64,000 bases of DNA, taken from assembly GCF_007859935.1 (NCBI RefSeq), contig NZ_SJPO01000011.1, forward strand, positions 124,001 to 188,000, given 5' to 3'. The translations under genes and the position numbers were made by a program. Below the pieces are notes generated by a model. That model saw only the letters and a program-made list of their open reading frames with translations. It had not been told where the DNA came from and did no database searches. This DNA is from Posidoniimonas polymericola (GTDB lineage: Bacteria; Planctomycetota; Planctomycetia; Pirellulales; Lacipirellulaceae). Of this stretch, positions 1 through 64,000 are shown piece after piece. Within the stretch, counting starts at the first letter, position 1, and each line of letters opens with the position of its first letter.

Positions 1-235
1 AGACAATGCGCCGCTCAGAAAATAAATGGGGTGGTCCGCGCGAACCCTTACGGCACTGGCGATTCTATAGGGGGGCCCCAGAGTGTCAAGGCAACTTGAA
101 CCGGCTACGATGGACGCAAACTGTTTTGCCGCAAGCAATAAGGGCGATCGCCACCGCCGTTGTCCCGGTCGCCGCCCGGGTGCTAAAGTAGGTAGACCCC
201 CCCGACCCCAACCCCCCCTAACCCTCGTCCTGCAC
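1..235. other. Leader region upstream of trpE, no gene recognised
   Basis: The frame of trpE stays open back to position 83, but the translated extension is rich in Arg and Pro and matches nothing I know in the family, so I treat it as non-coding. I see no convincing promoter, attenuator or leader peptide with tandem Trp codons. Confidence 0.4.
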
Positions 236-1768
236 GTGCACCACCCCTGCCCCGCCGAGTTCTGCAAGCTGGCCCAAACGGCCGACTATGTGCCGGTGTT
301 CCGCCGCCTGGTAAGCGACACCCTGACGCCCGTCACGGCGTACGACCGATTGGACGAGGGCGCGTCGGCCTGTTTGTTCGAGAGCGTCATCGGCGGCGAG
401 AAGGTGGGCAGGTACAGTTTTGTCGCCGGCAACCCGTACCGGCTGATCGAGGCCCGCCGCGACCGTGTGCTGATCACCGACTACCACCGCCCCGCGACCA
501 AGTCGCCCGCACCGGCGTCGACCACCGAGCAGCAGTCCGACAACCCGCTAGAGCTGCTCCGCGAGCACCTGCACGCCGTGCGGGTGGCGAAGCTCGCGGG
601 CCTGCCGCCCTTCGTGGGGGGAGCGGTGGGCTACGCCGGCTACGACACCGTGCGGTACGTCGAGGACCTGCCAGACGCCCCCACCGACGACCGCGATCTG
701 CCGGACATGTCGTTCGCTTTGTTCGACCACATGGTGGTGTTCGACAACGTGAGCAAAACGGTCTACGTCATAGCGCTGGGCGACGTTTCCGATGCCGACA
801 CCGACGCCCAGCGCGAGGCCGCCCGGCGCGACGCGGCCGCCCGGGTGGACCACCTGGTCGAGCTGCTCGCGACCCCCGCTGGCACGCTGACCCCCGAGGA
901 CATCGACACCACCGGCGGCGTCGACCTGCCTTTCGAGTCGAACTTTACCAAGGAAGGGTTCGAGCAGGCGGTCGAGAAGTGCGTCGAGTACATCCGCGCC
1001 GGCGACATCTTCCAGGTCGTGATCAGCCAGCGGCTCCAGACGCCGCTCGAGCAGTCGCCGCTGGAGGTCTACCGCACGCTGCGGGTGGTGAACCCCAGCC
1101 CGTTCATGTTCTTGCTCCGCTCGCCGGCGTGCACGCTGGTGGGCAGCTCGCCGGAGATTATGGTGCGAGTCGTCGACGGCAAGGTGACGGTCCGTCCGCT
1201 GGCCGGCACGCGTCCCCGCGGAGCCGACGACGACGAGGACCGCCGCCTGGGCGAGGAGCTGCTCGCCGACCCGAAGGAACGCGCCGAGCACGTGATGCTG
1301 GTCGACCTCGGCAGGAACGACGTCGGACGCGTCGCCGAGTACGGCAGCGTCGAGATCTCGGACGTGATGGTCATCGAACGCTACAGCCACGTGATGCACA
1401 TCACGTCGAACGTCACCGGGCAACTGAAAGAAGGCGCCGACGCGTTCGACGCCCTGGCCGCCTGCCTGCCGGCGGGCACCGTCTCGGGAGCCCCTAAGGT
1501 GCGGGCGATGGAGGTGATCGACGAGCTCGAACCCCACCGCCGGGGGCCGTACGCCGGTGCGGTGGGCTACTTCGACTTTGCCGGCAACCTCGACACCTGC
1601 ATCGCCCTCCGCACGATCGTCATCAAAGGGGACACGGCCTACGTCCAGGCGGGCGCCGGCATCGTCGCCGACAGCGTCCCCGAGGCCGAGTACCAGGAGA
1701 CCCTCAACAAGGCCCGGGGCCTGCTCAAGGCGATCGAAATCACCAAGAAGCGGGGCGCCCAGGCGTAG
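236..1768 (+). CDS. trpE: Anthranilate synthase component I
   Basis: Catalyses the first committed step of tryptophan synthesis, chorismate plus ammonia to anthranilate, normally with a TrpG glutaminase subunit. The N-terminal domain carries the family opening pattern [20 protein letters not shown] at about residues 18-37, and the chorismate-binding domain has [15 protein letters not shown] (about 321), [23 protein letters not shown] and [11 protein letters not shown]. At about 510 residues from this start it is the usual length. I chose the GTG at 236 because homologues begin with a short His/Pro stretch just before this pattern; an ATG-initiated form could start as far upstream as 83, adding 51 unlikely residues. 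No trpG or other trp gene adjoins it, and a paralogous function (PabB) is less likely given the full-length Trp-type N-terminal domain. Confidence 0.93.
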
Positions 1769-1918
1769 CCGCCGGTGGTCATGGGGCCGCCCGACGGGCC
1801 GATTGCTCTTCCTCGTGCGGGCGAATCCTGCTACCAACCCTGCATCACCCAGTGGTCGCGATCGGCGGGGTGCTAGCTAGATTCCTGGTCACACAAGTCC
1901 GGTCACCGCGCGCTCGCG

Positions 1919-2698
1919 ATGAAGCTCAACGGCCCCCTCGTCACTCAACTCGCCAGCTGGCCCTTCTCCCTCTCAATACGAGCGTGGATGAGCACGCTGC
2001 GGTACCGCGCTTGGTACGAAGACCCGGCGGTCGACCCGCTGCTAGCGCCCGGCCAGCCGAGGATCTACGTCTTCTGGCACGAGAACATCCTGCTGCCGCT
2101 GTACAAGCGGGGCAACTGCCACCTGACGATGCTGCTCAGCCAGCACCGCGACGCCGACATCCTGGCCCGGATCGCCGACCGGTTCTCGTTCGAGTTCGTC
2201 CGCGGCAGCACGTACCGCGGCGCCACTGGGGCGCTACGGCAGCTTGCCCTGCATGCCGAGGACCACCACCTGACGATCACGCCTGACGGCCCCCGCGGCC
2301 CGCGGCGTAGGCTGGCCCAGGGGCCGATCTATCTCGCCTCGAAGCTGCAGTTGCCGATCGTCTGCCTGGGCCTTGGTTACGACCGCCCCTGGCGGCTGAG
2401 GAGCTGGGACAAGTTCGCGGTCCCGCGGCCGTTCAGCCGCGCCCGGGCCGTAGTCAGCGAGGCGATCTCGGTCCCCGCGTCGCTCGACCGCGACGGCATC
2501 GATCGATGGCGGGCGCAGATCGAGCAGCGGCTCAATGAGCTTTCGGACGACGCCGAACGCTGGGCTAGGTCCGGACTTGCCCGACGCGGCGAGCGGCCCA
2601 TTGCCGCCGGGCGTGGCTACCAGCCGCGGCGCGATTTTGCGGTGGTCGAGGCGGCCACCGACCGGCAGTCCTCCGCCGATCGCTCGAGCGCAGCCTAG
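1919..2698 (+). CDS. DUF374-family lysophospholipid acyltransferase-like protein
   Basis: A 259-residue protein of the DUF374 branch of the lysophospholipid acyltransferase-like fold, thought to acylate lipid A-type or phospholipid acceptors at the inner membrane. Visible family marks are YVFWHEN at about 48-54, the RGSTYRGATGAL segment near 96-107 and TPDGPRGPRR near 120-129; the histidine of FWHE and the Asp-Gly-Pro motif are the expected acyltransferase features. A hydrophobic N-terminal segment precedes them. The C-terminal 60 residues are Arg/Ala-rich and probably variable. It follows trpE by 150 bases with no visible terminator. The exact acceptor cannot be read from sequence. Confidence 0.82.
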   Translation: MKLNGPLVTQLASWPFSLSIRAWMSTLRYRAWYEDPAVDPLLAPGQPRIYVFWHENILLPLYKRGNCHLTMLLSQHRDADILARIADRFSFEFVRGSTYRGATGALRQLALHAEDHHLTITPDGPRGPRRRLAQGPIYLASKLQLPIVCLGLGYDRPWRLRSWDKFAVPRPFSRARAVVSEAISVPASLDRDGIDRWRAQIEQRLNELSDDAERWARSGLARRGERPIAAGRGYQPRRDFAVVEAATDRQSSADRSSAA

Positions 2699-2765
2699 GC
2701 CGAGAACGCCAGATCGGCTATCAGTAGAGGCTCCTGCGAACGACCGATCACCCCGAGGTCCCGCC

Positions 2766-3572
2766 ATGGGCAAGCTGAACGAGGGCGTCAAGACCTTCAA
2801 CGCCACAGTCCGCACTGTGCTGGCCGCCATTGTCGTGGCGGGCGCCGGTTTGGTGGGCTACCAGGCGTACGACGTCTACAACGAGCCAAACCAGCGGCTG
2901 GCCGAGCGGCAGGAGCAGCTCGACGACGCTCTGACTCGGCTCGAGACCGCGCAGCAGGACATTGCAGGCAAGGAGCAGGAAATCGCCGAGCAGCAGGTCT
3001 CGATCGATCGATTGGAGACCTCGCTCCACCTGCTCAAGGTCGACCAGCGGGTCGCCGAGCTGCGGATTCTCGATGTGAAGCCGCCCGCTGAGGAGGGTGA
3101 ACCGGCAATTACCACGCTCGAGTTTGTCGAAACCGACCCGGAGGGGAAGGCGATCGGCGAGCCGCGGCAATTCGAAGTGCCGGGAGATCAGGTGTACCTG
3201 GAGTACCTGGTCGTCAAGTTCAACGACGAGTACGTCGAGCAGGCGCACCTCGAGAAGGGGACCGCTATCTGCCTGTTTCAGCGGCTGTTCGGCAGCGGCC
3301 AGAAGCCGGCGGAAGGCCACCGACTCGACTCGCCCAACACCCGACCAACCGCCTACGCGCGGGGCGAGCGGATGTCGGACTTCGAGGAAGAGATCTGGGC
3401 CGACTTCTGGGACCTAGCGCACGACCCTAATCGGCTCGCGGAGCTCGGCATCCGCAACGCCATGGCCGAGGCCCCGTCGGTCAAGGCCCGGGCGGGCAGC
3501 AAGTACCGCCTAGAAATCCGCTCGACCGGCGGGTTCCAGCTGCGGCACATCGTAGACGATCAGGGCCAGTAG
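2766..3572 (+). CDS. Membrane-anchored coiled-coil protein of unknown function
   Basis: Not recognised as a named family. The 268-residue product has one N-terminal membrane segment (about residues 18-38, Ala/Val/Gly-rich), then a heptad-patterned Gln/Glu-rich stretch from about 45 to 105 that should form a coiled coil, and a mixed alpha/beta C-terminal domain of about 160 residues with a FQRLFGSG loop. This layout suggests an inner-membrane protein with a periplasmic coiled coil and sensor- or scaffold-like domain. I chose ATG 2766 because the upstream open frame (to 2535) overlaps the preceding acyltransferase gene and would destroy the membrane anchor topology. It ends 10 bases before the convergent cheR. 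Confidence 0.7.
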   Translation: MGKLNEGVKTFNATVRTVLAAIVVAGAGLVGYQAYDVYNEPNQRLAERQEQLDDALTRLETAQQDIAGKEQEIAEQQVSIDRLETSLHLLKVDQRVAELRILDVKPPAEEGEPAITTLEFVETDPEGKAIGEPRQFEVPGDQVYLEYLVVKFNDEYVEQAHLEKGTAICLFQRLFGSGQKPAEGHRLDSPNTRPTAYARGERMSDFEEEIWADFWDLAHDPNRLAELGIRNAMAEAPSVKARAGSKYRLEIRSTGGFQLRHIVDDQGQ

Positions 3573-3582
3573 CCAAGGCGGC

Positions 3583-4431
3583 CTACCTCGCCGCCAGCAT
3601 GCCGGCCTTGGGCTGGTAGCAGACCGCCCCGCAGTGCCGCTGGGGCGACCATTCCGGTCCGATCTCGGTGAGTGACTCGCTCGAGCCGACGAACAGCCAG
3701 CCGCCGGGGTTCAGCTGGTCGGCGATCCGGCGGAACAGGCTCTTGCGGTCCTCGTCCTTGAAGTAGATCGCGACGTTCCGGCAGAACACGATGTCGAACT
3801 TGCCGAGGGTGGTGAAGGGCTGCAGCAGGTTGCGGACCTCGAACCGGCACTTCGAGCGGAGCACCTCGTTGATCTGCAGGTCGCGGCCGGCCTGCGTGAA
3901 GTAGCCGCTCTGGTGCACCTGGTCGAGACCACGGCTTACCTCGAGCTGCGAGTACTTGCCCTCGCTGGCGCGACGCACCGCGTCGGACGAGACGTCCGTC
4001 CCGACAATCTGCAGGTCCCAGTTCGCCACGTCCGGCACGATGTCGCCGAAGGTCATGCCGATGCTGTAGGCCTCTTGTCCGGTGCTGCAAGCCGCGGACC
4101 AGACGCGGAGCTTACGCGGGAACAGCGTGGTCGACTTGGCGTCGATCAGCTCCGGCAGGATCTTGAACTTGAGCGCATTGAACGGCGTCGCGTCACGGAA
4201 CCACAAAGTCTCGTTGGTGGTGATCGCGTTGACGACGTCCGTCGCGATTGGGTTCGAGGCGCCGAGCCTGGCCTTGCGGGCGAGTTCGGCGTACGAGTTG
4301 CAACCGTGCTTCTTGACCAGGTCCGCCAGCCGCCCCTCGATCAAGTAGTCCTTGCTGGAATCGAGGTAGATCCCACAAAGGTCATCGACCAAGTTGCAGA
4401 TGGCGTCTAGGCCTTCTGTATCGAGTTTCAT
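3583..4431 (-). CDS. cheR: Chemotaxis protein methyltransferase CheR
   Basis: Methylates glutamates of chemoreceptors using S-adenosylmethionine, setting adaptation together with CheB. The 282-residue protein has the all-helical N-terminal CheR domain (about 1-80), NETLWFRD near 94-101, then the SAM-binding Rossmann domain with WSAACSTGQEAYSIGM near 130-145, VGTDVSSDAV and FDIVFCRNVAIYF. Its ATG overlaps the stop of cheB in an ATGA arrangement (4428-4431), so the two are translationally coupled. It is the last gene of the chemotaxis cluster and ends tail to tail with the plus-strand gene at 2766. Length and motifs are normal. Confidence 0.97.
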   Translation of the reverse strand: MKLDTEGLDAICNLVDDLCGIYLDSSKDYLIEGRLADLVKKHGCNSYAELARKARLGASNPIATDVVNAITTNETLWFRDATPFNALKFKILPELIDAKSTTLFPRKLRVWSAACSTGQEAYSIGMTFGDIVPDVANWDLQIVGTDVSSDAVRRASEGKYSQLEVSRGLDQVHQSGYFTQAGRDLQINEVLRSKCRFEVRNLLQPFTTLGKFDIVFCRNVAIYFKDEDRKSLFRRIADQLNPGGWLFVGSSESLTEIGPEWSPQRHCGAVCYQPKAGMLAAR

Positions 4432-5531
4432 ACCCGTGCGCCCCCTCTTGCGTACGCTCCAATTACCGTTGGCATCATGTCCAACGAGGCCACCTCGTCC
4501 GACAGCCCGGCGTCAAACACCGCCTTGGGCATGCCGTACACGACGCAGCTTGATTCGTCTTGGGAGAGGACCTGCCCCCCCTTCTTCTTGAGTTCGGCGG
4601 CGCCCAGGGCGCCGTCGTCCCCCATGCCGGTCAGCACCACGCCCAGCGACGCGGCGCCGTAGACCTCGGCGACCGAGCGGAACAAGTAGTCGACCGAGGG
4701 CTTGCAGTTGCGTTCGGGCGCGTCGTCGGTGATCTGGATCACGTGGTCCTTGTCCTGGCGGACCACCCGCATGTGCTTGCCGCCGGGGGCGATGATCACC
4801 TCGCCGCGTCGGACGGGCTGCCCGTCGCGGCCCTCGGAGACCGTCAGCGAGCAGCGCCGGTTGAGGTCCTCGGCCAGGCTCGCCGTGAACATCGGCGGCA
4901 TGTGCTGCACCAGGAGGATCGGGCAGGGGAAGTTGGCCGGCAGCCTTGGGAGCAGGCGGACCAGGGCCTGGGGTCCGCCGGTCGAGACGCCAATCGCCAC
5001 GATCCGGGGCGGCACGTCGAACCGCCGCGGCGGCGAGATACGGCCGACGGGGGCCGCTGGCCGAGCGGGCCGCAGCGCCGGGCGGCTGACGGCGCGTGTT
5101 CCTGTGGGGGCGGCGGCGCCGCGGCAGGCCTCAATCTTGGGGATCAGGTCCCGCCGCAGTTGCTGCACGCTCATTTCAAGAGACTTGGTGGCTGGTTTGA
5201 GGATGAAATCGAACGCCCCTTCTCGGAGCGCCGCGTTGGTTGACTGGGCGCCCTGCGCGGTGAACGCGCTGACCATGATCGCCTTGGGGGCGTTCGGCAC
5301 GTTGGCCAGCTGCTTGAGGACCCCGTGGCCGTCGAGCTGGGGCATCTCGACGTCGAGCGTCACGACGTCGGGCTTGAGCTGCTTGATCCGTTCGAGGGCG
5401 ATGACCCCGTTGTTGGCCGCGCCGACCACTTCCACGCCTTCGAGTCCCGAGAGCACGTCCCGGACGATCTTGCGGTAGAGGGCCGAGTCGTCAACGACCA
5501 GTACCTTGAGTGGCGTGCTGTTTGTCTTCAT
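4428..5531 (-). CDS. cheB: Chemotaxis response regulator protein-glutamate methylesterase CheB
   Basis: Demethylates (and deamidates) chemoreceptors when phosphorylated by CheA. The receiver domain (about 1-125) has the acidic pair in VVDDSALYR (D14, D15), phosphoacceptor D60 in TLDVEMPQLDG and the conserved Lys of ILKPATK. A Pro/Arg/Ala-rich linker (about 138-172) leads to the esterase domain with catalytic Ser183 in IGVSTGGP, His210 in VQHMPP and Asp306 in TGMGDDG. The whole triad is present and the 367-residue length is standard. It lies downstream of the mcp gene but beyond a strong terminator (5576-5614), so it may depend on readthrough or on an unseen promoter. Confidence 0.98.
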   Translation of the reverse strand: MKTNSTPLKVLVVDDSALYRKIVRDVLSGLEGVEVVGAANNGVIALERIKQLKPDVVTLDVEMPQLDGHGVLKQLANVPNAPKAIMVSAFTAQGAQSTNAALREGAFDFILKPATKSLEMSVQQLRRDLIPKIEACRGAAAPTGTRAVSRPALRPARPAAPVGRISPPRRFDVPPRIVAIGVSTGGPQALVRLLPRLPANFPCPILLVQHMPPMFTASLAEDLNRRCSLTVSEGRDGQPVRRGEVIIAPGGKHMRVVRQDKDHVIQITDDAPERNCKPSVDYLFRSVAEVYGAASLGVVLTGMGDDGALGAAELKKKGGQVLSQDESSCVVYGMPKAVFDAGLSDEVASLDMMPTVIGAYARGGARV

Positions 5532-5575
5532 GTTGTGTGTCTGCTATTCGGCGCCGCACGCCCCATGCGGAACTC

Positions 5576-5614
5576 AAAAAAATCCCCACCGCCCCCTGCG
5601 CGGGGGCGGTGGGG
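5576..5614 (-). terminator. Intrinsic terminator after mcp
   Basis: A perfect 13-bp GC-rich stem (5584-5596 with 5602-5614) with a 5-nt loop is followed, on the minus strand, by seven Ts. It sits between the mcp stop and cheB and would split the cheA-cheW-mcp transcript from cheB-cheR unless readthrough occurs. Confidence 0.9.
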
Positions 5615-5625
5615 GGTAGCCTCAT

Positions 5626-7974
5626 CTAGATCCGGAACTGGCTGACCAGCGACTGCAGCTCGGTGGCGAGCTGCGCCACGGAGCCGCCCGCCTGACGGGT
5701 CTCCGAAGCGGCGTCGGAGGTCTGCTTGGCGCCGGAATCGACCCCCGCGATGCTGCGGGTGATCTCCTCGCTGGCCGCGGCCGACTCGTTCACGCCCTGG
5801 GACACCGAGTCCGCACTGCTGGCGGTCGTGGCGACCGTCGCGGCGATGTCCTTGGTCGTGATGCTCTGCTCTTCCACCGCCGAGGCGATGGTGCGGGCGA
5901 CCTCGTTGACGCTGTTGATCACGCCGGTGATCTCGCGGATGGCGTCCACCGCCTCGCCTGTCGAGGCCTGGATGCCCTCGATGCGGCCGCGGATTTCTTC
6001 GGTCGCCATCGCGGTCTGCTTGGCGAGCTCTTTGACCTCGGTCGCGACGACAGCAAACCCCTTGCCGGCCTCGCCGGCGCGGGCGGCCTCGATCGTGGCG
6101 TTCAGGGCCAACAGGTTGGTCTGCTCGGCGATGTCCTGAATGACCTCGATCACCTTGCCGATCTCGTCGGCCGCCTCACCGAGGCCGCCGACCTTCTCGT
6201 TGCTGATCTCGGCCAGCCGCGCGGCCTGATCGGCGACCTTGGCCGACTGCTCCGCGTTCTGGGCGATCTCGTTGATCGTCGCGGTCATCTGATCGGTCGA
6301 CGCCGCGACCGAACGGATGTTGGTGGACATCTGCTCGCTGGCCGTGGCGACGTGCTTCATGTTCGAAGCCATCTCCTCGGCGGCCGACGCGACCGTCGCA
6401 CTCTGGATGGTCGTACTCTCGGCGCCCGAGGCGAGCGACTTGCTGGTCGCGCCGAGCTGCTCGGCGGCGCCAGCCAGGGTCCGGCTGTTGCCGGCCACCT
6501 GGCCGATGATGTCCTGCACGCGGGCAATGAACACATCAAACCAATGGCCCAGCTCGCCCAACTCGTCGGACGACTTCAGGTTGATCCGCTTGGTCAGGTC
6601 GGCCTCGCCCTCGGCGATATCGCGGGCGGTGTCGACCATCTGCTGGATCGGGGTCACCAGTGAGCGGACAAACAGGTACGCGACGCCCAGCACGGCGGCG
6701 ATCGCCACACCGGTGATCAGCAGGTTGACCCACAGCATGGTGGAGGTGGCGGCGTTGGCCGTCTCTTCCATCTCACGCACGGCGGCGAAGGCCTCGTTGG
6801 TGTCCATCTTGGCGAGCAGGGCCCACTCGATGCCGAGCAGGTCCACCGGGCCGTAGGCGACTATGGCCTCCTCGCCGCGGTAGTCGTTCACGACCTCGAC
6901 GCCGGCCTCGCCCTTCAGGGCCTTGTCGACCGACTCCGAGCGGATGCTCCCCTCTTCGGGGTTGCGGAAGGAATTGGTCAGCGAGTGGCTTTCCGGCTCG
7001 AGGTGCGAGTCAGAACGCATCCGGTTGTCCGCTCCGACCAGGATGGTCTCGCCGGTTTCGCCCAACCCCTCGCGGTAGTTCATAATCGTCAGGATGCGGT
7101 CGACCGGCATCTGGAAGCAGACCACGCCTAGGCGGACGTCGCCGTCGAAAACCGGGGCCGCGATAAAGCTGGCCGGGGCCTCGTAGCTCGGGGTGTACTG
7201 GGCGAAGTCGACCAGCACGAACTCACCCTTTTCCAGCTTGCGGGCCTTGCGGAAGGCGTCGCCGAAGTTGGTCTGGGCGTACGGGCCGTCTACCAGCGAG
7301 GTCGTGTAGTCGAGCTCCTTGAACACCGAGTAGACGACATCGCCCGACTCGTTGTCGATCAGGAAAATGTCGTAGTACCCGAACTTATCGAGGTAGTCGC
7401 GGATGACCGGGTGGACCAGCTTGTGCAGCTGGCCGTAGTCCGACTCTTCCTCGGCCGTGTCCAGCATGTGCTTCGAGCCCAGCGGGTTCGAGTTGGCCTT
7501 GATGTAGGCGTGCTGCAACGCGATCGACTCGTCGTCGAGCTTGGCCAGGAACTCGCCGGTCGACGCCACGGAGCCGGCGTTCTGCGAGGTGTACTCCGCA
7601 CCGAACTCGTCGGTGTAGTAACTGGCCAGCTCCTCACGCAGACGCGGCACATCCGCTTCCGAGACCCCCGCCTGCTCGCTGTAAGAGTCGAAACGCGAAG
7701 GGAACTCACGCATCGCCCCGACCACCATGCGGTTCTCGGCGAAGGTCAGCACCTGGTCGCGGATCTGCTTGAAGTAGTCCTCAATCTGGACCCGCTTGAG
7801 CGCCTGCTGCGACTGCAGGAACGCGGTCGCTTTGGCGCGCATGTCGGCCGTGGCGTGCTCCTGGACGGAGGTCATGCCGCTGGTCGAGGTCCAGTATCCT
7901 GCGAGACCGGCTACCAGCAGCGGGGCGAGCCCGCACACAAGGAAGCCGACGATCAGTTTGGTGCGCATCTTCAT
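5626..7974 (-). CDS. Methyl-accepting chemotaxis protein with large periplasmic sensor
   Basis: A 782-residue transmembrane chemoreceptor. TM1 lies at about 7-28, a periplasmic ligand-binding region of nearly 380 residues follows (size and layout suggest a double-Cache type sensor; this is inference), TM2 is at about 410-435, then a HAMP domain (about 436-490, with a Pro at its start and the DELGELG segment) and a cytoplasmic signalling coiled coil. The hairpin tip is very well conserved: [20 protein letters not shown] around 615-635. The C-terminus ends in SQFRI and lacks an NWETF-type CheR-docking pentapeptide. It is 53 bases downstream of cheW and is followed by an intrinsic terminator. 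The ligand is unknown. Confidence 0.95.
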
Positions 7975-8027
7975 GGCGAGTGGGGTCCCTGTCTATCGAG
8001 AGAAGAAGGTTGGTCGTGAGGATAGGG

Positions 8028-8492
8028 TCAGTCGCGGTCCGCCAGCACCTGCTCGGTGTCCAGCAGCACGACAATGTCCTTCTCCAGGGTGTAAACGCCC
8101 TGGAAGAAGCGGCCGTCGATCCCGTCGACGTTGGCCGGCGAGGGCGAGATCTCGTCGGTCTTGACGGTCAGGATGTCGGAGATCCGGTCAACCCACAGGC
8201 CGATCGCCTCGCCCTGCGAGGCCACAATCAGGTTGCGGGCGTCGCGGGAGTCTTCTGCCGGGGGCATCCCCAGCACGGTGCGGAGGTCGATGACCGTGGC
8301 CACCTCGCCCCGCAGGTTGATCACGCCGCGCACGTGCTTGGGGGCGTGCGGGACCGGGGTGATGTCCACTTGGCGGTTGATCTCTTGAACGCTGCGGATG
8401 TTTACGCCGAACAGCATGTCACCCAGGTAGAAGGTTGCAAACTGCTGCTCGCCTACACGGGCGCCGTTCATCTCTGCAATTGCGGTGCTCAT
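8028..8492 (-). CDS. cheW: Chemotaxis coupling protein CheW
   Basis: Adaptor that links chemoreceptors to the kinase CheA. The 154-residue product is a single CheW (SH3-like) domain with the expected FYLGDMLFGVNI strand, the PHAPKHVRGVINLRGEV core near 48-64 and the VDRISDIL segment near 100. Its ATG begins three bases after the cheA stop, so the genes are co-transcribed. Typical length, no extra domain; paralogous CheW-like modules are also fused into the adjacent CheA. Confidence 0.96.
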   Translation of the reverse strand: MSTAIAEMNGARVGEQQFATFYLGDMLFGVNIRSVQEINRQVDITPVPHAPKHVRGVINLRGEVATVIDLRTVLGMPPAEDSRDARNLIVASQGEAIGLWVDRISDILTVKTDEISPSPANVDGIDGRFFQGVYTLEKDIVVLLDTEQVLADRD

Positions 8493-8495
8493 GGT

Positions 8496-11270
8496 TTAGG
8501 CCTCCACTAGCTGGGTTTGGTTCTTGTTGCGGTCGACGCCGTGGTCGGCGAAGTTCCGGATGGCGTTCAGCAGCTTCTCGCGGTCCATCTTGATCTGGTA
8601 GTCGTCGATGCCGACCTCGATGCCGCGCTGGATGTCCGAAGTGCCGGCCAGCGAGGTCAGGGCGATCACCGGCACCGCACACAGGCTGGCCGAGTCGCGG
8701 ATCTTCTGGCAGAGCTGGAATCCGTCCATGTTGGGCATCTCGATGTCGGTCACCACGACGTCCGGCGTGTACTGACCGCTGTTGAGCTTGTCCCAGGCGA
8801 TCTGGCCGTCCTCGCACGGCTCGACCCGGTAGCCCTTCTCCTCGAACATCTTCATCACCTGCGTGCGGAAGAAGGTCGAGTCCTCGGCCAGCAGGATCAG
8901 CGGCGGCAGCGAGTTCTCGGCGAACTCCTCTTCTTCTTCGCCGAGGAACCACTCGGGGTGCGAGAGCTGGGCGATCTCGTAGAAATCGATCAGCCGCACT
9001 GTGTGGTCGTTGCGGACCAGCGAGCCCACCACGCCCTGCTCGGCGAAGGTCGAGGTGTCGACGTTCGTCGTGACGTTGGTGATGTCGTGCAGCACCGGGG
9101 CGACCAGGCCAACCTCGCGGCCCTTCACCTCGAACACCACCACGTAGGAGCGGTCCATCATCTCGGGCGGCATCGCCCGGATGCAGTTCTCCAGCCGGAT
9201 CAGCGGCAGCGTCGCGTTCTTGTACTGCAGCACCTCTTGACCGCCAACCGTGTCGATCTGGTCGTTGCGGATCCGCTCGATCCGGGCGATCAGGTCCATC
9301 GGGGCGGCGAACTGTTCGTTCGGGCCGTTCTCGAACAGCATGACCGCCTGCATGTCGACTTCTTCATCGACGTGCTCGTTGTCCTTGCCGGCTGCGGCCC
9401 GCAGTTCCTCGTCGGTCCGCAGGTCCTCGTCCGCCGCGACGCCGGCGATGTCCAGGATCAGCGCGACGTGGCCGTCGCCCAGGATCGTGGCGCCCGCCAG
9501 GGTGCGGCAGTTCTTGTGGTGCCGGCCCAGCGGCTTGACCACGATCTCCTCCGAGTCGTGCAGGGCGTCCACCACCATCCCGAACCGCGTCTGACCGGAG
9601 TCGACCACGATGATGTTGGTGGCGCCGGTCTTGCTCCGGGCCTGTTCTTCGGCGGTGCCGCATCCCAGGGCCTCGTTCAACCGGACCAGCGGCAGCAGGC
9701 TGCCACGCAGGCGGAGGACCTCGGCGTCCTTGACGCGTCCGAGCTTGGTGTCGCGTTCGTTCTCACGGACCCGCACCAGCTCGGCGATGTTGACCTGCGG
9801 GATTGCGAAGCGGTCGCCGCCGGCCTGAATGATCAGCGACGGGATGATCGCCAGCGTCAGCGGCAGGGTGACGATGATGCTGGTGCCCTTGCCCAGGACC
9901 GACTCGACGTCGACCGTGCCGCCCAGCTTGGCGATGTTCGTCCGCACGACGTCCATCCCCACGCCGCGGCCGCTGACGTCGGTGACTTCCTTGGCGGTCG
10001 AGAAGCCGGGGGCGAAGATCAGGCGGACCGCCTCGCGGTCGCCCATCTGGTCGGCCTTCTCCTGGGTGATAATGCCCTTGGAGACCGCCTTCTCCTTCAG
10101 CACGGCGGGGTTGATGCCGCCGCCGTCGTCGACGATCTCGATCCGCACCTTGCCGGCCTGGTAGAAGGCCCGCAGGTCGATCTTCCCGGTCGCCGGCTTG
10201 CCCTTCTGCACGCGGACGTCAGGCGACTCGAGGCCGTGGTCGACCGAGTTGCGGATCAGGTGGGTGAGCGGGTCGCCGATCGCCTCGACGATCGTCTTGT
10301 CGACCTCGACCTCCTTGCCCTCGATGTTGAGGTCGCACTGCTTGCCGAGCTTGGCGCTCAGGTCGCGGACGACTCGGGGGAAGCGGCTGAACACCGACCC
10401 GATCTGCTGCATGCGGGTCTGCATGATCGCTTCCTGCAGCTCGCTGGTGACCTGGTCGATCCGCGCCGAGGTCGCCTCGAGCCCGGACTGCTCTTCCGAA
10501 GCGACCGCCTGCATCAGCTGGTTGCGGCTGAGCACGAGCTCGCCGGCCAGGTTCATCAGGCAGTCCAGAACCGTGACCGAAACGCGGATGCTGGCGTCCG
10601 CCGCGGGCGTCGGGGTCGGCTTGGTGGTTTGTGAGTCCTCAGCCATGGGCGTAGCCTTCGGGGGTTCGGGAGTTGGGGGCGCCGGCGCGGCCGGTGCGGG
10701 GGCGGCGGGCGCCTCTTGGGCGGCCTTGGCGGCATTCTTCTCGGCCAGCTTGGCGGCGATGGCGGCCTCGATCTGGTCGTCGAGGCTCATCTCGCTGGCG
10801 GCCGGAGCCGGCTCTTCGGTGGGCTCTTCTGCGGGCTCTTCCGCGGCGGGCGCGGCGGCTTCTGCGGCGGCCGCCGGAGCGGGCTCGTTGCCCTCGGCGA
10901 TCGCGTCCAGCGCCGCGACGTGCTTGCTGATGTCGAACGACCCAGAGTTGTTCACGTCGTCGATCATCGAAGACAGCGTGTCGGCCGCCTTCAGCATGAC
11001 GTCAATAGTGACCGACGTCGGCGTCAGCTCCTTATTGCGCATCATGTTCAGCAGGTTCTCGAGGCTGTGGGCCAGGTCGTTGACCGTGGTCAGCCCCAGG
11101 AAGCCGGCGGCGCCCTTGATGGAGTGGATCGCGCGGAACACCTCGTTGACGAGGTTGACATCGATATTCGCGCCCTGTTCCTCGATAGCGAGGAACTGGT
11201 TCTCGACATCCGCTAGGTGTTCCTTCGCCTCCACGACGAAGTCGTTCATCAGTTCGTTGTCTTCCACCAT
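8496..11270 (-). CDS. cheA: Hybrid chemotaxis histidine kinase CheA with two CheW-like modules and a receiver
   Basis: Central chemotaxis kinase. In the 924-residue product the Hpt domain (about 1-105) carries phospho-His49 in RAIHSIKGAAGF; a long Ala/Pro/Glu-rich linker follows (about 118-235) with no obvious P2 domain; then the dimerisation helix and HATPase domain (N box HLIRNSVDHG near 336, GRGVGMDVVR), a first CheW-like domain (about 470-620), a second CheW-like domain (about 640-780), and a C-terminal receiver with phosphoacceptor D842 in VTDIEMPNMDG. I placed the start at ATG 11270, directly before the Hpt domain and next to a GGAGG; GTG 11267 would have better Shine-Dalgarno spacing, and a TTG at 11336 is open but unlikely. 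First gene of the cluster. Confidence 0.95.
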   Translation of the reverse strand: MVEDNELMNDFVVEAKEHLADVENQFLAIEEQGANIDVNLVNEVFRAIHSIKGAAGFLGLTTVNDLAHSLENLLNMMRNKELTPTSVTIDVMLKAADTLSSMIDDVNNSGSFDISKHVAALDAIAEGNEPAPAAAAEAAAPAAEEPAEEPTEEPAPAASEMSLDDQIEAAIAAKLAEKNAAKAAQEAPAAPAPAAPAPPTPEPPKATPMAEDSQTTKPTPTPAADASIRVSVTVLDCLMNLAGELVLSRNQLMQAVASEEQSGLEATSARIDQVTSELQEAIMQTRMQQIGSVFSRFPRVVRDLSAKLGKQCDLNIEGKEVEVDKTIVEAIGDPLTHLIRNSVDHGLESPDVRVQKGKPATGKIDLRAFYQAGKVRIEIVDDGGGINPAVLKEKAVSKGIITQEKADQMGDREAVRLIFAPGFSTAKEVTDVSGRGVGMDVVRTNIAKLGGTVDVESVLGKGTSIIVTLPLTLAIIPSLIIQAGGDRFAIPQVNIAELVRVRENERDTKLGRVKDAEVLRLRGSLLPLVRLNEALGCGTAEEQARSKTGATNIIVVDSGQTRFGMVVDALHDSEEIVVKPLGRHHKNCRTLAGATILGDGHVALILDIAGVAADEDLRTDEELRAAAGKDNEHVDEEVDMQAVMLFENGPNEQFAAPMDLIARIERIRNDQIDTVGGQEVLQYKNATLPLIRLENCIRAMPPEMMDRSYVVVFEVKGREVGLVAPVLHDITNVTTNVDTSTFAEQGVVGSLVRNDHTVRLIDFYEIAQLSHPEWFLGEEEEEFAENSLPPLILLAEDSTFFRTQVMKMFEEKGYRVEPCEDGQIAWDKLNSGQYTPDVVVTDIEMPNMDGFQLCQKIRDSASLCAVPVIALTSLAGTSDIQRGIEVGIDDYQIKMDREKLLNAIRNFADHGVDRNKNQTQLVEA

Positions 11271-11485
11271 CACCTCCAGCGAGTGTCGGAACGCTGGTTC
11301 TGTGGGAGCCAGCGCAAGGATGTGTTCGATGTGCAAAAGTAGGTCACATCGCGTGCGCAGCGGCCGGTGGTGGTAAACAGAACCCGACGCGGTGCGGCGG
11401 CGCTGAGAGGGGGCCTTCGTCGGCCCGTGCGTGCGGCGGGTTGTCCCGGTTGCTCGGCTTGCGCCGCCGACCCGCGGGAGGCGGT

Positions 11486-12202
11486 CTACTCGTCGTCGAG
11501 CGGGCGGCGGTCTGTTTTTTCCAGCTCTGCGGCTAGATCTTCCGCGTAGCCGGGCGGGAAGGGGCTTTCTGCCGACTCTAGCGGTTCTGCCGCTCCGCGG
11601 CTCGGCGCGTTTGCCGCACCCTCCTCAGAGGGACGCGCCGCCAGCCGTTTGGGCGGCGTCGGAGTGGGTCGTTGCGGCTCGGGTTCCGGCAGCGGCAGCG
11701 AGAACTCCGACACCCAAAAAGCGGCGTCGCCGACGTCGGCGGGCGGCTGCTTTTCGGGCGCCTGACCCTGGATCGCGTGGGGGCGCCGGCCCCGCAACTC
11801 CCGGTTCCACTCGGCGCTGCCCTGCCACGCGGCGCCCCGGCGGCGGGCCGCCCGCTGCACCCGGCGGTCGCCGGAGATCACCAGCAGCTCCTTCGGCGCG
11901 CGGTCGGACTCGACGAGCGCCTCGAGCATCGCGTCGGCGTCGGGGTACTTGCGGGCAAACAGCACGTGGATGCCCTCGTAGGAGTACTCGTCGGGCAGGC
12001 CGGGCAGCGCGCCGGCCGCGTCGAACACGATGGTCGCCCGCGCACGCTCTCGCTTGACCAGCCGCGACGCGATGAAGGCCAGCAGCGCCTCGCGGGCGCC
12101 CTGCAGCGTCCCCGCCAGGCGGTCGGACCCGTGCACGTCGGTCGCGTGCAGCAGGTTGTAGCCGTCGATCAATAGTCGCACACGCGCGGGTGAGCGGGCC
12201 AT
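11486..12202 (-). CDS. NYN (YacP-like) domain putative ribonuclease
   Basis: The N-terminal 130 residues match the YacP-like branch of the NYN/PIN nuclease fold: VRLLIDGYNLLHA at about 8-20 with the first metal-binding Asp, IVFDAAGA with the second, an acidic DADAML segment and VISGDRRVQRAARRRGA near the end of the domain. Such proteins are expected to cleave structured RNA with Mg2+; the substrate here is unknown. The remaining 100 residues are Pro/Ala/Glu-rich and look disordered. It lies downstream of pyrB by 21 bases on the same strand and is probably co-transcribed with it. Confidence 0.8.
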   Translation of the reverse strand: MARSPARVRLLIDGYNLLHATDVHGSDRLAGTLQGAREALLAFIASRLVKRERARATIVFDAAGALPGLPDEYSYEGIHVLFARKYPDADAMLEALVESDRAPKELLVISGDRRVQRAARRRGAAWQGSAEWNRELRGRRPHAIQGQAPEKQPPADVGDAAFWVSEFSLPLPEPEPQRPTPTPPKRLAARPSEEGAANAPSRGAAEPLESAESPFPPGYAEDLAAELEKTDRRPLDDE

Positions 12203-12223
12203 GGCTGGTCGCTCTGGGCGGGG

Positions 12224-13495
12224 CTAGTCGTTGTAGACGTGACGCTCGCGGTAGGTCTCGAAGAAGTGCCGCGCGATGCTGTGGTCGACGTCCATCACGT
12301 GCGCCAGGAGCGCGGCGCGGATCCACATGCCGTTGCGGGCCTGGCGGAAGTACATGGCGCGGGGGTCGTCGTCGACCTCCGGTGGGATCTCGCCGAAGTG
12401 CTGGTCCCGCGGGAACGGGTGCAGGATCGGGGCGTACAGCCGCATCCGGGTGACCAGCTCGGGCGTCAGCCGGTACTTGAGCGTGTCGATCGCCGCCATC
12501 GACTCGGCGTCCTCGGGGCTGTCGTGTTCCTTCTGCACGCGGGTCATGTAGAGCGCGTCCACCTGCTCGATCACCGGCTTGCCGTCCAGCAGCGACTCGA
12601 ACGAGTCGAGCTCGTAGATCGGCACCCCGCGGTCCAGCAGCCGCTGACGCAGGTCGTCACGGATGCGGAGCTTCGGGTGGTCCGGCGAGATGAAAACCAG
12701 CCGCACGCCCTCGTACATCGCCAGCAGCATCGCCAGCGACCGCACGGTCCGGCCCCGGCCGATGTCGCCGCAGAAGGCGTAGGTCTTGTTCTCCAGCCCC
12801 TTGGACAGGCCCTCGTAGCCCGGCATCAGGCGGAGCCGCTCCAGCTTGTCGCCGCCGGGCGAGTCGTTCGGGTTCTCGAAGTTGAAGGTCCGCTGCAGCG
12901 TGTAGATGTCCAGGAGCGCCTGGGTCGGGTGCTCGTCGGCGCCGCTGCCGGCGTTGATCAGCGGCACGCTCCGCTGGCCGCTCCGCTCGAGGTCGTTCAT
13001 TAGGTAGGCGCACGACTCGGCCAGCTTCGCGACGGGCGACCGCATGATGATCAGGTCGAAGTAGCTCGAGAACATCCGGATCGAGTCGAAGCGGGTCTCG
13101 CCCTTGGTTTCCGAAGAGGTCTGCGGGTCGCGCACCTCGTTGCAGGTGATGCCGAGCACCTGGCAGGCCGCCATGAACGACAAGAACGTGCGGGTCGACG
13201 GCTGGGTGAAGTACAGCATCGCCCGGCGGTGAGCCAGCAGCCCGCGGAGGAAGTCCTGCCCGTCACGCGACTTCGACAGCAGCCGGATCATGTCGGCGGT
13301 CTCGGCCAGCTCGGAGAGCATCCCCGGGTTGAACTGGCCGGAGAACACCACGTGCCGCAGCCGGTCTCCCCGCTGGAACTCGGGGGCCTTCATCAGCACG
13401 GGCCGGTCTAGCCGCGAGGAGAAATGCTCGAGGTTCAGCTCGTCCTGCGTCCTCGGGGGGGCGAGGGGCGACTCGTGATCGGTGGGCGTAGACAA
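12224..13495 (-). CDS. pyrB: Aspartate carbamoyltransferase catalytic chain
   Basis: Condenses carbamoyl phosphate with aspartate in pyrimidine synthesis. The carbamoyl-phosphate loop is present as QPSTRTFLSF, the mobile loop lysine in SSETKGET, then IIMRSP, HPTQALLDIYTL, GDIGRGRTVRSLAMLL, YMTRVQKEHDS and LHPFPR. All key residues known from the E. coli enzyme are there except that the second Arg of the STRTR motif is Phe. The product (about 423 residues) is longer than E. coli PyrB because of N-terminal and C-terminal extensions. I chose TTG 13495 because GGAG lies seven bases upstream; the frame is open to 13555 and the next ATG is at 13393. No pyrI regulatory chain is seen. Confidence 0.92.
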   Translation of the reverse strand: MSTPTDHESPLAPPRTQDELNLEHFSSRLDRPVLMKAPEFQRGDRLRHVVFSGQFNPGMLSELAETADMIRLLSKSRDGQDFLRGLLAHRRAMLYFTQPSTRTFLSFMAACQVLGITCNEVRDPQTSSETKGETRFDSIRMFSSYFDLIIMRSPVAKLAESCAYLMNDLERSGQRSVPLINAGSGADEHPTQALLDIYTLQRTFNFENPNDSPGGDKLERLRLMPGYEGLSKGLENKTYAFCGDIGRGRTVRSLAMLLAMYEGVRLVFISPDHPKLRIRDDLRQRLLDRGVPIYELDSFESLLDGKPVIEQVDALYMTRVQKEHDSPEDAESMAAIDTLKYRLTPELVTRMRLYAPILHPFPRDQHFGEIPPEVDDDPRAMYFRQARNGMWIRAALLAHVMDVDHSIARHFFETYRERHVYND

Positions 13496-13589
13496 CGTGG
13501 GGCTCCTTGCGCTGGCGTTGCCTAGATTTATCGCACAGCCCCCCGCCGCAGGCAATCCACCCTGCCCCGCCGAGCGGTCCCCGGCGGCG

Positions 13590-15230
13590 CTATTCTGACA
13601 CCCGCCAGCGGGCGTGGAACAGCCACATAATCAGCAGCAGCAGCGTCAGGTTGTACAGCACCGACCACCCGACGTACCCAAAGAACAGGGGCAGGTCGCC
13701 GATCGCCTGCTGCTTGGCGGTCTCGGACCTGCCGTCCGCCCGTTCGATGTCCAGCGGCAACGCGAAAACCGCCGCGAATGGGCTCACGCTGCCGACCGCG
13801 TGCACCACACGGGCCCCGGTGGTCCCCTGGTAGAAGGTCTCGGAGAAGAACCGGGCCGCCAGCGGCGCCACGAACATCGTCAGGATCAGCACGTAGGTCG
13901 TCATCAGGCTGCTGGACGTCTTGCGGTAGATCGTTGAGCAGAACAGCGCCGTCAGCGCGGTGGTCAGGCAAGCGAGCGCGACCACCAGGAAGTACCCCGC
14001 CATGGTGAGCAGGTTGTTCCAGTAGTCCAGCGGCATCATGCACGCCAGCAGCACCGGCCACAGCAGGAACGACGTCAGCACCACCGACACCCGCAGACCA
14101 CTCAGCAGCTTACCCCACAGCATCTGCCAGGGGCTGATGAGCGTGGTCAGCAGCAGGTCGAGCGTCTGACGTTCCCGCTCGTTGCAGACGCTGCCGGCGG
14201 AGAACACCGGTCCGACCAGCATGTTGAACAGCAGCACGTAGGCGATGTACCACGGCGCCCAGCTCATCACCATGTACAGGCAGACCGCCATAATCGGCAG
14301 CGCCAGGCCCATCGAGATCTGGATCACCAGCCGCAGCATCAGCGTGCCCTGGGCGAAGATCTCGCTCCGCATCTCCTTGTCGTAGATCGGGTTGGCGCCG
14401 TCCTCGATGAAAGTGGTCCGCTTGGGCGGGGCAAACAGCTTGTCGGGGAACTCGTCCCGCTTGATGTACAGGCCAACCGCCTCGCGGGCCTCGGTCTCGA
14501 GGTCGACCACTTCCTTGCCGCCCGAACCCAGGTCGGCCGGGTAGAGCAGCCGCCGGGTGATGTCGGCCCACAAGAGCGCCCCGATCGCCGCGCAGGCGAT
14601 CGGCGTCACGGTCGACACAAATGCCACCCGGGCGCCGCCGAGCTGCTCGAGCGACTGCCACACCAGCACGCCAACCATCGCCAGCGGCAGGATCATCAAA
14701 TACGACACCACCAGCGACGCGCTGGTCCGCTGGAAGTAGCTGCTCGCCCACAGGCTGATCATGCCGAACAACGCCACCATCGACATCATCGCGATGTACG
14801 CCGCGAAAACCTCCAGCGCGCCCACGCCCCCCAGCGGCAGGCAGAGCATCACGATCGGCAGCGAGCAGAAGATCAGGATGCCGAGGTACGTCAGCGAGGC
14901 GAACAGCTTGCCCAGCACAATCGCGCCCGGCTTGATCGGGCTGGCGAGCAGCATCTCGTAGCTGTCGCGTTCCTTCTCGCCGGTGATCGCCCCGGCGGCG
15001 AAGCTCGGCGCCATTAGCGACGCCAGCATAAACTGGCCGAAGAAGAACAGCTCGACCAGCCGCTTGGCCTCCTCCGGCTGGGCAAAGTCGAGCTTCTGCT
15101 GCTGCGGCCAGGCCAGCAGCACCACGCCCCCCAACAGGGCGATGTACGCAAACAGCAGCACAAACGCCCGCGGCAACCGCAGCGTGCTCAGCAGCTCGTA
15201 CTGCAGGACCGGATTATCACGGACGTACAT
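13590..15230 (-). CDS. ABC-2 type transporter permease, duplicated
   Basis: A 546-residue integral membrane protein made of two ABC-2 permease-like halves, each with about six hydrophobic segments. Both halves show the characteristic amphipathic motif: AGAITGEKERDSYEMLLASP around residues 80-99 and the equivalent SVCNERERQTLDLLLTTLIS around 346-365. A cytoplasmic loop of about 80 residues separates the halves. Such proteins pair with a separately encoded ABC ATPase to export lipids, polysaccharide or unknown substrates; no ATPase gene adjoins it here. Start is ATG. The substrate is not predictable. Confidence 0.88.
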   Translation of the reverse strand: MYVRDNPVLQYELLSTLRLPRAFVLLFAYIALLGGVVLLAWPQQQKLDFAQPEEAKRLVELFFFGQFMLASLMAPSFAAGAITGEKERDSYEMLLASPIKPGAIVLGKLFASLTYLGILIFCSLPIVMLCLPLGGVGALEVFAAYIAMMSMVALFGMISLWASSYFQRTSASLVVSYLMILPLAMVGVLVWQSLEQLGGARVAFVSTVTPIACAAIGALLWADITRRLLYPADLGSGGKEVVDLETEAREAVGLYIKRDEFPDKLFAPPKRTTFIEDGANPIYDKEMRSEIFAQGTLMLRLVIQISMGLALPIMAVCLYMVMSWAPWYIAYVLLFNMLVGPVFSAGSVCNERERQTLDLLLTTLISPWQMLWGKLLSGLRVSVVLTSFLLWPVLLACMMPLDYWNNLLTMAGYFLVVALACLTTALTALFCSTIYRKTSSSLMTTYVLILTMFVAPLAARFFSETFYQGTTGARVVHAVGSVSPFAAVFALPLDIERADGRSETAKQQAIGDLPLFFGYVGWSVLYNLTLLLLIMWLFHARWRVSE

Positions 15231-15320
15231 AGGCAGTTGGTTCGTAGCTCGCGGCTAGTCAGTTGTACGCGGTTGGCGCCCAGATCGCCATGAAGCGTCG
15301 CGGCTCCGCCGCGCCCACGA

Positions 15321-15360
15321 ATCCCTCTTCCCGGCAGGGGGAGGGGCTAGGGAAGGGGGG
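15321..15360 (+). repeat. Dispersed GC-rich repeat, copy A
   Basis: A quasi-palindromic CCCTC...GGGGGAGGGG core followed by CTAGGG and a G run. The same pattern recurs twice at 25.3-25.4 kb, so this is a dispersed intergenic repeat rather than a terminator (no T tract). Confidence 0.55.
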
Positions 15361-15390
15361 TCTGCCAGCGTGTTCGCTGCCCCGACCGGT

Positions 15391-16416
15391 TTATCCCGTA
15401 TTCTCCTCACTTATCTCCAAAACCCGCTCCACTTCTTCCCAGACAGCGTCCGCCGGGATCTCCTTGAACGGCTCGTCAACAAACCGCCCGCACGAGTCGC
15501 ACGGTGTCTGGACCTCTGTAGAGGCCACAAACCGCTGGTGCTCGCGGTGCGGGCGGGTCCATTCTACCGGGCTGATCTGGAACAGCGAAACCATCGGCAG
15601 CCCCGCCGTGGCGGCCAGGTGGTGGGGCCCGCCGTCGTTGCCGACAAACAGGTCGCACCGACGCATCACGCCCATCAGCTGCGGGAAGGTCGGCATCGGG
15701 TAGTCGATCACCGCCGGCGTCCGCATCCGGTCGGTCACCTCGCGGACCGACCGCTCCTGGCCGGGTCCGTACACCATCAGCGGCGTGTAGCCCCGCTCGG
15801 ACAGCCGGTCGGCGAGCAGGGCGAACTTCTCCGGCGGCCAGCTCTTGTTGGGGTCCTGAGAGATCACGTACATCGCCACGGTCTTGCCGGGGAGGTGCTC
15901 CTCGTTGAACCGCTGGGCGAACGCCTCGTCCGCCGGGCTGATCGGGAACTCGAGGTCGAGGTCATCAAAATCGACCCGGTCGTCCCCCAGCAGCCGCAGG
16001 TTCCGCCGGGCGTTGTACTCGAACGGCATCTGGTCGCGGGGCGTCGACTCGGTGTAGCACAGCGGACCCCGCACCACCGCCTTGCGGTAGCCGATCCGCC
16101 GCTGCGCGCCGCTCGCCAGCGTCAGCCACGCGGTCTTTGGCAGGGCGTGCAGGTCGATCGCCAGGTCATACCGCCGGCGCCGCATCGCGCCGATCAGTCC
16201 TCGGAGCTCCGACAACGGCGCCTTGCGCCGCAGCAGCCGCCGGTGCGCGACGTGCGGGCTGTGCAGGAAGATCGCCCCGTTGTTGGGCTGGCACAGCACG
16301 TCAACCTCGGCGTCGGGGTACAGCCGCTTCAGCTGCCGCACGAGCGGCGTCGCGAGCAGCGTGTCGCCCAGCATCCGCAGGCGAACGACCAGGATGCGTT
16401 GGGGGGGATTCGCCAA
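15391..16416 (-). CDS. Glycosyltransferase family 9 (heptosyltransferase-like)
   Basis: GT-B fold enzyme of family GT9, which transfers ADP-heptose or a related sugar onto lipopolysaccharide core. Marks: QRILVVRLRMLGDTLLATPL at the N-terminus (the nucleotide-sugar domain start), DLAIDLHALPKTAW, an NKSWPPEKFA motif and GNDGGPHHLAATAGLPMVSL in the C-terminal domain. A C-terminal CDSCG pair is unusual and could bind metal or form a disulfide. The start is TTG 16416, five bases after a clean GGAGG; the frame remains open to 16482. With the kdsB gene further along, it supports a lipopolysaccharide-type outer membrane. The exact sugar is not determined. Confidence 0.87.
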   Translation of the reverse strand: MANPPQRILVVRLRMLGDTLLATPLVRQLKRLYPDAEVDVLCQPNNGAIFLHSPHVAHRRLLRRKAPLSELRGLIGAMRRRRYDLAIDLHALPKTAWLTLASGAQRRIGYRKAVVRGPLCYTESTPRDQMPFEYNARRNLRLLGDDRVDFDDLDLEFPISPADEAFAQRFNEEHLPGKTVAMYVISQDPNKSWPPEKFALLADRLSERGYTPLMVYGPGQERSVREVTDRMRTPAVIDYPMPTFPQLMGVMRRCDLFVGNDGGPHHLAATAGLPMVSLFQISPVEWTRPHREHQRFVASTEVQTPCDSCGRFVDEPFKEIPADAVWEEVERVLEISEENTG

Positions 16417-16528
16417 GCCTACCTCCGCCCGCTGACGCGCGAATGACCAATGACCAAGGTTAATTACCCAATGAACGAACAAGCAGAGACCGACAAGTCA
16501 TTTCGGCTTGGTCATTGGGCATTGCCCG

Positions 16529-17743
16529 CTAGTAGCTACGCGGACGGACCTTGCCGAGCACGCGGCTGGGCAGGCCCTGCAGCCGGATGAAGCCCTCGGC
16601 GTCGGTCTGGTCGTAGCTGCCGCCCCCCTCCATGCTGGCGACTTCCTCGTCGTACAGGCTGTTCGGGCTGGTGCGGCCGTGGATCTCGATGTTGCCCTTG
16701 TACAGCCCGAGCGTCACCTCGCCGGTGACCGGCTGCTGGGCCTCCTTGATGAACGCCAGCAGGGCGTCCATCTTCGGGCAGTACCAGAAGCCGTAGTACA
16801 CCATCTCGGCGACTTCCGGCGCCAGCCGGTCGCGGAGGTGCACCAGGTCGCGGTCGAGCGTGAGCTGCTCGAGCTGCAGGTGCGCGGCGTACAGGGCGGT
16901 CATGCCGGGCGCCTCGTACACGCCGCGGCTCTTCATGCCGACAAAGCGGTTTTCAACAATGTCGATCCGGCCGACGCCGTTGCGGCCGGCGATCTCGTTC
17001 ATCTCCTGCACCATCGCCAGCGGCGACTTCTTGACCCCGTTGATGCTGACCGGCACGCCCGACTCGAACCCGACCGTGACCTCCTCGACCTTGTCCGGCG
17101 CCTCCTGCGGCGAGACCCCCATCCCGAAGTCGACAATCGCCACGCCGTTGACCGCGGTGTCCTCCAGCTTGCCCGCCTCGTAGCTGATGTGCAGGCAGTT
17201 TTCGTCGGAGCTGTAGGGCTTGGCGAGCGACGCCTTGACCGGGATCTTCTTGACGTCGCAGAAGTCGATCATCTCGGTGCGGCCGGGGAACTTATCGCGG
17301 AACGACTGCATCCGCCACGGCGCGATCATCTTGACGTCCGGCTCGAGGGCCTCGGCCGCCAGCTGGAAGCGGCACTGGTCGTTCCCCTTGCCGGTGGCGC
17401 CGTGCACAAAGGCCTCGGCGCCGACCTCCCGGGCCACCTCCAGGCACGCCTTGCTGATCAGCGGCCGGGCGATCGAGGTGCCCAGCAGGTAGATCCCCTC
17501 GTACTTGGCCTGCCACTGCAATACCGGGAACGCGAAGTCGCGGCACAGCTCCTCCTGCACGTCGACCAGCCGGGCCGACGCGGCGCCGTTGTCGTGCGCC
17601 TTCTGCATGATCGCCTCGCGGTCCTCGCACGGCTGACCGACGTCCACATAGACGCAGTGCACCTCGTAGCCCTCGTCCTGGAGCCAGCCGAGGATGACAG
17701 ACGTGTCGAGGCCGCCGGAGTAGGCGAGGACGCACTTGCGCAT
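16529..17743 (-). CDS. argG: Argininosuccinate synthase
   Basis: ATP-dependent ligation of citrulline and aspartate in arginine synthesis. The 404-residue product has the N-type PP-loop LAYSGGLDTSVILGWL at residues 6-21, FVHGATGKGNDQCRFQLA near 115-132, the APWR segment, and the SDENCLHISYE and YEAPGMTALY regions of the synthetase domain. Length matches the family. Start ATG 17743 places the PP-loop six residues from the N-terminus, as in homologues; the frame is open to 17848 but that extension is Thr/Pro/Arg-rich and not conserved. Upstream lies a large palindrome (17871-17944). No argH adjoins it. Confidence 0.97.
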   Translation of the reverse strand: MRKCVLAYSGGLDTSVILGWLQDEGYEVHCVYVDVGQPCEDREAIMQKAHDNGAASARLVDVQEELCRDFAFPVLQWQAKYEGIYLLGTSIARPLISKACLEVAREVGAEAFVHGATGKGNDQCRFQLAAEALEPDVKMIAPWRMQSFRDKFPGRTEMIDFCDVKKIPVKASLAKPYSSDENCLHISYEAGKLEDTAVNGVAIVDFGMGVSPQEAPDKVEEVTVGFESGVPVSINGVKKSPLAMVQEMNEIAGRNGVGRIDIVENRFVGMKSRGVYEAPGMTALYAAHLQLEQLTLDRDLVHLRDRLAPEVAEMVYYGFWYCPKMDALLAFIKEAQQPVTGEVTLGLYKGNIEIHGRTSPNSLYDEEVASMEGGGSYDQTDAEGFIRLQGLPSRVLGKVRPRSY

Positions 17744-17870
17744 GGGGGGAATCCGTAGCGGGGGGGAAGCGGTAGTTCGTAGGCGAACCGGTATTGTGGT
17801 TCGGCACGCGGGAGCTGACAAGCGGCGCCGCCGCTGGGTTCGGCTCACCAGTCAGCCCGCAAGCATGATC

Positions 17871-17944
17871 AGCCCACGGCGCCAGCCGTGGGACTGACGC
17901 AGCAGCGGCTTCGGCGCGCGGTCCCACGGCTGGCGCCGTGGGCT
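17871..17944. repeat. Long intergenic inverted repeat
   Basis: Two perfect 24-base inverted arms (17871-17894 and 17921-17944) separated by 26 bases. Each arm is itself close to palindromic around GGCGCC, so cruciform or nested hairpins are possible. There is no T tract, so a mobile or REP-like intergenic repeat is more likely than a terminator. Confidence 0.85.
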
Positions 17945-17960
17945 GTTCCTTGGCTGGCCG

Positions 17961-18359
17961 CTACGAAGCCGCGTGGATCTCGAGCTGCGCGTCGAGCAGC
18001 ACGGCGTCGGGGCCGGCGCCTTCGAGGGTGAGGCTCAGCTCGTTGCTCGGCTCGAGCCGCGGCGTCAGGTTCGCCACGCCGCTCTCCAGCGTGATCTCCG
18101 CTCCGTTCAGCCGCGCCGCCGCCAAGCCGTGCGGCGTGGCGAGCCGCAGCAGCACCTGGTCGCCGGCGGCCAGCCCGGTCGGCTGGTTGAAGCGCCGGGA
18201 GAGGGTCGCCCGGCCGGAGTCCGCGGGCAGGGCGTCGCCCCAGGTGCAGGGGAGCTTCACGCGCAGCTCGGCCCCGTCGGCCTCGGCCTGCCACGGGCCG
18301 CGCAGGCGGATCACGTGCGGCGCGGCGCCCCGATCGGCGTGCGGCGCGTCGCCGCTCAT
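17961..18359 (-). CDS. Small beta-sandwich (GH2 sugar-binding-like) protein
   Basis: 132 residues, no signal peptide. The pattern of a GPWQAEADG strand, LPCTWGDALP, a TLSRRFNQP strand and LNGAEI resembles the jelly-roll sugar-binding domain found at the N-terminus of GH2 beta-galactosidases, here as a stand-alone module. That similarity is from pattern only. Its ATG overlaps the stop of the upstream pseudopilin-like gene (ATGA, 18356-18359), so the two are coupled, which suggests a role with that surface protein instead of sugar metabolism. It is 217 bases upstream of argG with the long palindrome in between. Confidence 0.6.
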   Translation of the reverse strand: MSGDAPHADRGAAPHVIRLRGPWQAEADGAELRVKLPCTWGDALPADSGRATLSRRFNQPTGLAAGDQVLLRLATPHGLAAARLNGAEITLESGVANLTPRLEPSNELSLTLEGAGPDAVLLDAQLEIHAAS

Positions 18360-20386
18360 TTGGGCATGAACGTCTGCTTGACGTTCACTTCGCGGATCTG
18401 GCGGCTGTCGAGCTCGTACGCCCGGAGCGTCACCTGAATGCCCCGCAGCGCGGTGTCGTAGGGCGGCGCGGTCTCCCGCTCGCCCGGGTCGTCGACGCCG
18501 TTGACGCCATCGTCGTCGAAGCCGTTGGAGGCCGGGTCGATCACGTTGTCGCCGTCATCGTCCTTCCCGTTGTTCTCGTACGAGGTCGACCAGGTGTCGT
18601 AGGTTCGGTAGGGCTGGAAGGCGTAGCCGTTGACCGTCACCGTGGGCCAACCAAGCTCGCTTTTCGGTTGGGTGTACCCGGCGAATGTCGAACTTCCCAG
18701 CAAGTTCGTAACGCTGGGATTGGTGACGGGGGGTAGTGCCCCGAGAGCAGTGTTGCGGGCTGCAAAGGCACCGTGCAAGCCGTAATAACCAAGATCGACG
18801 TAGGCGCCACGTCCGGCTATTGGCTGGTAAGTGACCCCCGAACCCGGATTGTTTAGCCGCTCGCGTAAGATCATTCCCCAGCCGGAGTCGCCCGGTCCGA
18901 TTACCTCACCGGGGTAGGCAACCGACTGACTGGTGTCATTCAACGGCTGTTCCGCCAGCAGCGGTGCTTCAGGGTCGTAGACCTTGATGTCGAAGGCTAG
19001 CATGTTGCTCAGCACAACATCCTCGCCACGGCGGTCGCCCGACAGCGGCACCATGCCGTTGGTGAACATCACCACCTGGCCGTCCTCATTGACGATGGCT
19101 CGAGTGGTCGGCTTGAGGGCGCTAGAGTCGTCGACGTACACAAACGGCCGCGACGAGAGCCACTTACCGCGGTTTTGCAGCCTGTAGGTGCGGACCGTGC
19201 CAGATCCGTCATCGCGGGTCCGGCCTTCGACCATCTTGTCGATCGCAGCAGCGCTAAAATCCTCGTTGCGCTCTAACTTGCGGGACACGTCGAACGCGGG
19301 GCGAACCTGGATCGTTCCCGACAGACCGCGACCGATTCCGACGTAGTGGTAGGGGAACCGCCGCTGCCCTTGCGCCGTGCCAGGCGAGCCGTAGGGGATG
19401 TGCTGGTGGTCAAAGCGGTTCTCTCGCTTCGTAAGATCGCCGAGCGTGTTCGCCTTGATCACCCACCGGCCACCGTCGAGCAGCGGGTCCCATTCGAGCC
19501 TTACCGAGATGTCGTATTGTTCCTGGAACGCAGTGACCGCTGCGATTGCTTGGGCAACTTCATCCAAGTCAACGTTGAGAACTCGGAGCACACCGGGACC
19601 GACGTTTTGGCCATTGACCAAAATCCCATAGTCCAATTGCGGCGCAATCAACATCGTCCTGCGGTAGACGGTGCGGAAGCCGGGTTCGCCGAAATAGAAT
19701 GTGCGAGCGTCGCTCGGCTCAACCGGGTTCTCAACAGCAAACCACACGACCTCTGCGAGCGGTGATTCAAACTCTTTGGCTCCCCAGCTATCGAACCCAC
19801 TGCCATCAGTCGGGACGTCCGTAGGCACGCGTCCGACAAACGGCTTGTCGTCGTTCCGCACGGTCAGCGACAGCACGTCGTCCCAGTCGCCGAGGCCGCC
19901 GCCGTCGGTGACGTACTGGCTATCCAGATTGACGGCGCTTCCGGGAAGCCTCGCCAGGTTCGTACCCGGGAGCTGCGATACCGCTAGGTCGATCTGCAGG
20001 CCGTTGCTGCTGTCGGTCGGGCTGTTGCCGCCAACAAAGTCGACGATCCCGTTGTTGTCGATGTCCTGCAGCCAGATGCTTGGGGCAAAGTCCGACTGCG
20101 GCCCTTCGACGATCTCGATGTATCCGTGATTCGACTCGGGGCGGGTCCACGGCAGCGCGGGGCAGGTGTGGTTGGCGAGGTCGTCCTGCAGCAGGGCGCG
20201 GGCCTGGCGGAGTCGGGTCGACATCTCGATGCCGGCGCGGCGGTCGGCCACGCTCGCCGAGACGTTCGCGAACACCGCGATCACCGCGGCCATCATCAGC
20301 AGCGTGATCGACATCGCCACCAGCATCTCGACCAGCGTGAAACCACGCTGGGGCCGAGCGTGGGCCGGGCGGCGGTGAGAATACAT
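18356..20386 (-). CDS. Large prepilin-like protein with type IV N-methylation motif
   Basis: The N-terminus has a short basic leader then GFTLVEMLVAMSITLLMMAA, a textbook prepilin peptidase site (cleavage after the Gly, Glu at +5) and a hydrophobic stalk, as in PilW/GspJ-type minor pseudopilins. Unlike those (about 200-300 residues) the product has 676 residues. Acidic Asp/Asn-rich loops such as DIDNNGIVDF (about 105) and DDDGDNVIDPASNGFDDDGV (about 615-634) look like EF-hand or thrombospondin-type calcium sites. The start ATG 20386 is fixed by the leader. A promoter at 20513-20541 fits. Its function is probably a large surface or secretion-pseudopilus component; no other pilus gene is near. 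Confidence 0.8.
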   Translation of the reverse strand: MYSHRRPAHARPQRGFTLVEMLVAMSITLLMMAAVIAVFANVSASVADRRAGIEMSTRLRQARALLQDDLANHTCPALPWTRPESNHGYIEIVEGPQSDFAPSIWLQDIDNNGIVDFVGGNSPTDSSNGLQIDLAVSQLPGTNLARLPGSAVNLDSQYVTDGGGLGDWDDVLSLTVRNDDKPFVGRVPTDVPTDGSGFDSWGAKEFESPLAEVVWFAVENPVEPSDARTFYFGEPGFRTVYRRTMLIAPQLDYGILVNGQNVGPGVLRVLNVDLDEVAQAIAAVTAFQEQYDISVRLEWDPLLDGGRWVIKANTLGDLTKRENRFDHQHIPYGSPGTAQGQRRFPYHYVGIGRGLSGTIQVRPAFDVSRKLERNEDFSAAAIDKMVEGRTRDDGSGTVRTYRLQNRGKWLSSRPFVYVDDSSALKPTTRAIVNEDGQVVMFTNGMVPLSGDRRGEDVVLSNMLAFDIKVYDPEAPLLAEQPLNDTSQSVAYPGEVIGPGDSGWGMILRERLNNPGSGVTYQPIAGRGAYVDLGYYGLHGAFAARNTALGALPPVTNPSVTNLLGSSTFAGYTQPKSELGWPTVTVNGYAFQPYRTYDTWSTSYENNGKDDDGDNVIDPASNGFDDDGVNGVDDPGERETAPPYDTALRGIQVTLRAYELDSRQIREVNVKQTFMPK

Positions 20387-20797
20387 AGCAGGCACGACAC
20401 TCCGATGCGGCAGCTCGCCGCCGAAAAGAGATTTCACGATCCAATCCCCCCGTTCCGGTAGGGCCTCTCTGGTGGGGTGGCATGAGAGCCCCTGACGCCA
20501 CCCCAGCCCTTCATTGCACCGCGCCGTAAAGTCTGTGTCAAGAAAAGGTTGTGGCGCCGGTCGGCGGACCTCCGCCAGTTGCGCAGGGCTGGCCAAGGGC
20601 TCCTGATAGGTAAAGGTTGCCACCGCGGCGGGCCGGATCCCCCTTTTTTGAGGCGGCCGCCCTTGGACCACGTGCCTTCCCGGGGGAATAATGAGGGCGA
20701 TTCCGGTTGCCCGCCCCGCCCCCTCTGCAGCAAGTCCTTGCCCGCCCGCCCGCCAGTCTGCCCCCCAGCCCGTTCGGCCTCCCGCCCGCCAGCCGTG
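20387..20797. other. Divergent intergenic region, 411 bases
   Basis: Separates the minus-strand pseudopilin from the plus-strand TPR operon. It holds one clear sigma70-like promoter on the minus strand (20513-20541). I see no equally good promoter on the plus strand and no RNA gene. Confidence 0.5.
20513..20541 (-). promoter_or_regulatory. Sigma70-like promoter of the pseudopilin gene
   Basis: Read on the minus strand: TTGACA (perfect -35), 17-base spacer, TGCAAT (-10). It would give an untranslated leader of about 120 bases before the start at 20386. Confidence 0.55.
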
Positions 20798-23700
20798 GTG
20801 AGCAAGTGGCTGTCGGCGCTGCTGCTGGCCACGATTGGGTTCTCGGCTCTGCCGGCGGCCGCGCAGCAACCAACGCCCGCCCCCGAGGCGGCCCGCGCGT
20901 ACGCCGCGGCGGCCGCGCTGCAGGACCGCGGGCTGCACGACCTGGCGCGCAAGGACTGGCAGGCGCTGCTCAAGAGCTACCCGACCGACCCGCTCGCGCC
21001 CCGGGTCCGCTACAACCTGGGCGTCTGCCGGTTCCAGCAGTCGCAGTTCGCCGCCGCGGCCGACGCCTTTGCCGAGGCTGCCAAGACCGCCCAGGAGGAC
21101 TCGGTCGCCGAGGCCGCGTGGTCGAACCTCGGCCTAGCACGGTTCAACCAGGCGTCGTCGCTCGCGGCGACCAAGCCCAGCCAGGCCGCGCCGGTCTACC
21201 GTCAGGCGGTCGCCGCCTTCGAGCAGCTGCTCGCCAAGTTCCCCGCCAGCGGCCAGGCCGGCGGTGCCCAGTACTACCGCGGCGAGTCGCTCGCCGCCCT
21301 CGGCCAGCACGAGCAGGCGGCCCAGGCGTATCGCGCCGCGCTCGAGAACCAAGCGGCCTCGCCGCTGCACACCGCCGCCCGGGTGGCGCTGGCTTCATCA
21401 GAGTTGGAGCTCGGCCAGACCAACCAGGCCGAGGCGACGCTCAATACGCTCATTGCTGCGGGCCCAATCGGCCAGACCGCCGGCGAGGCCTACACCCTCC
21501 GCGGCGAGTCCCGGCTGGCGGGCGGCAACGCGGTTGGCGCCGCCGAGGACTTCGCCCAAGCCGCCGCCGCCGAGCAGTACGACGCGGCCGACTACGCGCT
21601 CGAGCGGCAGGCGTTCGCGCTCTACTCGGCCGGCCAGCACGCCGCCGCCGCAACCTCCTACCGGCAGCTCGGCCAGCGGTTCCCGCGGTCGCCGCTCGCC
21701 GGCGGCGCCAATCTGGCGGCCGGCAAGTGCCTGTTGCTGGCCCAGCAATACGACGAGGCGGCCACGCTGCTCGGTTCACTCTGGCGGGCAGACCCGTCGG
21801 CCGCCAACGCCGAAGCGGCCCACTGGCTCACGCAGACTCTCACCGCCGCCGGCAGGCCGGCCGACGCGATCGGCCCGGCCCGGCAGGCGCTGGCGACTAG
21901 CCCCGACCCGCAGTGGGCCAACCCGATCAAGGTCACCCTGGCCGACGCGTTGTCCGAGTCCGACAGCGGCCGCGGCGAGGCGCTCGACCTCTACCGCCAG
22001 CTCGCCCGCAGCGCGGGCGGCGAGTCCGCCGAGCGGGCCGCCTACCTCGCCGCCCACACGGCGCTGCAGTTGAAGCGGTTCGACGAGGCCCAGCGGTTCG
22101 CCCAGCAGTTCTTGCGGCAGCGCCCCAACAGCCAATTCAGCATCGAGGCCCGGCTGATCGCCGCCGAGGCCGCCGCCCAGCTCAAGCAGCCGCAGCAGGC
22201 CGCCGACCAGTACCGGGCCTTGATCGCCGCCGCCGCCGACGATCCGCGCGTGGGCGAGTGGGTGCTGAGGGACGCGGGCCTGCTCCGCGAGCAGCAGAAT
22301 TGGGCCGAGGTCGCCAGCCTGCTTAGCGACTACCAGCAGGCTATCCCCGCCGAGCGGAAGGCCGACGCATTAGCGATGCTGTCCGAAGCCCGCAGCCAGT
22401 CGGGCGACGCGGCGGCGAGCATCGCGGCCCTGACGGACCTGATCGAACAGCGACCCGACGCCAACCGTCTTGCGCAGGCGCTCTACCAACGCGGCGAGCA
22501 GCAGACTACCCGCGGCGACCTCAACGCCGCCAATCAAGACTTCACCCGCATCGCCCGCGAGTTCCCCCAGAGCGACCTCGCCCCGTACGCCCTATACGGC
22601 CTGGCCAACAACCAGCTGCAGTCGGGCGACAAGCAGGCCGGCCGGCAGTCGCTGCAGACGCTTGTCGACCGTTACGGGGATGGCCCCATCGGCGAGGCCC
22701 GCTACACGCTCGCCGGGCTGCTGCACGAACAGCAGCAGGACGCCGCGGCGCTCGACGTGCTTGACGGGGCCAAGGCGCCCGCCGCCGAGCTCAGCTACCT
22801 GCGGGCGCTCTGCCTGATTGGCGCGGGCCGGACCGACGACGCCCGGCGTGAGCTGCAGGCCTTCCTGCAGCAGCACCCGCAGCACGAGCGGGCCGACCAG
22901 GTTGGCTACGAGCTGGCGTGGCTCGAGCGGAAGGCGGACCCGGCTGGCGCGGCCAAGCAGTTCGCGCGGCTTGCCGCTGACTACCCTCGCAGCCCGCTCG
23001 CGGCCGAGGCGCTGCTCCGCGCGGGCGAGTTGCTGTACCAAGCGGGCGACAAGCAGGCCGCCGCCGGCCCGCTCGAGAAGGTCGCCCAGCGGGGTGACGC
23101 CGCCGCCGGCTTCCGCGCCCAGGCGTCGCACCTCTTGGGCTGGATTGCGTTTGGCGCCGATCAGCCCGAGGCCGCGGCGATGGCGTTCAACAATCAGTTG
23201 CGGGCGGAGCCGACCGGCGAGCTCGCCGCCGCCGGCGCCGCGATGCAGGGCGAGTCGCTGTTTGCCCTCGGCCGCTACGAGCCCGCGCTGGCCGCCTACA
23301 CGCAGGCCGAGCAGCTCGGCCCCAAGGACCCGCGGCTCGCCGCGGCGGCCTGGCTGCACGCCGGGCAGGCGGCAGGCCAGCTCGGCCGCTGGAAGGAGAG
23401 CCTGCAGTGGCTCGAGCGTGCCGGTCGGGCAAGCCAGGCAAAGCTGGAGGGCGACAAGATCCGCTACGAGCGCGGCTGGGCCCTGGTGAACCTTGATCGA
23501 CCGCAAGAAGCGCAGCCGATCTTCGAATCGCTGCTTGAATCACAAGACGGCGTGCTAGCGGCCCGCTCACAGTTTATGCTGGGGGAGATGCAGTTCGCGG
23601 CCAAGCAGTACGACGCAGCGGTCCGCACGTTCTTCCGGGTCGCCTACGGGCACGGCGGCAAGGACGCGCCCGAGGCGTACCACGCGTGGCAGGCAGAGTC

Positions 23701-23845
23701 GCTGTTCGAGGCCGCCCGCTGCCTCGAGGCGCTGGGCCGCCGCGAGCCAGCCAACAAGCTTTACCTGGAGCTGCTCGAGCGGTTCCCCGATTCGGCCAAG
23801 GCGCGGCACGCGCGGGCCAAGCTGCAGCCGGGGGCCACCCGCTAA
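20798..23845 (+). CDS. Secreted tetratricopeptide-repeat protein
   Basis: A 1015-residue protein with a signal peptide (cleavage likely after LPAAA near residue 22) and TPR-like helical pairs over almost its whole length, many with the YLALG/AxxxF pattern of periplasmic BamD/CpoB-type repeats (for example ARYNLGVC and YELAWLERKA). It is Ala-, Gln- and Leu-rich. The start GTG 20798 places the signal peptide at the N-terminus; the upstream open frame to 20549 is Pro/Arg-rich and spurious. It is the first gene of an operon with ExbB, ExbD and a TonB-like protein, which suggests a periplasmic scaffold for that machine, comparable in place to CpoB in Tol-Pal. No enzymatic motif. Confidence 0.88.
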   Translation: MSKWLSALLLATIGFSALPAAAQQPTPAPEAARAYAAAAALQDRGLHDLARKDWQALLKSYPTDPLAPRVRYNLGVCRFQQSQFAAAADAFAEAAKTAQEDSVAEAAWSNLGLARFNQASSLAATKPSQAAPVYRQAVAAFEQLLAKFPASGQAGGAQYYRGESLAALGQHEQAAQAYRAALENQAASPLHTAARVALASSELELGQTNQAEATLNTLIAAGPIGQTAGEAYTLRGESRLAGGNAVGAAEDFAQAAAAEQYDAADYALERQAFALYSAGQHAAAATSYRQLGQRFPRSPLAGGANLAAGKCLLLAQQYDEAATLLGSLWRADPSAANAEAAHWLTQTLTAAGRPADAIGPARQALATSPDPQWANPIKVTLADALSESDSGRGEALDLYRQLARSAGGESAERAAYLAAHTALQLKRFDEAQRFAQQFLRQRPNSQFSIEARLIAAEAAAQLKQPQQAADQYRALIAAAADDPRVGEWVLRDAGLLREQQNWAEVASLLSDYQQAIPAERKADALAMLSEARSQSGDAAASIAALTDLIEQRPDANRLAQALYQRGEQQTTRGDLNAANQDFTRIAREFPQSDLAPYALYGLANNQLQSGDKQAGRQSLQTLVDRYGDGPIGEARYTLAGLLHEQQQDAAALDVLDGAKAPAAELSYLRALCLIGAGRTDDARRELQAFLQQHPQHERADQVGYELAWLERKADPAGAAKQFARLAADYPRSPLAAEALLRAGELLYQAGDKQAAAGPLEKVAQRGDAAAGFRAQASHLLGWIAFGADQPEAAAMAFNNQLRAEPTGELAAAGAAMQGESLFALGRYEPALAAYTQAEQLGPKDPRLAAAAWLHAGQAAGQLGRWKESLQWLERAGRASQAKLEGDKIRYERGWALVNLDRPQEAQPIFESLLESQDGVLAARSQFMLGEMQFAAKQYDAAVRTFFRVAYGHGGKDAPEAYHAWQAESLFEAARCLEALGRREPANKLYLELLERFPDSAKARHARAKLQPGATR

Positions 23846-23873
23846 CAACGGGCCGCTGACAACGCGCCGCTAG

Positions 23874-24890
23874 ATGACGACCAACCACAGCACGCCAGGC
23901 AATCCGAACGAGACCAATCCAATGCGACTAGCCCGCCGCCTGGCGACGACTTTCTGTGTTACGCTCGTACTCGCAGGCACGGCCTGGGGCCAAGGGCCGG
24001 CGCTGGCGCCGGCCCTCGGCAATGACCCGGGCGACGACCCAGACGCGCTGGCCGAGGCGGCGCTCGCGCCGCCGCCCCCGGTCGAGGCGCCCGACGCGAT
24101 GCCCGACTCGGCCGAGGCGATCCTCGAGCTGTTCCTCAAGGGGGGCTGGCTGATGGCCCCCATTGTGCTGATGTCGGTGGTCGTGCTGGCGGTGGCGTGC
24201 GAGCGGATGCTCGGGCTCCGCCGCGGCCGCATCCGCCCCCGCAAACTGGTCGACACGCTCCGCCGGCAGATCGACGACGGCGACCTCGACCCGCAGCGGG
24301 CCTACAACGCCTGCCGCCGCAGCCGCAGCGCGCTGTCGCGGGTGGTGATCGCCGCGCTGTCGAAGATCGGCCGCCCCCACGCCGAGGTCGAAGCGGCCGC
24401 CGCCGACGCGCTGCAGAACGAGGCCGACCGCATGTACGGCAATGTCCGCACGCTGAACCTGGCCGCCGCGGTGACGCCGCTGATGGGGCTGCTCGGCACT
24501 GTGTGGGGCATGATCGAGTCGTTCTTCGTCACGGCGAACGCCGCCGAGGGGACCGACAAGGCGACCGCCCTGGCCGAGGGCATCTACGTCGCGCTGATGA
24601 CCACCTTCGCCGGCCTGGCCGTGGCGATCCCCGCCGCGGTGCTGGCCCACTACTTCGAGGGACGCATCCTCCGCTCGCTCCGCCGGGTCGAGAGCCTGAT
24701 CACCGTGCTGCTCCCCCGCATCGAGGCGCTCGAGGGCCGCGGCCGGCTCGACCTGCGCCAGCTCGAGAGCAACTACCAGCACGACCGCACGGGCCGCAGG
24801 CAGCCGGCGCCACAGGTCCCGCCCACTCCACCGGCGGGCCCGCCGACGCACCACCTGTCGCAGGCCCACGAAACGAGCGGGAGGGCGTAG
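23874..24890 (+). CDS. exbB: MotA/TolQ/ExbB-type proton channel protein
   Basis: Inner-membrane channel subunit that uses the proton gradient to drive a TonB/TolA-like partner. The 338-residue product has a cleavable signal sequence (from MRLARR, residues 17-39), an acidic low-complexity periplasmic stretch, TM1 near 88-108, a cytoplasmic loop, TM2 with TPLMGLLGTVWGMIESFF near 201-218 and TM3 with LAVAIPAAVLAHYF near 246-259. The Thr/Gly-rich TM2 motif is diagnostic. The signal peptide and extended N-terminus are typical of planctomycete ExbB homologues rather than E. coli ExbB. Start could also be ATG 23922, immediately before the signal peptide. ExbD follows after three bases. Confidence 0.93.
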   Translation: MTTNHSTPGNPNETNPMRLARRLATTFCVTLVLAGTAWGQGPALAPALGNDPGDDPDALAEAALAPPPPVEAPDAMPDSAEAILELFLKGGWLMAPIVLMSVVVLAVACERMLGLRRGRIRPRKLVDTLRRQIDDGDLDPQRAYNACRRSRSALSRVVIAALSKIGRPHAEVEAAAADALQNEADRMYGNVRTLNLAAAVTPLMGLLGTVWGMIESFFVTANAAEGTDKATALAEGIYVALMTTFAGLAVAIPAAVLAHYFEGRILRSLRRVESLITVLLPRIEALEGRGRLDLRQLESNYQHDRTGRRQPAPQVPPTPPAGPPTHHLSQAHETSGRA

Positions 24891-24893
24891 ACG

Positions 24894-25301
24894 ATGGCCG
24901 TCAAACTCAACAAGGGCCTGTCTGCCGGCGCGCTGAGCATGACGCCGCTGATCGATGTGGTGTTCCTGCTGCTGATCTTCTTCCTCGTGGCGAGCCGCTT
25001 CGAGCAGGAAGAACGGCAGATGGACGTCACCCTGCCGCAGGCCGCCGAGGCCGCCCCGACGGTGTTCCCCGGCCAGGAGGTCTTCGTCACGGTCACGCCC
25101 GACGGAACCTACTACATCGCTGGCGAGAAGCTCAGCGCAAACATGCTCCGCACCCGGCTCAAGGCGCTCTACCAGGCAAACCCCGGCAAGCAGAAGGTGA
25201 CCATCCGGGCCGACTCGCAGTCGAACTCCGGCGCGCTGGTCACCGTGCTCGACGCCTGCAACCAGGCCAACATCCGCAACTACAGCATCGCGACCGAGTA
25301 A
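24894..25301 (+). CDS. exbD: ExbD/TolR biopolymer transport protein
   Basis: Single-pass partner of ExbB. The 135-residue protein has a cytoplasmic N-terminus, then SMTPLIDVVFLLLIFFLVAS with the proton-relay Asp at residue 21, and a periplasmic domain ending with the TIRADSQSNSG and VLDACNQANI segments of the family. The essential Asp is intact, so the motor should be functional. Spacing of three bases to exbB shows tight coupling; a 166-base gap with repeats follows before the TonB-like gene. Confidence 0.95.
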   Translation: MAVKLNKGLSAGALSMTPLIDVVFLLLIFFLVASRFEQEERQMDVTLPQAAEAAPTVFPGQEVFVTVTPDGTYYIAGEKLSANMLRTRLKALYQANPGKQKVTIRADSQSNSGALVTVLDACNQANIRNYSIATE

Positions 25302-25305
25302 AAGA

Positions 25306-25437
25306 ATTCCCTCCCCCGCTGGGGGAGGGCTAGGGTGGGGGCGCCCCGCTTGCGAGTTTGCCCTTACGGGGCGACGCGGCAGGCAGGCCGCAGCACCACT
25401 TCACCCCCACCCCGACCCTCCCCCAGCTGGGGAGGGT
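25306..25437. repeat. Pair of inverted GC-rich repeats (copies B and C)
   Basis: Copy B (25306-25341) has the CCCTCCCCC-GC-GGGGGAGGG core followed by CTAGGGTGGGG; copy C (25404-25437) is nearly its reverse complement, so the pair could fold into one long imperfect stem. Both match copy A at 15.3 kb. They lie inside an operon, between exbD and the TonB-like gene. Confidence 0.6.
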
Positions 25438-25467
25438 GTAAGTTCGACCAACCGAGCAGGAAGCCGT

Positions 25468-28116
25468 TTGACCCCCGACCCCGCCATCCCCCGACCCGCC
25501 GTCGACGAACGGGCGTTGACTGTCAACGCCGCCCTCGCGTTGTGGGCGGGCGTCGCTGCGGGTGGGATTGTGGCGCTCGGCGGCTTCGACGACCCCGACC
25601 CTTGGCGGAACGGCTACTACCGCCTGGCGACCCTCGGGCTGACCGCGCTAGCGCTCGCTATTGCCTTCTTGTCGTCGCCCGGGTTCTCGGCCAAGCGGCT
25701 GCAGCTCGGGGTGGTGGCGAGCCTGATCGCGCACACGGCGATTGTCGCCGGGCTGGCGCTGGCCGACCTGCGGATGCCGCAGCTGATGGCCGACGCCGAC
25801 GCGCCGCCGGTCGAGGAAGTGCAGGAGGAGCAGCCGCCGGAGATGGTGATCATTGAGCGGCAGCAGCTCGACGAGGTCCCGGACTTCGAGCGGCCGGTCG
25901 CGACCTCCGCCCCGCAGAGCCAGGCCGAGCTGATCGAGCCCGAGCGGCAGGCGCCCAAGCTGGCCGAGACCATGCTGCAGCCCACCGCCGCCCCGCTAGC
26001 CGCGCCGCCTGCGCCCGACGCGCCGATTCTGGAACGGCCGCAGACCACGCTCGCCCAGGCCGCCATCGAGTCGGGCCGGCGGAGCCGCAACATCGCCGCG
26101 TCGGCCAGCGTCGCGCCGCAGGCGGCCGAGTTCGACGCCGGCACGCAGCCCGCGCCGTCGCCGCTGGAAGAGCCCACGCCGAGCCCGGCGCCGACGCCGA
26201 TGTTGGCCCGCGCGGCCGCGCCGCTGCGGGCGGCGATCACCCCGATCGAGGCCCCGCGTCCGACGCTCGCGCCGCCGACTTCGCCGCAGAGCACGCCGAT
26301 CACGTCGGCCCCGCGGATGGCGGTCAACCAGCCCGCCACGCCGCAGGTCGGCGCGAGCCAGCCGGCGCCCCGACTCAGGCCCCGCACACTGGCGCAGCTT
26401 GGCCCGTCGCCGATGGAGCCGATCACGCCGCTGCCGAGCGAACCGAACACCCCGCAGGACGCTCCGCGGATGGCGCCACTAACGCCGCCGGCGGTCACCC
26501 AGCAGCGGACCGCGCCGTCGCTGGCGATGGCCTCGCCGACGCTCGCGCCGGTCGCCCCGCGGCTGGCCGACATGGCGCCGATCGCCCCCGCGACGCCGGC
26601 CGCCGCACCGGATCGTCTTGCGATGCGCACCTCGGGCGACGCGCCGCGGATCCTGGCCGACGCCCGGCCGCGGCCCCGGGGCGGCGCCGCGCCGCTCGCC
26701 GCCCTCGGCTCTGCCGGCCGGGCGCTCGAGGCGCCCAACCTCAACCGCGGCGCCGGCCAGGGCCAGCCCGGCGCGCCGACCGAGATCGCCGCCGCCGCCG
26801 ACCGCGGCGGGCTGGGGGTCAAGCCGGCCGAGCGGCCAGGCCTCAGCAAGGCGGTCGCGTCGCGCGACGCCACGGCCAACCTCTCACCGGGCCGGTTCCG
26901 CAACCAGGCCGCCGGCGGGTCGCCCTCGGTCGCCGGCGACGCCCGCGCGCCGACCGCCGCGTTCAGCAGCCGCGGCCAACGCGTCGAGCAGCTCGAGTCG
27001 GGCAGCAGCGGCTCGCCGTCGCCCCGCACGGAGGCCGCCATCGAGCTCGGCCTGAAATTCCTGGCCGGTATCCAGGAGCCCGACGGCGGCTGGGCGTTCG
27101 ACTCGCTCGGCGGCGCCGACGTCCGCGCCGCCGAGGTGCCGCAGATCAAGGCCGACGCGGCCGCCACCGGCTTGGCGCTGCTGTCGTTCCTCGGCGCCGG
27201 CTACGACCACATCGACGGCAAGCACCAGCAGACCGTCAAACGCGGCATCGACGCGCTGATTGCCGACCAGGGCGACTCCGGCGTGCTGTTCGCCGAGGAC
27301 TCGGACCCCAACGCGTGGGAGGTCGCCCGGTTCTACAGCCACGGCATCGCGACCATTGCCCTGTGCGAGGCGTACGGCATGACCGGCGACCCACGGCTCC
27401 GCCGCCCGGCGCAGCGGGCGATCGACTACATCGTCGAGACGCAGGTCGAGAGCCTCGGCGGCTGGCGGTACACGCCCGGCTTCAATTCTGATCTGTCGGT
27501 GACCGGCTGGATGCTGATGGCGCTGCGGAGCGGTGAGTTGGCCGGGCTGGAGGTCCCCAGCCGCACCTACGCCGGCGTGCGGCGGTTCCTCGAAACCTGC
27601 CGCGAAAGCGCCGGCAACCAGGCCCGCTTCTGCTACAACCCGACCGCGCCGGCCAACGACCCCCGCACCAGCCACGGCCGCAACCCGGGCACGGTGATGA
27701 CCTCGGTCGGCCTGTTGATGCAGCTCTACCTGGGTGAGGGGCGCGAGAGCCGCCGCATGCAGCTCGGCGCCGACCACCTGGCCGAGCACCTGCCGACCCT
27801 CGGCGACTCGATGACGCCGGCCCGCACCAGCACGCTCGGCAACCCACTGCGGGACACGTACTACTGGTACTACGGCACGCAGGTAATGTTCCACATGGGC
27901 GGCACGCACTGGGATCGGTGGAACGAGGCGCTGCACCCGCTGCTGGTCGAGAGCCAGACCAAGAGCGGCCAACTCGCTGGCAGCTGGAACCCAATCGCGC
28001 CGGTCCCCGACAAGTGGCGCCACCTCGGCGGCCGCCTGTACGTCACGACGCTCAACCTGCTGAGCCTCGAGGTGTACTACCGGCACCTTCCGCTGTACGA
28101 GATGACTGGGCGGTAG
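25468..28116 (+). CDS. TonB-like membrane protein fused to a terpenoid-cyclase-fold (alpha/alpha toroid) domain
   Basis: 882 residues. Three hydrophobic segments (about 18-41, 52-75, 80-103); the third carries Ser85, His89 and Leu96 at exactly the spacing of TonB Ser16, His20 and Leu27, the motif that couples TonB to ExbB/ExbD. A Pro/Ala-rich, TonB-like linker of about 400 residues follows, and then a domain at about 520-882 with the QEPDGGW and LGGWRYTPG motifs and repeated helical pairs of squalene cyclase/protein prenyltransferase folds. The catalytic DxDD of squalene-hopene cyclase is not evident, so this is probably not a cyclase. Start is TTG 25468 after AGGA. It sits downstream of exbB-exbD. 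The coupling to ExbBD is inferred. Confidence 0.8.
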   Translation: MTPDPAIPRPAVDERALTVNAALALWAGVAAGGIVALGGFDDPDPWRNGYYRLATLGLTALALAIAFLSSPGFSAKRLQLGVVASLIAHTAIVAGLALADLRMPQLMADADAPPVEEVQEEQPPEMVIIERQQLDEVPDFERPVATSAPQSQAELIEPERQAPKLAETMLQPTAAPLAAPPAPDAPILERPQTTLAQAAIESGRRSRNIAASASVAPQAAEFDAGTQPAPSPLEEPTPSPAPTPMLARAAAPLRAAITPIEAPRPTLAPPTSPQSTPITSAPRMAVNQPATPQVGASQPAPRLRPRTLAQLGPSPMEPITPLPSEPNTPQDAPRMAPLTPPAVTQQRTAPSLAMASPTLAPVAPRLADMAPIAPATPAAAPDRLAMRTSGDAPRILADARPRPRGGAAPLAALGSAGRALEAPNLNRGAGQGQPGAPTEIAAAADRGGLGVKPAERPGLSKAVASRDATANLSPGRFRNQAAGGSPSVAGDARAPTAAFSSRGQRVEQLESGSSGSPSPRTEAAIELGLKFLAGIQEPDGGWAFDSLGGADVRAAEVPQIKADAAATGLALLSFLGAGYDHIDGKHQQTVKRGIDALIADQGDSGVLFAEDSDPNAWEVARFYSHGIATIALCEAYGMTGDPRLRRPAQRAIDYIVETQVESLGGWRYTPGFNSDLSVTGWMLMALRSGELAGLEVPSRTYAGVRRFLETCRESAGNQARFCYNPTAPANDPRTSHGRNPGTVMTSVGLLMQLYLGEGRESRRMQLGADHLAEHLPTLGDSMTPARTSTLGNPLRDTYYWYYGTQVMFHMGGTHWDRWNEALHPLLVESQTKSGQLAGSWNPIAPVPDKWRHLGGRLYVTTLNLLSLEVYYRHLPLYEMTGR

Positions 28117-28133
28117 CAAACTGCCGACATGAC

Positions 28134-28520
28134 ATGAGCGAGTCAGGCGTTGATCGCGTAATCAAGTTCGCCCCGCAAATGATGTTGGTTTCGGGAGGCT
28201 GGCTCGCGCTGGTTGTCTGGACAGACCTGCCAGGAGTGTTGACCGCGTTCCAAGCAGTCTTTCTCGCCGTCACGGCGGTGTCACTTAGCGAATATCGTGC
28301 GGAGCGTGGGCTCTGGATGCTCGCCATGCTGTATTTTGCGATTAGCGTAGCGCTCTACGCCATCTTTTTGGTGCAGGGCATCCTCGACGAAATACGCGGC
28401 GTGAGAGCGCCGGTTTCCTTGGCCATCGACGTAGCTCTGATAACCATTTTGCTCGGAGGACAGGTTGGATTTCTCTGGCGCGTCGCGGTGATCAACCGCC
28501 GCCTCTCAAGAGCAGACTAA
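28134..28520 (+). CDS. Small four-helix membrane protein of unknown function
   Basis: Not recognised. 128 residues with about four hydrophobic segments (near 17-30, 33-48, 60-80, 95-115) and a basic C-terminus. It begins 17 bases after the TonB-like gene and may be the last gene of that operon. Its base composition is visibly less GC-rich than the neighbouring genes, and the following 600 bases share that shift, so it could be a recent arrival. A longer open frame back to 27918 is a shadow of the preceding gene. Confidence 0.65.
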   Translation: MSESGVDRVIKFAPQMMLVSGGWLALVVWTDLPGVLTAFQAVFLAVTAVSLSEYRAERGLWMLAMLYFAISVALYAIFLVQGILDEIRGVRAPVSLAIDVALITILLGGQVGFLWRVAVINRRLSRAD

Positions 28521-29024
28521 CGGGGGTCGGTTGTCAAAGCCGCAACGCTGCCACTATGCGGGATGACCGGGCGGTAGCCCTCATCGCCGAGCCGTGCCCG
28601 TCAGGAAATGACCAGTTGACTTCGCCTAATGGACGCTTCCTGACGGGCGCGGCTCGGTGTGGAATTGGCTCTGGTTTTGGAATTGCATGAGTTCCGCAAA
28701 CACCCATTTCGTTGTTGAAAACAGCCCCCGACGGCCTTCTAATAGGAGCTGCCCCCAGCTTTGTCCGAGCGGAATGGGGCCGATTTTTGCCCGCTTGCTG
28801 GCTCGCCCGGCGCTCGGCGCCGTTGCCAACGGCGAGCGAACCGGTGGGACAAAACCCTCACCCGTTTTTGGGCCCAAATCGCAGCAGAGGCTGCGATACT
28901 GGGGCAAAACGGACCAAGGGCCGATCGTCGGGTCTGAGTTTTGTCCCCTCCGCTGGGTATTTCGGACAAAACGCGGTGGTAGCAAGCCGCCCCGCGCGAC
29001 GAGCCGATAGCGAAGGAGCCTCCC
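28521..29024. other. Intergenic stretch of about 500 bases before clpS
   Basis: Lower GC than the flanks. It contains the inverted repeat at 28587-28657 and four or five copies, in both orientations, of a GGACAAAAC-like motif (near 28758, 28852, 28903, 28937 and 28972). Open frames through it have no recognisable product. It may be a decayed gene or a repeat-derived regulatory region. Confidence 0.45.
28587..28657. repeat. Intergenic inverted repeat
   Basis: Arms 28587-28607 and 28637-28657 are 21-base reverse complements with one mismatch, separated by 29 bases. There is no T tract. This has the look of a REP-type intergenic element. Confidence 0.8.
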
Positions 29025-29120
29025 ATTCCAGCAGAAAACGCCGCCGCGGTGCTCCCTGCAGAGACCACCAAGCAGGAAGCCAGGTCAGACAAGAAGCCCA
29101 AACGGCAGCCCCCGTAAGCC
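29025..29120 (+). other. Interrupted 5' part of clpS
   Basis: In frame with clpS, the 30 codons 29025-29114 read as a Lys/Pro-rich N-terminal extension typical of ClpS, preceded by AAGGAG six bases before an ATT codon at 29025. A TAA at 29115-29117 then stands where homologues have a Tyr (TAC) just before AVILHNDD. So the natural start appears to be ATT instead of ATG and the extension is cut from the core by a stop. Confidence 0.6.
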
Positions 29121-29378
29121 GTGATCCTGCACAACGACGACTTCAACGGCTTCTTGTTTGTCGCCGAGTCGATCGTCAAGGTGTTTGGGTACGAACCGGA
29201 GAAAGCCATCAAGCTTATGCTGAGGGCGCACGAGACCGGGCGGAGCTGCGTCTGGTCTGGGATGCGGGAGCATGCCGAGCTGAAGGCCGACCAGTTGCGG
29301 TCGTGCGGCGGCGATCCCGAGCAGGCCCACCAGAACGCCCTGCCGCTGAGAGTGACTACCGAGCCGATGCCGGCGTGA
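29121..29378 (+). CDS. clpS: ATP-dependent Clp protease adaptor ClpS, N-terminally shortened
   Basis: ClpS delivers N-degron substrates to the ClpA/ClpC unfoldase. The 85-residue frame has the key HNDDFNGFLFV motif at the N-terminus, KVFGYEPEKAIKLMLRAHETGR (split here as KVFGYEPEKAIKL and MLRAHETGR) and a planctomycete-type C-terminus with ELKADQLRSCGGDPE and LPLRVTTEP. The Asn-Asp-Asp loop and the His of the binding pocket are intact. The only available start is GTG 29121, which removes the N-terminal extension needed for ClpA inhibition and the first core residues. The upstream in-frame TAA (29115) looks like a single-base change. It may be a pseudogene, a reinitiation product or a sequencing error. 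Confidence 0.75.
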   Translation: MILHNDDFNGFLFVAESIVKVFGYEPEKAIKLMLRAHETGRSCVWSGMREHAELKADQLRSCGGDPEQAHQNALPLRVTTEPMPA

Positions 29379-29391
29379 CGATGCAGGGGAT

Positions 29392-29482
29392 GGCCACGAA
29401 AAAGCACAAGAGAGCACAAGAAGCACCGAGACCAAGCCTGCCCCAGTTCATTTTTTGTGTCCTTTCGTGCCTCTTCGTGGCC
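29392..29482. repeat. Inverted repeat downstream of clpS
   Basis: Arms 29392-29407 and 29467-29482 match in 14 of 16 positions as reverse complements, with GGCCACGAA perfect at the ends. The A/G-rich content between them suggests a dispersed intergenic repeat. Confidence 0.6.
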
Positions 29483-29542
29483 ACCCAGTGATCCGCCATC
29501 GCCGTACCTCAGAAACGACAATCCATTGAGAAGAGAGAAAAG

Positions 29543-30553
29543 ATGTCGCGTTTGATACTACGATTCATCCCGCTGTTGATGCTGTCGCTGCATTGCTGCT
29601 CGCCGGCTACGGCCCAGGAGGTCCGCCCCGAGTTCAAGGAGCAGGGCAAGTCGGGCAACCCGGTGTTCGCCGGCTGGTACGCCGACCCCGAGGCGATCAT
29701 CTTCGGCGACCAGTACTGGATCTTCCCGACCTACTCGGACAAGTACCACAAGCAGACGTTCTTCGACGCGTTCAGCTCGAAGGATCTCGTGAACTGGACC
29801 AAGCATCCGCGGGTGCTCGACGCCGACAATATCTCGTGGGCGAGCTACGCGGTGTGGGCGCCGTCGATCATCGCGGCCAACGACAAGTACTACCTGCTGT
29901 TCGGCGCCAACGATATCCAGAACGACGAGGCCCAAGGGGGCATCGGCGTCGCGGTGGCGGACTCGCCCGAGGGGCCGTACCAGGACGCCATCGGCCGGCC
30001 GCTGATCGACCGCTTCCACAACGGCGCCCAGCCGATCGACCAGTTTGTGTTCCGCGACGAGGGCGGCGACCTGTACCTGTACTACGGCGGCTGGCGGCAC
30101 TGCAACGTCGCGCGGCTGGCGGACGATCTGCTGTCGCTCCAAGAGTTCCCCGACGGCGAGACCTTCAAGGAGATCACGCCCGACAGCTACGTCGAAGGGC
30201 CGTTCGTGTTCAAGAAGGACGGCCGCTACTACATGATGTGGTCCGAGGGGGGCTGGACCGGCCCCGACTACAGCGTCGCCTACGCGATCGCCGACTCGCC
30301 GACCGGGCCGTTCGAGCGGATCGGCAAGATCCTCAAGCAAGACCCGCAGGTCGCGACCGGCGCCGGGCACCACTCGGTGCTGCACCCGCCCGGCTCGGAC
30401 GACTGGTACATCGTTTACCACCGCCGCCCGCTCGGCGAGACCGACGGCAACCACCGCGTGGTCTGCGTGGACAAGATGGAGTTTGACGCAGACGGCCGCA
30501 TCAAGCCGGTTACAATCACCTTTGATGGCGTCGAGCGGCGGCCGCTGCCGTAG
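29543..30553 (+). CDS. Secreted glycoside hydrolase family 43-like protein
   Basis: A 336-residue five-bladed beta-propeller enzyme of the GH43 type (arabinofuranosidase/xylosidase-like). A signal peptide ends near ATAQ (residue 25). The first blade carries the catalytic-base Asp in GWYADPEAII, the pKa-setting Asp is in QPIDQFVFRD and the general-acid Glu in SYVEGPFVFKKDGRYYMMW. Repeated YYLLF, YLYYGG and YYMMW strands mark the blades. No carbohydrate-binding module is present. A purine-rich stretch precedes ATG 29543. It stands alone, bounded by repeats upstream and the ABM gene downstream, and would act on plant or algal pentose polymers outside the cytoplasm. The exact substrate is not predictable. 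Confidence 0.88.
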   Translation: MSRLILRFIPLLMLSLHCCSPATAQEVRPEFKEQGKSGNPVFAGWYADPEAIIFGDQYWIFPTYSDKYHKQTFFDAFSSKDLVNWTKHPRVLDADNISWASYAVWAPSIIAANDKYYLLFGANDIQNDEAQGGIGVAVADSPEGPYQDAIGRPLIDRFHNGAQPIDQFVFRDEGGDLYLYYGGWRHCNVARLADDLLSLQEFPDGETFKEITPDSYVEGPFVFKKDGRYYMMWSEGGWTGPDYSVAYAIADSPTGPFERIGKILKQDPQVATGAGHHSVLHPPGSDDWYIVYHRRPLGETDGNHRVVCVDKMEFDADGRIKPVTITFDGVERRPLP

Positions 30554-30615
30554 CGGTCACCGCGGCCGCCGGGCCTCCGACTCCCCCAATTTTCCTACCA
30601 AGAAGAACCGATCGA

Positions 30616-30924
30616 ATGATCCACGTGATTGCGACCCTCTCGCTCAAGCCGGGCGTCCGCGACGAGTTCCTCAAGATCTTTACCAAGCTGACTCCGGTCG
30701 TGCAGGCCGAGGAGGGCTGCATCGAGTACGGCGCCGCCATCGACGAGCCGACCGGTATGGATGTCCAGCAGATGGCGGGCTCCGATGCGGTGATCGTAGT
30801 CGAGAAGTGGGAGAGCGTGTCGGCGCTCGAGGCCCACCTGGCGGCCCCGCACATGGAGGCCTTCCGCCAAGAAACCGCGGAAATGTCGGCCGGCGTCAGC
30901 CTGCTAGCGCTGAAGCCCGCCTAA
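30616..30924 (+). CDS. Antibiotic biosynthesis monooxygenase (ABM) domain protein
   Basis: 102 residues forming one dimeric alpha/beta-barrel ABM domain of the YgiN/quinol-monooxygenase type: MIHVIATLSLKPGVRDEFLK at the start, EEGCIEYGAA near 35-44, VVEKWES near 62-68 and HLAAPHMEAFRQ. Members oxidise quinols or similar aromatic compounds without cofactor, or have unknown substrates. It follows the GH43 gene by 62 bases and precedes proB, with no functional link evident. Confidence 0.88.
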   Translation: MIHVIATLSLKPGVRDEFLKIFTKLTPVVQAEEGCIEYGAAIDEPTGMDVQQMAGSDAVIVVEKWESVSALEAHLAAPHMEAFRQETAEMSAGVSLLALKPA

Positions 30925-31036
30925 AAAGCGATCCGCGGGTTTGTTATGATGCGGGCTCTGGGAACGCGAACGGACGCCGATCCCCGCCTCATCACCCCCG
31001 CCTGAGTCTGCCTCCCCCGTGTCTGCTGCTGCCCCG

Positions 31037-32185
31037 ATGCTGAACGCTGTCCGCCAAGAAATTGCCGCCATCGCCGACAAGATTGTCGTGAAGGTGGGCA
31101 CCCGCACCCTGACCGGCCCCGATGGGCAGCTGGACATGGGACAGATAACGTCGATTGCGGATCAGATCGCTGGATTGCGGGCCGAGGGCCGCAATGTGGT
31201 GCTGGTCAGCAGCGGCGCCGTCGGGGCCGGCATCGGCCGGCTCGGCCTGACCGAGCGGCCGACCGACCTGTCGCAGCTGCAGGCCGCCGCGGCCGTCGGG
31301 CAGAGCTGCCTGATCGAGTGCTACAACCACGCGCTCGAGAAGCACGGCCTGCACGCCGCCCAGGTGCTGCTGACCGCCGACGACATGCACGACCGCCGCC
31401 GGTACCTGAACGCCCGCAACACGCTGCGGGCGCTGTTCGAGTACGGGGCGGTGCCGATCGTCAACGAGAACGACACCGTCCGGGTCGAGGAGCTGCGTCG
31501 GTCGATGGGCGACAACGACCGCCTGGCGGCGTTGGTCACGAACCTGATCCGCGCGCCGTTGATGGTGTTGCTGACCGACGTCGAGGGCCTGTACGACGGC
31601 CACCCCAAGGACGAGGGCTCGAAGGTGATCCCGCTGGTCCGGGAGCTGGACGAAGTGCTCGAGCACGCCGGCGAGTCGAGCAACGAAGGCCTGCGGCTGT
31701 CGACCGGCGGCATGGCGAGCAAGCTGCAGGCGGTGCAGATCTCGACCGAGGCGGGCGAGAACGTCGTGATCGCCAACGGCCGACGGCCGAACGTGCTGCG
31801 GGATATCCTGGCCGGCGAGACGATCGGCACGCTGTTCATCGCGGCCGGCGCTTCGGTCCGCGACCGCAAGCGGTGGATCGGCTGGAGCGTGCACCCGGAG
31901 GGCAAGCTGCGGCTGGACGCGGGCGCCGAGCACGCCATCGCCGAGGAGGGCGGCAGCCTGCTGGCCGTGGGGATCACCGGTGTCGAGGGGAACTTTGACA
32001 AGGGGGATGTCGTCAGTCTGGTGGGGCCTTCCGGCGAGGAGTTCGCGCGGGGGCAGACTAATTACGGGTCTGATGATGTGCGCCAGGTGATGGGGGAGCC
32101 AACCGAGCGGTTCGGCGAGATCCTCGGCAGCTGGTCGTACTACGATGTGGTGCACCGCGACAACCTGACCGTGCTGCGGGCCTAG
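31037..32185 (+). CDS. proB: Glutamate 5-kinase
   Basis: Phosphorylates glutamate in the first step of proline synthesis. The amino-acid-kinase domain shows KIVVKVGTRTLT near the N-terminus, VLVSSGAVGAGIGRLGL, PIVNENDTV, FGDND-like MGDNDRLAALV, and LLTDVEGLYDG, with STGGMASKLQA for nucleotide binding. A C-terminal PUA domain occupies about residues 290-370, as in E. coli ProB. I chose ATG 31037; GTG 31019 is in frame six codons upstream. A TATGAT -10-like sequence lies at 30945-30950 without a good -35. No proA adjoins it. Confidence 0.95.
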   Translation: MLNAVRQEIAAIADKIVVKVGTRTLTGPDGQLDMGQITSIADQIAGLRAEGRNVVLVSSGAVGAGIGRLGLTERPTDLSQLQAAAAVGQSCLIECYNHALEKHGLHAAQVLLTADDMHDRRRYLNARNTLRALFEYGAVPIVNENDTVRVEELRRSMGDNDRLAALVTNLIRAPLMVLLTDVEGLYDGHPKDEGSKVIPLVRELDEVLEHAGESSNEGLRLSTGGMASKLQAVQISTEAGENVVIANGRRPNVLRDILAGETIGTLFIAAGASVRDRKRWIGWSVHPEGKLRLDAGAEHAIAEEGGSLLAVGITGVEGNFDKGDVVSLVGPSGEEFARGQTNYGSDDVRQVMGEPTERFGEILGSWSYYDVVHRDNLTVLRA

Positions 32186-32301
32186 TCCGGTGGTAGCGGT
32201 TGCGACGCGGGTGAGGACGCGGGCGGGTTGCTTGTTGCTGGGCGGCGCGTGGTGATTAGGCTGGAGGTTCTGGCCAGACTCCTCGCACAGCGACCCCACG
32301 C

Positions 32302-32742
32302 ATGACCGCCCTGCCCCGCCGCTCGCCCAACCGCCTCGCCGTCCTGCTGACCGCCGCCCTGGCCTGGTCGGCGGTTGGCCAATCCGCGCAGGCAGAAACC
32401 GCCTACGACACGCAGCGTCGGATCGAGATCGCGGCGCTCCGCCTGCAGCTGTACGAGAATGTCGAGTACCCGGCCGAGCTCCGTCGATTGAAATCAGAGC
32501 TGAAGCTGGCCGAGGCCGAGGCCGCTTCGCTCGAGCGGTTGCTGCGGGAGTACGAGCCGTTCGACAAGTTTTCCACGGGCCGGCCGCTGGTGCTGACGAT
32601 TGAATCCACCCGACTGGCGCTGCTGCGGGCCGGGCTGAGGCGCGACAACCTGCGGCAGGACCTGATGGCTCAGCAGCGGAGCCACTACGACCGGTTGCGG
32701 CTGCTGCACCTAGAACTGGAGCAGGCGCGGGCGGGGCTGTAA
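32302..32742 (+). CDS. Small secreted coiled-coil protein
   Basis: Not recognised. 146 residues with a signal peptide (cleavage near QSAQA, residue 31) followed by about 110 residues with strong heptad character, rich in Leu, Glu and Arg (for example ELKLAEAEAASLERLLREYE). Likely a periplasmic helical hairpin or dimeric coiled coil. It lies between proB and purF on the same strand, with 116 bases before it and 118 after. Confidence 0.7.
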   Translation: MTALPRRSPNRLAVLLTAALAWSAVGQSAQAETAYDTQRRIEIAALRLQLYENVEYPAELRRLKSELKLAEAEAASLERLLREYEPFDKFSTGRPLVLTIESTRLALLRAGLRRDNLRQDLMAQQRSHYDRLRLLHLELEQARAGL

Positions 32743-32860
32743 TCGCGTCGGGCGGGCCCGTAGAATGTCGGCTCAGCGCCGACCGTGAGGAAGCGGGGCG
32801 GCCGACAGTGGGCAAAATTCTCGGAAGCGCCGGTTTGACCTCTGGCGTTGATTAGCAGCT

Positions 32861-34456
32861 ATGAGCGAACTGCGCCACGAGTGCGGCGTCGCGGCCGTGT
32901 ACCACCTGCCCGGCCCGCAGAGCCCCCTCTGCCCAACGCAGGGCCCCAGCCACGCGTCGCGGCTGATCCCCCGGATGCTGCTGGACATCCAGAACCGGGG
33001 CCAGCTGTCCGCCGGCATGGCGTCGTTCAACCCGGAGCGGAAGCACCTGATCGAGCGCTACCGCGAGCTCGGCAGCGTCACCGAGGTGTTCCGCCTGAGC
33101 CACAAAGAGAAGGCCGACGCCCTGATGGCGCGGTACTCCGGCCCGGCGGCGATCGGCCACGTCCGCTACGCCACCTGCGGCAAGGACGACGTCAGCTACG
33201 CCCAGCCGTTCGAACGCCGGCACCTGCAGAAACGCAAGTGGTTCAGCTTCGCCTTCAACGGGCAGCTGGCCAACTACGCCGAGCTCCGCGACCAGCTGCT
33301 GGCCGAGGACGACCACCACATCACCCGGGCGACCGACACCGAGATCATCATGCACGAGCTCGCCAAGGAGCTGGCGGGTGAGAAGCGGCAGCCGCTGCTG
33401 GAGGTGATGCGTGGGGCCGCCAGGCGGTTCGACGGCGCGTACACGCTGGCGATGATCAACGCCCTTGGCGAGCTGCTCATCGCCCGCGACCCGCTCGGCA
33501 TCAAGCCGATGAGCTACGCGGTGCAGGACTCGCTGTTCGCGGCGGCCAGCGAGAGCGTGGCCCTCCTGAACCTGGGGATCGACCCCGGCAACATCCGCAG
33601 CCTCGAGCCGGGGCACGCGATCGTGATCTCCGACGGCAAGCTCGACATCCAGCCGTTCGTGGACAAGCCGAGCCGGGCGCACTGCTTCTTCGAGTGGATC
33701 TACTTCGCGAATGTCGCGAGCACGATGGACGGCCGCAGCGTCTACCTGTCGCGTAAGGCCCTCGGCGAGGAGCTGGCCCAGCTCGAAGACCTCACCATCG
33801 ACGACGACACGATCGTCGTGCCGGTGCCGGACACCAGCAAGGCCGCTGCAGACTCGATGGCGTACGCGCTCGGCGTGCCGAGCGTCGAGGGGCTCATGCG
33901 GAACCGCTACTCCGGACGCACCTTTATCGAGGGGGGCGACGCCCGCTACGCCAAGGCCGCCAGCAAGTACACGCCGCTCCGCGAGGTGCTGGAGGGCAAG
34001 CGGGTGCTGCTGGTCGAGGACTCGATCGTCCGCTCGACCACGATGCGGGTGCTGATAGACCGGCTCCGCACCGTGGGCCACGTGAAGGAGATCCACGTCC
34101 GCGTGGCGTGCCCGCCGATCGTGGCGCCCTGCTTCTACGGCATCGACATGTCGACCATCGGGGAGCTGTTCGCGCCGCATTTCCTGAAGAACGCCGAGGG
34201 CAGCGAGGCGGCCTTCAAGGCGATGGCCGATGAGCTGGGCGCCGATTCCCTGCGGTACCTCCCGGTCGAGTCGATCGCCCGCGCCGTCGGACGCCCCCCG
34301 GGCGAGCTCTGCCAGGCCTGCATCAGCGGCCAGTACCCGACCGCCTGCGGGCAGCAGCTCTACGAGCTTGCCGTGGAGAAGGCCGGCGGGTTCGAAGACC
34401 CAACGGCCGAGCAGTCGGCGAGCCGGACCTACGAGGCGGCGCACCGCAACGGCTAG
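32861..34456 (+). CDS. purF: Amidophosphoribosyltransferase (PurF-type)
   Basis: Transfers glutamine-derived ammonia to PRPP, opening purine synthesis. The N-terminal Ntn glutaminase nucleophile is Cys8 in [11 protein letters not shown], so a short propeptide must be removed; [18 protein letters not shown] and [10 protein letters not shown] are the glutaminase marks. The PRPP-binding loop is [14 protein letters not shown] near 384-397. Cys residues in the C-terminal region ([22 protein letters not shown]) could carry the Fe-S cluster of Bacillus-type PurF. At 531 residues it is slightly longer than usual, and several loops differ from classical PurF, so a paralogous planctomycete amidophosphoribosyltransferase is possible. 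It ends 26 bases from the convergent htrA. Confidence 0.9.
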
Positions 34457-34482
34457 GGATTGGAGGGGGCCGGCAAGCCGGG

Positions 34483-35625
34483 TTACTCCGTCAGGCTGAA
34501 CTGCGACATGTCGCCGATCCGGACCCGGGTCCGGACAGGCCGGCCGTCGCGGAAGACGAGCACGTCCATCTCCTGGCCGATCTCGGTCAGCTTGACCATG
34601 CTAATCAGGTGGTCGTCGTCGTCGATGCGGACGCCGTTGTACTCGATGATGATGTCTTCGGGCTTGAGCTCGGCTACCTCGGCGGGCGAGTTGGGCTCGA
34701 TGCTCTTGATGCGGGTGCCGACCAGGCGGGACAGCCCCGCGGCCCGGGCCCGCCGCTCGTCAAACAACGCGTCGAGCTTAACCCCGAGGTAGCCGCGGTG
34801 CACCTCGCCGGTGCGGGTGAGCTGCTCGCCGATGCGGGTGGCGATGTTCACCGGGATGGAGAAGCCGATGCCCTCGTTGCCGCCGGAGTTGCTGGCGATC
34901 GCCGTGTTGAGGCCGATCACCTCGCCCCGCATGTTGATCAGCGGGCCGCCGCTGTTGCCGGGGTTGATGGCGGCGTCGGTCTGCAGGAAGTTTTGGTACT
35001 TGACCTCGCCCTCGCCCAGCTCAAGGTTGTAGCGGCCCTTCGCGCTGATGATCCCGCGGGTGACGCTCTGGCTCAGGCCGAATGGGCTGCCGACCGCCAG
35101 GACCGGGTCGCCGATCTCCATCAGGTTGGAGTCGCCCAGCCGGGCGGCAACCAGGTCCGAGGCGTCAACCCGCATCACGGCGACGTCGGTGTGCGGGTCG
35201 CTCCAGATCTGCGTTGGGCTGATGCGGCGGCCGTCGTGCAGCTGCACACGGATGTGCGGCTCGGAGGAGTTCTTGATGACGTGTCGGTTGGTGAGCACAA
35301 ACTTCTCGCCGCCCGGCGTGAACTGCACCACCACGCCCGAGCCCGCCTCCTGGACGTCGCTGCGGACACGCAGCTCGCGGATCGGCCGGGCTTCGATGTG
35401 AACGACCGAAGGCGTCACTAATTTGACAACGCGCTTGACCAGCCCGAGCAGCCGGTCCATCGCCTCGACGTCGCGGGCGAGGGCCTCGAACTGCAGGTCC
35501 CGCTCCGCGTCGGTGGTGCTGACGGCGGGCTGCGCCGCGGCGGGTGGGGCCGCGTTGCCGAGCATGCCGCCGACCAGGATGGCAGTCAGCGCGGTCGCGG
35601 CGGTGAGACGGGGGCGTTGCGGCAT
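34483..35625 (-). CDS. HtrA/DegP-type trypsin-like serine protease with PDZ domain
   Basis: Periplasmic quality-control protease. A signal peptide ends near PAAAQ (residue 32), followed by a short helical segment and the protease domain with His115 (LTNRHVIKN), Asp147 (SDPHTDVAV) and Ser225 (NPGNSGGPLI), the full catalytic triad. One PDZ domain lies at about 280-370 (GYLGVKLDA, PAEVAELKPEDIIIEYNG). The 380-residue, single-PDZ architecture matches DegS/HtrA-like proteins more than DegP. The start ATG 35625 sets the signal peptide; the open frame to 35940 overlaps dksA and is spurious. The dksA terminator lies just upstream. Confidence 0.93.
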   Translation of the reverse strand: MPQRPRLTAATALTAILVGGMLGNAAPPAAAQPAVSTTDAERDLQFEALARDVEAMDRLLGLVKRVVKLVTPSVVHIEARPIRELRVRSDVQEAGSGVVVQFTPGGEKFVLTNRHVIKNSSEPHIRVQLHDGRRISPTQIWSDPHTDVAVMRVDASDLVAARLGDSNLMEIGDPVLAVGSPFGLSQSVTRGIISAKGRYNLELGEGEVKYQNFLQTDAAINPGNSGGPLINMRGEVIGLNTAIASNSGGNEGIGFSIPVNIATRIGEQLTRTGEVHRGYLGVKLDALFDERRARAAGLSRLVGTRIKSIEPNSPAEVAELKPEDIIIEYNGVRIDDDDHLISMVKLTEIGQEMDVLVFRDGRPVRTRVRIGDMSQFSLTE

Positions 35626-35656
35626 GGGGTGGGTGAGGGGTGCGGTTCTGCTTACG

Positions 35657-35692
35657 AAAAAAGCCGCCGGGATCCAGGGACCCGCGACGGCT
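35657..35692 (-). terminator. Intrinsic terminator after the dksA-like gene
   Basis: On the minus strand an AGCCG...CGGCT stem (with one bulge and G-U pairs, about 14 pairs) is followed by six Ts. It lies between the dksA-like gene and htrA. Confidence 0.75.
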
Positions 35693-35749
35693 GTTTGGTT
35701 GCGGTCCGTTCTGTGGGAGTATAACCCGCCGAACGGAGCAGCCGAGGGC

Positions 35750-36199
35750 CTACTGCACCTCGAAATCGGAGATCGTCGCGTCGGCCTCGGAATAGCCGGC
35801 ATCAACCACCCGGCCCCAGTCTTCGACGCGGCGGTCTTCCAGCGTGCCGTCCTCCGACGCCCGCTGGCAATCGATGCACATGGTGGCGTACGGCAACGCG
35901 TTGAGGCGGGCCATCGGGATGCTCGTGGCGCAGACCTCACACTTGCCGTAGGAGCCCTCGCGGATGCGGGTCAGGGCGTGCTCGATGTGCTTCAGCTCTC
36001 GGCTTTCCGCCTCGGCCAGCTGCGAGTTTATCTCGTCTTGGGCGGCGTCCAGGGCGAAGTCAACGACGTCGCCGCCGATCTGCTCCCGGAGTTGCTGGAG
36101 CATGCTTAGGTCGCCGGCCAAAGCCTTGCGGAGAGCGTCGCGGCGCGTCGTGAGCAGATCGCGCATCTTCAGGATGGAGTCTTTGCGTGCCATAGCCAT
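35750..36199 (-). CDS. DksA/TraR family zinc-finger transcription factor
   Basis: 149 residues: a helical hairpin (about 5-85) that would enter the RNA polymerase secondary channel, then a four-cysteine zinc finger CEVC-x17-CIDC (about 94-118) of the DksA/TraR type. The coiled-coil tip normally has a DxxDxA motif in DksA; here DFALDAAQDE near 48-57 is close to it. It likely modulates promoters with or without ppGpp. ATG 36199 has a weak AAGG upstream; ATG 36193 is an alternative. It is monocistronic, with a terminator downstream. Confidence 0.9.
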   Translation of the reverse strand: MAMARKDSILKMRDLLTTRRDALRKALAGDLSMLQQLREQIGGDVVDFALDAAQDEINSQLAEAESRELKHIEHALTRIREGSYGKCEVCATSIPMARLNALPYATMCIDCQRASEDGTLEDRRVEDWGRVVDAGYSEADATISDFEVQ

Positions 36200-36788
36200 T
36201 CACCTTGCTTGGTCTGGCGGTCTGTCCCCGGCTCCGAGTGGTGCACGGTGGAAAACTGGGGGACGCGCCGTCTGCCGCCTCGTGTTCGAGGGAAAGGAAC
36301 CGGGCCCTCCTCGGCCTCAAGTCCTCACCCTCTCAATGTGGGTAAATTCGATTGATGCGTGGGCGACTCGCCCCTGGCAACAACCAAACTATAGTACGCA
36401 GTTTTCCGAAAATGGGTCGTCGCTTGTTCAGTAAACCCCAGATAGTGACCGTCGGCTCGCCGGCGGCGGCCAAATCTCTCGGGATTTCCTGAGGTTCGCC
36501 TCCTCCCGCGGCACAGAGCGAGCCTCTCTTAGCGGGAATCGGTCGGTGGACAATCTGGGCGGCCGCGGATTCCACGCGCCGCCAAGCCGCCTCTCTAATC
36601 GGAGGAATCGGCACGGTCGATTGAGCGATCCTGGAATAGGGCCGTCCGCACCCTCCCGGGGCGGGGTGGCGTTTTGACCGGCGCAGTGCAGAAAGCTACA
36701 TCACTGAGTGATTTTGTCGGATCTGCCGGCCGGCGTCCCCGTCCCGACGGCGGGCCCCCTGCCCCTACCCCTCCTAGACGACGCCCCG
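36200..36788. other. Divergent intergenic region of about 590 bases
   Basis: Lies between the dksA-like gene and the FHA gene. It holds a sigma70-like promoter for the FHA gene (36674-36702) and, on the other strand, a TATAGT box near 36390 that could serve dksA, without a clear -35. I see no RNA gene or coding frame I would support; an ATG-initiated extension of the FHA frame reaches 36708. Confidence 0.45.
36674..36702 (+). promoter_or_regulatory. Sigma70-like promoter of the FHA gene
   Basis: TTGACC, 17-base spacer, TACATC. The -35 matches in five of six positions and the -10 in three of six. It lies about 85 bases upstream of the chosen start. Confidence 0.35.
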
Positions 36789-39700
36789 ATGTCTACTGAA
36801 ACCCAAGTCGATCCCCGCCCCCTAGCGGCGCTTGCTGGAGCAATAATGCTCTCGGCCGATGACCGAGGTGTGGGGTACTTGCTGCCGGAAGGCTCGACGA
36901 CCGTCGGCGCCGGGCCCAAGTGCGACCTCCGGCTTGACGGTCCGGGCTTGAAGCCTCTGCACTGCGTGATTGTCCAGAGTGCCGAGGGGCTTACGGTGCG
37001 GCGATGGTCGCCCGGGACCAAGCTCAACGGAGCCAGCTTCACCGAGTCTGCGTTGCGGATGGGCGATTGCCTGTCGATCGGGCCGATTGAACTGCACGTG
37101 AGCCCTGTTGACGAGAGCCAGGTTGACAAGAGCCAGGTTGACAAGAGCCCGGTTGACAAGAGCCCGGTTGACAAGAGCCCGGTTGACAAGAGCCCGGTTG
37201 ACAAGAGCCCGGTTGACGAGCCCGACACGCTCGCGGATGAGGGGCAAGCGGCCCCTGCCGAGGTGGCGGAAGGGAATCAAGATTTCGACGGCGGCTGGGA
37301 GCAGAGCGACGACGAGCCTTCGGACACCGCGTGCGACGTCCTGGACCACAAAGAAGAGCCGGCGCCGTTTGGGTTCGACCGATCGGCCCACGAGGGCGAC
37401 CTGGCCGAACCCCCGCTCGACAACGCCGCTGCGCAACCCGTCCATGGCCCGGAGGGTTGGCAGGTCGCTGAGACCGACCCTGGAGAGTCAGCGGATCTCA
37501 CGGAGCCGGCAGGCGAACAAGCTGATAGCGTCGACGAGCAGGCGGCGTCACCCTTTGCGGGCGTGTTCCCCGTTCCGCCGCACCTGCTTAAGCCGTGGAA
37601 CGATGCAAGCTCTGCCGCGGACACCACACCGACCGTACCGTCTGGCGCGGACGCAGAAACCGCTAGCGAAGACGTGTGGTCCGTCGTTGCCGAGGGGCTC
37701 GAGGAGCCGTCCGCAACGCTTGACGAACCGCCCTGCGAAGAACACGCCGGCGAAACAACGGCCGACGAAGAACCAGTCGCCGAAGAACCAGTCGCCGAAG
37801 AACCAGTCGCCGAAGAACCGGTTGACGAAGAACCGGTTGACGAAGAACCGGTTGACGAAGAACCGGTTGACGAAGAACCGGTTGACGAAGAACCGGCTGA
37901 CGAAGAACCGGTTGACGAGGCTGCAATCGCCGGCCAGGCCGAGCCGGCCGCGGACCCGTTAGCGGGGAGCGACGACCTTGTGGCAGTCGCGGTCGAGGAT
38001 CGGGAAGAGCAGCTCGGTGCTGCGGTTGAGCCGGAGGCCGAAGACGCGCCCCGGGACCAGTGCGGTCTAGCCGCCAGCCGCCCGAAAGAAGTTCAAGAGG
38101 TTTGCGACGAGGCCGTCAACGCCTGCGAGTCGCCGCAGCCGGAGTTGTGCGCAGCAGACGGCGAGGTTGAGTTCTACACCGATGTCAATTGGCAGGCGGT
38201 CGACACCGCCGCGACATCCGAGGGCGTTCGCGCCACCGCCGCGCCCGAATCAAAACCCGCGCCGCACCCGGTCAACCTGGCCGTGATGCTCCACGCGAGG
38301 GATCAGATTCAGGCCGTAAGGAATCGAGCTAAGCGCATCGTGCAGGGCCTGCGTTCAGAGCGGGCCGCGAGTCAGACGACACGCGACGAGCTTGAAACAA
38401 GCAAGGCCCGCAGCGCCGAGTTGGCCGCGTGTGTCGAGGAGCTGAAGGCTTCGCTCGCGGAGCGGGACGCCCTGTACTCGGGCCTCGAAGCCGAGAAGCA
38501 GTCGCAGGACGAAGAGCTGGATAGGCTTCGCACCGCGGTGGGGGATCAGGAGTCGATCAATCAGGAGCTCCGCGATCAACTCGCGACTCAGGGCGCTCAG
38601 ATCGCCGAGCTTACTGCCGCGATCCAGGGCTGGGAGTCGGAACGCAAGACGCTCACCGATGAACTGGCCGCTGCCCAGCAGCAGCTGGAGCTCCGCCCGG
38701 CGGCTGCAGAGCTGTCGACTAGCGAGCAGGAGGCAGACCATCCGTCCGATGCGGCCGGCGAAGATTGGAGTGTCGACCTCGCAACAACAGAGTCAGAAGC
38801 GCCGGTCAGTGACGCGGCCGACTGGGACGCGTCGACCGCTGTCGAAGCTGAGGCTGTCGAACCTGAGGCTGTCGAACCTGAGGCTGGCGAGACCGAAGCC
38901 GGCCCAGAGCCGTCTTCGCTGTGGGCATCGGCGCTGCAGGACGATTCGGCCGAAGAGTCGCCCTCGGCGACTGCCGAGCCCGAGTCCACGGCGGCCACGG
39001 TCCCTGGCGAATCGATGTGGTCTACCAACCTGGACGAGCAGGCCCCTAGGGAGGAAGCTTGCGAGACCGTAGAGCAAGTCTGCATTGAGGGTGAGGAGCC
39101 CGACGCAGTGGCGTGGAGCGTCTCGTCGCTAGCGGCCGACGCGACGAGCGACGCCGAGCCCGCTGCAGCGTACGATGAAGCACCGTGCTCACCTGCGACT
39201 GACCTGTGGGACATCGAACGCGCGTCGGATGCTCCCCAAACGCCAGACGAAGCGGATGAGCCGACCCCGCCGGTCGACGAAGGCGACTCCCCGGCAGATG
39301 CGTGGGAGGCTCCGCTCGCAGGGGACTCTGCCCCTGCTGAAGAGGAACCGCTTTGGGGCGAGACCAACGCGTCACCGGCAGTAGACGAGCAACCGAGCGT
39401 CGAAGCGTTCGCCGCCGAGGCTCCGACGCCGCTCCCCGCGCCCGAAGCATCGCCGTGGGGCGCCGCCCCTGCTGCAAGCGAGCAGACGGGCGACGATCAA
39501 CCGGCTGCCGATTGGGAGCCGCCGGTCGATGTTGACACTGAGCCTGTCGCCAGCGTTGAGTCCCCGGTGAAAGGGGATTCCTGCGATGAGCCCGAGCTTG
39601 GTGAGCATGCCGAGCGTGGTCCGCTGACCGAGTACATCAATGAGGGCGAAGCCCCGATTCCTGCGGCCAAGTCCGGCCCCACGCCGGTCCCCGATTGGCT

Positions 39701-40475
39701 CTTGGGCGACGACGGTGAAAGTGACGACGATCTGACGGACGATGCAGAAGCCGCCGGCAGCGACGAGCAGCCAGAGCCGCAGGGGCCGCCAGAGCAAGTC
39801 TCGTTCTACGAAAAGTACGCTCACCTGCTTCCGGAGGACGACGAGCAGCCGGTCGAGCCTGAGGCTGAACCGATGGCGCCGGCGCCCACGCCGGTCGCGG
39901 TTGCCGAAGAGCTCTCTTCGAGTGGTTCGGGAGACGAAGAAGAAGACATCGACGCGTACATGGTCAGGCTCATGGAACGGATGCGTGGGGGCGATCCCTC
40001 CCCGGCGACTGCTCCGGCGAAAGCAAAGTCCGGACCGAGCACCCAGCAGCCGACCCGGGTTGCGGGCGCCGCGCCTGAACCGGCTCCAGAGCAGCCCGCG
40101 CCGTCGCTGATCAACCTAGAAGACATTAAGCGGCGTGAGAAACCCGAAGCGGCCACCGACATGGCCTCGCTCCGGCGTTTAGCGAACGACTCGGCGAGGC
40201 AGGCGATCGGCGTGGCGGCTTCGAAGCAGAGCCGCGAGCAGTCGGTCGCCAACCTGGTGATCGCCGGCATCGCGTTTGTCAGCGGCGGGTACTTGATCAC
40301 ATCGGCTCCGTCGGTGTTCAGCACCCAGCTGATCGGTGGGGCGTTCGCTCTGCTGCTGTCCGGTGTGTGGGTCTTCCGGTCGCTGTCGCACCTGCTGCGA
40401 TCGGTCCGCGATGGCGCCTACGACGGCGCCGTCCGAGAGGTTGTCAGCCGTGATAAGCTGCCGATTAACAAGTAA
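36789..40475 (+). CDS. Giant acidic FHA-domain membrane protein with minisatellite repeats
   Basis: 1228 residues. An N-terminal FHA-like domain spans about 18-103 (TTVGAGPKCDLRLDG, LKPLHCVIVQ, LNGASF); the usual SRxH is PLHC, so phosphothreonine binding is uncertain. Two runs of pentapeptide repeats follow at about 107-141 (VDKSP type) and 327-376 (EEPVD type). The middle is strongly acidic and disordered, with a coiled coil at about 500-645, and the C-terminus has two membrane segments near 1152-1172 and 1175-1197 followed by a basic tail. The likely topology is a long cytoplasmic arm on a hairpin membrane anchor, perhaps a signalling scaffold. I chose ATG 36789; ATG-like starts upstream to 36708 are possible. 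It converges on the VWA gene. Confidence 0.78.
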   Translation: MSTETQVDPRPLAALAGAIMLSADDRGVGYLLPEGSTTVGAGPKCDLRLDGPGLKPLHCVIVQSAEGLTVRRWSPGTKLNGASFTESALRMGDCLSIGPIELHVSPVDESQVDKSQVDKSPVDKSPVDKSPVDKSPVDKSPVDEPDTLADEGQAAPAEVAEGNQDFDGGWEQSDDEPSDTACDVLDHKEEPAPFGFDRSAHEGDLAEPPLDNAAAQPVHGPEGWQVAETDPGESADLTEPAGEQADSVDEQAASPFAGVFPVPPHLLKPWNDASSAADTTPTVPSGADAETASEDVWSVVAEGLEEPSATLDEPPCEEHAGETTADEEPVAEEPVAEEPVAEEPVDEEPVDEEPVDEEPVDEEPVDEEPADEEPVDEAAIAGQAEPAADPLAGSDDLVAVAVEDREEQLGAAVEPEAEDAPRDQCGLAASRPKEVQEVCDEAVNACESPQPELCAADGEVEFYTDVNWQAVDTAATSEGVRATAAPESKPAPHPVNLAVMLHARDQIQAVRNRAKRIVQGLRSERAASQTTRDELETSKARSAELAACVEELKASLAERDALYSGLEAEKQSQDEELDRLRTAVGDQESINQELRDQLATQGAQIAELTAAIQGWESERKTLTDELAAAQQQLELRPAAAELSTSEQEADHPSDAAGEDWSVDLATTESEAPVSDAADWDASTAVEAEAVEPEAVEPEAGETEAGPEPSSLWASALQDDSAEESPSATAEPESTAATVPGESMWSTNLDEQAPREEACETVEQVCIEGEEPDAVAWSVSSLAADATSDAEPAAAYDEAPCSPATDLWDIERASDAPQTPDEADEPTPPVDEGDSPADAWEAPLAGDSAPAEEEPLWGETNASPAVDEQPSVEAFAAEAPTPLPAPEASPWGAAPAASEQTGDDQPAADWEPPVDVDTEPVASVESPVKGDSCDEPELGEHAERGPLTEYINEGEAPIPAAKSGPTPVPDWLLGDDGESDDDLTDDAEAAGSDEQPEPQGPPEQVSFYEKYAHLLPEDDEQPVEPEAEPMAPAPTPVAVAEELSSSGSGDEEEDIDAYMVRLMERMRGGDPSPATAPAKAKSGPSTQQPTRVAGAAPEPAPEQPAPSLINLEDIKRREKPEAATDMASLRRLANDSARQAIGVAASKQSREQSVANLVIAGIAFVSGGYLITSAPSVFSTQLIGGAFALLLSGVWVFRSLSHLLRSVRDGAYDGAVREVVSRDKLPINK
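37107..37211 (+). repeat. 15-bp tandem repeat, seven copies
   Basis: Unit GTTGACAAGAGCCCG; copies 3-7 are identical, and copies 1 and 2 differ by one or two bases. Each unit encodes VDKSP (VDESQ and VDKSQ in the first two). The repeat is in frame in the FHA gene, so gain or loss of units only changes protein length. Confidence 0.95.
37767..37916 (+). repeat. 15-bp tandem repeat, ten copies
   Basis: Unit GAAGAACCGGTTGAC: three copies end in GTCGCC (EEPVA) and seven in GTTGAC or GCTGAC (EEPVD or EEPAD). The rotated unit resembles the repeat at 37107, so both arrays may have a common origin. Confidence 0.95.
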
Positions 40476-40499
40476 CCGCCCGCCGGGGCGCCGCCTGGC

Positions 40500-41948
40500 T
40501 CAACGGACTTGGCTACCCCAAACCGGACCGGGCGTGCGGTTGTAGGGGATCCGTTGTTGCTTGGCCAATTGGGCGGCGGCCGGCAGGACGCCCACCGGGG
40601 TGAACACGCCACCGTGGGCATTGGCGATCATGGCGAGCCCCTCGGCCGAGTCCGCGCTGCGGACGGTCATCCCCAGCGTGTGGACGGTGAAGGGCCAGTC
40701 GAGGGTCTCCTCGGTGAGCCGGTTGAGCTTGCGAGACGGCTTGCGATTCACCCCGCTGCCGTTGAAGAGGTAGCCGCCGTCGCTGAGCAGGTACACGACG
40801 TGTGGGTCGAGTTCCGCGGCGTAGTCCATCGCGTCGGCCAGGCAGTCGCCCTTGCACATCTGCACCGACATCAGCCACTGCTCCAGCTTTTGGCGGTTGG
40901 CTCGGGTCGCGGGCACCAGCCGCGGGGCCGGTTCGGGGAAGAACATGGGGTAGACCTGGTCGCTGTAGAACAGGACGTGGAATTCCTGCTTGGGGGTCAT
41001 GGCGCTGATGGACCGCAGCAGCTCGAAGACGGTGGTCTCCATCCGGCCGCCGGTCATGCTCCCCGAGTTGTCGACAACGAACACAAATCGGTTGCCGCGT
41101 GAGCGGGCGCCGAAGAACTGCGCGTCCCCTGCCCCACTCCCCGCCGGGCCTCCTGCCCCGCGTTCGCCTGCCGCCGTGCCGACACCGCCGGACATCAACC
41201 CAATGGCGTCTGCCGGCAGGGCCTCAGCGACGGCGGGCTGCAACGAAAACGCTTCGGTCAACGCGGCGTCGAGTGACGGGGCCATGTCGTCGGGTTCGAC
41301 GGTGAGCACGGGCTCGGTAGCGAGCGGCTCAAGCTCGACCAGGGACTCTGTCGGGTCGAGTGTGTCGAGCGAGATCTCGACAAAGTCTTCGTAGTCGTCG
41401 GATGAGTCGGCGACGCTAGCCAAGAGGAATGGGGGGTCTTGGATCGGCAGAGCGAAGCTTGCCAACCCAAGCACCGCACCGAGCGCGAGGTGCGCGGCGA
41501 GGCTCACCGCCCATTCCGACTTGACGCGACGACGCTGTCGGCCGTGCCTGCCGTGCGGAGACTTCGCCGAGAATCCTCGTGGGGGCTGACTGGCATGATG
41601 GCCGCGCGGGGGGACCTCGAACTCCGCGGGGGACCGGTCCCACGCTGGATCGCTGGCGGTGTGGCCCGAGGGCTGGGCGGCCGGCGCCGCCTCAGGGTTT
41701 GAGATCCCGGCCGCGACGACGGCGGGGGCGTCGTCGAGCAAGCGGCGGTCGTGGTCGATTCTGCCCTGCTGCCGGGCAAGCTGCTCGGTGAGGCGCGCAG
41801 CGGCTTCGTCCTCGCCGTGGGCCTCGAGTCGGGCCAGCTCGGCGCGGAGGCGGTGGGTTTCGATCTCGAGCCGGGCAAGCCTGACCCGCGTGTCGTGCAG
41901 CAGGTCGGCGCGGTTGCGCAGCGCGGCGCCGTCTGGGGGCGTGGCCAT
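40500..41948 (-). CDS. VWA-domain protein with TonB-like transmembrane anchor
   Basis: 482 residues. The N-terminus (about 1-80) is a charged coiled coil, followed by a basic Pro-rich stretch ending RRRVK, a single membrane segment at about 146-168, an acidic linker (about 180-245), a Gly-rich turn and a von Willebrand A domain from about 286 with the metal-ion site VVDNSGSM (Asp293, Ser295, Ser297). The membrane segment has Ser149, His153, Leu160 and Ser164 at exactly the spacing of TonB Ser16, His20, Leu27 and Ser31. Positive residues before it predict cytoplasmic N-terminus and periplasmic VWA domain. It is not beside exbB/exbD but could be driven by such a motor. Start is ATG 41948. Confidence 0.85.
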   Translation of the reverse strand: MATPPDGAALRNRADLLHDTRVRLARLEIETHRLRAELARLEAHGEDEAAARLTEQLARQQGRIDHDRRLLDDAPAVVAAGISNPEAAPAAQPSGHTASDPAWDRSPAEFEVPPRGHHASQPPRGFSAKSPHGRHGRQRRRVKSEWAVSLAAHLALGAVLGLASFALPIQDPPFLLASVADSSDDYEDFVEISLDTLDPTESLVELEPLATEPVLTVEPDDMAPSLDAALTEAFSLQPAVAEALPADAIGLMSGGVGTAAGERGAGGPAGSGAGDAQFFGARSRGNRFVFVVDNSGSMTGGRMETTVFELLRSISAMTPKQEFHVLFYSDQVYPMFFPEPAPRLVPATRANRQKLEQWLMSVQMCKGDCLADAMDYAAELDPHVVYLLSDGGYLFNGSGVNRKPSRKLNRLTEETLDWPFTVHTLGMTVRSADSAEGLAMIANAHGGVFTPVGVLPAAAQLAKQQRIPYNRTPGPVWGSQVR

Positions 41949-42052
41949 GGGAGCGGAAGACTAGGCTAAAGGCGGGGAACAACGCCTGAACAGGTTGCCA
42001 GTCTAATTGCGGCCTGCCGCTGGTTCAAACAATTTGGGCCAGGAAACCCAAT

Positions 42053-42802
42053 TTAGCCGTTGGGAGTCAGCCGTTCCTGCTCCGCAATCTGATTGGCCTG
42101 CTCGAGCTCGGCGGCCGTGTTGACCTCGATTACGGGGCGGGCGACCTCGGACACGTAGATCGAATTTCCGTTCTCCAGGCAGCGGAGCTGCTCTAGGCTC
42201 TCGCACAGCTCCAGCGGGGTCTGCGGCATCTTGCAGAAGCTCTGCAGAAACTCGGCACGGAAGGCGTACAGGCCGAGGTGATGGAGCGAGTGCCCCGAGT
42301 CGTATTTCGACCCGTGGGGAATCACCGAGCGTGAGAAGTAGAGGGCGCGGCGGCGGGCGTCACGGATCACCTTGACGGCGCTCGGTCCTTCAAACTGGTC
42401 CTGGGTGCCGAATCGCGTCGCCACGGTAGTCATGTCGGGCGTCTCGCCTGCCAGGTAGGGCGCGACCAGGGCCCGGAGCATTTCCGTCTCGACGAACGGC
42501 TGGTCGCCCTGCACGTTGGCGACGATCTCGGCCTCGGGGAACTGCCGGGCGGCGTCGGCGACCCGGTCGGTGCCGGTCTGGCAGTCGGCGGAGGTCATGA
42601 CCGCTTGGCCGCCCAGCTGGTTGACCAGGTCGGCAATTTCTTGGTGGTCGGTCGCGACTACCACCCGGTCAAAAACGCCGCTGGCCTCGGTCCTGCGGAG
42701 CACCCACTCGACCATCGGCCGGCCGGCGATCAGGGCGAGCGGCTTGGCGGGCAAGCGGCTCGAGGCGTGGCGGGCGGGAATTACGGCGAGCGTAGCAGGC
42801 AT
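42053..42802 (-). CDS. kdsB: 3-deoxy-manno-octulosonate cytidylyltransferase
   Basis: Activates Kdo as CMP-Kdo for lipopolysaccharide inner-core synthesis. The 249-residue product has the nucleotidyltransferase signature VIPARHASSRLPAKPLALI at residues 7-25, the ATDHQEI segment, TGTDRVADA, NVQGDQPFVE (usually QGDEPF) and the YFSRSVIPHG and LGLYAFRAEFL regions. Length is typical. The start ATG 42802 is fixed by the signature; the frame is open past the tRNA gene to 42943 but that part is not coding. Together with the GT9 enzyme it supports a Kdo-containing outer membrane. Confidence 0.95.
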   Translation of the reverse strand: MPATLAVIPARHASSRLPAKPLALIAGRPMVEWVLRRTEASGVFDRVVVATDHQEIADLVNQLGGQAVMTSADCQTGTDRVADAARQFPEAEIVANVQGDQPFVETEMLRALVAPYLAGETPDMTTVATRFGTQDQFEGPSAVKVIRDARRRALYFSRSVIPHGSKYDSGHSLHHLGLYAFRAEFLQSFCKMPQTPLELCESLEQLRCLENGNSIYVSEVARPVIEVNTAAELEQANQIAEQERLTPNG

Positions 42803-42869
42803 AGTCCGCGCCGAATCTCTTGCTAGGGTTGCCAAAAATGCCGCGACTACAGGATTCGCCGTGGCCAAT

Positions 42870-42900
42870 AAAAAAAGGGACGCTCTCAGAGAGCGTCCCT
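42870..42900 (-). terminator. Intrinsic terminator of the tRNA-Asp transcript
   Basis: Perfect 12-base inverted arms (42876-42887 and 42889-42900) forming a GGGACGCTCT-type stem, followed on the minus strand by seven Ts. It lies 17 bases after the tRNA 3' end. Confidence 0.93.
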
Positions 42901-42916
42901 CATCGCTGAATCGCAG

Positions 42917-42990
42917 CGACCCCGACGGGGATCGAACCCGCAACCTCCGGATCGACAGTCCGGTGCTCTAACCAATTGAGCTACAGGGCC
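42917..42990 (-). tRNA. tRNA-Asp (anticodon GTC)
   Basis: A 74-base cloverleaf on the minus strand: acceptor GGCCCTG pairing with CGGGGTC (two G-U pairs), D arm GCTC/GAGC, anticodon stem CCGGA/TCCGG with loop CTGTCGA giving GTC, T arm GCGGG-TTCGATC-CCCGT, discriminator G. CCA is not encoded. A promoter (43028-43057) and a terminator (42870-42900) flank it, so it is transcribed alone. Confidence 0.96.
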
Positions 42991-43027
42991 CCGTTACCAG
43001 GGGCGAGCCCCCAATCGCGAGAGTCGT

Positions 43028-43057
43028 AGTTTAGCTACGGGGGTGGCCGAACGTCAA
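43028..43057 (-). promoter_or_regulatory. Promoter of tRNA-Asp
   Basis: On the minus strand: TTGACG, 18-base spacer, TAAACT. The predicted start site lies about 30 bases before the mature tRNA 5' end. Confidence 0.65.
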
Positions 43058-43180
43058 CCGCTGCTGCCTGCTCTGGTTATCAGTTGGCGTGACCGCCCTG
43101 GAGTAACCGATTCTGCCCCAATAATTGCCCTAATTGCGTGCGGAATCCCACGGCATGCGGGCCATTGACCGCCCCGCAAG

Positions 43181-43210
43181 TTGACGTAACAGGCGCCGGT
43201 TTTTTACTAT
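43181..43210 (+). promoter_or_regulatory. Promoter of the 107-residue protein gene
   Basis: TTGACG, 18-base spacer, TACTAT. It is followed at once by a GC-rich hairpin (43216-43239) that would sit at the very 5' end of the transcript. Confidence 0.6.
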
Positions 43211-43320
43211 CAGGGCGGAGCGGGAGTCGTCCCGCCCCGTTATGGCTCTGCCCGCGTGCCCGCTCCGGGACCGCCACACTGGTGATTCCGCTGGCCCGCC
43301 TTGCAAGAAGGAGTTCTGCC

Positions 43321-43644
43321 ATGCCGCTCTTCGAGATTGAAACCGACAACCACATCATCATCAGCTGGGCCAACGACGCCGACGAGGCGAGCAGCGTCGT
43401 CGCCGACGCTTATCCGCAGGAAAGCGTCAAGCGGCTTACCAAGCGGCCCCGCGACACCTGGGTGATTTCGAAGAGCGCTCTCGGTATCCAGAGTCCCGTT
43501 GACCCCTGCAGCACGGCCCGTGACTGCCTGTCCAAGGCCGAGGGCGACAAGGTCCACGCGATCCGCCTCTACATGCACGAAACGGGCGTTGACTTGGAGC
43601 AGGCACGCAAGGTAATCGAGTCGAACATGGTGATGGGCTGGTAG
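43321..43644 (+). CDS. Small cytoplasmic protein, possible L7/L12-CTD-like fold
   Basis: Not a recognised family. 107 residues, starting at ATG 43321 with AAGGAG seven bases upstream. The N-terminal half has short strands (LFEIETDNHIIISWAND) and the C-terminal half reads DKVHAIRLYMHETGVDLEQA then RKVIES, which resembles the KIxxIKxxRExTGLGLKEAKxxVE pattern of ribosomal protein L7/L12 C-terminal domains; that is inference from pattern only. The strong promoter, good ribosome site and structured leader suggest high expression. It is monocistronic, with a hairpin downstream. Confidence 0.75.
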   Translation: MPLFEIETDNHIIISWANDADEASSVVADAYPQESVKRLTKRPRDTWVISKSALGIQSPVDPCSTARDCLSKAEGDKVHAIRLYMHETGVDLEQARKVIESNMVMGW

Positions 43645-43652
43645 CCCCTCAC

Positions 43653-43678
43653 GCCGCCTGACTTATTCGGCAGGCGGC
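43653..43678 (+). terminator. Hairpin after the 107-residue gene
   Basis: Perfect 8-base stem GCCGCCTG/CAGGCGGC with a 10-base loop, followed by TCTCTC rather than a clean T run. It sits between convergent genes and may terminate both. Confidence 0.5.
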
Positions 43679-43770
43679 TCTCTCAATTGAGGGCGGCGCT
43701 AGATACCGTCGCGAACTGTGACCCCGCGAGGCGCGTTGCCTTGACCGCGTGTCCGGTGGGCCCATCGCCA

Positions 43771-44688
43771 CTAGTAGCGGTAGGCCTCGGTGGTTGGGTA
43801 CGCGTTGGCGGGCGGGGTCTGGGTCTGCTCGCTGCTCTTCGGGGCCGTTGCCGCCGGAGCAGAACGCAGCGCTACGCTGACCTGGGGGTCGTAGCTCGAC
43901 GTCCCACCGGGGCGGTAGCCGCCAGGTGAGCTGGCGACCGGCACGCCCTGGCCAGCCGTCTGCGTTACTTGGGAAGCAGCCGGCATCGCGACTGGGCTAG
44001 CGGCGACCGCACTGGCCGGCGTTGTTGCCAGCGGCAGTCCGGGTAGCGGCGGCGCGGCCTCTCCGTAGCGTCCGGATGGCGCCGCAGCGGCGGCAGGCAA
44101 GCCGGCTCCTGCAAGCGGAGACGAAGCTGGCGACTGAGCCAGCGGCAGACCGTTGGTCGAGGTGTAGCGAGAATCGCCGTAGCGTTCGTCGGGGGCAGCG
44201 GCAACCGTTGCGACCGGCGGCGTGTAGCCGTTCGGGTCGTAGGGACCCGCTGCCGGAGTCGCAGCTCTGGCTGCCGGGGCGGCGGGCGCCGCCGCGGCGT
44301 AGGTCTGAGTGGTTGGGTAGGCCGGCGCCGTGGTTGCCGGAGTCGTCGTTGCGGGCGGCGCGGTTGCTGGGTAGGCCGTCGGAGCCGAGGCGCTAGCGAC
44401 GCCGGTCGTCGGGTAGGCAGGCACCGAGGTCGCAGCCGGCGTGAACGGCGGCGCTACCTGAGACGACGAGGCGGCAGTGGCAACCGCGGTTGCGGCGCCG
44501 CCGGGGTTTGCAACCTGGTCGGTCGGCAGCTCAGGGGCAGAGCGGGCGGCGATTGAGGTTTCCTGGTCGCCGTGCGACCACGGATTCAGCGAGGCCCACC
44601 GCGAGCTTGAACGGCACCCTGTGGCCGCTAGGACCAGCAAGAGCATCAACGTGGCGTAATTGTGGGCGGTTCGTGAAGTGGCTCGCAT
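43771..44688 (-). CDS. Ala/Pro/Thr-rich lipoprotein
   Basis: 305 residues with a lipoprotein signal (LLLVLAATGC, acylated Cys near residue 25), then a low-complexity chain rich in Ala, Pro, Thr and Tyr-Pro-Thr-Thr motifs (for example VPAYPTTGVAS and PAYPTTQTYAAA). No domain is recognised. It could be a periplasmic spacer or surface-exposed stalk protein. I chose ATG 44688 because the lipobox then falls at the normal distance; an ATG-type extension to 44736 is possible. A promoter with TATACT lies about 175 bases upstream. Confidence 0.72.
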   Translation of the reverse strand: MRATSRTAHNYATLMLLLVLAATGCRSSSRWASLNPWSHGDQETSIAARSAPELPTDQVANPGGAATAVATAASSSQVAPPFTPAATSVPAYPTTGVASASAPTAYPATAPPATTTPATTAPAYPTTQTYAAAAPAAPAARAATPAAGPYDPNGYTPPVATVAAAPDERYGDSRYTSTNGLPLAQSPASSPLAGAGLPAAAAAPSGRYGEAAPPLPGLPLATTPASAVAASPVAMPAASQVTQTAGQGVPVASSPGGYRPGGTSSYDPQVSVALRSAPAATAPKSSEQTQTPPANAYPTTEAYRY

Positions 44689-44863
44689 GGCGTCCGTGCC
44701 TGGGAGATTCGGTTGTCGTGGGCTCGGGGGCCGCACGTCAGAGTGTGATCCCTACAATCGTGTTTTTCTTTCTTCGGCTCACGCCGGCTGGCGGGGCCAG
44801 CCGAAACGCCCCGCTTTGCAATCTGGCAGCAATGCTGGCGTCGGCGGCGAGCCAATCGGGCGG

Positions 44864-44891
44864 AGTATAGGAGTGTGCCCGACTGAGTCAA
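44864..44891 (-). promoter_or_regulatory. Promoter of the lipoprotein gene
   Basis: On the minus strand: TTGACT, 16-base spacer, TATACT (five of six in both boxes). The predicted leader is about 170 bases. Confidence 0.55.
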
Positions 44892-44917
44892 CGTCGATTT
44901 ACGGGCCAACGGCGGCA

Positions 44918-44958
44918 AAACGAAAACAGCCCCGCGAGGCCTGTCCTCACGGGGCTGT
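44918..44958 (-). terminator. Intrinsic terminator of sod
   Basis: ACAGCCCCG/CGGGGCTGT stem extended by GAGG/CCTC, followed on the minus strand by TTTTCGTTTT. It lies 30 bases after the sod stop codon. Confidence 0.85.
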
Positions 44959-44988
44959 TGAGACTGTTGGTCGCTAGCAGGCCGACGA

Positions 44989-45597
44989 TTAGCCCTTCGC
45001 GGCGGCGTAACGATCCGCAACTGCGGACCAGTCGACCACGTTGAAGAACGCCGAGATGTAGTCCGGCCGGCGGTTTTGGTAGTGGAGGTAGTAGGCGTGC
45101 TCCCACACGTCGAGGCCGAGCACCGGGGTGCGGCCTTCCATGTAGGGGTTGTCTTGGTTGGGAGTGCTCTCGACCGCCAGCTTGCCGCCGTCGACGCTGA
45201 GCCACGCCCAGCCGCTGCCGAAGCGGGTCGCGGCGGCGTTGGAGAAGTCCTCTTTGAACTTCTCGAAACCGCCGAGCTCGGCGTCGATCGCCGCGGCCAG
45301 GTCGCCGCTGGGGGCGCCGCCGCCCGAGCCGCTCATGACGGTCCAGAACAGCGAGTGGTTGGCGTGGCCACCTCCGTTGTTCCGGACGGCGCCACGAATA
45401 TTCTCGGGGACGTTAGCGATATTGCGGCACAGGTCTTCGATCGATTGCTCGGCCACGCCAGCCCCTTCCAACGCGGCGTTCACCTTGGTGACGTACGCGT
45501 TGTGGTGCTTGGTGTGGTGGATCTCCATGGTCTTCGCGTCGATGTGCGGCTCGAGCGCGTCGTAAGCGTAGGGGAGTTCGGGGAGGGTGTAGGCCAT
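44989..45597 (-). CDS. sod: Superoxide dismutase (Fe/Mn family)
   Basis: Disproportionates superoxide. 202 residues with [20 protein letters not shown] at the N-terminus, metal-ligand His in [12 protein letters not shown], the second in NHSLFW, and [19 protein letters not shown] carrying Asp and the fourth His. The [10 protein letters not shown] and Gly-Ser-Gly-Trp-Ala-Trp regions are typical. Whether Fe or Mn is preferred cannot be decided safely. No signal peptide, so cytoplasmic. ATG 45597 has GGAG six bases upstream; the gene has its own promoter and terminator. Confidence 0.97.
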
Positions 45598-45686
45598 TTC
45601 GGTCTCCTGTATGGTCTGTTGCGGCGTGTGTCCGCGTGAGGTCTGCTGCAATATCGGCGCCAACCACGCCATGCGTAACAGCCCGC

Positions 45687-45715
45687 AGGTTAACGCGCTA
45701 ACGGACTACTGACAA
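45687..45715 (-). promoter_or_regulatory. Putative promoter of sod
   Basis: On the minus strand: TTGTCA, 17-base spacer, TAACCT. It is about 90 bases upstream of the start codon. Confidence 0.42.
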
Positions 45716-45776
45716 TCCGCCGCCTAGCCACTTTGGCCGCCCGCCCGCAGTTGCAGGCGGGCGACCCGACGCGGCG

Positions 45777-46469
45777 CTAGTTCCCCCGTTTCTGCTGCAG
45801 CCGTTGCACCGCCTTCTCGAGCTCGCGGTCCAGGCCAAGCTCAACAGCGATCTTCGTGGCGAGCGTCGAGAGCCGCTGCACGTTCTCCTGCGAGAGGTCG
45901 CCCGCCAGATTGACCAGCGCCAGCTCGTGGTCGGTGTGGGCCAGGATCAGCACCCCCTCGACGGCGTCTTCCGTGGAGCGGACGTAGACCCGCACCATCT
46001 TGCCGCTCTCGGAAGCCCGTAGCGTCGGTTCCCACCCCTGGTCGGGCAGTTCGGTCTCGAGCCGTTCGGCTACGCTGGCCGCCACGGCTTCGACGTCGGG
46101 CAGTTCCTTCCACACGCGGAGGTGGACGCCGCGGACCACCTCGCGGAGCGTCTGCGTCAATTCCTTGGTGGACCCGATCTGCTCGGTGGCGAATCGAACC
46201 GCCTCGGCGTTCTGCTCCAGCGCGTTGTCCTGGAGGCCGTTGAGGAAGCCGGTTAAGGCGGCTTCGCCGAGGCTGAGGGCGTGGTCGATGAGCTGCCCAC
46301 CGAGGTCGACTTCGACGGTCGGGGTCGGCACACCGGGCAACTCGAGGCGGGTTGTCTGGCCGGCCGCCAGCGCGGCGTGCGGCTGCAGGGTGGCTGCCGG
46401 CGCGATCAGCAGCGCCGACGCCAATGCCGCGTGCCGAAAGATCCCACGGCGTTCTCTAACATCCCACAT
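45777..46469 (-). CDS. Secreted DUF4252-like protein
   Basis: 230 residues with a signal peptide (cleavage near AALAAG, residue 36). The second half has VRVYVRSTEDAVEGVLILAH and ELALVNLAGDLSQENVQRLS, a pattern I associate with the DUF4252 family of small periplasmic proteins of unknown role. The middle is helical. It lies 180 bases upstream of sod and is probably transcribed separately. Confidence 0.68.
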   Translation of the reverse strand: MWDVRERRGIFRHAALASALLIAPAATLQPHAALAAGQTTRLELPGVPTPTVEVDLGGQLIDHALSLGEAALTGFLNGLQDNALEQNAEAVRFATEQIGSTKELTQTLREVVRGVHLRVWKELPDVEAVAASVAERLETELPDQGWEPTLRASESGKMVRVYVRSTEDAVEGVLILAHTDHELALVNLAGDLSQENVQRLSTLATKIAVELGLDRELEKAVQRLQQKRGN

Positions 46470-46635
46470 AGCAACGTTCCTTAGTCGGTGGAGTCTGGAT
46501 GGGACGACTCCAGTCGCCTAGGGGGCTATTCGTGGGGGACAGCCCGCATCTTGGTGCGGACGGCGGATTTTGCAGTGATTCGCACGCGGCCCGTTCTCGG
46601 CGGGGACAGGGCGGGCGGAGTAGCCGCCGTTTGAA

Positions 46636-46938
46636 TCAGCCTTCGCTGTCCAGCAGGGTCAGCAGGCGGCTCAGCTCGCGGCGTTGGTCGTCGATTTGCT
46701 GAAGCTGGCGGGTAATCTGCTGGATAGCGTCCCGCGTGGTCTTCGCGTCCTGCTCGTCGGCGTGGTTGCCATCGGTCCGACGGGACGCCGGCTGGTAGCT
46801 GGCGAACGCCTCGTCGATGGCGTCGCCGGAGTGCGGCACGGGCGCGGCGGCCAGCGAATTGACGGCGATTCGGGCGTGCAGCAGCGCCTGGCCGCGGGGC
46901 CCACTGGGGAGTTTGACTTCTTGGATCTCGCGGTTCAT
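46636..46938 (-). CDS. Small hypothetical helical protein
   Basis: Not recognised. 100 residues; the N-terminal half contains LPSGPRGQALLHARIAVNSL, the C-terminal half is a predicted amphipathic coiled coil (QQITRQLQQIDDQRRELSRL). It starts 14 bases after the stop of the HD/PAS/GGDEF gene and is probably its operon partner, perhaps a small regulator or structural partner of it. Confidence 0.6.
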   Translation of the reverse strand: MNREIQEVKLPSGPRGQALLHARIAVNSLAAAPVPHSGDAIDEAFASYQPASRRTDGNHADEQDAKTTRDAIQQITRQLQQIDDQRRELSRLLTLLDSEG

Positions 46939-46952
46939 AACCGGAATCGCTC

Positions 46953-49175
46953 TTACTTGGAGGGGGAGGTTTCGAGGTCGGCCTCGCGGGCCATCAGGTA
47001 GGACCGGAGGCTGCCCAGCAGCTTGCGGGCCCGCTCGGTTGCGTAACCGCGGCGGCGGTCACGTTCGTGACGCGGGCGGATCGTCACCGCGGCGGTGGTC
47101 TGAGCGTAGGCGCCCTTGGCGAGCCCGACCGAGTTTTCTCGCTCGATGAACTCTTCTTCGAGCTTCAGATCGAGCACAAACCCAACGGGGCGGTCGCCCG
47201 TGCGCCGCAGCGACCCGGCCCCGGCGTCGGAGCACTCGATGCGGATCTCGTGCTCGGCGGTCTTTAGGATCTTGGCGTCGTGGTCGGCGATAAAGCCCTT
47301 GAGCTTCTCCACCGCGACCTCGATCGGCACGTTGGTGACCAGCGTGGTCTCGATGAGGGACTTGCCCCACGAGCCGAAGCCCCACCAGCTCTTCTTGGGT
47401 TGTTCTTCGTCCATACCTGCCCCCAATTGCACGACCTGGTTGCGCCCCTGATCCTTGGCCTGCAGCAGCGCCCGGTCGGAGCGTCTGAGCAGCGTCTCGG
47501 GCGTGTCGCCCGCCTGCAGTTCCGAAACGCCGAAGCTGGCAGTAATCGACTTCCCGCCGAGTTCGGACTGAACGGTCTCGGAAAGGGCCCGCCGCATCTG
47601 CTCCGCCCGCATCGCGGCGTTGGCGTTGTTGCAGTCGGCGCACAGCACGGCGAACTCTTCGCCACCGTAGCGGGCGACTAGGTCGCCGGTACGGCAGACC
47701 GCCTTCAGCAGGGTGGCGAAGCTGATAATTGCCTCGTCACCGGCCTGGTGGCCGAAGGTGTCGTTGATCGATTTGAAGTGGTCGATGTCAGCCATGATCA
47801 GGCTGCACGGGAGGCCGGTTTCTTGGTGGGCGTCGACGAACATCGCCAGGGCCCGGTCGAACTCTGCCCGGTTGGCGACCTGGGTCATCGGGTCCTTGGT
47901 CATCTCGACGTGCAGCGCCTGGCACCGCTGCTCCAGCGACGCCTCACTCGAGGCGTCGTGCAGCAGCACCGTGGCCCCGAGGATGCCCTGCGAAGGCGAG
48001 CAAACTGGGATCGAGTGCAGGTCGACCTCGATGTGCTTGCCCTTGCGGCCGATGACGCTCATCCGCTGGACGTTCGGCGCGCCGGTGTTGATCGCTTCGG
48101 CGATAGGGCACTCGGTGTCGTCTAGCAGCCGGCCGTCCGAGGCGCTCATCACCAGCAGCGAGGGCGTGAGCGTCTGGCCCACCGCCGCCGAGCTGCCGAC
48201 GCCCGTCATCCGTTCCGCGCCGGTATTCCACAACAAGATCTGCCGGTGGGGGCTGACAAACACGACGCCGTCGTGCATGTGGTCGATCAGCTCCTTCTCG
48301 AACATCGCCAGCTCGGAGCTGGCCGGGTCTGCTCCGGATGGGGCGTGCGACGTAAACTCCCACGGCAGATTACCGCTGCCGGTATCTAGCTGGGCGAGCC
48401 AGCGCTGGGAGACTTCTGCCGAGCGTTCGGCGTAGTTCTTGCCAAGCTGTTCGACGAAGCTCCGCACCAGGCCCGGGTCGAATTGTGAGCCCGCGCACTG
48501 GAAAAGCTCAGCGACCGCCCGTTCCTGCGACTTCGCAGGGCGGTAGACGTGGTCGGTGGTCATCGAGTCGTAGGCGTCGACGATCGACAAGAACCGCGCC
48601 AGCACGGGAATGTCTTCGCCGCTCGGTTGGCTGTCGCCGCGGCTGCCGTCGTACCACGCATTGGACGCGATCACGACGTCGATCAGCTTCTGTGGGGCTC
48701 CGGCCCGCTCGAGGATCTCTTTGGCTTGGTAGGGCGCCCGGTTGAGCGCCGCGAGGTCTTCCGGCTGCAGCCGGCCCTGCTTGATCAGTACCGAGTCGGG
48801 CACGCCGAGCTTGCCGATGTCGTGCAGCAACGCGGCGAGTTCGAGTTGGGTCCGCAGCGCGTCTGGCATCTCCAACGCCGCGGCCCAGCGGCTGCAGCCG
48901 AGTGCGACTCGCAGGCAGTGCGACGCCGTGGGTGGGTGCTTGCAACGCAGGCCCGTGAACAGCGAACCGGCCAGTCCGAGTCGGGCAGCGGCCAGGCGGT
49001 CTTCGAACTGAGTGACCTTAGGGTCGAGCTCGGCCGCGGCGTGGCCGCTCAGGCGGGCGGTTTCTTCGAGGGATTGCAGCAGCACCGGAATCCGTGAGGG
49101 TTCGTCGGCGCCGGCATGGCCGACGACCGGCGTACCGGGCGGTAAATCCAGGGGACTAGGCAGGGTTTCGGACAT
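46953..49175 (-). CDS. HD-GYP-like / PAS / GGDEF cyclic-di-GMP signalling protein
   Basis: 740 residues. An HD-type phosphohydrolase domain (about 75-255) keeps His118-Asp119 in LLHDIGKLG, but the HHExxDGxGYP segment is changed to ASNAWYDGSRGDS, so c-di-GMP phosphodiesterase activity is doubtful. A PAS domain spans about 290-410. The GGDEF domain (about 425-590) has an active GGEEF at 504-508 and the inhibitory RxxD site Arg495-Asp498 exactly five residues before it, so it should be a product-inhibited diguanylate cyclase. A C-terminal domain of about 150 residues is not recognised. No membrane segment. ATG 49175. It heads an operon with the 100-residue protein. Confidence 0.9.
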   Translation of the reverse strand: MSETLPSPLDLPPGTPVVGHAGADEPSRIPVLLQSLEETARLSGHAAAELDPKVTQFEDRLAAARLGLAGSLFTGLRCKHPPTASHCLRVALGCSRWAAALEMPDALRTQLELAALLHDIGKLGVPDSVLIKQGRLQPEDLAALNRAPYQAKEILERAGAPQKLIDVVIASNAWYDGSRGDSQPSGEDIPVLARFLSIVDAYDSMTTDHVYRPAKSQERAVAELFQCAGSQFDPGLVRSFVEQLGKNYAERSAEVSQRWLAQLDTGSGNLPWEFTSHAPSGADPASSELAMFEKELIDHMHDGVVFVSPHRQILLWNTGAERMTGVGSSAAVGQTLTPSLLVMSASDGRLLDDTECPIAEAINTGAPNVQRMSVIGRKGKHIEVDLHSIPVCSPSQGILGATVLLHDASSEASLEQRCQALHVEMTKDPMTQVANRAEFDRALAMFVDAHQETGLPCSLIMADIDHFKSINDTFGHQAGDEAIISFATLLKAVCRTGDLVARYGGEEFAVLCADCNNANAAMRAEQMRRALSETVQSELGGKSITASFGVSELQAGDTPETLLRRSDRALLQAKDQGRNQVVQLGAGMDEEQPKKSWWGFGSWGKSLIETTLVTNVPIEVAVEKLKGFIADHDAKILKTAEHEIRIECSDAGAGSLRRTGDRPVGFVLDLKLEEEFIERENSVGLAKGAYAQTTAAVTIRPRHERDRRRGYATERARKLLGSLRSYLMAREADLETSPSK

Positions 49176-49492
49176 CTCGCCGGGCTGGCAATTGGTTCTT
49201 GCGGACGCTTCCTGGGAAAGCTAGGTCACGCAGTGCGGGTCGGCAAACCACTCTCACCGAACGACTTACAACAGATCTCAGACGCCCGGCGCAGGCCGCG
49301 TAACCGCTAAGGGTCGGTTCTTGTGCTGCTTACCCAATCCGATTTATTAACGCGGGGGGTGAAAACTCGGGGCCGCACGTGCCGATCCGAATGGTTGTAC
49401 GGACGAATCGAATCACGGCCGTTGACGCCGTGCTTGTCTCGAATCAACTATCTACCCCGCCCGGATGGCGGGCTTCAGGCGAGGGAACGCTG
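49176..49492. other. Divergent intergenic region, 317 bases
   Basis: A possible plus-strand promoter (TTGACG at 49422, 18-base spacer, AACTAT) precedes the membrane protein gene. I see nothing convincing for the minus strand and no RNA gene. Confidence 0.35.
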
Positions 49493-50659
49493 ATGGCTTC
49501 TGGTGCAAGGGATGGTCGCCGACGTCGCATGCTGAATGACGGGACACGAACCGCCGCGGGCGTTTCCGAACAGGATTTCTCCGCCGAGGCCCCAGTGTCG
49601 GGCCTCAAAAAGCGTCGGTTCGCCCCGGATCCGGGCAGCCCCAGCTTTGCGGTGGCCCGGTCCGTGCTGCCGACCAGCGGGGTTTCGCTGGCCGGAACGG
49701 TCTCGGCTGGGTTGCTGCTGTCGGGCGGGGTGCTGGCGGGTGACTACTTCAAGCCGCTGCTGCCCGCGGCGCTGGCGGGGCCGCTGAGCGTGGCGGCGCC
49801 TAGCTCCGTAGGTGGCTGGCTCGTAGCTTCGCTCATGCTGGTGGTAGCTCTGCTGTGCGCAGTCATCTACGGGCTGCGATCCAACCGCTCGGACGACGTC
49901 CGGGGTCTGTACCGCTGGTGGCTAACCGCGGCGATTGCGGGAGTCGCGCTCAGCGCGGCGTACTCGGTCGGCGCCGGATCGCTGGTCGGCGCCGAGCTGA
50001 CGCGTCTGACCGGCGTGACTGCAGTGGGCAATTCGGGGTGGTGGATCACCGCCCTGGCACTGTCGGCCCTGGTGCTCGGGTTCCGGCCCGTCGCCGACCT
50101 GGCGGAGAGCCGGCTGTCGCTGGCGTTCTCGGTCCTGGCGGCGGCGGCCGTAATCGTGTCGTGGTGTGGGGCCGCTGGGGCGGTTCCCGCCCAGGCGTCC
50201 GAGCACGCCCAGCTGGTACAGAGCGGCGGGCTGCTGATCGGATTGGTGATGGCGGCGGCGGCTCAGCTTGCGTTTGTGCGTCGGGTGCTCCTCGAGACCG
50301 ACGGAGTAATCGCCGCGCCGGAGAAGAAGGAGAAGCCCGCAAAGAAGGTGACAAAGGCGAGCCCCGACGCCGCGGCCACCAAGCAGGCGGGCAAACCGGC
50401 GAAGGTCGGCGAGAAGCCCGCCACTGTGCGGTTCGAGTCGAAGCCGGCAGCGGCCGAACCGGTTGCCGAAGAAGAGTCGCCGGCGCCATCGCTACGGCGT
50501 GACACCAGCAACGAGGCCGCTGCTTCCGAGGATTCCAGGTGGACCGACGGCTCCGACGCAGACGCGGACTACGACGACGACAACCCGCGCCGCAAGCTCT
50601 CCAAGGCCGAACGCAAGCGGCTGCGGAAGTCCAAGGCAGGCGGACGCTACGCCGCCTAG
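49493..50659 (+). CDS. Multi-pass membrane protein with charged C-terminal tail
   Basis: Not recognised. About 388 residues: a basic N-terminus, then six to eight hydrophobic segments between about 60 and 260 (including LVASLMLVVALLCAVIYGL and WWITALALSALVLGF), and a long cytoplasmic tail of about 120 residues rich in Lys, Ala and Glu that ends in a basic RKLSKAERKRLRKSKAGG stretch. Such tails can bind nucleic acid or acidic surfaces. I chose ATG 49493; ATG 49529 and 49379 are also open. It ends 57 bases before gltX. Confidence 0.65.
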   Translation: MASGARDGRRRRMLNDGTRTAAGVSEQDFSAEAPVSGLKKRRFAPDPGSPSFAVARSVLPTSGVSLAGTVSAGLLLSGGVLAGDYFKPLLPAALAGPLSVAAPSSVGGWLVASLMLVVALLCAVIYGLRSNRSDDVRGLYRWWLTAAIAGVALSAAYSVGAGSLVGAELTRLTGVTAVGNSGWWITALALSALVLGFRPVADLAESRLSLAFSVLAAAAVIVSWCGAAGAVPAQASEHAQLVQSGGLLIGLVMAAAAQLAFVRRVLLETDGVIAAPEKKEKPAKKVTKASPDAAATKQAGKPAKVGEKPATVRFESKPAAAEPVAEEESPAPSLRRDTSNEAAASEDSRWTDGSDADADYDDDNPRRKLSKAERKRLRKSKAGGRYAA

Positions 50660-50716
50660 CGGCGATGGCGTAGAATCAGGCCCTCGCAACCGGCCCCTGC
50701 CTACCAACCACCCGCA

Positions 50717-52282
50717 ATGACTGTACGCACCCGCTTCGCTCCGAGTCCGACTGGCTACCTCCATATCGGCGGCGTCCGCACGGCTTTGTTCAACTGGTTA
50801 TTCGCCCGCCGTCACGGCGGGAAGTTTCTGCTGAGGATCGACGACACCGATCAGCAGCGGAACGTCGAGGCCGCGTTGGCGCCGATCCTACACGGCTTCC
50901 GGTGGCTGGGCCTCGACTGGGACGAGGGCCCCGAAGCCGGCGGCGAGTTCGGCCCGTACTACCAGTCGCAACGCGGCGACCGTTACCAGGCGGCCGTCGA
51001 CCAGCTGCTCGAGCAGGGCGACGCCTACCGCGACTACGCGACCACCGAAGAGCTGCAGGCCGAGCGGGACGCCGCCCAGCAGTCGGGCGGCGCGTTCACC
51101 TACAGCCGCCGCTGGATGGCCGAAACGCCGGAGCAGGCCGCGGCATTTGAGGCCGAGGGGCGGCAGGGCGTGGTGCGGTTGAAGATGCCCCGCGAGGGCG
51201 AACTGGTGCTCAACGACCTGGTGCGAGGGGAGGTCCGGTTCGCCGGGTCCGGCGAACAGGACCACGTCGTCCAGCGGGCGGACGGGTCGTGCCTGTACCA
51301 CCTGGCCACCGTGGTCGACGACCACCAGATGCAGATCTCGCACGTGATCCGGGCGGAGGAGCACCTCTCCAACACGCCGCGACAAGTCTTCATCGCCGAG
51401 CGGCTCGGCTACCCGCTCCCGGAATTCGCCCACCTGCCATTCGTTGCCGAGCCGGGCAGCAAGACCAAGCTCAGCAAGCGGAAGCTCGACAAGTACCTGA
51501 AGAACCGCGACTTCGCCGCCCTCAATCAGCACGGTCAGCGGGTCGCCGAGCTGCTCGGCCTGGAGACCGCCGCCGAGACCTTCAACCCGGTGATTGTCGA
51601 CTTCTACGAGCAGGTCGGATACTTGCCGGACGCGATCCTCAACTACCTGCTGCTGCTTGGTTGGTCGTTGGACGACTCGCGGGAGGACTTCACCCGCGAG
51701 GAAATGATCGAGTGCTTCGACCTCGCCGGGGTCAACAAGGCGCCGGCCAGCTTCGACCCCAGCAAGTTGCAGGCGTTCCAGGATCGGGCGATGCAGCAGC
51801 TGCCGCTCAAGACCAAAGCGGCGTGGTGCATTGACTTTCTCAAACGCGCCGGGTACCTCGATTCGCCAGCCCCGTGCGACGCAGGGCCCTACGTGACCGC
51901 GATTGTCGATGCGGCGGGCGACCGCCTCAAGACTGCCGGCGACATCCTCGAGTACCGCGAGTTCTTCGTGCCAGATGAGCAGCTCGAGTACGACGAGAAG
52001 GCGTTCGCCAAACGGATTTCCAACCCCGAAGACGCGGCTGGTTTGCTGCGTGACTACTCGGCCGAGCTGTCGGCCGTGGAACCGTTCGATTGCGCGGCTA
52101 TCGAGGCCTCGCTGCAGGCGTTCCTCGAAGCCCGCGAGATCAAGATTGGCCAGATCATCCACGCGCTGCGGGTCGCTGTGACCGGCAAGGCGGTTGGATT
52201 CGGGGTCTACGAGTCGCTCGCTATCCTTGGCCGCGACCGCTGTGTCGCGCGGATCGAGCGGGCGTTGTCGATGCTCGAGTAG
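50717..52282 (+). CDS. gltX: Glutamate-tRNA ligase
   Basis: Charges tRNA-Glu (and possibly tRNA-Gln in an indirect pathway). The 521-residue class I synthetase has [20 protein letters not shown] with the HIGH-type HIGG at residues 17-20, the DDTDQQRN segment, and the KMSKS-type loop TKLSKRK near 250. The anticodon-binding C-terminal domain is complete. It lacks the zinc-binding Cys cluster of E. coli GluRS. A TAGAAT box at 50671-50676 may be its -10 element, without a good -35. Confidence 0.96.
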
Positions 52283-52324
52283 CCGCTGCACACTCGGCTG
52301 CCCATGGCGGAAACAATCAGGCGG

Positions 52325-52810
52325 TTAGACGAGAGGCTTGGTCCAGAAAAGCATCGCGTTGTCTGGCATGGCCGAGTCGCCGCCCTGAAACCCGCAGCTG
52401 CGGTACAGCCCTTTGGCGGGGGCGTTGCTGGCGACGACCTCTAGCGTCATCTTGCAGCACCCACGTCGCCGGGCCTCCTCTTCGGCGGCCTGCATCAGCA
52501 TCCGTCCGATCCCTTGCCCGCGGTGGCCCGGCGAGATTACTAGGTCGTGGATGTTCAGCACCGGCTTGGCGTAGAAGGTGCTAAACGACTCGACGCAGAC
52601 AATGACCCCGCAGGGATCGCCCTCCTCCACCGCCACCAGGACACACGCATGGGGGGTCGCTTTGAGCATCGCCGCGACGTTCTGGCGTGCCTCGTCGGTC
52701 ATGCCGGTGCCGCTCCCCTCGGGGGTGCTGGCGTACGACTCCAGCAGATCCACGAGCGACTGGCGGTGCTGGGCAGAGTTGTAGTCGAGCGGCTGGACGT
52801 GAGGGGCCAC
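52325..52810 (-). CDS. GNAT family N-acetyltransferase
   Basis: 161 residues forming one GNAT domain; acetyl-CoA binding is shown by VISPGHRGQGIGRMLMQAAE (motif A, R/QxxGxG/A near 92-106) and the C-terminal TLEVVASNAPAKGLYRSCGF (motif B, typical of RimI-like or small-molecule acetyltransferases). Start is GTG 52810 with AGGAGA four bases upstream. It is convergent with gltX and divergent from rpmF. The acceptor is unknown. Confidence 0.9.
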   Translation of the reverse strand: MAPHVQPLDYNSAQHRQSLVDLLESYASTPEGSGTGMTDEARQNVAAMLKATPHACVLVAVEEGDPCGVIVCVESFSTFYAKPVLNIHDLVISPGHRGQGIGRMLMQAAEEEARRRGCCKMTLEVVASNAPAKGLYRSCGFQGGDSAMPDNAMLFWTKPLV

Positions 52811-53143
52811 GGGGTCTCCTGACGCGTTGGCGGACTTCTTAAGGCCTTCGAGGGGCTCGGGTTGAGGGTCGCCTTTCTAGCGGATTACGGCAAGGCGCCT
52901 CGGGCGGTGGATGGCTCGTGCGCGGGCTGGTGAGGAGGCTCGACCCCCGACCGGCAGTACCGCCCGTAGGGAGGCGGCTGCCCGCGATTGGCGGGGCTCG
53001 GCTAGGCCCGCTGGCCGGCCATTGACAGCTTTGCCGCCAGGCGGCTACCCTATGGGGCTTCGATGACCCCCCGTGACCACGCAGGGGATGCCCGAGGGAT
53101 GGGCGTCTCTGGAACTGGGCCAACAAGTTAGAAGGCGCCTGAA
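52811..53143. other. Divergent intergenic region, 333 bases
   Basis: Holds the promoter of the rpmF-fab operon (53022-53051). The remaining GC-rich sequence shows no supported gene or RNA. Confidence 0.45.
53022..53051 (+). promoter_or_regulatory. Promoter of the rpmF-fab operon
   Basis: Perfect TTGACA, 18-base spacer, TACCCT. The leader to rpmF is about 85 bases. Confidence 0.5.
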
Positions 53144-53326
53144 ATGGCTGTTCCCAAGCGAAAGCACTCCAACTCACGCAGCGGCAAGCGTCGCAGCCAC
53201 GATGCGCTGCAGGCGCGTCAGCTCCACGCCTGTCCGAAGTGCGGGACCATGATCCCGACGCACACGGTTTGTCCGAACACGAACTGCGGCCACTATATGG
53301 GCCGCACGGTGGTCGAGGCGACTTAA
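53144..53326 (+). CDS. rpmF: 50S ribosomal protein L32
   Basis: 60 residues beginning [19 protein letters not shown], with a zinc ribbon CPKC ... CPNTNC (residues about 30-48) of the four-Cys L32 form. Small, basic and complete. It is followed 60 bases later by fabD, which repeats the common bacterial linkage of rpmF to fatty-acid synthesis genes, although plsX and fabH, usually between them, are absent here. Confidence 0.97.
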
Positions 53327-53386
53327 ACCCGTTTCTGCGACCCCCATTACTGCGGCGCGTCGCGGTGCAATCTTCGGCAAAGCATC

Positions 53387-54301
53387 ATGAGCTCTCAAAC
53401 CGCCCTGCTCTTCCCCGGCCAAGGGGCCCAAACCGTGGGCATGGCCGCCGAGCTGTGCGAGCGGTCGATCGTTGCGCGCGAGCAGTTCGACGCCGCCGCC
53501 CAGATCCTTGGGTACGACCTGCTGAAGCTCTGCTCGCAGGGCCCGGCCGAGGACCTCGACTCGACCGCCTACAGCCAGCCGGCGCTCTACGTGAGCAGCC
53601 TCGCCGCGCTCGAGCAGTTTAAGCTCGACGAGCCGGCGGTGATCGACGGCTGTGCGGTTACCGCGGGGCTAAGCCTGGGTGAGTACACCGCCCTGGCGTT
53701 CGCCGGAGCTCTCTCGTTCGAGGACGGCCTGCGGGTCGTTGCCGAGCGGGGCGCCGCCATGCAGGACGCCGCCGAGGCGACCCCGTCGGGCATGGTCAGT
53801 ATCCTCGGACTCGAGGTGCCCCAGATCTCCGATCTGGTAGACCAAGCACGCGGCGACGACGTACTCAACATCGCCAACCTGTTGTGCCCGGGCAACACGG
53901 TGGTCTCTGGCGGGACTGCCGCCTGCGAGCGGGTGGCCGAACTGGCCGACAAGGCGGGAGCCATGCGGGTCGTACCACTAGCCGTCGCCGGCGCGTTCCA
54001 CACCAGCCTGATGCAGCCCGCTGTCGAGCGGCTGCAGGCGAAGCTCGCCGATGTGACAATTAACCCGCCGCAGATCCCTGTGATCTGCAACGTCGACGCC
54101 CAGGCCCACGACAACCCCGACGAGATTCGAGCACTGCTGGCGAAGCAGGTAGTGAACCCGGTGCGGTGGGAAGATTCCATGCGGCGGATGATCGACGACT
54201 ACGGCGTCGAATCGGTCTATGAGGTGGGCCCCGGCCGAGTGCTGCGAGGCCTGTTGAAGCGGATCAACCGCAAGCTCCCTTGCGAGAGTGTCCCCGCCTA
54301 G
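53387..54301 (+). CDS. fabD: Malonyl-CoA:ACP transacylase
   Basis: Loads malonate onto acyl carrier protein. 304 residues: LLFPGQGAQTVGMA at the N-terminus, nucleophile Ser96 in AGLSLGEYTALAFAGAL (the usual GHSLG is GLSLG here), the malonate-binding Arg in GLRVVAERGAAMQ, and catalytic His in VAGAFHTSLMQPA near 201-213. The His-to-Leu change beside the nucleophile is not expected to be lethal because the catalytic His is elsewhere. Second gene of the fab operon; fabG follows after 65 bases. Confidence 0.95.
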   Translation: MSSQTALLFPGQGAQTVGMAAELCERSIVAREQFDAAAQILGYDLLKLCSQGPAEDLDSTAYSQPALYVSSLAALEQFKLDEPAVIDGCAVTAGLSLGEYTALAFAGALSFEDGLRVVAERGAAMQDAAEATPSGMVSILGLEVPQISDLVDQARGDDVLNIANLLCPGNTVVSGGTAACERVAELADKAGAMRVVPLAVAGAFHTSLMQPAVERLQAKLADVTINPPQIPVICNVDAQAHDNPDEIRALLAKQVVNPVRWEDSMRRMIDDYGVESVYEVGPGRVLRGLLKRINRKLPCESVPA

Positions 54302-54366
54302 CCCGAGTCCCCTTTCTACACGACGCCGGGCGACGATCCGCAAAAAAGTTTCTGTCAGGAGCCACG

Positions 54367-55155
54367 ATGGCTGAGCCGAGTAAAGCAGTTGTAACTTCCG
54401 ACTTCTCAGGGAAGGTCGCGTTAGTGACCGGGGCCTCGAGGGGCATCGGCCGCGCGATCGCCACCCGGCTGGGTCGGGCCGGCGCGACGGTGGCCTGCGT
54501 CGCCCGCAACACCGAGAAGCTGGAGGAGGTCGCCCAGGAGATCCGCGATGCCGGCGGTCAGGCGAGCGTCCACCAGTGCGACGTTTGCGACGCCGAGCAG
54601 ATCCAGGCGACCGTCGACCAGATCCACGGTCAGTGGGACGCGATCGACATCCTGGTAAACAACGCCGGCATTACCCGCGACACGCTGCTGCTGAGGATGT
54701 CCGACGACGACTGGCACGACGTTATCTCGTCGAACCTCAGCTCGGTCTTCCTGTTCACCCGCGCGGTCGCCCAGGTGATGGTGCGGGCCAAGAGCGGCCG
54801 GATCATCAACATCTCTAGCATCTCGGGACTGATGGGCAACCCGGGCCAGGCCAACTACTCGGCCTCGAAGGCGGGCGTGATCGGCTTCACCCAGACGGTC
54901 GCGAAGGAGCTCGGCAGCAAGCGGCGGCCGATCACGGTCAACGCGATCTGCCCCGGTTTCATCCGCTCTGACATGACCGACATCCTCGCCGAGGCCGGCG
55001 GCGACGCCTTCCACGACGTCGTCAAGCAGCGGATCCCGCTGCAGCGGCTGGGCGAGCCGGACGAGGTGGCCGACGCGGCCCTGTTCCTGGCGAGCGACTC
55101 CGCGGCCTACATTACCGGCCAGGTGCTCACCATCGACGGGGGCATGACCGGCTGA
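54367..55155 (+). CDS. fabG: 3-oxoacyl-ACP reductase
   Basis: NADPH-dependent reduction of 3-oxoacyl-ACP. A 262-residue short-chain dehydrogenase with cofactor motif TGASRGIGRAIA (about 22-33), NNAG near 98, catalytic Ser in NISSISG, and YSASKAG with Tyr and Lys, plus the C-terminal GQVLTIDGGMTG. ATG 54367 has AGGAG six bases upstream; the frame continues back to 54280 inside fabD and is spurious. It is slightly longer than E. coli FabG at the N-terminus. Confidence 0.95.
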   Translation: MAEPSKAVVTSDFSGKVALVTGASRGIGRAIATRLGRAGATVACVARNTEKLEEVAQEIRDAGGQASVHQCDVCDAEQIQATVDQIHGQWDAIDILVNNAGITRDTLLLRMSDDDWHDVISSNLSSVFLFTRAVAQVMVRAKSGRIINISSISGLMGNPGQANYSASKAGVIGFTQTVAKELGSKRRPITVNAICPGFIRSDMTDILAEAGGDAFHDVVKQRIPLQRLGEPDEVADAALFLASDSAAYITGQVLTIDGGMTG

Positions 55156-55216
55156 TCGCCGCGGCTCTCAGGCTTAGCGGGTCGACCTAGACAGCCCCAA
55201 CCCAAACAGCTATATC

Positions 55217-55246
55217 TTGACCTCGCTTGTGGAGCCCCTCTATTTT
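55217..55246 (+). promoter_or_regulatory. Promoter of acpP with overlapping hairpin
   Basis: TTGACC, 18-base spacer, TATTTT. The -10 is the loop of a CCCCTC/GAGGGG inverted repeat. The leader to the acpP start is about 190 bases. Confidence 0.5.
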
Positions 55247-55444
55247 GAGGGGTCATTCGCCCTCCCAGGGGCCCGCAGGCAATTTACTCTACTAACCAAT
55301 TCCGGACGTCATCCGGGGGCCGTCAAGCGGCCCCTGGTAGTGGTCGGCAGGGCTTCCCGCTGGGCCTTCCGCTGGGTCCTCCCAGTCGCCACGCCCGACG
55401 CCCGGATCGATAGCGTCCTGTTAGCGGATTCAAGGAGAACAGTA

Positions 55445-55684
55445 GTGGCCTCGGTATTGGAACGCGTCACGGACATCGTGGCAGAGCAGCTTGGCGTCGA
55501 CAAAGAAAAGATCTCAGCAGAGACGTCGTTCGTCAACGATCTCGGCGCCGACTCGCTCGACACGGTTGAGCTGGTCATGGAGCTGGAAGAAGAATTCGAT
55601 ATCAACATCCCCGACGACGCGGCTGAAAAGATTCAGACCGTCGGCCAGGCGGTTGAGTTTATCGAGGCAAACTCCGGAAGCTGA
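55445..55684 (+). CDS. acpP: Acyl carrier protein
   Basis: Carries acyl intermediates of fatty-acid synthesis. 79 residues, acidic, with phosphopantetheine-attachment Ser37 in [19 protein letters not shown]. The GTG start at 55445 lies seven bases after AAGGAG, giving the usual ACP length; the frame is open to 55217 but that part is not ACP-like. It has its own promoter and is followed by an intrinsic terminator, so it can be expressed in excess over the enzymes, as is common for ACP. Confidence 0.97.
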
Positions 55685-55794
55685 GTCTCCGCCCCGCGGC
55701 GTCTGACGCGTCGCGTGACGGGGGCGGCCACGCGCCCGCGTGGTCGCCTGTCAGTCCGGGCCCGGGGAAGCCGGGTGTTGCCGGCGCGTGCTTC

Positions 55795-55829
55795 GGCGCT
55801 GGGCCTCGCGGGCCGGCGCCCTTTTTTTT
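55795..55829 (+). terminator. Intrinsic terminator after acpP
   Basis: A GC-rich stem GGCGCTGGGCC with CGGGCCGGCGCC (one bulge) is followed by eight Ts. It lies between acpP and fabF, so fabF may rely on partial readthrough. Confidence 0.75.
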
Positions 55830-55901
55830 GGATCCTGAGACCTGGTTCGGGCCGGGGGCGCCCCGGCTCCTTCCTCCCACACAAGACCGCGGACGAGTGC
55901 T

Positions 55902-57137
55902 ATGAAACGGCGAGTTGTAGTTACCGGAATGGGCGCGGTGACCGTCCTGGGGTGCAAGGTCGATGAGCTCTGGCAGAACATCCTCGCCGGCAAGAGCGGG
56001 ATCCACGAGCTGAAGGCCTTCGACACGACGCGTCACAAGGTCAAGTTCGGCGGCGACATCCACGACTGGGACCCGTCGGAGTATATCTCGCCGAAGGACG
56101 CCAAACGCCTCGACCGCTTCACGCAGTTCGCCCACGTCGCGGCGGTGGAAGCCGTGAACCAGTCGGGCGTTGATTTTTCGACCATCGACCCGCGCCGCTG
56201 CGGAGTCATCATCGGTTCCGGCGTCGGCGGTCTGACCGAGATCGAGGCCCAGCAGACCCGCTTGATTTTGAAGGGGCCGGACAAGGTCTCGGCGTTCACG
56301 ATCCCGAAGCTGATGGTCAACGCGGCGTCGGGACACGTCTCGATCCTTTACGGACTCAAGGGCGTGAATGTCGCGGTTGCGACCGCGTGCGCCAGCGCTA
56401 CTAACGCCATGGGCGACGCCTTCCGCTCCATCCAGTACGACGACGCCGACATCGTGATTACCGGCGGCAGCGAAGCGGCCTGTACCGAAATGGGCCTGGC
56501 CGGGTTTGCCAACATGCGGGCCCTCTCCGAGCGGGGTCACGACCCGCAGGGCGCCAGCCGCCCCTTCGACGCCGAACGCGACGGCTTCGTCCTGGCCGAG
56601 GGCGCGGGGGTGCTGGTGTTCGAGGAGTACGAGCACGCCAAGGCCCGCAACGCACCGATCTTCGCAGAGATTGTCGGCTACGGCGCCAGCGCCGACGGCG
56701 GGCACATCACCCAGCCCGACCCCAATGGCTCGGGCGGCGCCTGGGCGATGACCTGCGCCCTGCGGGACGCCAAGCTCGAGCCGACCGAAGTCGACTACAT
56801 CAACGCCCACGGGACCAGCACGCCACTGGGCGACAAGGCCGAGACGGTCGGCATCAAGAGCGTCTTTGGCGACCACGCCTACAAGCTGAATGTCTCGAGC
56901 ACCAAGAGCGAGCTCGGGCACCTGCTCGGCGCGAGCGGTGGCGTAGAGTTGATTCTTAGCATCAAGGCCCTGAACGACGGGGTCTGCCCGCCGACAATCA
57001 ACCAGCACACCCCCGACCCGGCCTGCGACCTCAACTACACGCCGAACGAACCGCAGCAGCGGGAGGTCAAGGTGGTGATGAGCAATAGCTTTGGGTTCGG
57101 CGGCCACAACGGGTCAATCGTCGCCGCCAAGGTCTGA
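55902..57137 (+). CDS. fabF: 3-oxoacyl-ACP synthase II
   Basis: Elongating condensing enzyme. The 411-residue product aligns in numbering with E. coli FabF: catalytic Cys163 in ATACASATNAMGDAF, His303 in NAHGTSTPLGD and His340 in KSELGHLLGASGG, with the thiolase-fold N-terminus RRVVVTGMGAVTVLG and the SNSFGFGGHNGSIV C-terminus. All catalytic residues are present, in contrast to the homologue at 59947. No clear promoter is seen in the 70 bases after the acpP terminator. Confidence 0.97.
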   Translation: MKRRVVVTGMGAVTVLGCKVDELWQNILAGKSGIHELKAFDTTRHKVKFGGDIHDWDPSEYISPKDAKRLDRFTQFAHVAAVEAVNQSGVDFSTIDPRRCGVIIGSGVGGLTEIEAQQTRLILKGPDKVSAFTIPKLMVNAASGHVSILYGLKGVNVAVATACASATNAMGDAFRSIQYDDADIVITGGSEAACTEMGLAGFANMRALSERGHDPQGASRPFDAERDGFVLAEGAGVLVFEEYEHAKARNAPIFAEIVGYGASADGGHITQPDPNGSGGAWAMTCALRDAKLEPTEVDYINAHGTSTPLGDKAETVGIKSVFGDHAYKLNVSSTKSELGHLLGASGGVELILSIKALNDGVCPPTINQHTPDPACDLNYTPNEPQQREVKVVMSNSFGFGGHNGSIVAAKV

Positions 57138-57233
57138 TCGACGCTGCCGATTTCTGCGGTGCGGATTAACGCGTTTTCTCGTCAGATTCTTGCTTTATCG
57201 TCAAGGTCCGCCTAGCTTTTCGGCAGGGGCAGT

Positions 57234-57247
57234 GGGTCCTAGGACCC
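57234..57247. repeat. 14-bp perfect palindrome
   Basis: GGGTCCTAGGACCC, 28 bases before the metalloprotease start. Possible operator; otherwise a chance palindrome. Confidence 0.4.
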
Positions 57248-57274
57248 GCTTAGGGAACAGCACGATAAGACACC

Positions 57275-58441
57275 ATGATGCGTCCTCGGCCTGCGGGCCC
57301 TTCTCTTCTCGCAATTCTGACCGCCGCTGTGCTCGCGCACTTAGCGGTTGCGTGCCAGGCGGCTAATCTGCGCATCGACTACAGCCAGGATGGGTCGGGC
57401 TTCTTCAGTGCATCGACATCGCAGGGGCAGCAGGCCCGCGCCGCGTTGAACGCGGCCGCCGACTACTACAGCGGGATCCTGACTGATTCGCTGGCGCCGG
57501 TTTCGGTGCCGGCGCGCTTCTACGGCGGTGGCGGCGGCACGGGGGACATCTTCCTGGAGTTTGCCGACCCAAACGACCCCACCAACCAAAATGCCGCGGT
57601 CAAGCTAGACCAGTTCACGATCGCTCAGAACGAGTATGTCGTGTTCGCCGGCGGGGCCCCCTTGTCGGGCTCGACCGGCAAGCAGATCGCGAGCGCCGGG
57701 CTCGGCTGGTCGAACTACCAGTACAGCCTGCTGCCGGCCGACATCGCGACCTTCGTGCAGTCATACGACGACTTTGTTAGCAGCTACAAATCCCGTGGCC
57801 AGGCGAGCGGCTTTGCCCATTGGGGCGGGACGATCTCCTTCGACAACGACGGCACCACCGACTGGCACCTCGACCTCAACTCGGCGCCGTCGACGGGCGA
57901 GAGCGACCTGTACTCGGTGGCGCTGCACGAGTTGGGGCACGTGCTGGGATTCGGCGGCAGCTCCCTGAGTAATCTTGGCCTGGTCAACGCGGCGGGCAAT
58001 TTCGTCGGCGCCGCCGCGGTCGAAGCGTTCGGCGCCCCGGTCCCGATGCAGTCGGGGGGCGGGCACTGGGCCGAGGGCACGATGTCGGTCGCGATCGACA
58101 CCGGCGCCACCCAGGAAACCCTCTACGACCCAAGCTTCAACGGCTCGGTCCGCAAGGAGCTGACAATGCTAGACGCCGCAGGGTTGTCCGACCTTGGCTG
58201 GAGCGTCGGCTTGCCGGCGCTGGTAGCGGGTGACTTCAACGGCGACCTGCGGACAAACGCCGCCGACTACACGGTTTGGCGCGAGGGGCTACGGAGCCCC
58301 TACCCTGCCAGCGACTACAAGGTTTGGGCCGAGAACTACGGGCAGGCCGGGCCGTCGCTAGCTCCAACAGCGGCGCCTTCGCCCGGCGGGGGCGCCCTCC
58401 TTCTCTCGCTTGCCACGGCGGCTCTCCTCCGCCGAAGCTAA
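57275..58441 (+). CDS. Secreted zinc metalloprotease-like protein with dockerin and PEP-CTERM-like tail
   Basis: 388 residues: a signal peptide (about 1-30), an N-terminal domain of about 180 residues, a zinc site His218-Glu219-x-x-His222 in VALHELGHVLGFGGSS, and later SGGGHWAEGTMS. The metzincin third ligand expected three residues after the Gly is Gly instead of His or Asp, so the third metal ligand may come from GHW or be absent. A dockerin-type calcium repeat follows (DFNGDLRTNAADYTVWREGL at 320-339, and SDYKVWAENYGQ) and then a short hydrophobic tail ending in Arg-Arg-Ser, like a PEP-CTERM anchor without the PEP. ATG 57275 or 57278. Likely extracellular or surface-attached. Confidence 0.78.
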   Translation: MMRPRPAGPSLLAILTAAVLAHLAVACQAANLRIDYSQDGSGFFSASTSQGQQARAALNAAADYYSGILTDSLAPVSVPARFYGGGGGTGDIFLEFADPNDPTNQNAAVKLDQFTIAQNEYVVFAGGAPLSGSTGKQIASAGLGWSNYQYSLLPADIATFVQSYDDFVSSYKSRGQASGFAHWGGTISFDNDGTTDWHLDLNSAPSTGESDLYSVALHELGHVLGFGGSSLSNLGLVNAAGNFVGAAAVEAFGAPVPMQSGGGHWAEGTMSVAIDTGATQETLYDPSFNGSVRKELTMLDAAGLSDLGWSVGLPALVAGDFNGDLRTNAADYTVWREGLRSPYPASDYKVWAENYGQAGPSLAPTAAPSPGGGALLLSLATAALLRRS

Positions 58442-58566
58442 CAGCACGGCTCAACTCGTATTGCGTTCTCCTGCCACCCCCCCGTACCATCCGCCGCCCA
58501 GCGGGTCGGGTTTGGCTCGTCATCCTGCTGGTGGAAGTGTCCGCCCGTCCGATGGGAGAACCCCCG

Positions 58567-59874
58567 ATGCGAAGCCTCCGTACCGCCGCCCTGTTGAGTC
58601 TCTGCGCCGCCGCGTCCTTCGCCGCCGCCCAGCAGCAAGACTGGTCGGCCCCGTCGGCCGATTCCCGGTACGCTAGCCCCGCCGGCGGCGCCGCGGGCCC
58701 TCCTGCGGAACCTCGCTACGGCCAGCCAGCTCAGCCGGTCGCGCCTCCAACGCCAGACCAGAGCATCACGCCGCTGCCCGGCTCTACGCCGCCGGCGACC
58801 GGTTCGGCGCCAAGCGGTCAGGCGATGGCCCCCTTCGGCGGCTCTGCTCCTAGCCGCGCCCGCGTCAGCAAGGGGCCGAGCTCGCTGCCTAACGACCACG
58901 GGCAGGTGATGCGCGAGTACGACATCCGCCCCTACACGCTTAAGGTCGCCAACACACCGCACCCCGAGCAGACCATCGTCGACTGGATCTTGCGAGAAAC
59001 CGGTTACGAAACCTGGCACTCCGACCCGCTCGGCATCCTGAACGCCACCCGCGACACGCTGCGGGTGTACCACACCCCGGAAACCCAGGGCGTGGTGGCC
59101 GACATCGTCGACCGGTTTGTGAATACTCAGAGCGAGTCTAAGGCGTTTGCCCTGCGGATTGCGACCGTGCGGAGCCCCGGCTGGCGGGCCCGCGCGATGC
59201 CGCTGATGACCGCCATCCCGGTGCAGTCGCCCGGCATGCAGGGCTGGATTTTGCCCAAGGAAAACGCCGCGCTGCTGATGGCTGACCTGGTCCGCCGCAC
59301 CGATTACCGCGAACACAGCTCCTCGGGTCAGTTGGTGCTCAACGGCCGGTCCGCCATTATGTCGACCATGCGGCCCCGGCAGTACATCAAGGGTATCGTC
59401 CGCACGCAGAACACCTGGCCCGGCTTCCAGCCCGAGACGGGCACTCTGGAAGAAGGCGCCAGCATGGAGTTTAGCCCGCTGCTCTCGTTCGACGGCGCCA
59501 CGGCGGACGCGATTGTTAAGATCCGGATCAACCAGGTCGAGAAGATGCAGCAGGTGCAGCTTGATATCCCGACTCAGATGGCCGGTCCGCAGCGGATGGA
59601 AATCGAGGTGCCGCAGCTCACGTCGGCGACGATCCACGAGCGTTTCCGCTGGCCGTCCGATCAGGTGCTGCTGCTCAGCCTGGGGGTGGTCGCGCCGCCG
59701 ACGCCCGACAAGGGCAATCAGTTGCTCAACCTGATCCCCGGGGTTAACGCCCCGCCGCGTGCCGACGGCCTGCTGTTCATCGAGGTCAAGGGCACCGCCA
59801 CTCCGAGCTCGAACCCAGGCTCCGTTCCGTCCACCGCGATGCGTTCGACCGGCGGTTTTAGCGGTAGATACTGA
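58567..59874 (+). CDS. Secreted protein with secretin-like domains
   Basis: 435 residues. Signal peptide (cleavage near SFAAAQ, residue 21), a Pro/Ser-rich linker to about 110, then a region resembling a secretin N-domain: TIVDWILRETGYETWHSD and ATRDTLRVYHTPETQGVVAD followed by IVDRF, like the N0/N1 alpha-beta modules. A mostly beta C-terminal domain with ERFRWPSDQVLLLSLGVV and a GLLFIEVKG strand resembles the edge of a secretin barrel but is too short for a full gate. Assignment is from pattern only. I chose ATG 58567 because GGGAGA lies seven bases upstream and a signal peptide follows; ATG 58552 is in frame. Confidence 0.62.
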   Translation: MRSLRTAALLSLCAAASFAAAQQQDWSAPSADSRYASPAGGAAGPPAEPRYGQPAQPVAPPTPDQSITPLPGSTPPATGSAPSGQAMAPFGGSAPSRARVSKGPSSLPNDHGQVMREYDIRPYTLKVANTPHPEQTIVDWILRETGYETWHSDPLGILNATRDTLRVYHTPETQGVVADIVDRFVNTQSESKAFALRIATVRSPGWRARAMPLMTAIPVQSPGMQGWILPKENAALLMADLVRRTDYREHSSSGQLVLNGRSAIMSTMRPRQYIKGIVRTQNTWPGFQPETGTLEEGASMEFSPLLSFDGATADAIVKIRINQVEKMQQVQLDIPTQMAGPQRMEIEVPQLTSATIHERFRWPSDQVLLLSLGVVAPPTPDKGNQLLNLIPGVNAPPRADGLLFIEVKGTATPSSNPGSVPSTAMRSTGGFSGRY

Positions 59875-59946
59875 TCGCCCCGGCGCTATACTTAGGGGTC
59901 TCCCAGGATTTTGCCGCCCTCGGCGATTTGGTAAGCTGCGTTGACT

Positions 59947-61284
59947 ATGACTACACCCTCTCCGTCCGGCCGCGTGGCCCCGTCCCAGCGCGTGGTAGTC
60001 ACCGGCGTTGGCTTGATTAGTCCCTCCGGCAGCTCTGCCGACGAGTTGTGGAGCAACCTGTCGGCTGGTCGCAGCGCGGTCGGGCCTGCGACGCTGGTCC
60101 CCGCAGACGCCGGCCCGATGGCGATTGCCTCCGAGGCGAAGGCGTTTAGCGGCAAGATCGACGACTTCGGCGAGCTCGACGGAAAGCTGAAAAAGTCGAT
60201 CCGCAAGGCGCTCAAGATGATGTGCCGTGAGACCCAGATGGCGGTCGCCGCGGCGCAGCTCGCGTTCGCCGACTCGGGCGTCTCGGAAGCGGACCACGAC
60301 CCCGAAGGCACCGGCGTGGTGCTCGGCAGCGACTATATGCTGACCATGCCGGAAGACTACATCCGCGCTGTCGCCAAGTGCGCCGAGGGCGATCGCTTCG
60401 ACTACAACCGCTGGGGCGACGAAGGTCTGGCCGAGATCGAGCCGCTGTGGATGCTCCGCTACCTGCCCAACATGCCGGCCAGCCATATCGCCATCTTCAA
60501 CGACTTCCGCGGCCCGAACAACTCGCTCACGATGCGCGAGGCGGCCGGCCTGATGGCCATTGGCGAGGCGTATCGGATTGTCTCCCGCGGCGGAGCGAAC
60601 CGGATGATCGCCGGCGCCACGGGCACGCGGCTGATGCCGATGCAGGCGATCCACTCGATGCAACTGGAGCAGCTCGCCCCCGCGGATGGCGACCCGACCA
60701 AGGCGTGCCGCCCGTTCGACAAGCAGCGTCAGGGCATGGTCGCCGGCGAGGGCGCCGCGACCATCGTTCTCGAATCGCTCGAGGCGGCCGAGGCCCGCGG
60801 GGCGACGATCTACGGCGAGCTCGCCGGCTTCGGCTCCAGCCTGGTGACCAGTGCCGACCTTGCCGGCGACACCGAGGCGGCGCTTGGCAACTCGATGCGC
60901 GCCGCGCTGGCGGACGCCGGTATGGCGCCCGCCGAGCTTGGTCACATCAGCGCGTTCGGTCTCGGCGCCACTGAATCCGACGCCGCCGAGTCGCGGGCGA
61001 TTGGCCGTGCGCTCGGCTCCGAAGCGGCCGCCAAGCCGGTGACCGCGTTGAAGAGCTACTTCGGAAACCTCGGCGCCGCCGGCGGCGTTGTCGAGCTGAT
61101 CGGCGGGCTCATGGCTTTGCGGGCGGGCGTCCTGCCACGTGTACTCAACTACCAGACCCCGGACCCCGCGTGCCCGGTCGCGGTGGTGAGAGAAGAGGGA
61201 GTCGCGGCGGGCGGCAGCCTGGTGGCGAGCAGCGTCACACCCCAGGGGCAGGCCGCATCGATTGTCGCGACGGCAGCGGTTTAG
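59947..61284 (+). CDS. Ketosynthase-fold protein lacking the Cys-His-His triad (chain-length-factor-like)
   Basis: 445 residues with the thiolase fold of 3-oxoacyl-ACP synthases (RVVVTGVGLISPSGSSADEL, CRPFDKQRQGMVAGEGAATIVLE, NLGAAGGVVELIGGLMALRAG). At the three catalytic positions it has Glu198 (in MREAAGLMAIGEA, where TACASG is expected), Phe337 (SAFGLGATESD for NAHGTST) and Asn374 (YFGNLGAAGG for KSxxGHxxGAAG). It therefore cannot act as a normal condensing enzyme and recalls the KS-beta/chain-length factor of type II polyketide systems, where Cys is replaced by Gln. It lies 2.8 kb downstream of an intact fabF. TTG 59941 is an alternative start two codons upstream. A TATACT box lies at 59887-59892. 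Confidence 0.85.
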   Translation: MTTPSPSGRVAPSQRVVVTGVGLISPSGSSADELWSNLSAGRSAVGPATLVPADAGPMAIASEAKAFSGKIDDFGELDGKLKKSIRKALKMMCRETQMAVAAAQLAFADSGVSEADHDPEGTGVVLGSDYMLTMPEDYIRAVAKCAEGDRFDYNRWGDEGLAEIEPLWMLRYLPNMPASHIAIFNDFRGPNNSLTMREAAGLMAIGEAYRIVSRGGANRMIAGATGTRLMPMQAIHSMQLEQLAPADGDPTKACRPFDKQRQGMVAGEGAATIVLESLEAAEARGATIYGELAGFGSSLVTSADLAGDTEAALGNSMRAALADAGMAPAELGHISAFGLGATESDAAESRAIGRALGSEAAAKPVTALKSYFGNLGAAGGVVELIGGLMALRAGVLPRVLNYQTPDPACPVAVVREEGVAAGGSLVASSVTPQGQAASIVATAAV

Positions 61285-61310
61285 ACAGCCGCCGAACGGG
61301 TCGGTAGCGG

Positions 61311-61339
61311 TTGACAGCTGACCGCATGAGGACTAGTCT
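61311..61339 (+). promoter_or_regulatory. Promoter ahead of nusA
   Basis: Perfect TTGACA, 17-base spacer, TAGTCT. The predicted start near 61346 is only about 45 bases before the terminator hairpin at 61390. Confidence 0.5.
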
Positions 61340-61345
61340 GCAGTT

Positions 61346-61411
61346 AACTCACTGACCTCGTTTGAGGACGCCCGATGGGCGCCTCTGACAGCCGGCGAAA
61401 GCCGGCTTTTT
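61346..61411 (+). ncRNA. Candidate short structured RNA or nusA leader attenuator
   Basis: Between the promoter and the terminator the sequence folds as three consecutive hairpins: CCTC/GAGG (61356-61367), CGCCC/GGGCG (61369-61381) and the terminator. The predicted transcript is about 66 bases. It could be a stand-alone small RNA or the terminated form of the nusA leader. Inference only. Confidence 0.4.
61390..61411 (+). terminator. Intrinsic terminator upstream of nusA
   Basis: Perfect AGCCGGC/GCCGGCT stem with a GAAA tetraloop and five Ts (counting the last stem base). It can end the ketosynthase-like transcript or attenuate transcription from the nusA promoter. Confidence 0.92.
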
Positions 61412-61540
61412 GCGTCGATGGGGGTGAGTGTTTGCGTTACAGGGGCGCCGCGGCGTGGAAAGCCACGGCGTCCGCAAAACAATCCGACAACCTGATTTGC
61501 CCGGCGGCGGGCGTCATTCGCCGCGAAGGAGCACGAAGCC

Positions 61541-62911
61541 ATGAACGCCAGCGAAATCCTGCGGATCGTCGACGCCATCCATCGTGACAAGAACATCGAT
61601 AAGGAAATCGTGTTCGAGGGGATCGAGGCGGCGCTGGTTTCGGCCCTGAAAAAATACCACGGCGAAGAAGCCGAGATTGACGTCAAGATCAATCAAGAAG
61701 ACGGCTCGGTCACCGCCGTCTGCGAGGGCGAGACGCTCGACTCCGAAGAGGTCGTGGGCCGCATCGGAGCGCAGACCGCCAAGCAGGTGATGATCCAAAA
61801 GATCCGCGAGGCCGAGCGCGACGCCCTGTACGACGAGTACGAAGAGCAGATCGGCGAGATGGTCAGCGGCATCGTGCAGCGGTACGAGGGCGCCGCGGCG
61901 ACCGTGTCGCTCGGCAACGTCGAGGCAATCCTGCCCCGCAGCGAGCAGATCCCTGGCGAGACCCACCACGCCAACGAGCGTGTCCGCTGCACGGTCTACG
62001 AAGTCCGCAAGGCGGGCAGCCGGGTGAAGGTCATCCTCAGCCGCCGCGCGCCGCAGCTGGTGCAGCGGTTGTTCGAACAAGAAATCCCCGAGATCGCCGA
62101 CGGCGTCATCGAGATCCGCGCCATGGCCCGCGAGCCCGGCTACCGCTCGAAGGTCGCCGTTAGCAGCAGCGACGCCCGGGTCGATTGCGTCGGCGCGTGT
62201 GTCGGCGTCCGCGGCAACCGCATCAAGAACATTGTCGACGAGCTGTCGGGCGAACGGATCGACATCGTCCGCTGGGACGATGACCTCGAGGTGCTGATCC
62301 CCAACGCCCTGCAGCCGGCCGAGGTCGAGCAGGTGATCCTGTGTCGCATCCTGGGCCGGGCGATCGTGCTGGTACGGGAGGACAACCTGTCGCTGGCGAT
62401 CGGTCGACGCGGACAGAACGTCCGCCTGGCGAGCAAGCTCTCTGGCTGGGACATTGAGATCATGACCCAGGAAGAGCTGGCCGAGTCGATCGATCGGGCG
62501 GTTGAGGGTTTCAGCGGCATCGAGGGGGTCACCTTCGAGCTGGCCGAGAAGCTGGTCGAGGAGGGTTTCCTCAGCTACGACGACCTCTCCATAATCGAGC
62601 CCGACGACCTGATGCAGATGGGCGGGCTGAGCGAGGAGCAGGTCGACAAGATTGTCGAGCAGGCAGAGGCACGTGCCGAAGAGGCCGAGGCGGCCGCGGC
62701 TGCGGCCCGACGCAAGAAGAACGAAGAGGCTCGCCAGGCCGAGCAGCAGGCTGCCGCCGAGGCCGCTGCCGCGGCAGAGGGGGGAGCGGAGGAGGCGGAG
62801 GCCGCGGAAGTGGCGCCCGAGAACGCCGAATCCGAAGATCCCGCACAGCCCGATGCCGAAACGGCCGATGAGCCCTCTGAAGAGCCGAAAGAGGCGCCCG
62901 CAGAGGGATAA
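61541..62911 (+). CDS. nusA: Transcription termination/antitermination protein NusA
   Basis: 456 residues: N-terminal RNA-polymerase-binding domain ([20 protein letters not shown], about 1-125), S1 domain (about 130-195), two KH domains ([19 protein letters not shown] near 212-230 and [21 protein letters not shown] near 286-306), a helix-hairpin-helix region (about 320-380), and a Glu/Ala-rich acidic tail. The Shine-Dalgarno AAGGAG lies nine bases before ATG 61541. Upstream rimP is missing; infB follows after a long leader instead of ylxR. The preceding promoter-terminator pair suggests attenuation, as is known for nusA operons elsewhere. Confidence 0.97.
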
Positions 62912-63011
62912 CGGCGTTAAATTTGGGCTAATCCCGCCCCTCGGCACGCTGCCCCCCTTTTAACAGCGGGGCCACGGGATAATGATAAAGGGCTTGGTGG
63001 TCATTCACGAT

Positions 63012-63139
63012 AGTGAGTGCTCTCACTGTAAGCGTCTGGTGTCCGGACGCTCACTCAAGCGGAGGCAAGCGTCATGGTTTCGTGATAGATAAAACGAGAA
63101 CTCCTCACGCGGCGCCTCTTGCAGGCGACGCTGGGTGAG
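63012..63139 (+). promoter_or_regulatory. Structured leader between nusA and infB
   Basis: Contains a 6-bp AGTGAG/CTCACT hairpin (63012-63027), a 9-bp hairpin AGCGTCTGG/CCGGACGCT with a 3-base loop (63031-63051), and a compound stem at 63104-63139 (CTCAC/GTGAG outside, CGCCT/AGGCG inside). There is no T tract. It may control infB translation or RNA processing. Confidence 0.4.
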
Positions 63140-63190
63140 CCAACGTGAACGAATGCCAGACGCATGACGAGTTCAACGGAGAACATCAGT

Positions 63191-64000
63191 TTGGCGGTTC
63201 GTATCTATTCACTGGCCAAAGAGCTAAACGTTGACAGCAAAGAGCTGGTCGACATCTGCACCCGCGCAGGCGTGCCCGGCAAGGGGTCTGCCCTGGCGAG
63301 CCTGACCGACGACGAAGTCGCCAAGGTCAAGCAGTTCATGAGCGGCCCGAGCGACGCCCCCGTCGCCAAGGGCGCGAAGGGCAAGGCCGCGCCGCCCCCG
63401 CCGGTCCGCCCCACCGAGGCCCGCGGCGCCGACCGCATGAAGGTGATCGTCACTCCCAAGACGGGTGGGCCGCGCCTTAGCCCGCGGCGGGGATCCGAGG
63501 AGGAGGAACAGCCGACCGAGGCCGAGACGCCGCCTCCCGCGGAGGCCGCGCCGGGCGAAGCCGCCCAGGCCGAGTCCACGCCGTCGGAAGCAGTAGCGTC
63601 CGAGGCCCCGGCGGGGGGCGTTCCCGCTGGAGAAGTCGCCGAGGAGCAGGGAGCGGCGGTTGCCAGCCAAGCAGCCGAAGCGGCCTCGGCCGCCGAGACC
63701 GCGGCCGAAGTGCACCGCGAGAAACTCGCCAAGCCCGGCCCGCTCGCCCGAATGGTCCGCAAGGAAGATTACATTGGCCCTGCCAACTCCGGCAGCGGCA
63801 AGATGCCCGTTGTTGGCGCCGGCGGCGATCAACGCAAGGGCGGGGCCCGCAAGTCGCCCGAGGCCAAGGCCCGGCCTGCGGTCCGCCTGGCGGCGGTGCC
63901 GGCCAAGGCTCAGCCGAAGAAGCCAGAAAAGCCAAAGGAAGAAGCCAAGGCCCAGAAGCCGGTCATGACCCTTCCGACCGAAGTGCTCGGGGCCAACAAG
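63191..64000 (+). CDS. infB: Translation initiation factor IF-2, N-terminal part (runs off window)
   Basis: Only the first 270 codons are present; the GTPase domain lies beyond the window. The N-terminal IF2_N module is clear (AVRIYSLAKELNVDSKELVD then ICTRAGVPGKGS). It is followed by a long Ala/Pro/Glu/Lys-rich linker, as is usual in high-GC bacteria. I chose TTG 63191 because the protein then begins M-AVRIYSLAKEL, the form seen in most homologues, with GGAG nine bases upstream; ATG 63164 is in frame and adds nine residues (MTSSTENIS). Confidence 0.93.
   Translation, partial: MAVRIYSLAKELNVDSKELVDICTRAGVPGKGSALASLTDDEVAKVKQFMSGPSDAPVAKGAKGKAAPPPPVRPTEARGADRMKVIVTPKTGGPRLSPRRGSEEEEQPTEAETPPPAEAAPGEAAQAESTPSEAVASEAPAGGVPAGEVAEEQGAAVASQAAEAASAAETAAEVHREKLAKPGPLARMVRKEDYIGPANSGSGKMPVVGAGGDQRKGGARKSPEAKARPAVRLAAVPAKAQPKKPEKPKEEAKAQKPVMTLPTEVLGANK

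Follow-up and report, generated by a model that had tools for sequence, protein, structure and literature searches.

A toroid-tipped TonB-like protein encoded beside TPR, ExbB and ExbD in Posidoniimonas polymericola: a probable proton-driven envelope machine

Introduction

To our knowledge, only a few outputs of the 5:2 proton-driven motors are understood. The Planctomycetota have an unusual envelope architecture, and a locus of Posidoniimonas polymericola (Pirellulales, Lacipirellulaceae) raises the question of what such a motor may drive in this phylum. The locus lies in a stretch of 64,000 nucleotides (assembly GCF_007859935.1, contig NZ_SJPO01000011.1, positions 124,001 to 188,000 of the forward strand), hereafter called the window, and a prediction made from the sequence alone had read it as a force-transducing envelope machine with a novel output domain. 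The observation behind this prediction is confirmed here and its interpretation as a machine is supported, the operon being well supported as anatomy; from this anatomy we infer its function, including force transduction itself. With a probability of about three in four, the four genes encode a Ton/Tol-type proton-driven envelope machine whose force transducer bears a toroid at its tip.

Organization of the Locus

The gene set of the original prediction, namely a TPR protein, ExbB, ExbD and an 882-residue protein, was retrieved with correct coordinates and frames and agreeing Pfam matches (Table 1). The span proposed for it (20798-28520) ends too far downstream, since it includes a short ORF (28137-28520). 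This ORF was rejected as an operon member because the gene families that repeatedly neighbour the operon do not include it. The TPR gene has a GTG start in a frame open from 20549, and the end of its signal peptide, read directly from the sequence, is ALPAAA-QQ. The TTG start of the 882-residue protein is preceded by an AGGA-like ribosome-binding site (agcaggaagccgt-TTG), and an orthologue (L031) is collinear with it from the same start region.

Table 1. Features of the operon, with positions in the window.
Feature	Position	Strand	Evidence
TPR protein (periplasmic, ~1015 aa)	20798..23845	+	Pfam TPR_16 1.7e-42; NCBIfam tol_pal_ybgF 1.4e-75; signal peptide; many TPR repeats
ExbB/TolQ-type motor subunit	23874..24890	+	Pfam MotA_ExbB 4.8e-25; signal-peptide-like N-terminal extension
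ExbD/TolR-type motor subunit	24894..25301	+	Pfam ExbD 1.4e-29; proton-relay Asp21
Toroid-tipped TonB-like protein (putative transducer), 882 aa	25468..28116	+	ORF; TTG start
Transmembrane helices 1 (residues 14-37) and 2 (49-69) of the 882-aa protein	25507..25674	+	AlphaFold; orthologue hydropathy
Transmembrane helix 3 (residues 73-111), with Ser85 (25720-25722), His89 (25732-25734) and Leu96	25684..25800	+	AlphaFold, alignment, motif statistics
Pro/Ala-rich periplasmic linker of the 882-aa protein (residues 112-517; includes candidate motor box)	25801..27018	+	Composition
Candidate motor box / D-box-like strand (~residues 122-129, QPPEMVII)	25831..25854	+	Pro124 conservation; beta-hexamer count
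Alpha/alpha toroid, putative output domain (residues 518-882)	27019..28113	+	AlphaFold, structure and profile matches, no DxDD

Between exbD and the gene of the 882-residue protein (the arm gene) lies a 33-nt inverted repeat (window 25309-25436, 88% complementary, 62-nt spacer) that looks like a dispersed intergenic repeat. Upstream, a divergent gene (window 18356-20938, minus strand) encodes a protein that starts like a type IV pilin (RGFTLVEMLVAMSITLLMM). Of 50 related loci, 12 have upstream of the operon a member of one divergent gene family, to which this gene may or may not belong.

Conservation of the Operon

The original prediction had offered linkage to exbB/exbD in related genomes as a test, and this linkage is kept. 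Among 80 further loci taken from named records, ExbD adjoins the arm gene in 57 of the 62 relatives with enough DNA, and of the 49 for which 5 kb or more of upstream DNA is available, 40 have the whole set of TPR, ExbB and ExbD. The direct long-linker orthologues present the order TPR-ExbB-ExbD-toroid, which is also found complete in other classes of the phylum (L204, L205), together with ExbD-toroid operons carrying the same anchor motif (L192, L194, L207, L209). Other gene families recur in 12 of 50 neighbourhoods at most, which argues that the machine would consist of four genes, TPR, ExbB, ExbD and the arm.

Some loci depart from this arrangement. In Blastopirellula marina DSM 3645 (L123), ExbD alone is kept next to the arm gene. 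There and in L139, L147, L151 and L167, exbD is adjacent and neither exbB nor the TPR gene was detected just upstream; the missing genes may lie elsewhere in the genome. One orthologue (L044, genome G028) has no exbB or exbD within about 10 kb upstream.

The Anchor Helix and the Motor

Modelling of the N-terminal residues 1-175 with 30 orthologues (AlphaFold, pLDDT 80) gave helices at 14-37, 49-69 and 73-111, and Ser85, His89 and Leu96 were found where they had been predicted, in the third membrane segment; the fourth position of the SHLS motif is Asp100 instead of Ser. Across the 175 aligned N-terminal residues of the 30 orthologues, just two columns, His89 and Pro124, are conserved at 90% or more. 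Of 121 distinct family proteins having a membrane segment, 87 carry S-x3-H, 19 replace its Ser by A, G, C or T, six present S-x3-N, with Asn for His, and nine have neither the motif nor these variants. As a control, 804 membrane segments from other ORFs of the same loci were examined, and S-x3-H occurs in three of them. The Ser-His spacing, whose loss in orthologues the original prediction had named as evidence against itself, is kept phylum-wide. The exceptions with Asn fit this scheme, since Asn is reported to substitute fully for TonB His20 (Swayne and Postle, 2011, by its title as given in PMC8928145). Searches of the PDB with a 28-residue anchor profile, which matched no chain, TonB included, and with the single anchor sequence, which gave no match either, used queries too short to be informative.

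The same figures bear on the view that planctomycete envelope proteins in general use the S-x3-H helix as a membrane anchor, its linkage to exbBD being incidental. Many toroid paralogues that have the motif are not encoded near exbB/exbD, as this view would have it, yet only 3/804 control segments of the same loci carry it, His89 is near invariant and the linkage holds in 57/62 cases and across classes, so that we consider such a general anchor very improbable.

Of the motor residues, the proton-relay Asp21 of ExbD, described as intact in the original prediction, is indeed present in the window protein and is kept in 58 of 59 orthologues. Among 48 ExbB orthologues, the pore residues Thr209 and Thr243/244 are conserved at 100%, Ser101 of TM1 at 98% and Pro253 at 96%; the equivalent of ExbB Trp38 is absent, with V or L at that position. 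In the cryo-EM structures from E. coli, TonB Ser16/His20 and TolA Ser18/His22 touch ExbB Ser34/Trp38 or the TolQ equivalents (PMC12215075); of this receiving pair, the ExbB orthologues keep the TM1 Ser (Ser101) and lack the Trp. As the TonB residues do not contact the Asp of ExbD in those structures (PMC12215075), a meeting of His89 with ExbD Asp21, proposed as a check on a predicted complex, is the wrong criterion.

Beyond the membrane, the linker (counted over residues 107-517, 411 residues) contains 17% Pro and 20% Ala, a count that bears out its description as Pro-rich and TonB-like; its length is highly variable among orthologues, whose ORFs range from 789 to 2282 aa. By a crude beta-propensity test, the best beta-hexamer falls at +18 to +60 from the His in 16 of 64 cases versus 4.2 expected, an approximately fourfold excess. 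The TonB D-box occupies the position shortly after the membrane where this beta-prone stretch is enriched in toroid arms (PMC10907165), and the stretch at about residues 122-129 of the window protein is no more than suggestive of a D-box-like strand.

The Toroid Tip

The C-terminal domain had been assigned to the terpenoid-cyclase fold, and the toroid is confirmed. AlphaFold models it with a pLDDT of 90.7, its best structural match is squalene-hopene cyclase 2sqc (Z 27.7, 298 residues, rmsd 3.0), and a family profile of the last 365 residues matches the same enzyme with an E-value of 1.3e-17; a weak match to SQHop_cyclase_C (4e-06) is the sole Pfam hit of the 882-residue protein. A PDB search with the full 882-residue protein gave no match. 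A whole-protein scan of genome contigs gave none either, probably because the linker gave most patterns; the alignment of the toroid succeeded. The domain shares with squalene-hopene cyclase the alpha/alpha toroid fold and the QxxDGGW repeats, whereas the window protein has a single toroid, no DxDD and a membrane anchor beside a motor. The catalytic DxDD, the presence of which the original prediction had said would speak against it, is absent from the window toroid and from 131 of 134 relatives, and in the three others it falls at unrelated positions of the domain. A squalene or oxidosqualene cyclase was therefore rejected on the missing DxDD, in spite of the matching fold.

Conserved residues of the toroid cluster where the inner helices have their N-termini (3.18 versus 2.62 bits overall) and would line a pocket. 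As these N-termini keep near-invariant residues, the toroid probably binds something in its cavity, and this conservation could reflect catalysis rather than grip. The toroid might then be a membrane-anchored periplasmic enzyme (a polysaccharide lyase or hydrolase, an epimerase-like protein or a DxDD-less cyclase) that the motor only positions or gates. Such an enzyme would account for the polar and aromatic positions that hardly vary at these N-termini (His108, Asp158, Ser160, Tyr281/284/285, Arg339), the pectate lyase family PF09492 is weakly matched by 21 of 30 toroids, and the structural neighbours include sugar epimerases and glycosidases with an alpha/alpha6 fold. However, the residues could not be matched to any known catalytic set, the sequence comes closest to that of squalene cyclases and yet lacks their DxDD, and an enzyme needs neither the S-x3-H anchor, nor the Pro-rich arm, nor the motor operon; we hold this explanation to be unlikely.

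Family Classes and Distribution

The original prediction saw one operon, and the arm-plus-toroid architecture proves to be a large paralogous family. Toroid relatives occur in all 39 order-level genomes, usually several per genome, and a phylum-wide sample of 149 Planctomycetota genomes has them in 136; among 20 distant loci, most anchored members have the same anchor. The family falls into at least three groups. Class A, to which the window protein belongs, has three membrane helices, two of them extra helices ahead of the anchor helix. In a variant (L046, L047), an N-terminal TM and a PD40 (TolB-like) propeller, recognized by Pfam in L047 and by eye in L046, are followed by two further helices and the toroid; L182, L184 and L185 were placed with this variant by length and topology, and all five have an extra N-terminal region before S/A-x3-H helices and toroid. 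Class B, with two helices, is a second operon class with the same gene order, in which ExbB-ExbD are adjacent and a long signal-peptide gene lies upstream in 8 of 11 cases; the window genome carries one such operon (L072, on contig C12). A single helix, in many cases with PxWLxSxxxH, marks class C, whose members mostly lack an adjacent motor gene. Anchor-less soluble toroids exist too.

This distribution also bears on the idea that the 882-residue protein replaces TonB and energizes TonB-dependent outer-membrane receptors. The window genome does encode Plug-domain proteins, with neither TonB_C nor TonB_2 found across it by Pfam, but in the 39 genomes the presence of class A tracks neither Plug (9/16 vs 9/23) nor TonB_C (6/16 vs 6/23), whereas Plug and TonB_C strongly track each other (p 0.0003), and toroids are found in 39 of 39 genomes against 18 of 39 for Plug. 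As no co-occurrence appears among these genomes, a TonB substitute for such receptors was rejected as the main role, and we give this idea hardly any credence. The Plug-domain proteins of the window genome (G000) lie at C10:217359, C1:816802 and C2:658702, at least one having a receptor barrel, and Plug occurs without TonB_C in 7 of the 39 genomes.

Comparison with Known Systems

As in the Ton system (TonB-ExbB-ExbD), the locus combines ExbB/ExbD with pore Thr and Asp, a Ser-x3-His anchor and a Pro-rich linker. It differs by the toroid tip, the TPR partner, the three membrane helices, the missing ExbB Trp38 equivalent and the lack of a TonB C-terminal domain: the 882-residue protein has no TonB_C or TonB_2 by Pfam and, being without TonB_C, is not a TonB. 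Similarly, the motor, the Ser-x3-His anchor and an associated TPR protein (CpoB/YbgF-like) recall the Tol-Pal system (TolA-TolQ-TolR), whereas no TolA C-terminal domain is found by Pfam and some relatives of the arm contain the PD40 propeller. No tolB- or pal-like genes recur among the operon neighbours. A defence system was rejected for want of any PADLOC match.

The closest published kind is that of the vWA-tipped force transducers, proposed in 2025 in a TPR-tolQ-tolR-tolR-vWA operon that is also present in Planctomycetes (Williams-Jones et al., 2025; PMC12204202). According to the portions of that account consulted, both share the SHLS membrane helix, a Pro-rich or disordered linker, a non-TonB globular tip and the logic of a TPR gene with a tolQ/tolR-like motor operon, and they differ in the tip (vWA versus alpha/alpha toroid), in the tolR-like gene pair versus one ExbD and in the three membrane helices of class A. 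The 882-residue protein itself was rejected as a vWA transducer, since Pfam, AlphaFold and the structural match all give a toroid and not a vWA fold. The same portions make no mention of toroids. The "novel output domain" of the original prediction would hold for the toroid and not for the principle of a non-TonB tip on an SHLS arm, already proposed for vWA (PMC12204202). Three motor operons of the window genome (L093, L094 and L091, on contigs C6, C11 and C10) contain a tandem ExbD pair and resemble the layout reported for the vWA transducers; one of them is preceded by a toroid/HEAT protein.

Our literature search found no report joining such toroids to ExbBD, although this domain combination may be listed in a 2020 survey of new Planctomycetes protein architectures, which, as cited in PMC8567305, covers biopolymer-transport complexes.

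A Possible Mechanism and Its Implications

In the envelope machine that we favour, a probable ExbB pentamer and an ExbD dimer would form the motor, and helix 3 of the 882-residue protein would dock on the exterior of ExbB via Ser85/His89. The homology of motor and anchor leads us to expect that ExbB is the docking site of the arm and that proton flow through ExbBD drives it. The periplasmic ExbD dimer may catch a short strand just past the membrane. The direct partner would most likely be the operon's own TPR protein, as cargo or as a bridge to peptidoglycan or outer membrane; it is the best candidate because it alone accompanies motor and arm. Counting against this machine are the missing equivalent of ExbB Trp38, Asp100 in place of the last Ser of SHLS, the extra helices of class A, the unlinked paralogues, the orthologue L044 with its upstream DNA free of exbB and exbD, the weakness of the D-box-like signal and the chance that the pocket is catalytic.

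More tentatively, the family could represent phylum-wide, multi-copy force transducers of the Planctomycetota, parallel to and independent of Ton/Tol, in which a former terpene-cyclase toroid has become a force-loaded gripping pocket and several arms per genome share a pool of ExbBD and pull different envelope ligands. The toroid is suggested as a tip of a third type, next to vWA and the domain of TonB/TolA, and His89, Asp21 and the pocket residues are defined for mutation. Many proteins matching squalene-cyclase profiles may thereby be re-read as likely mechanical, and not metabolic, parts.
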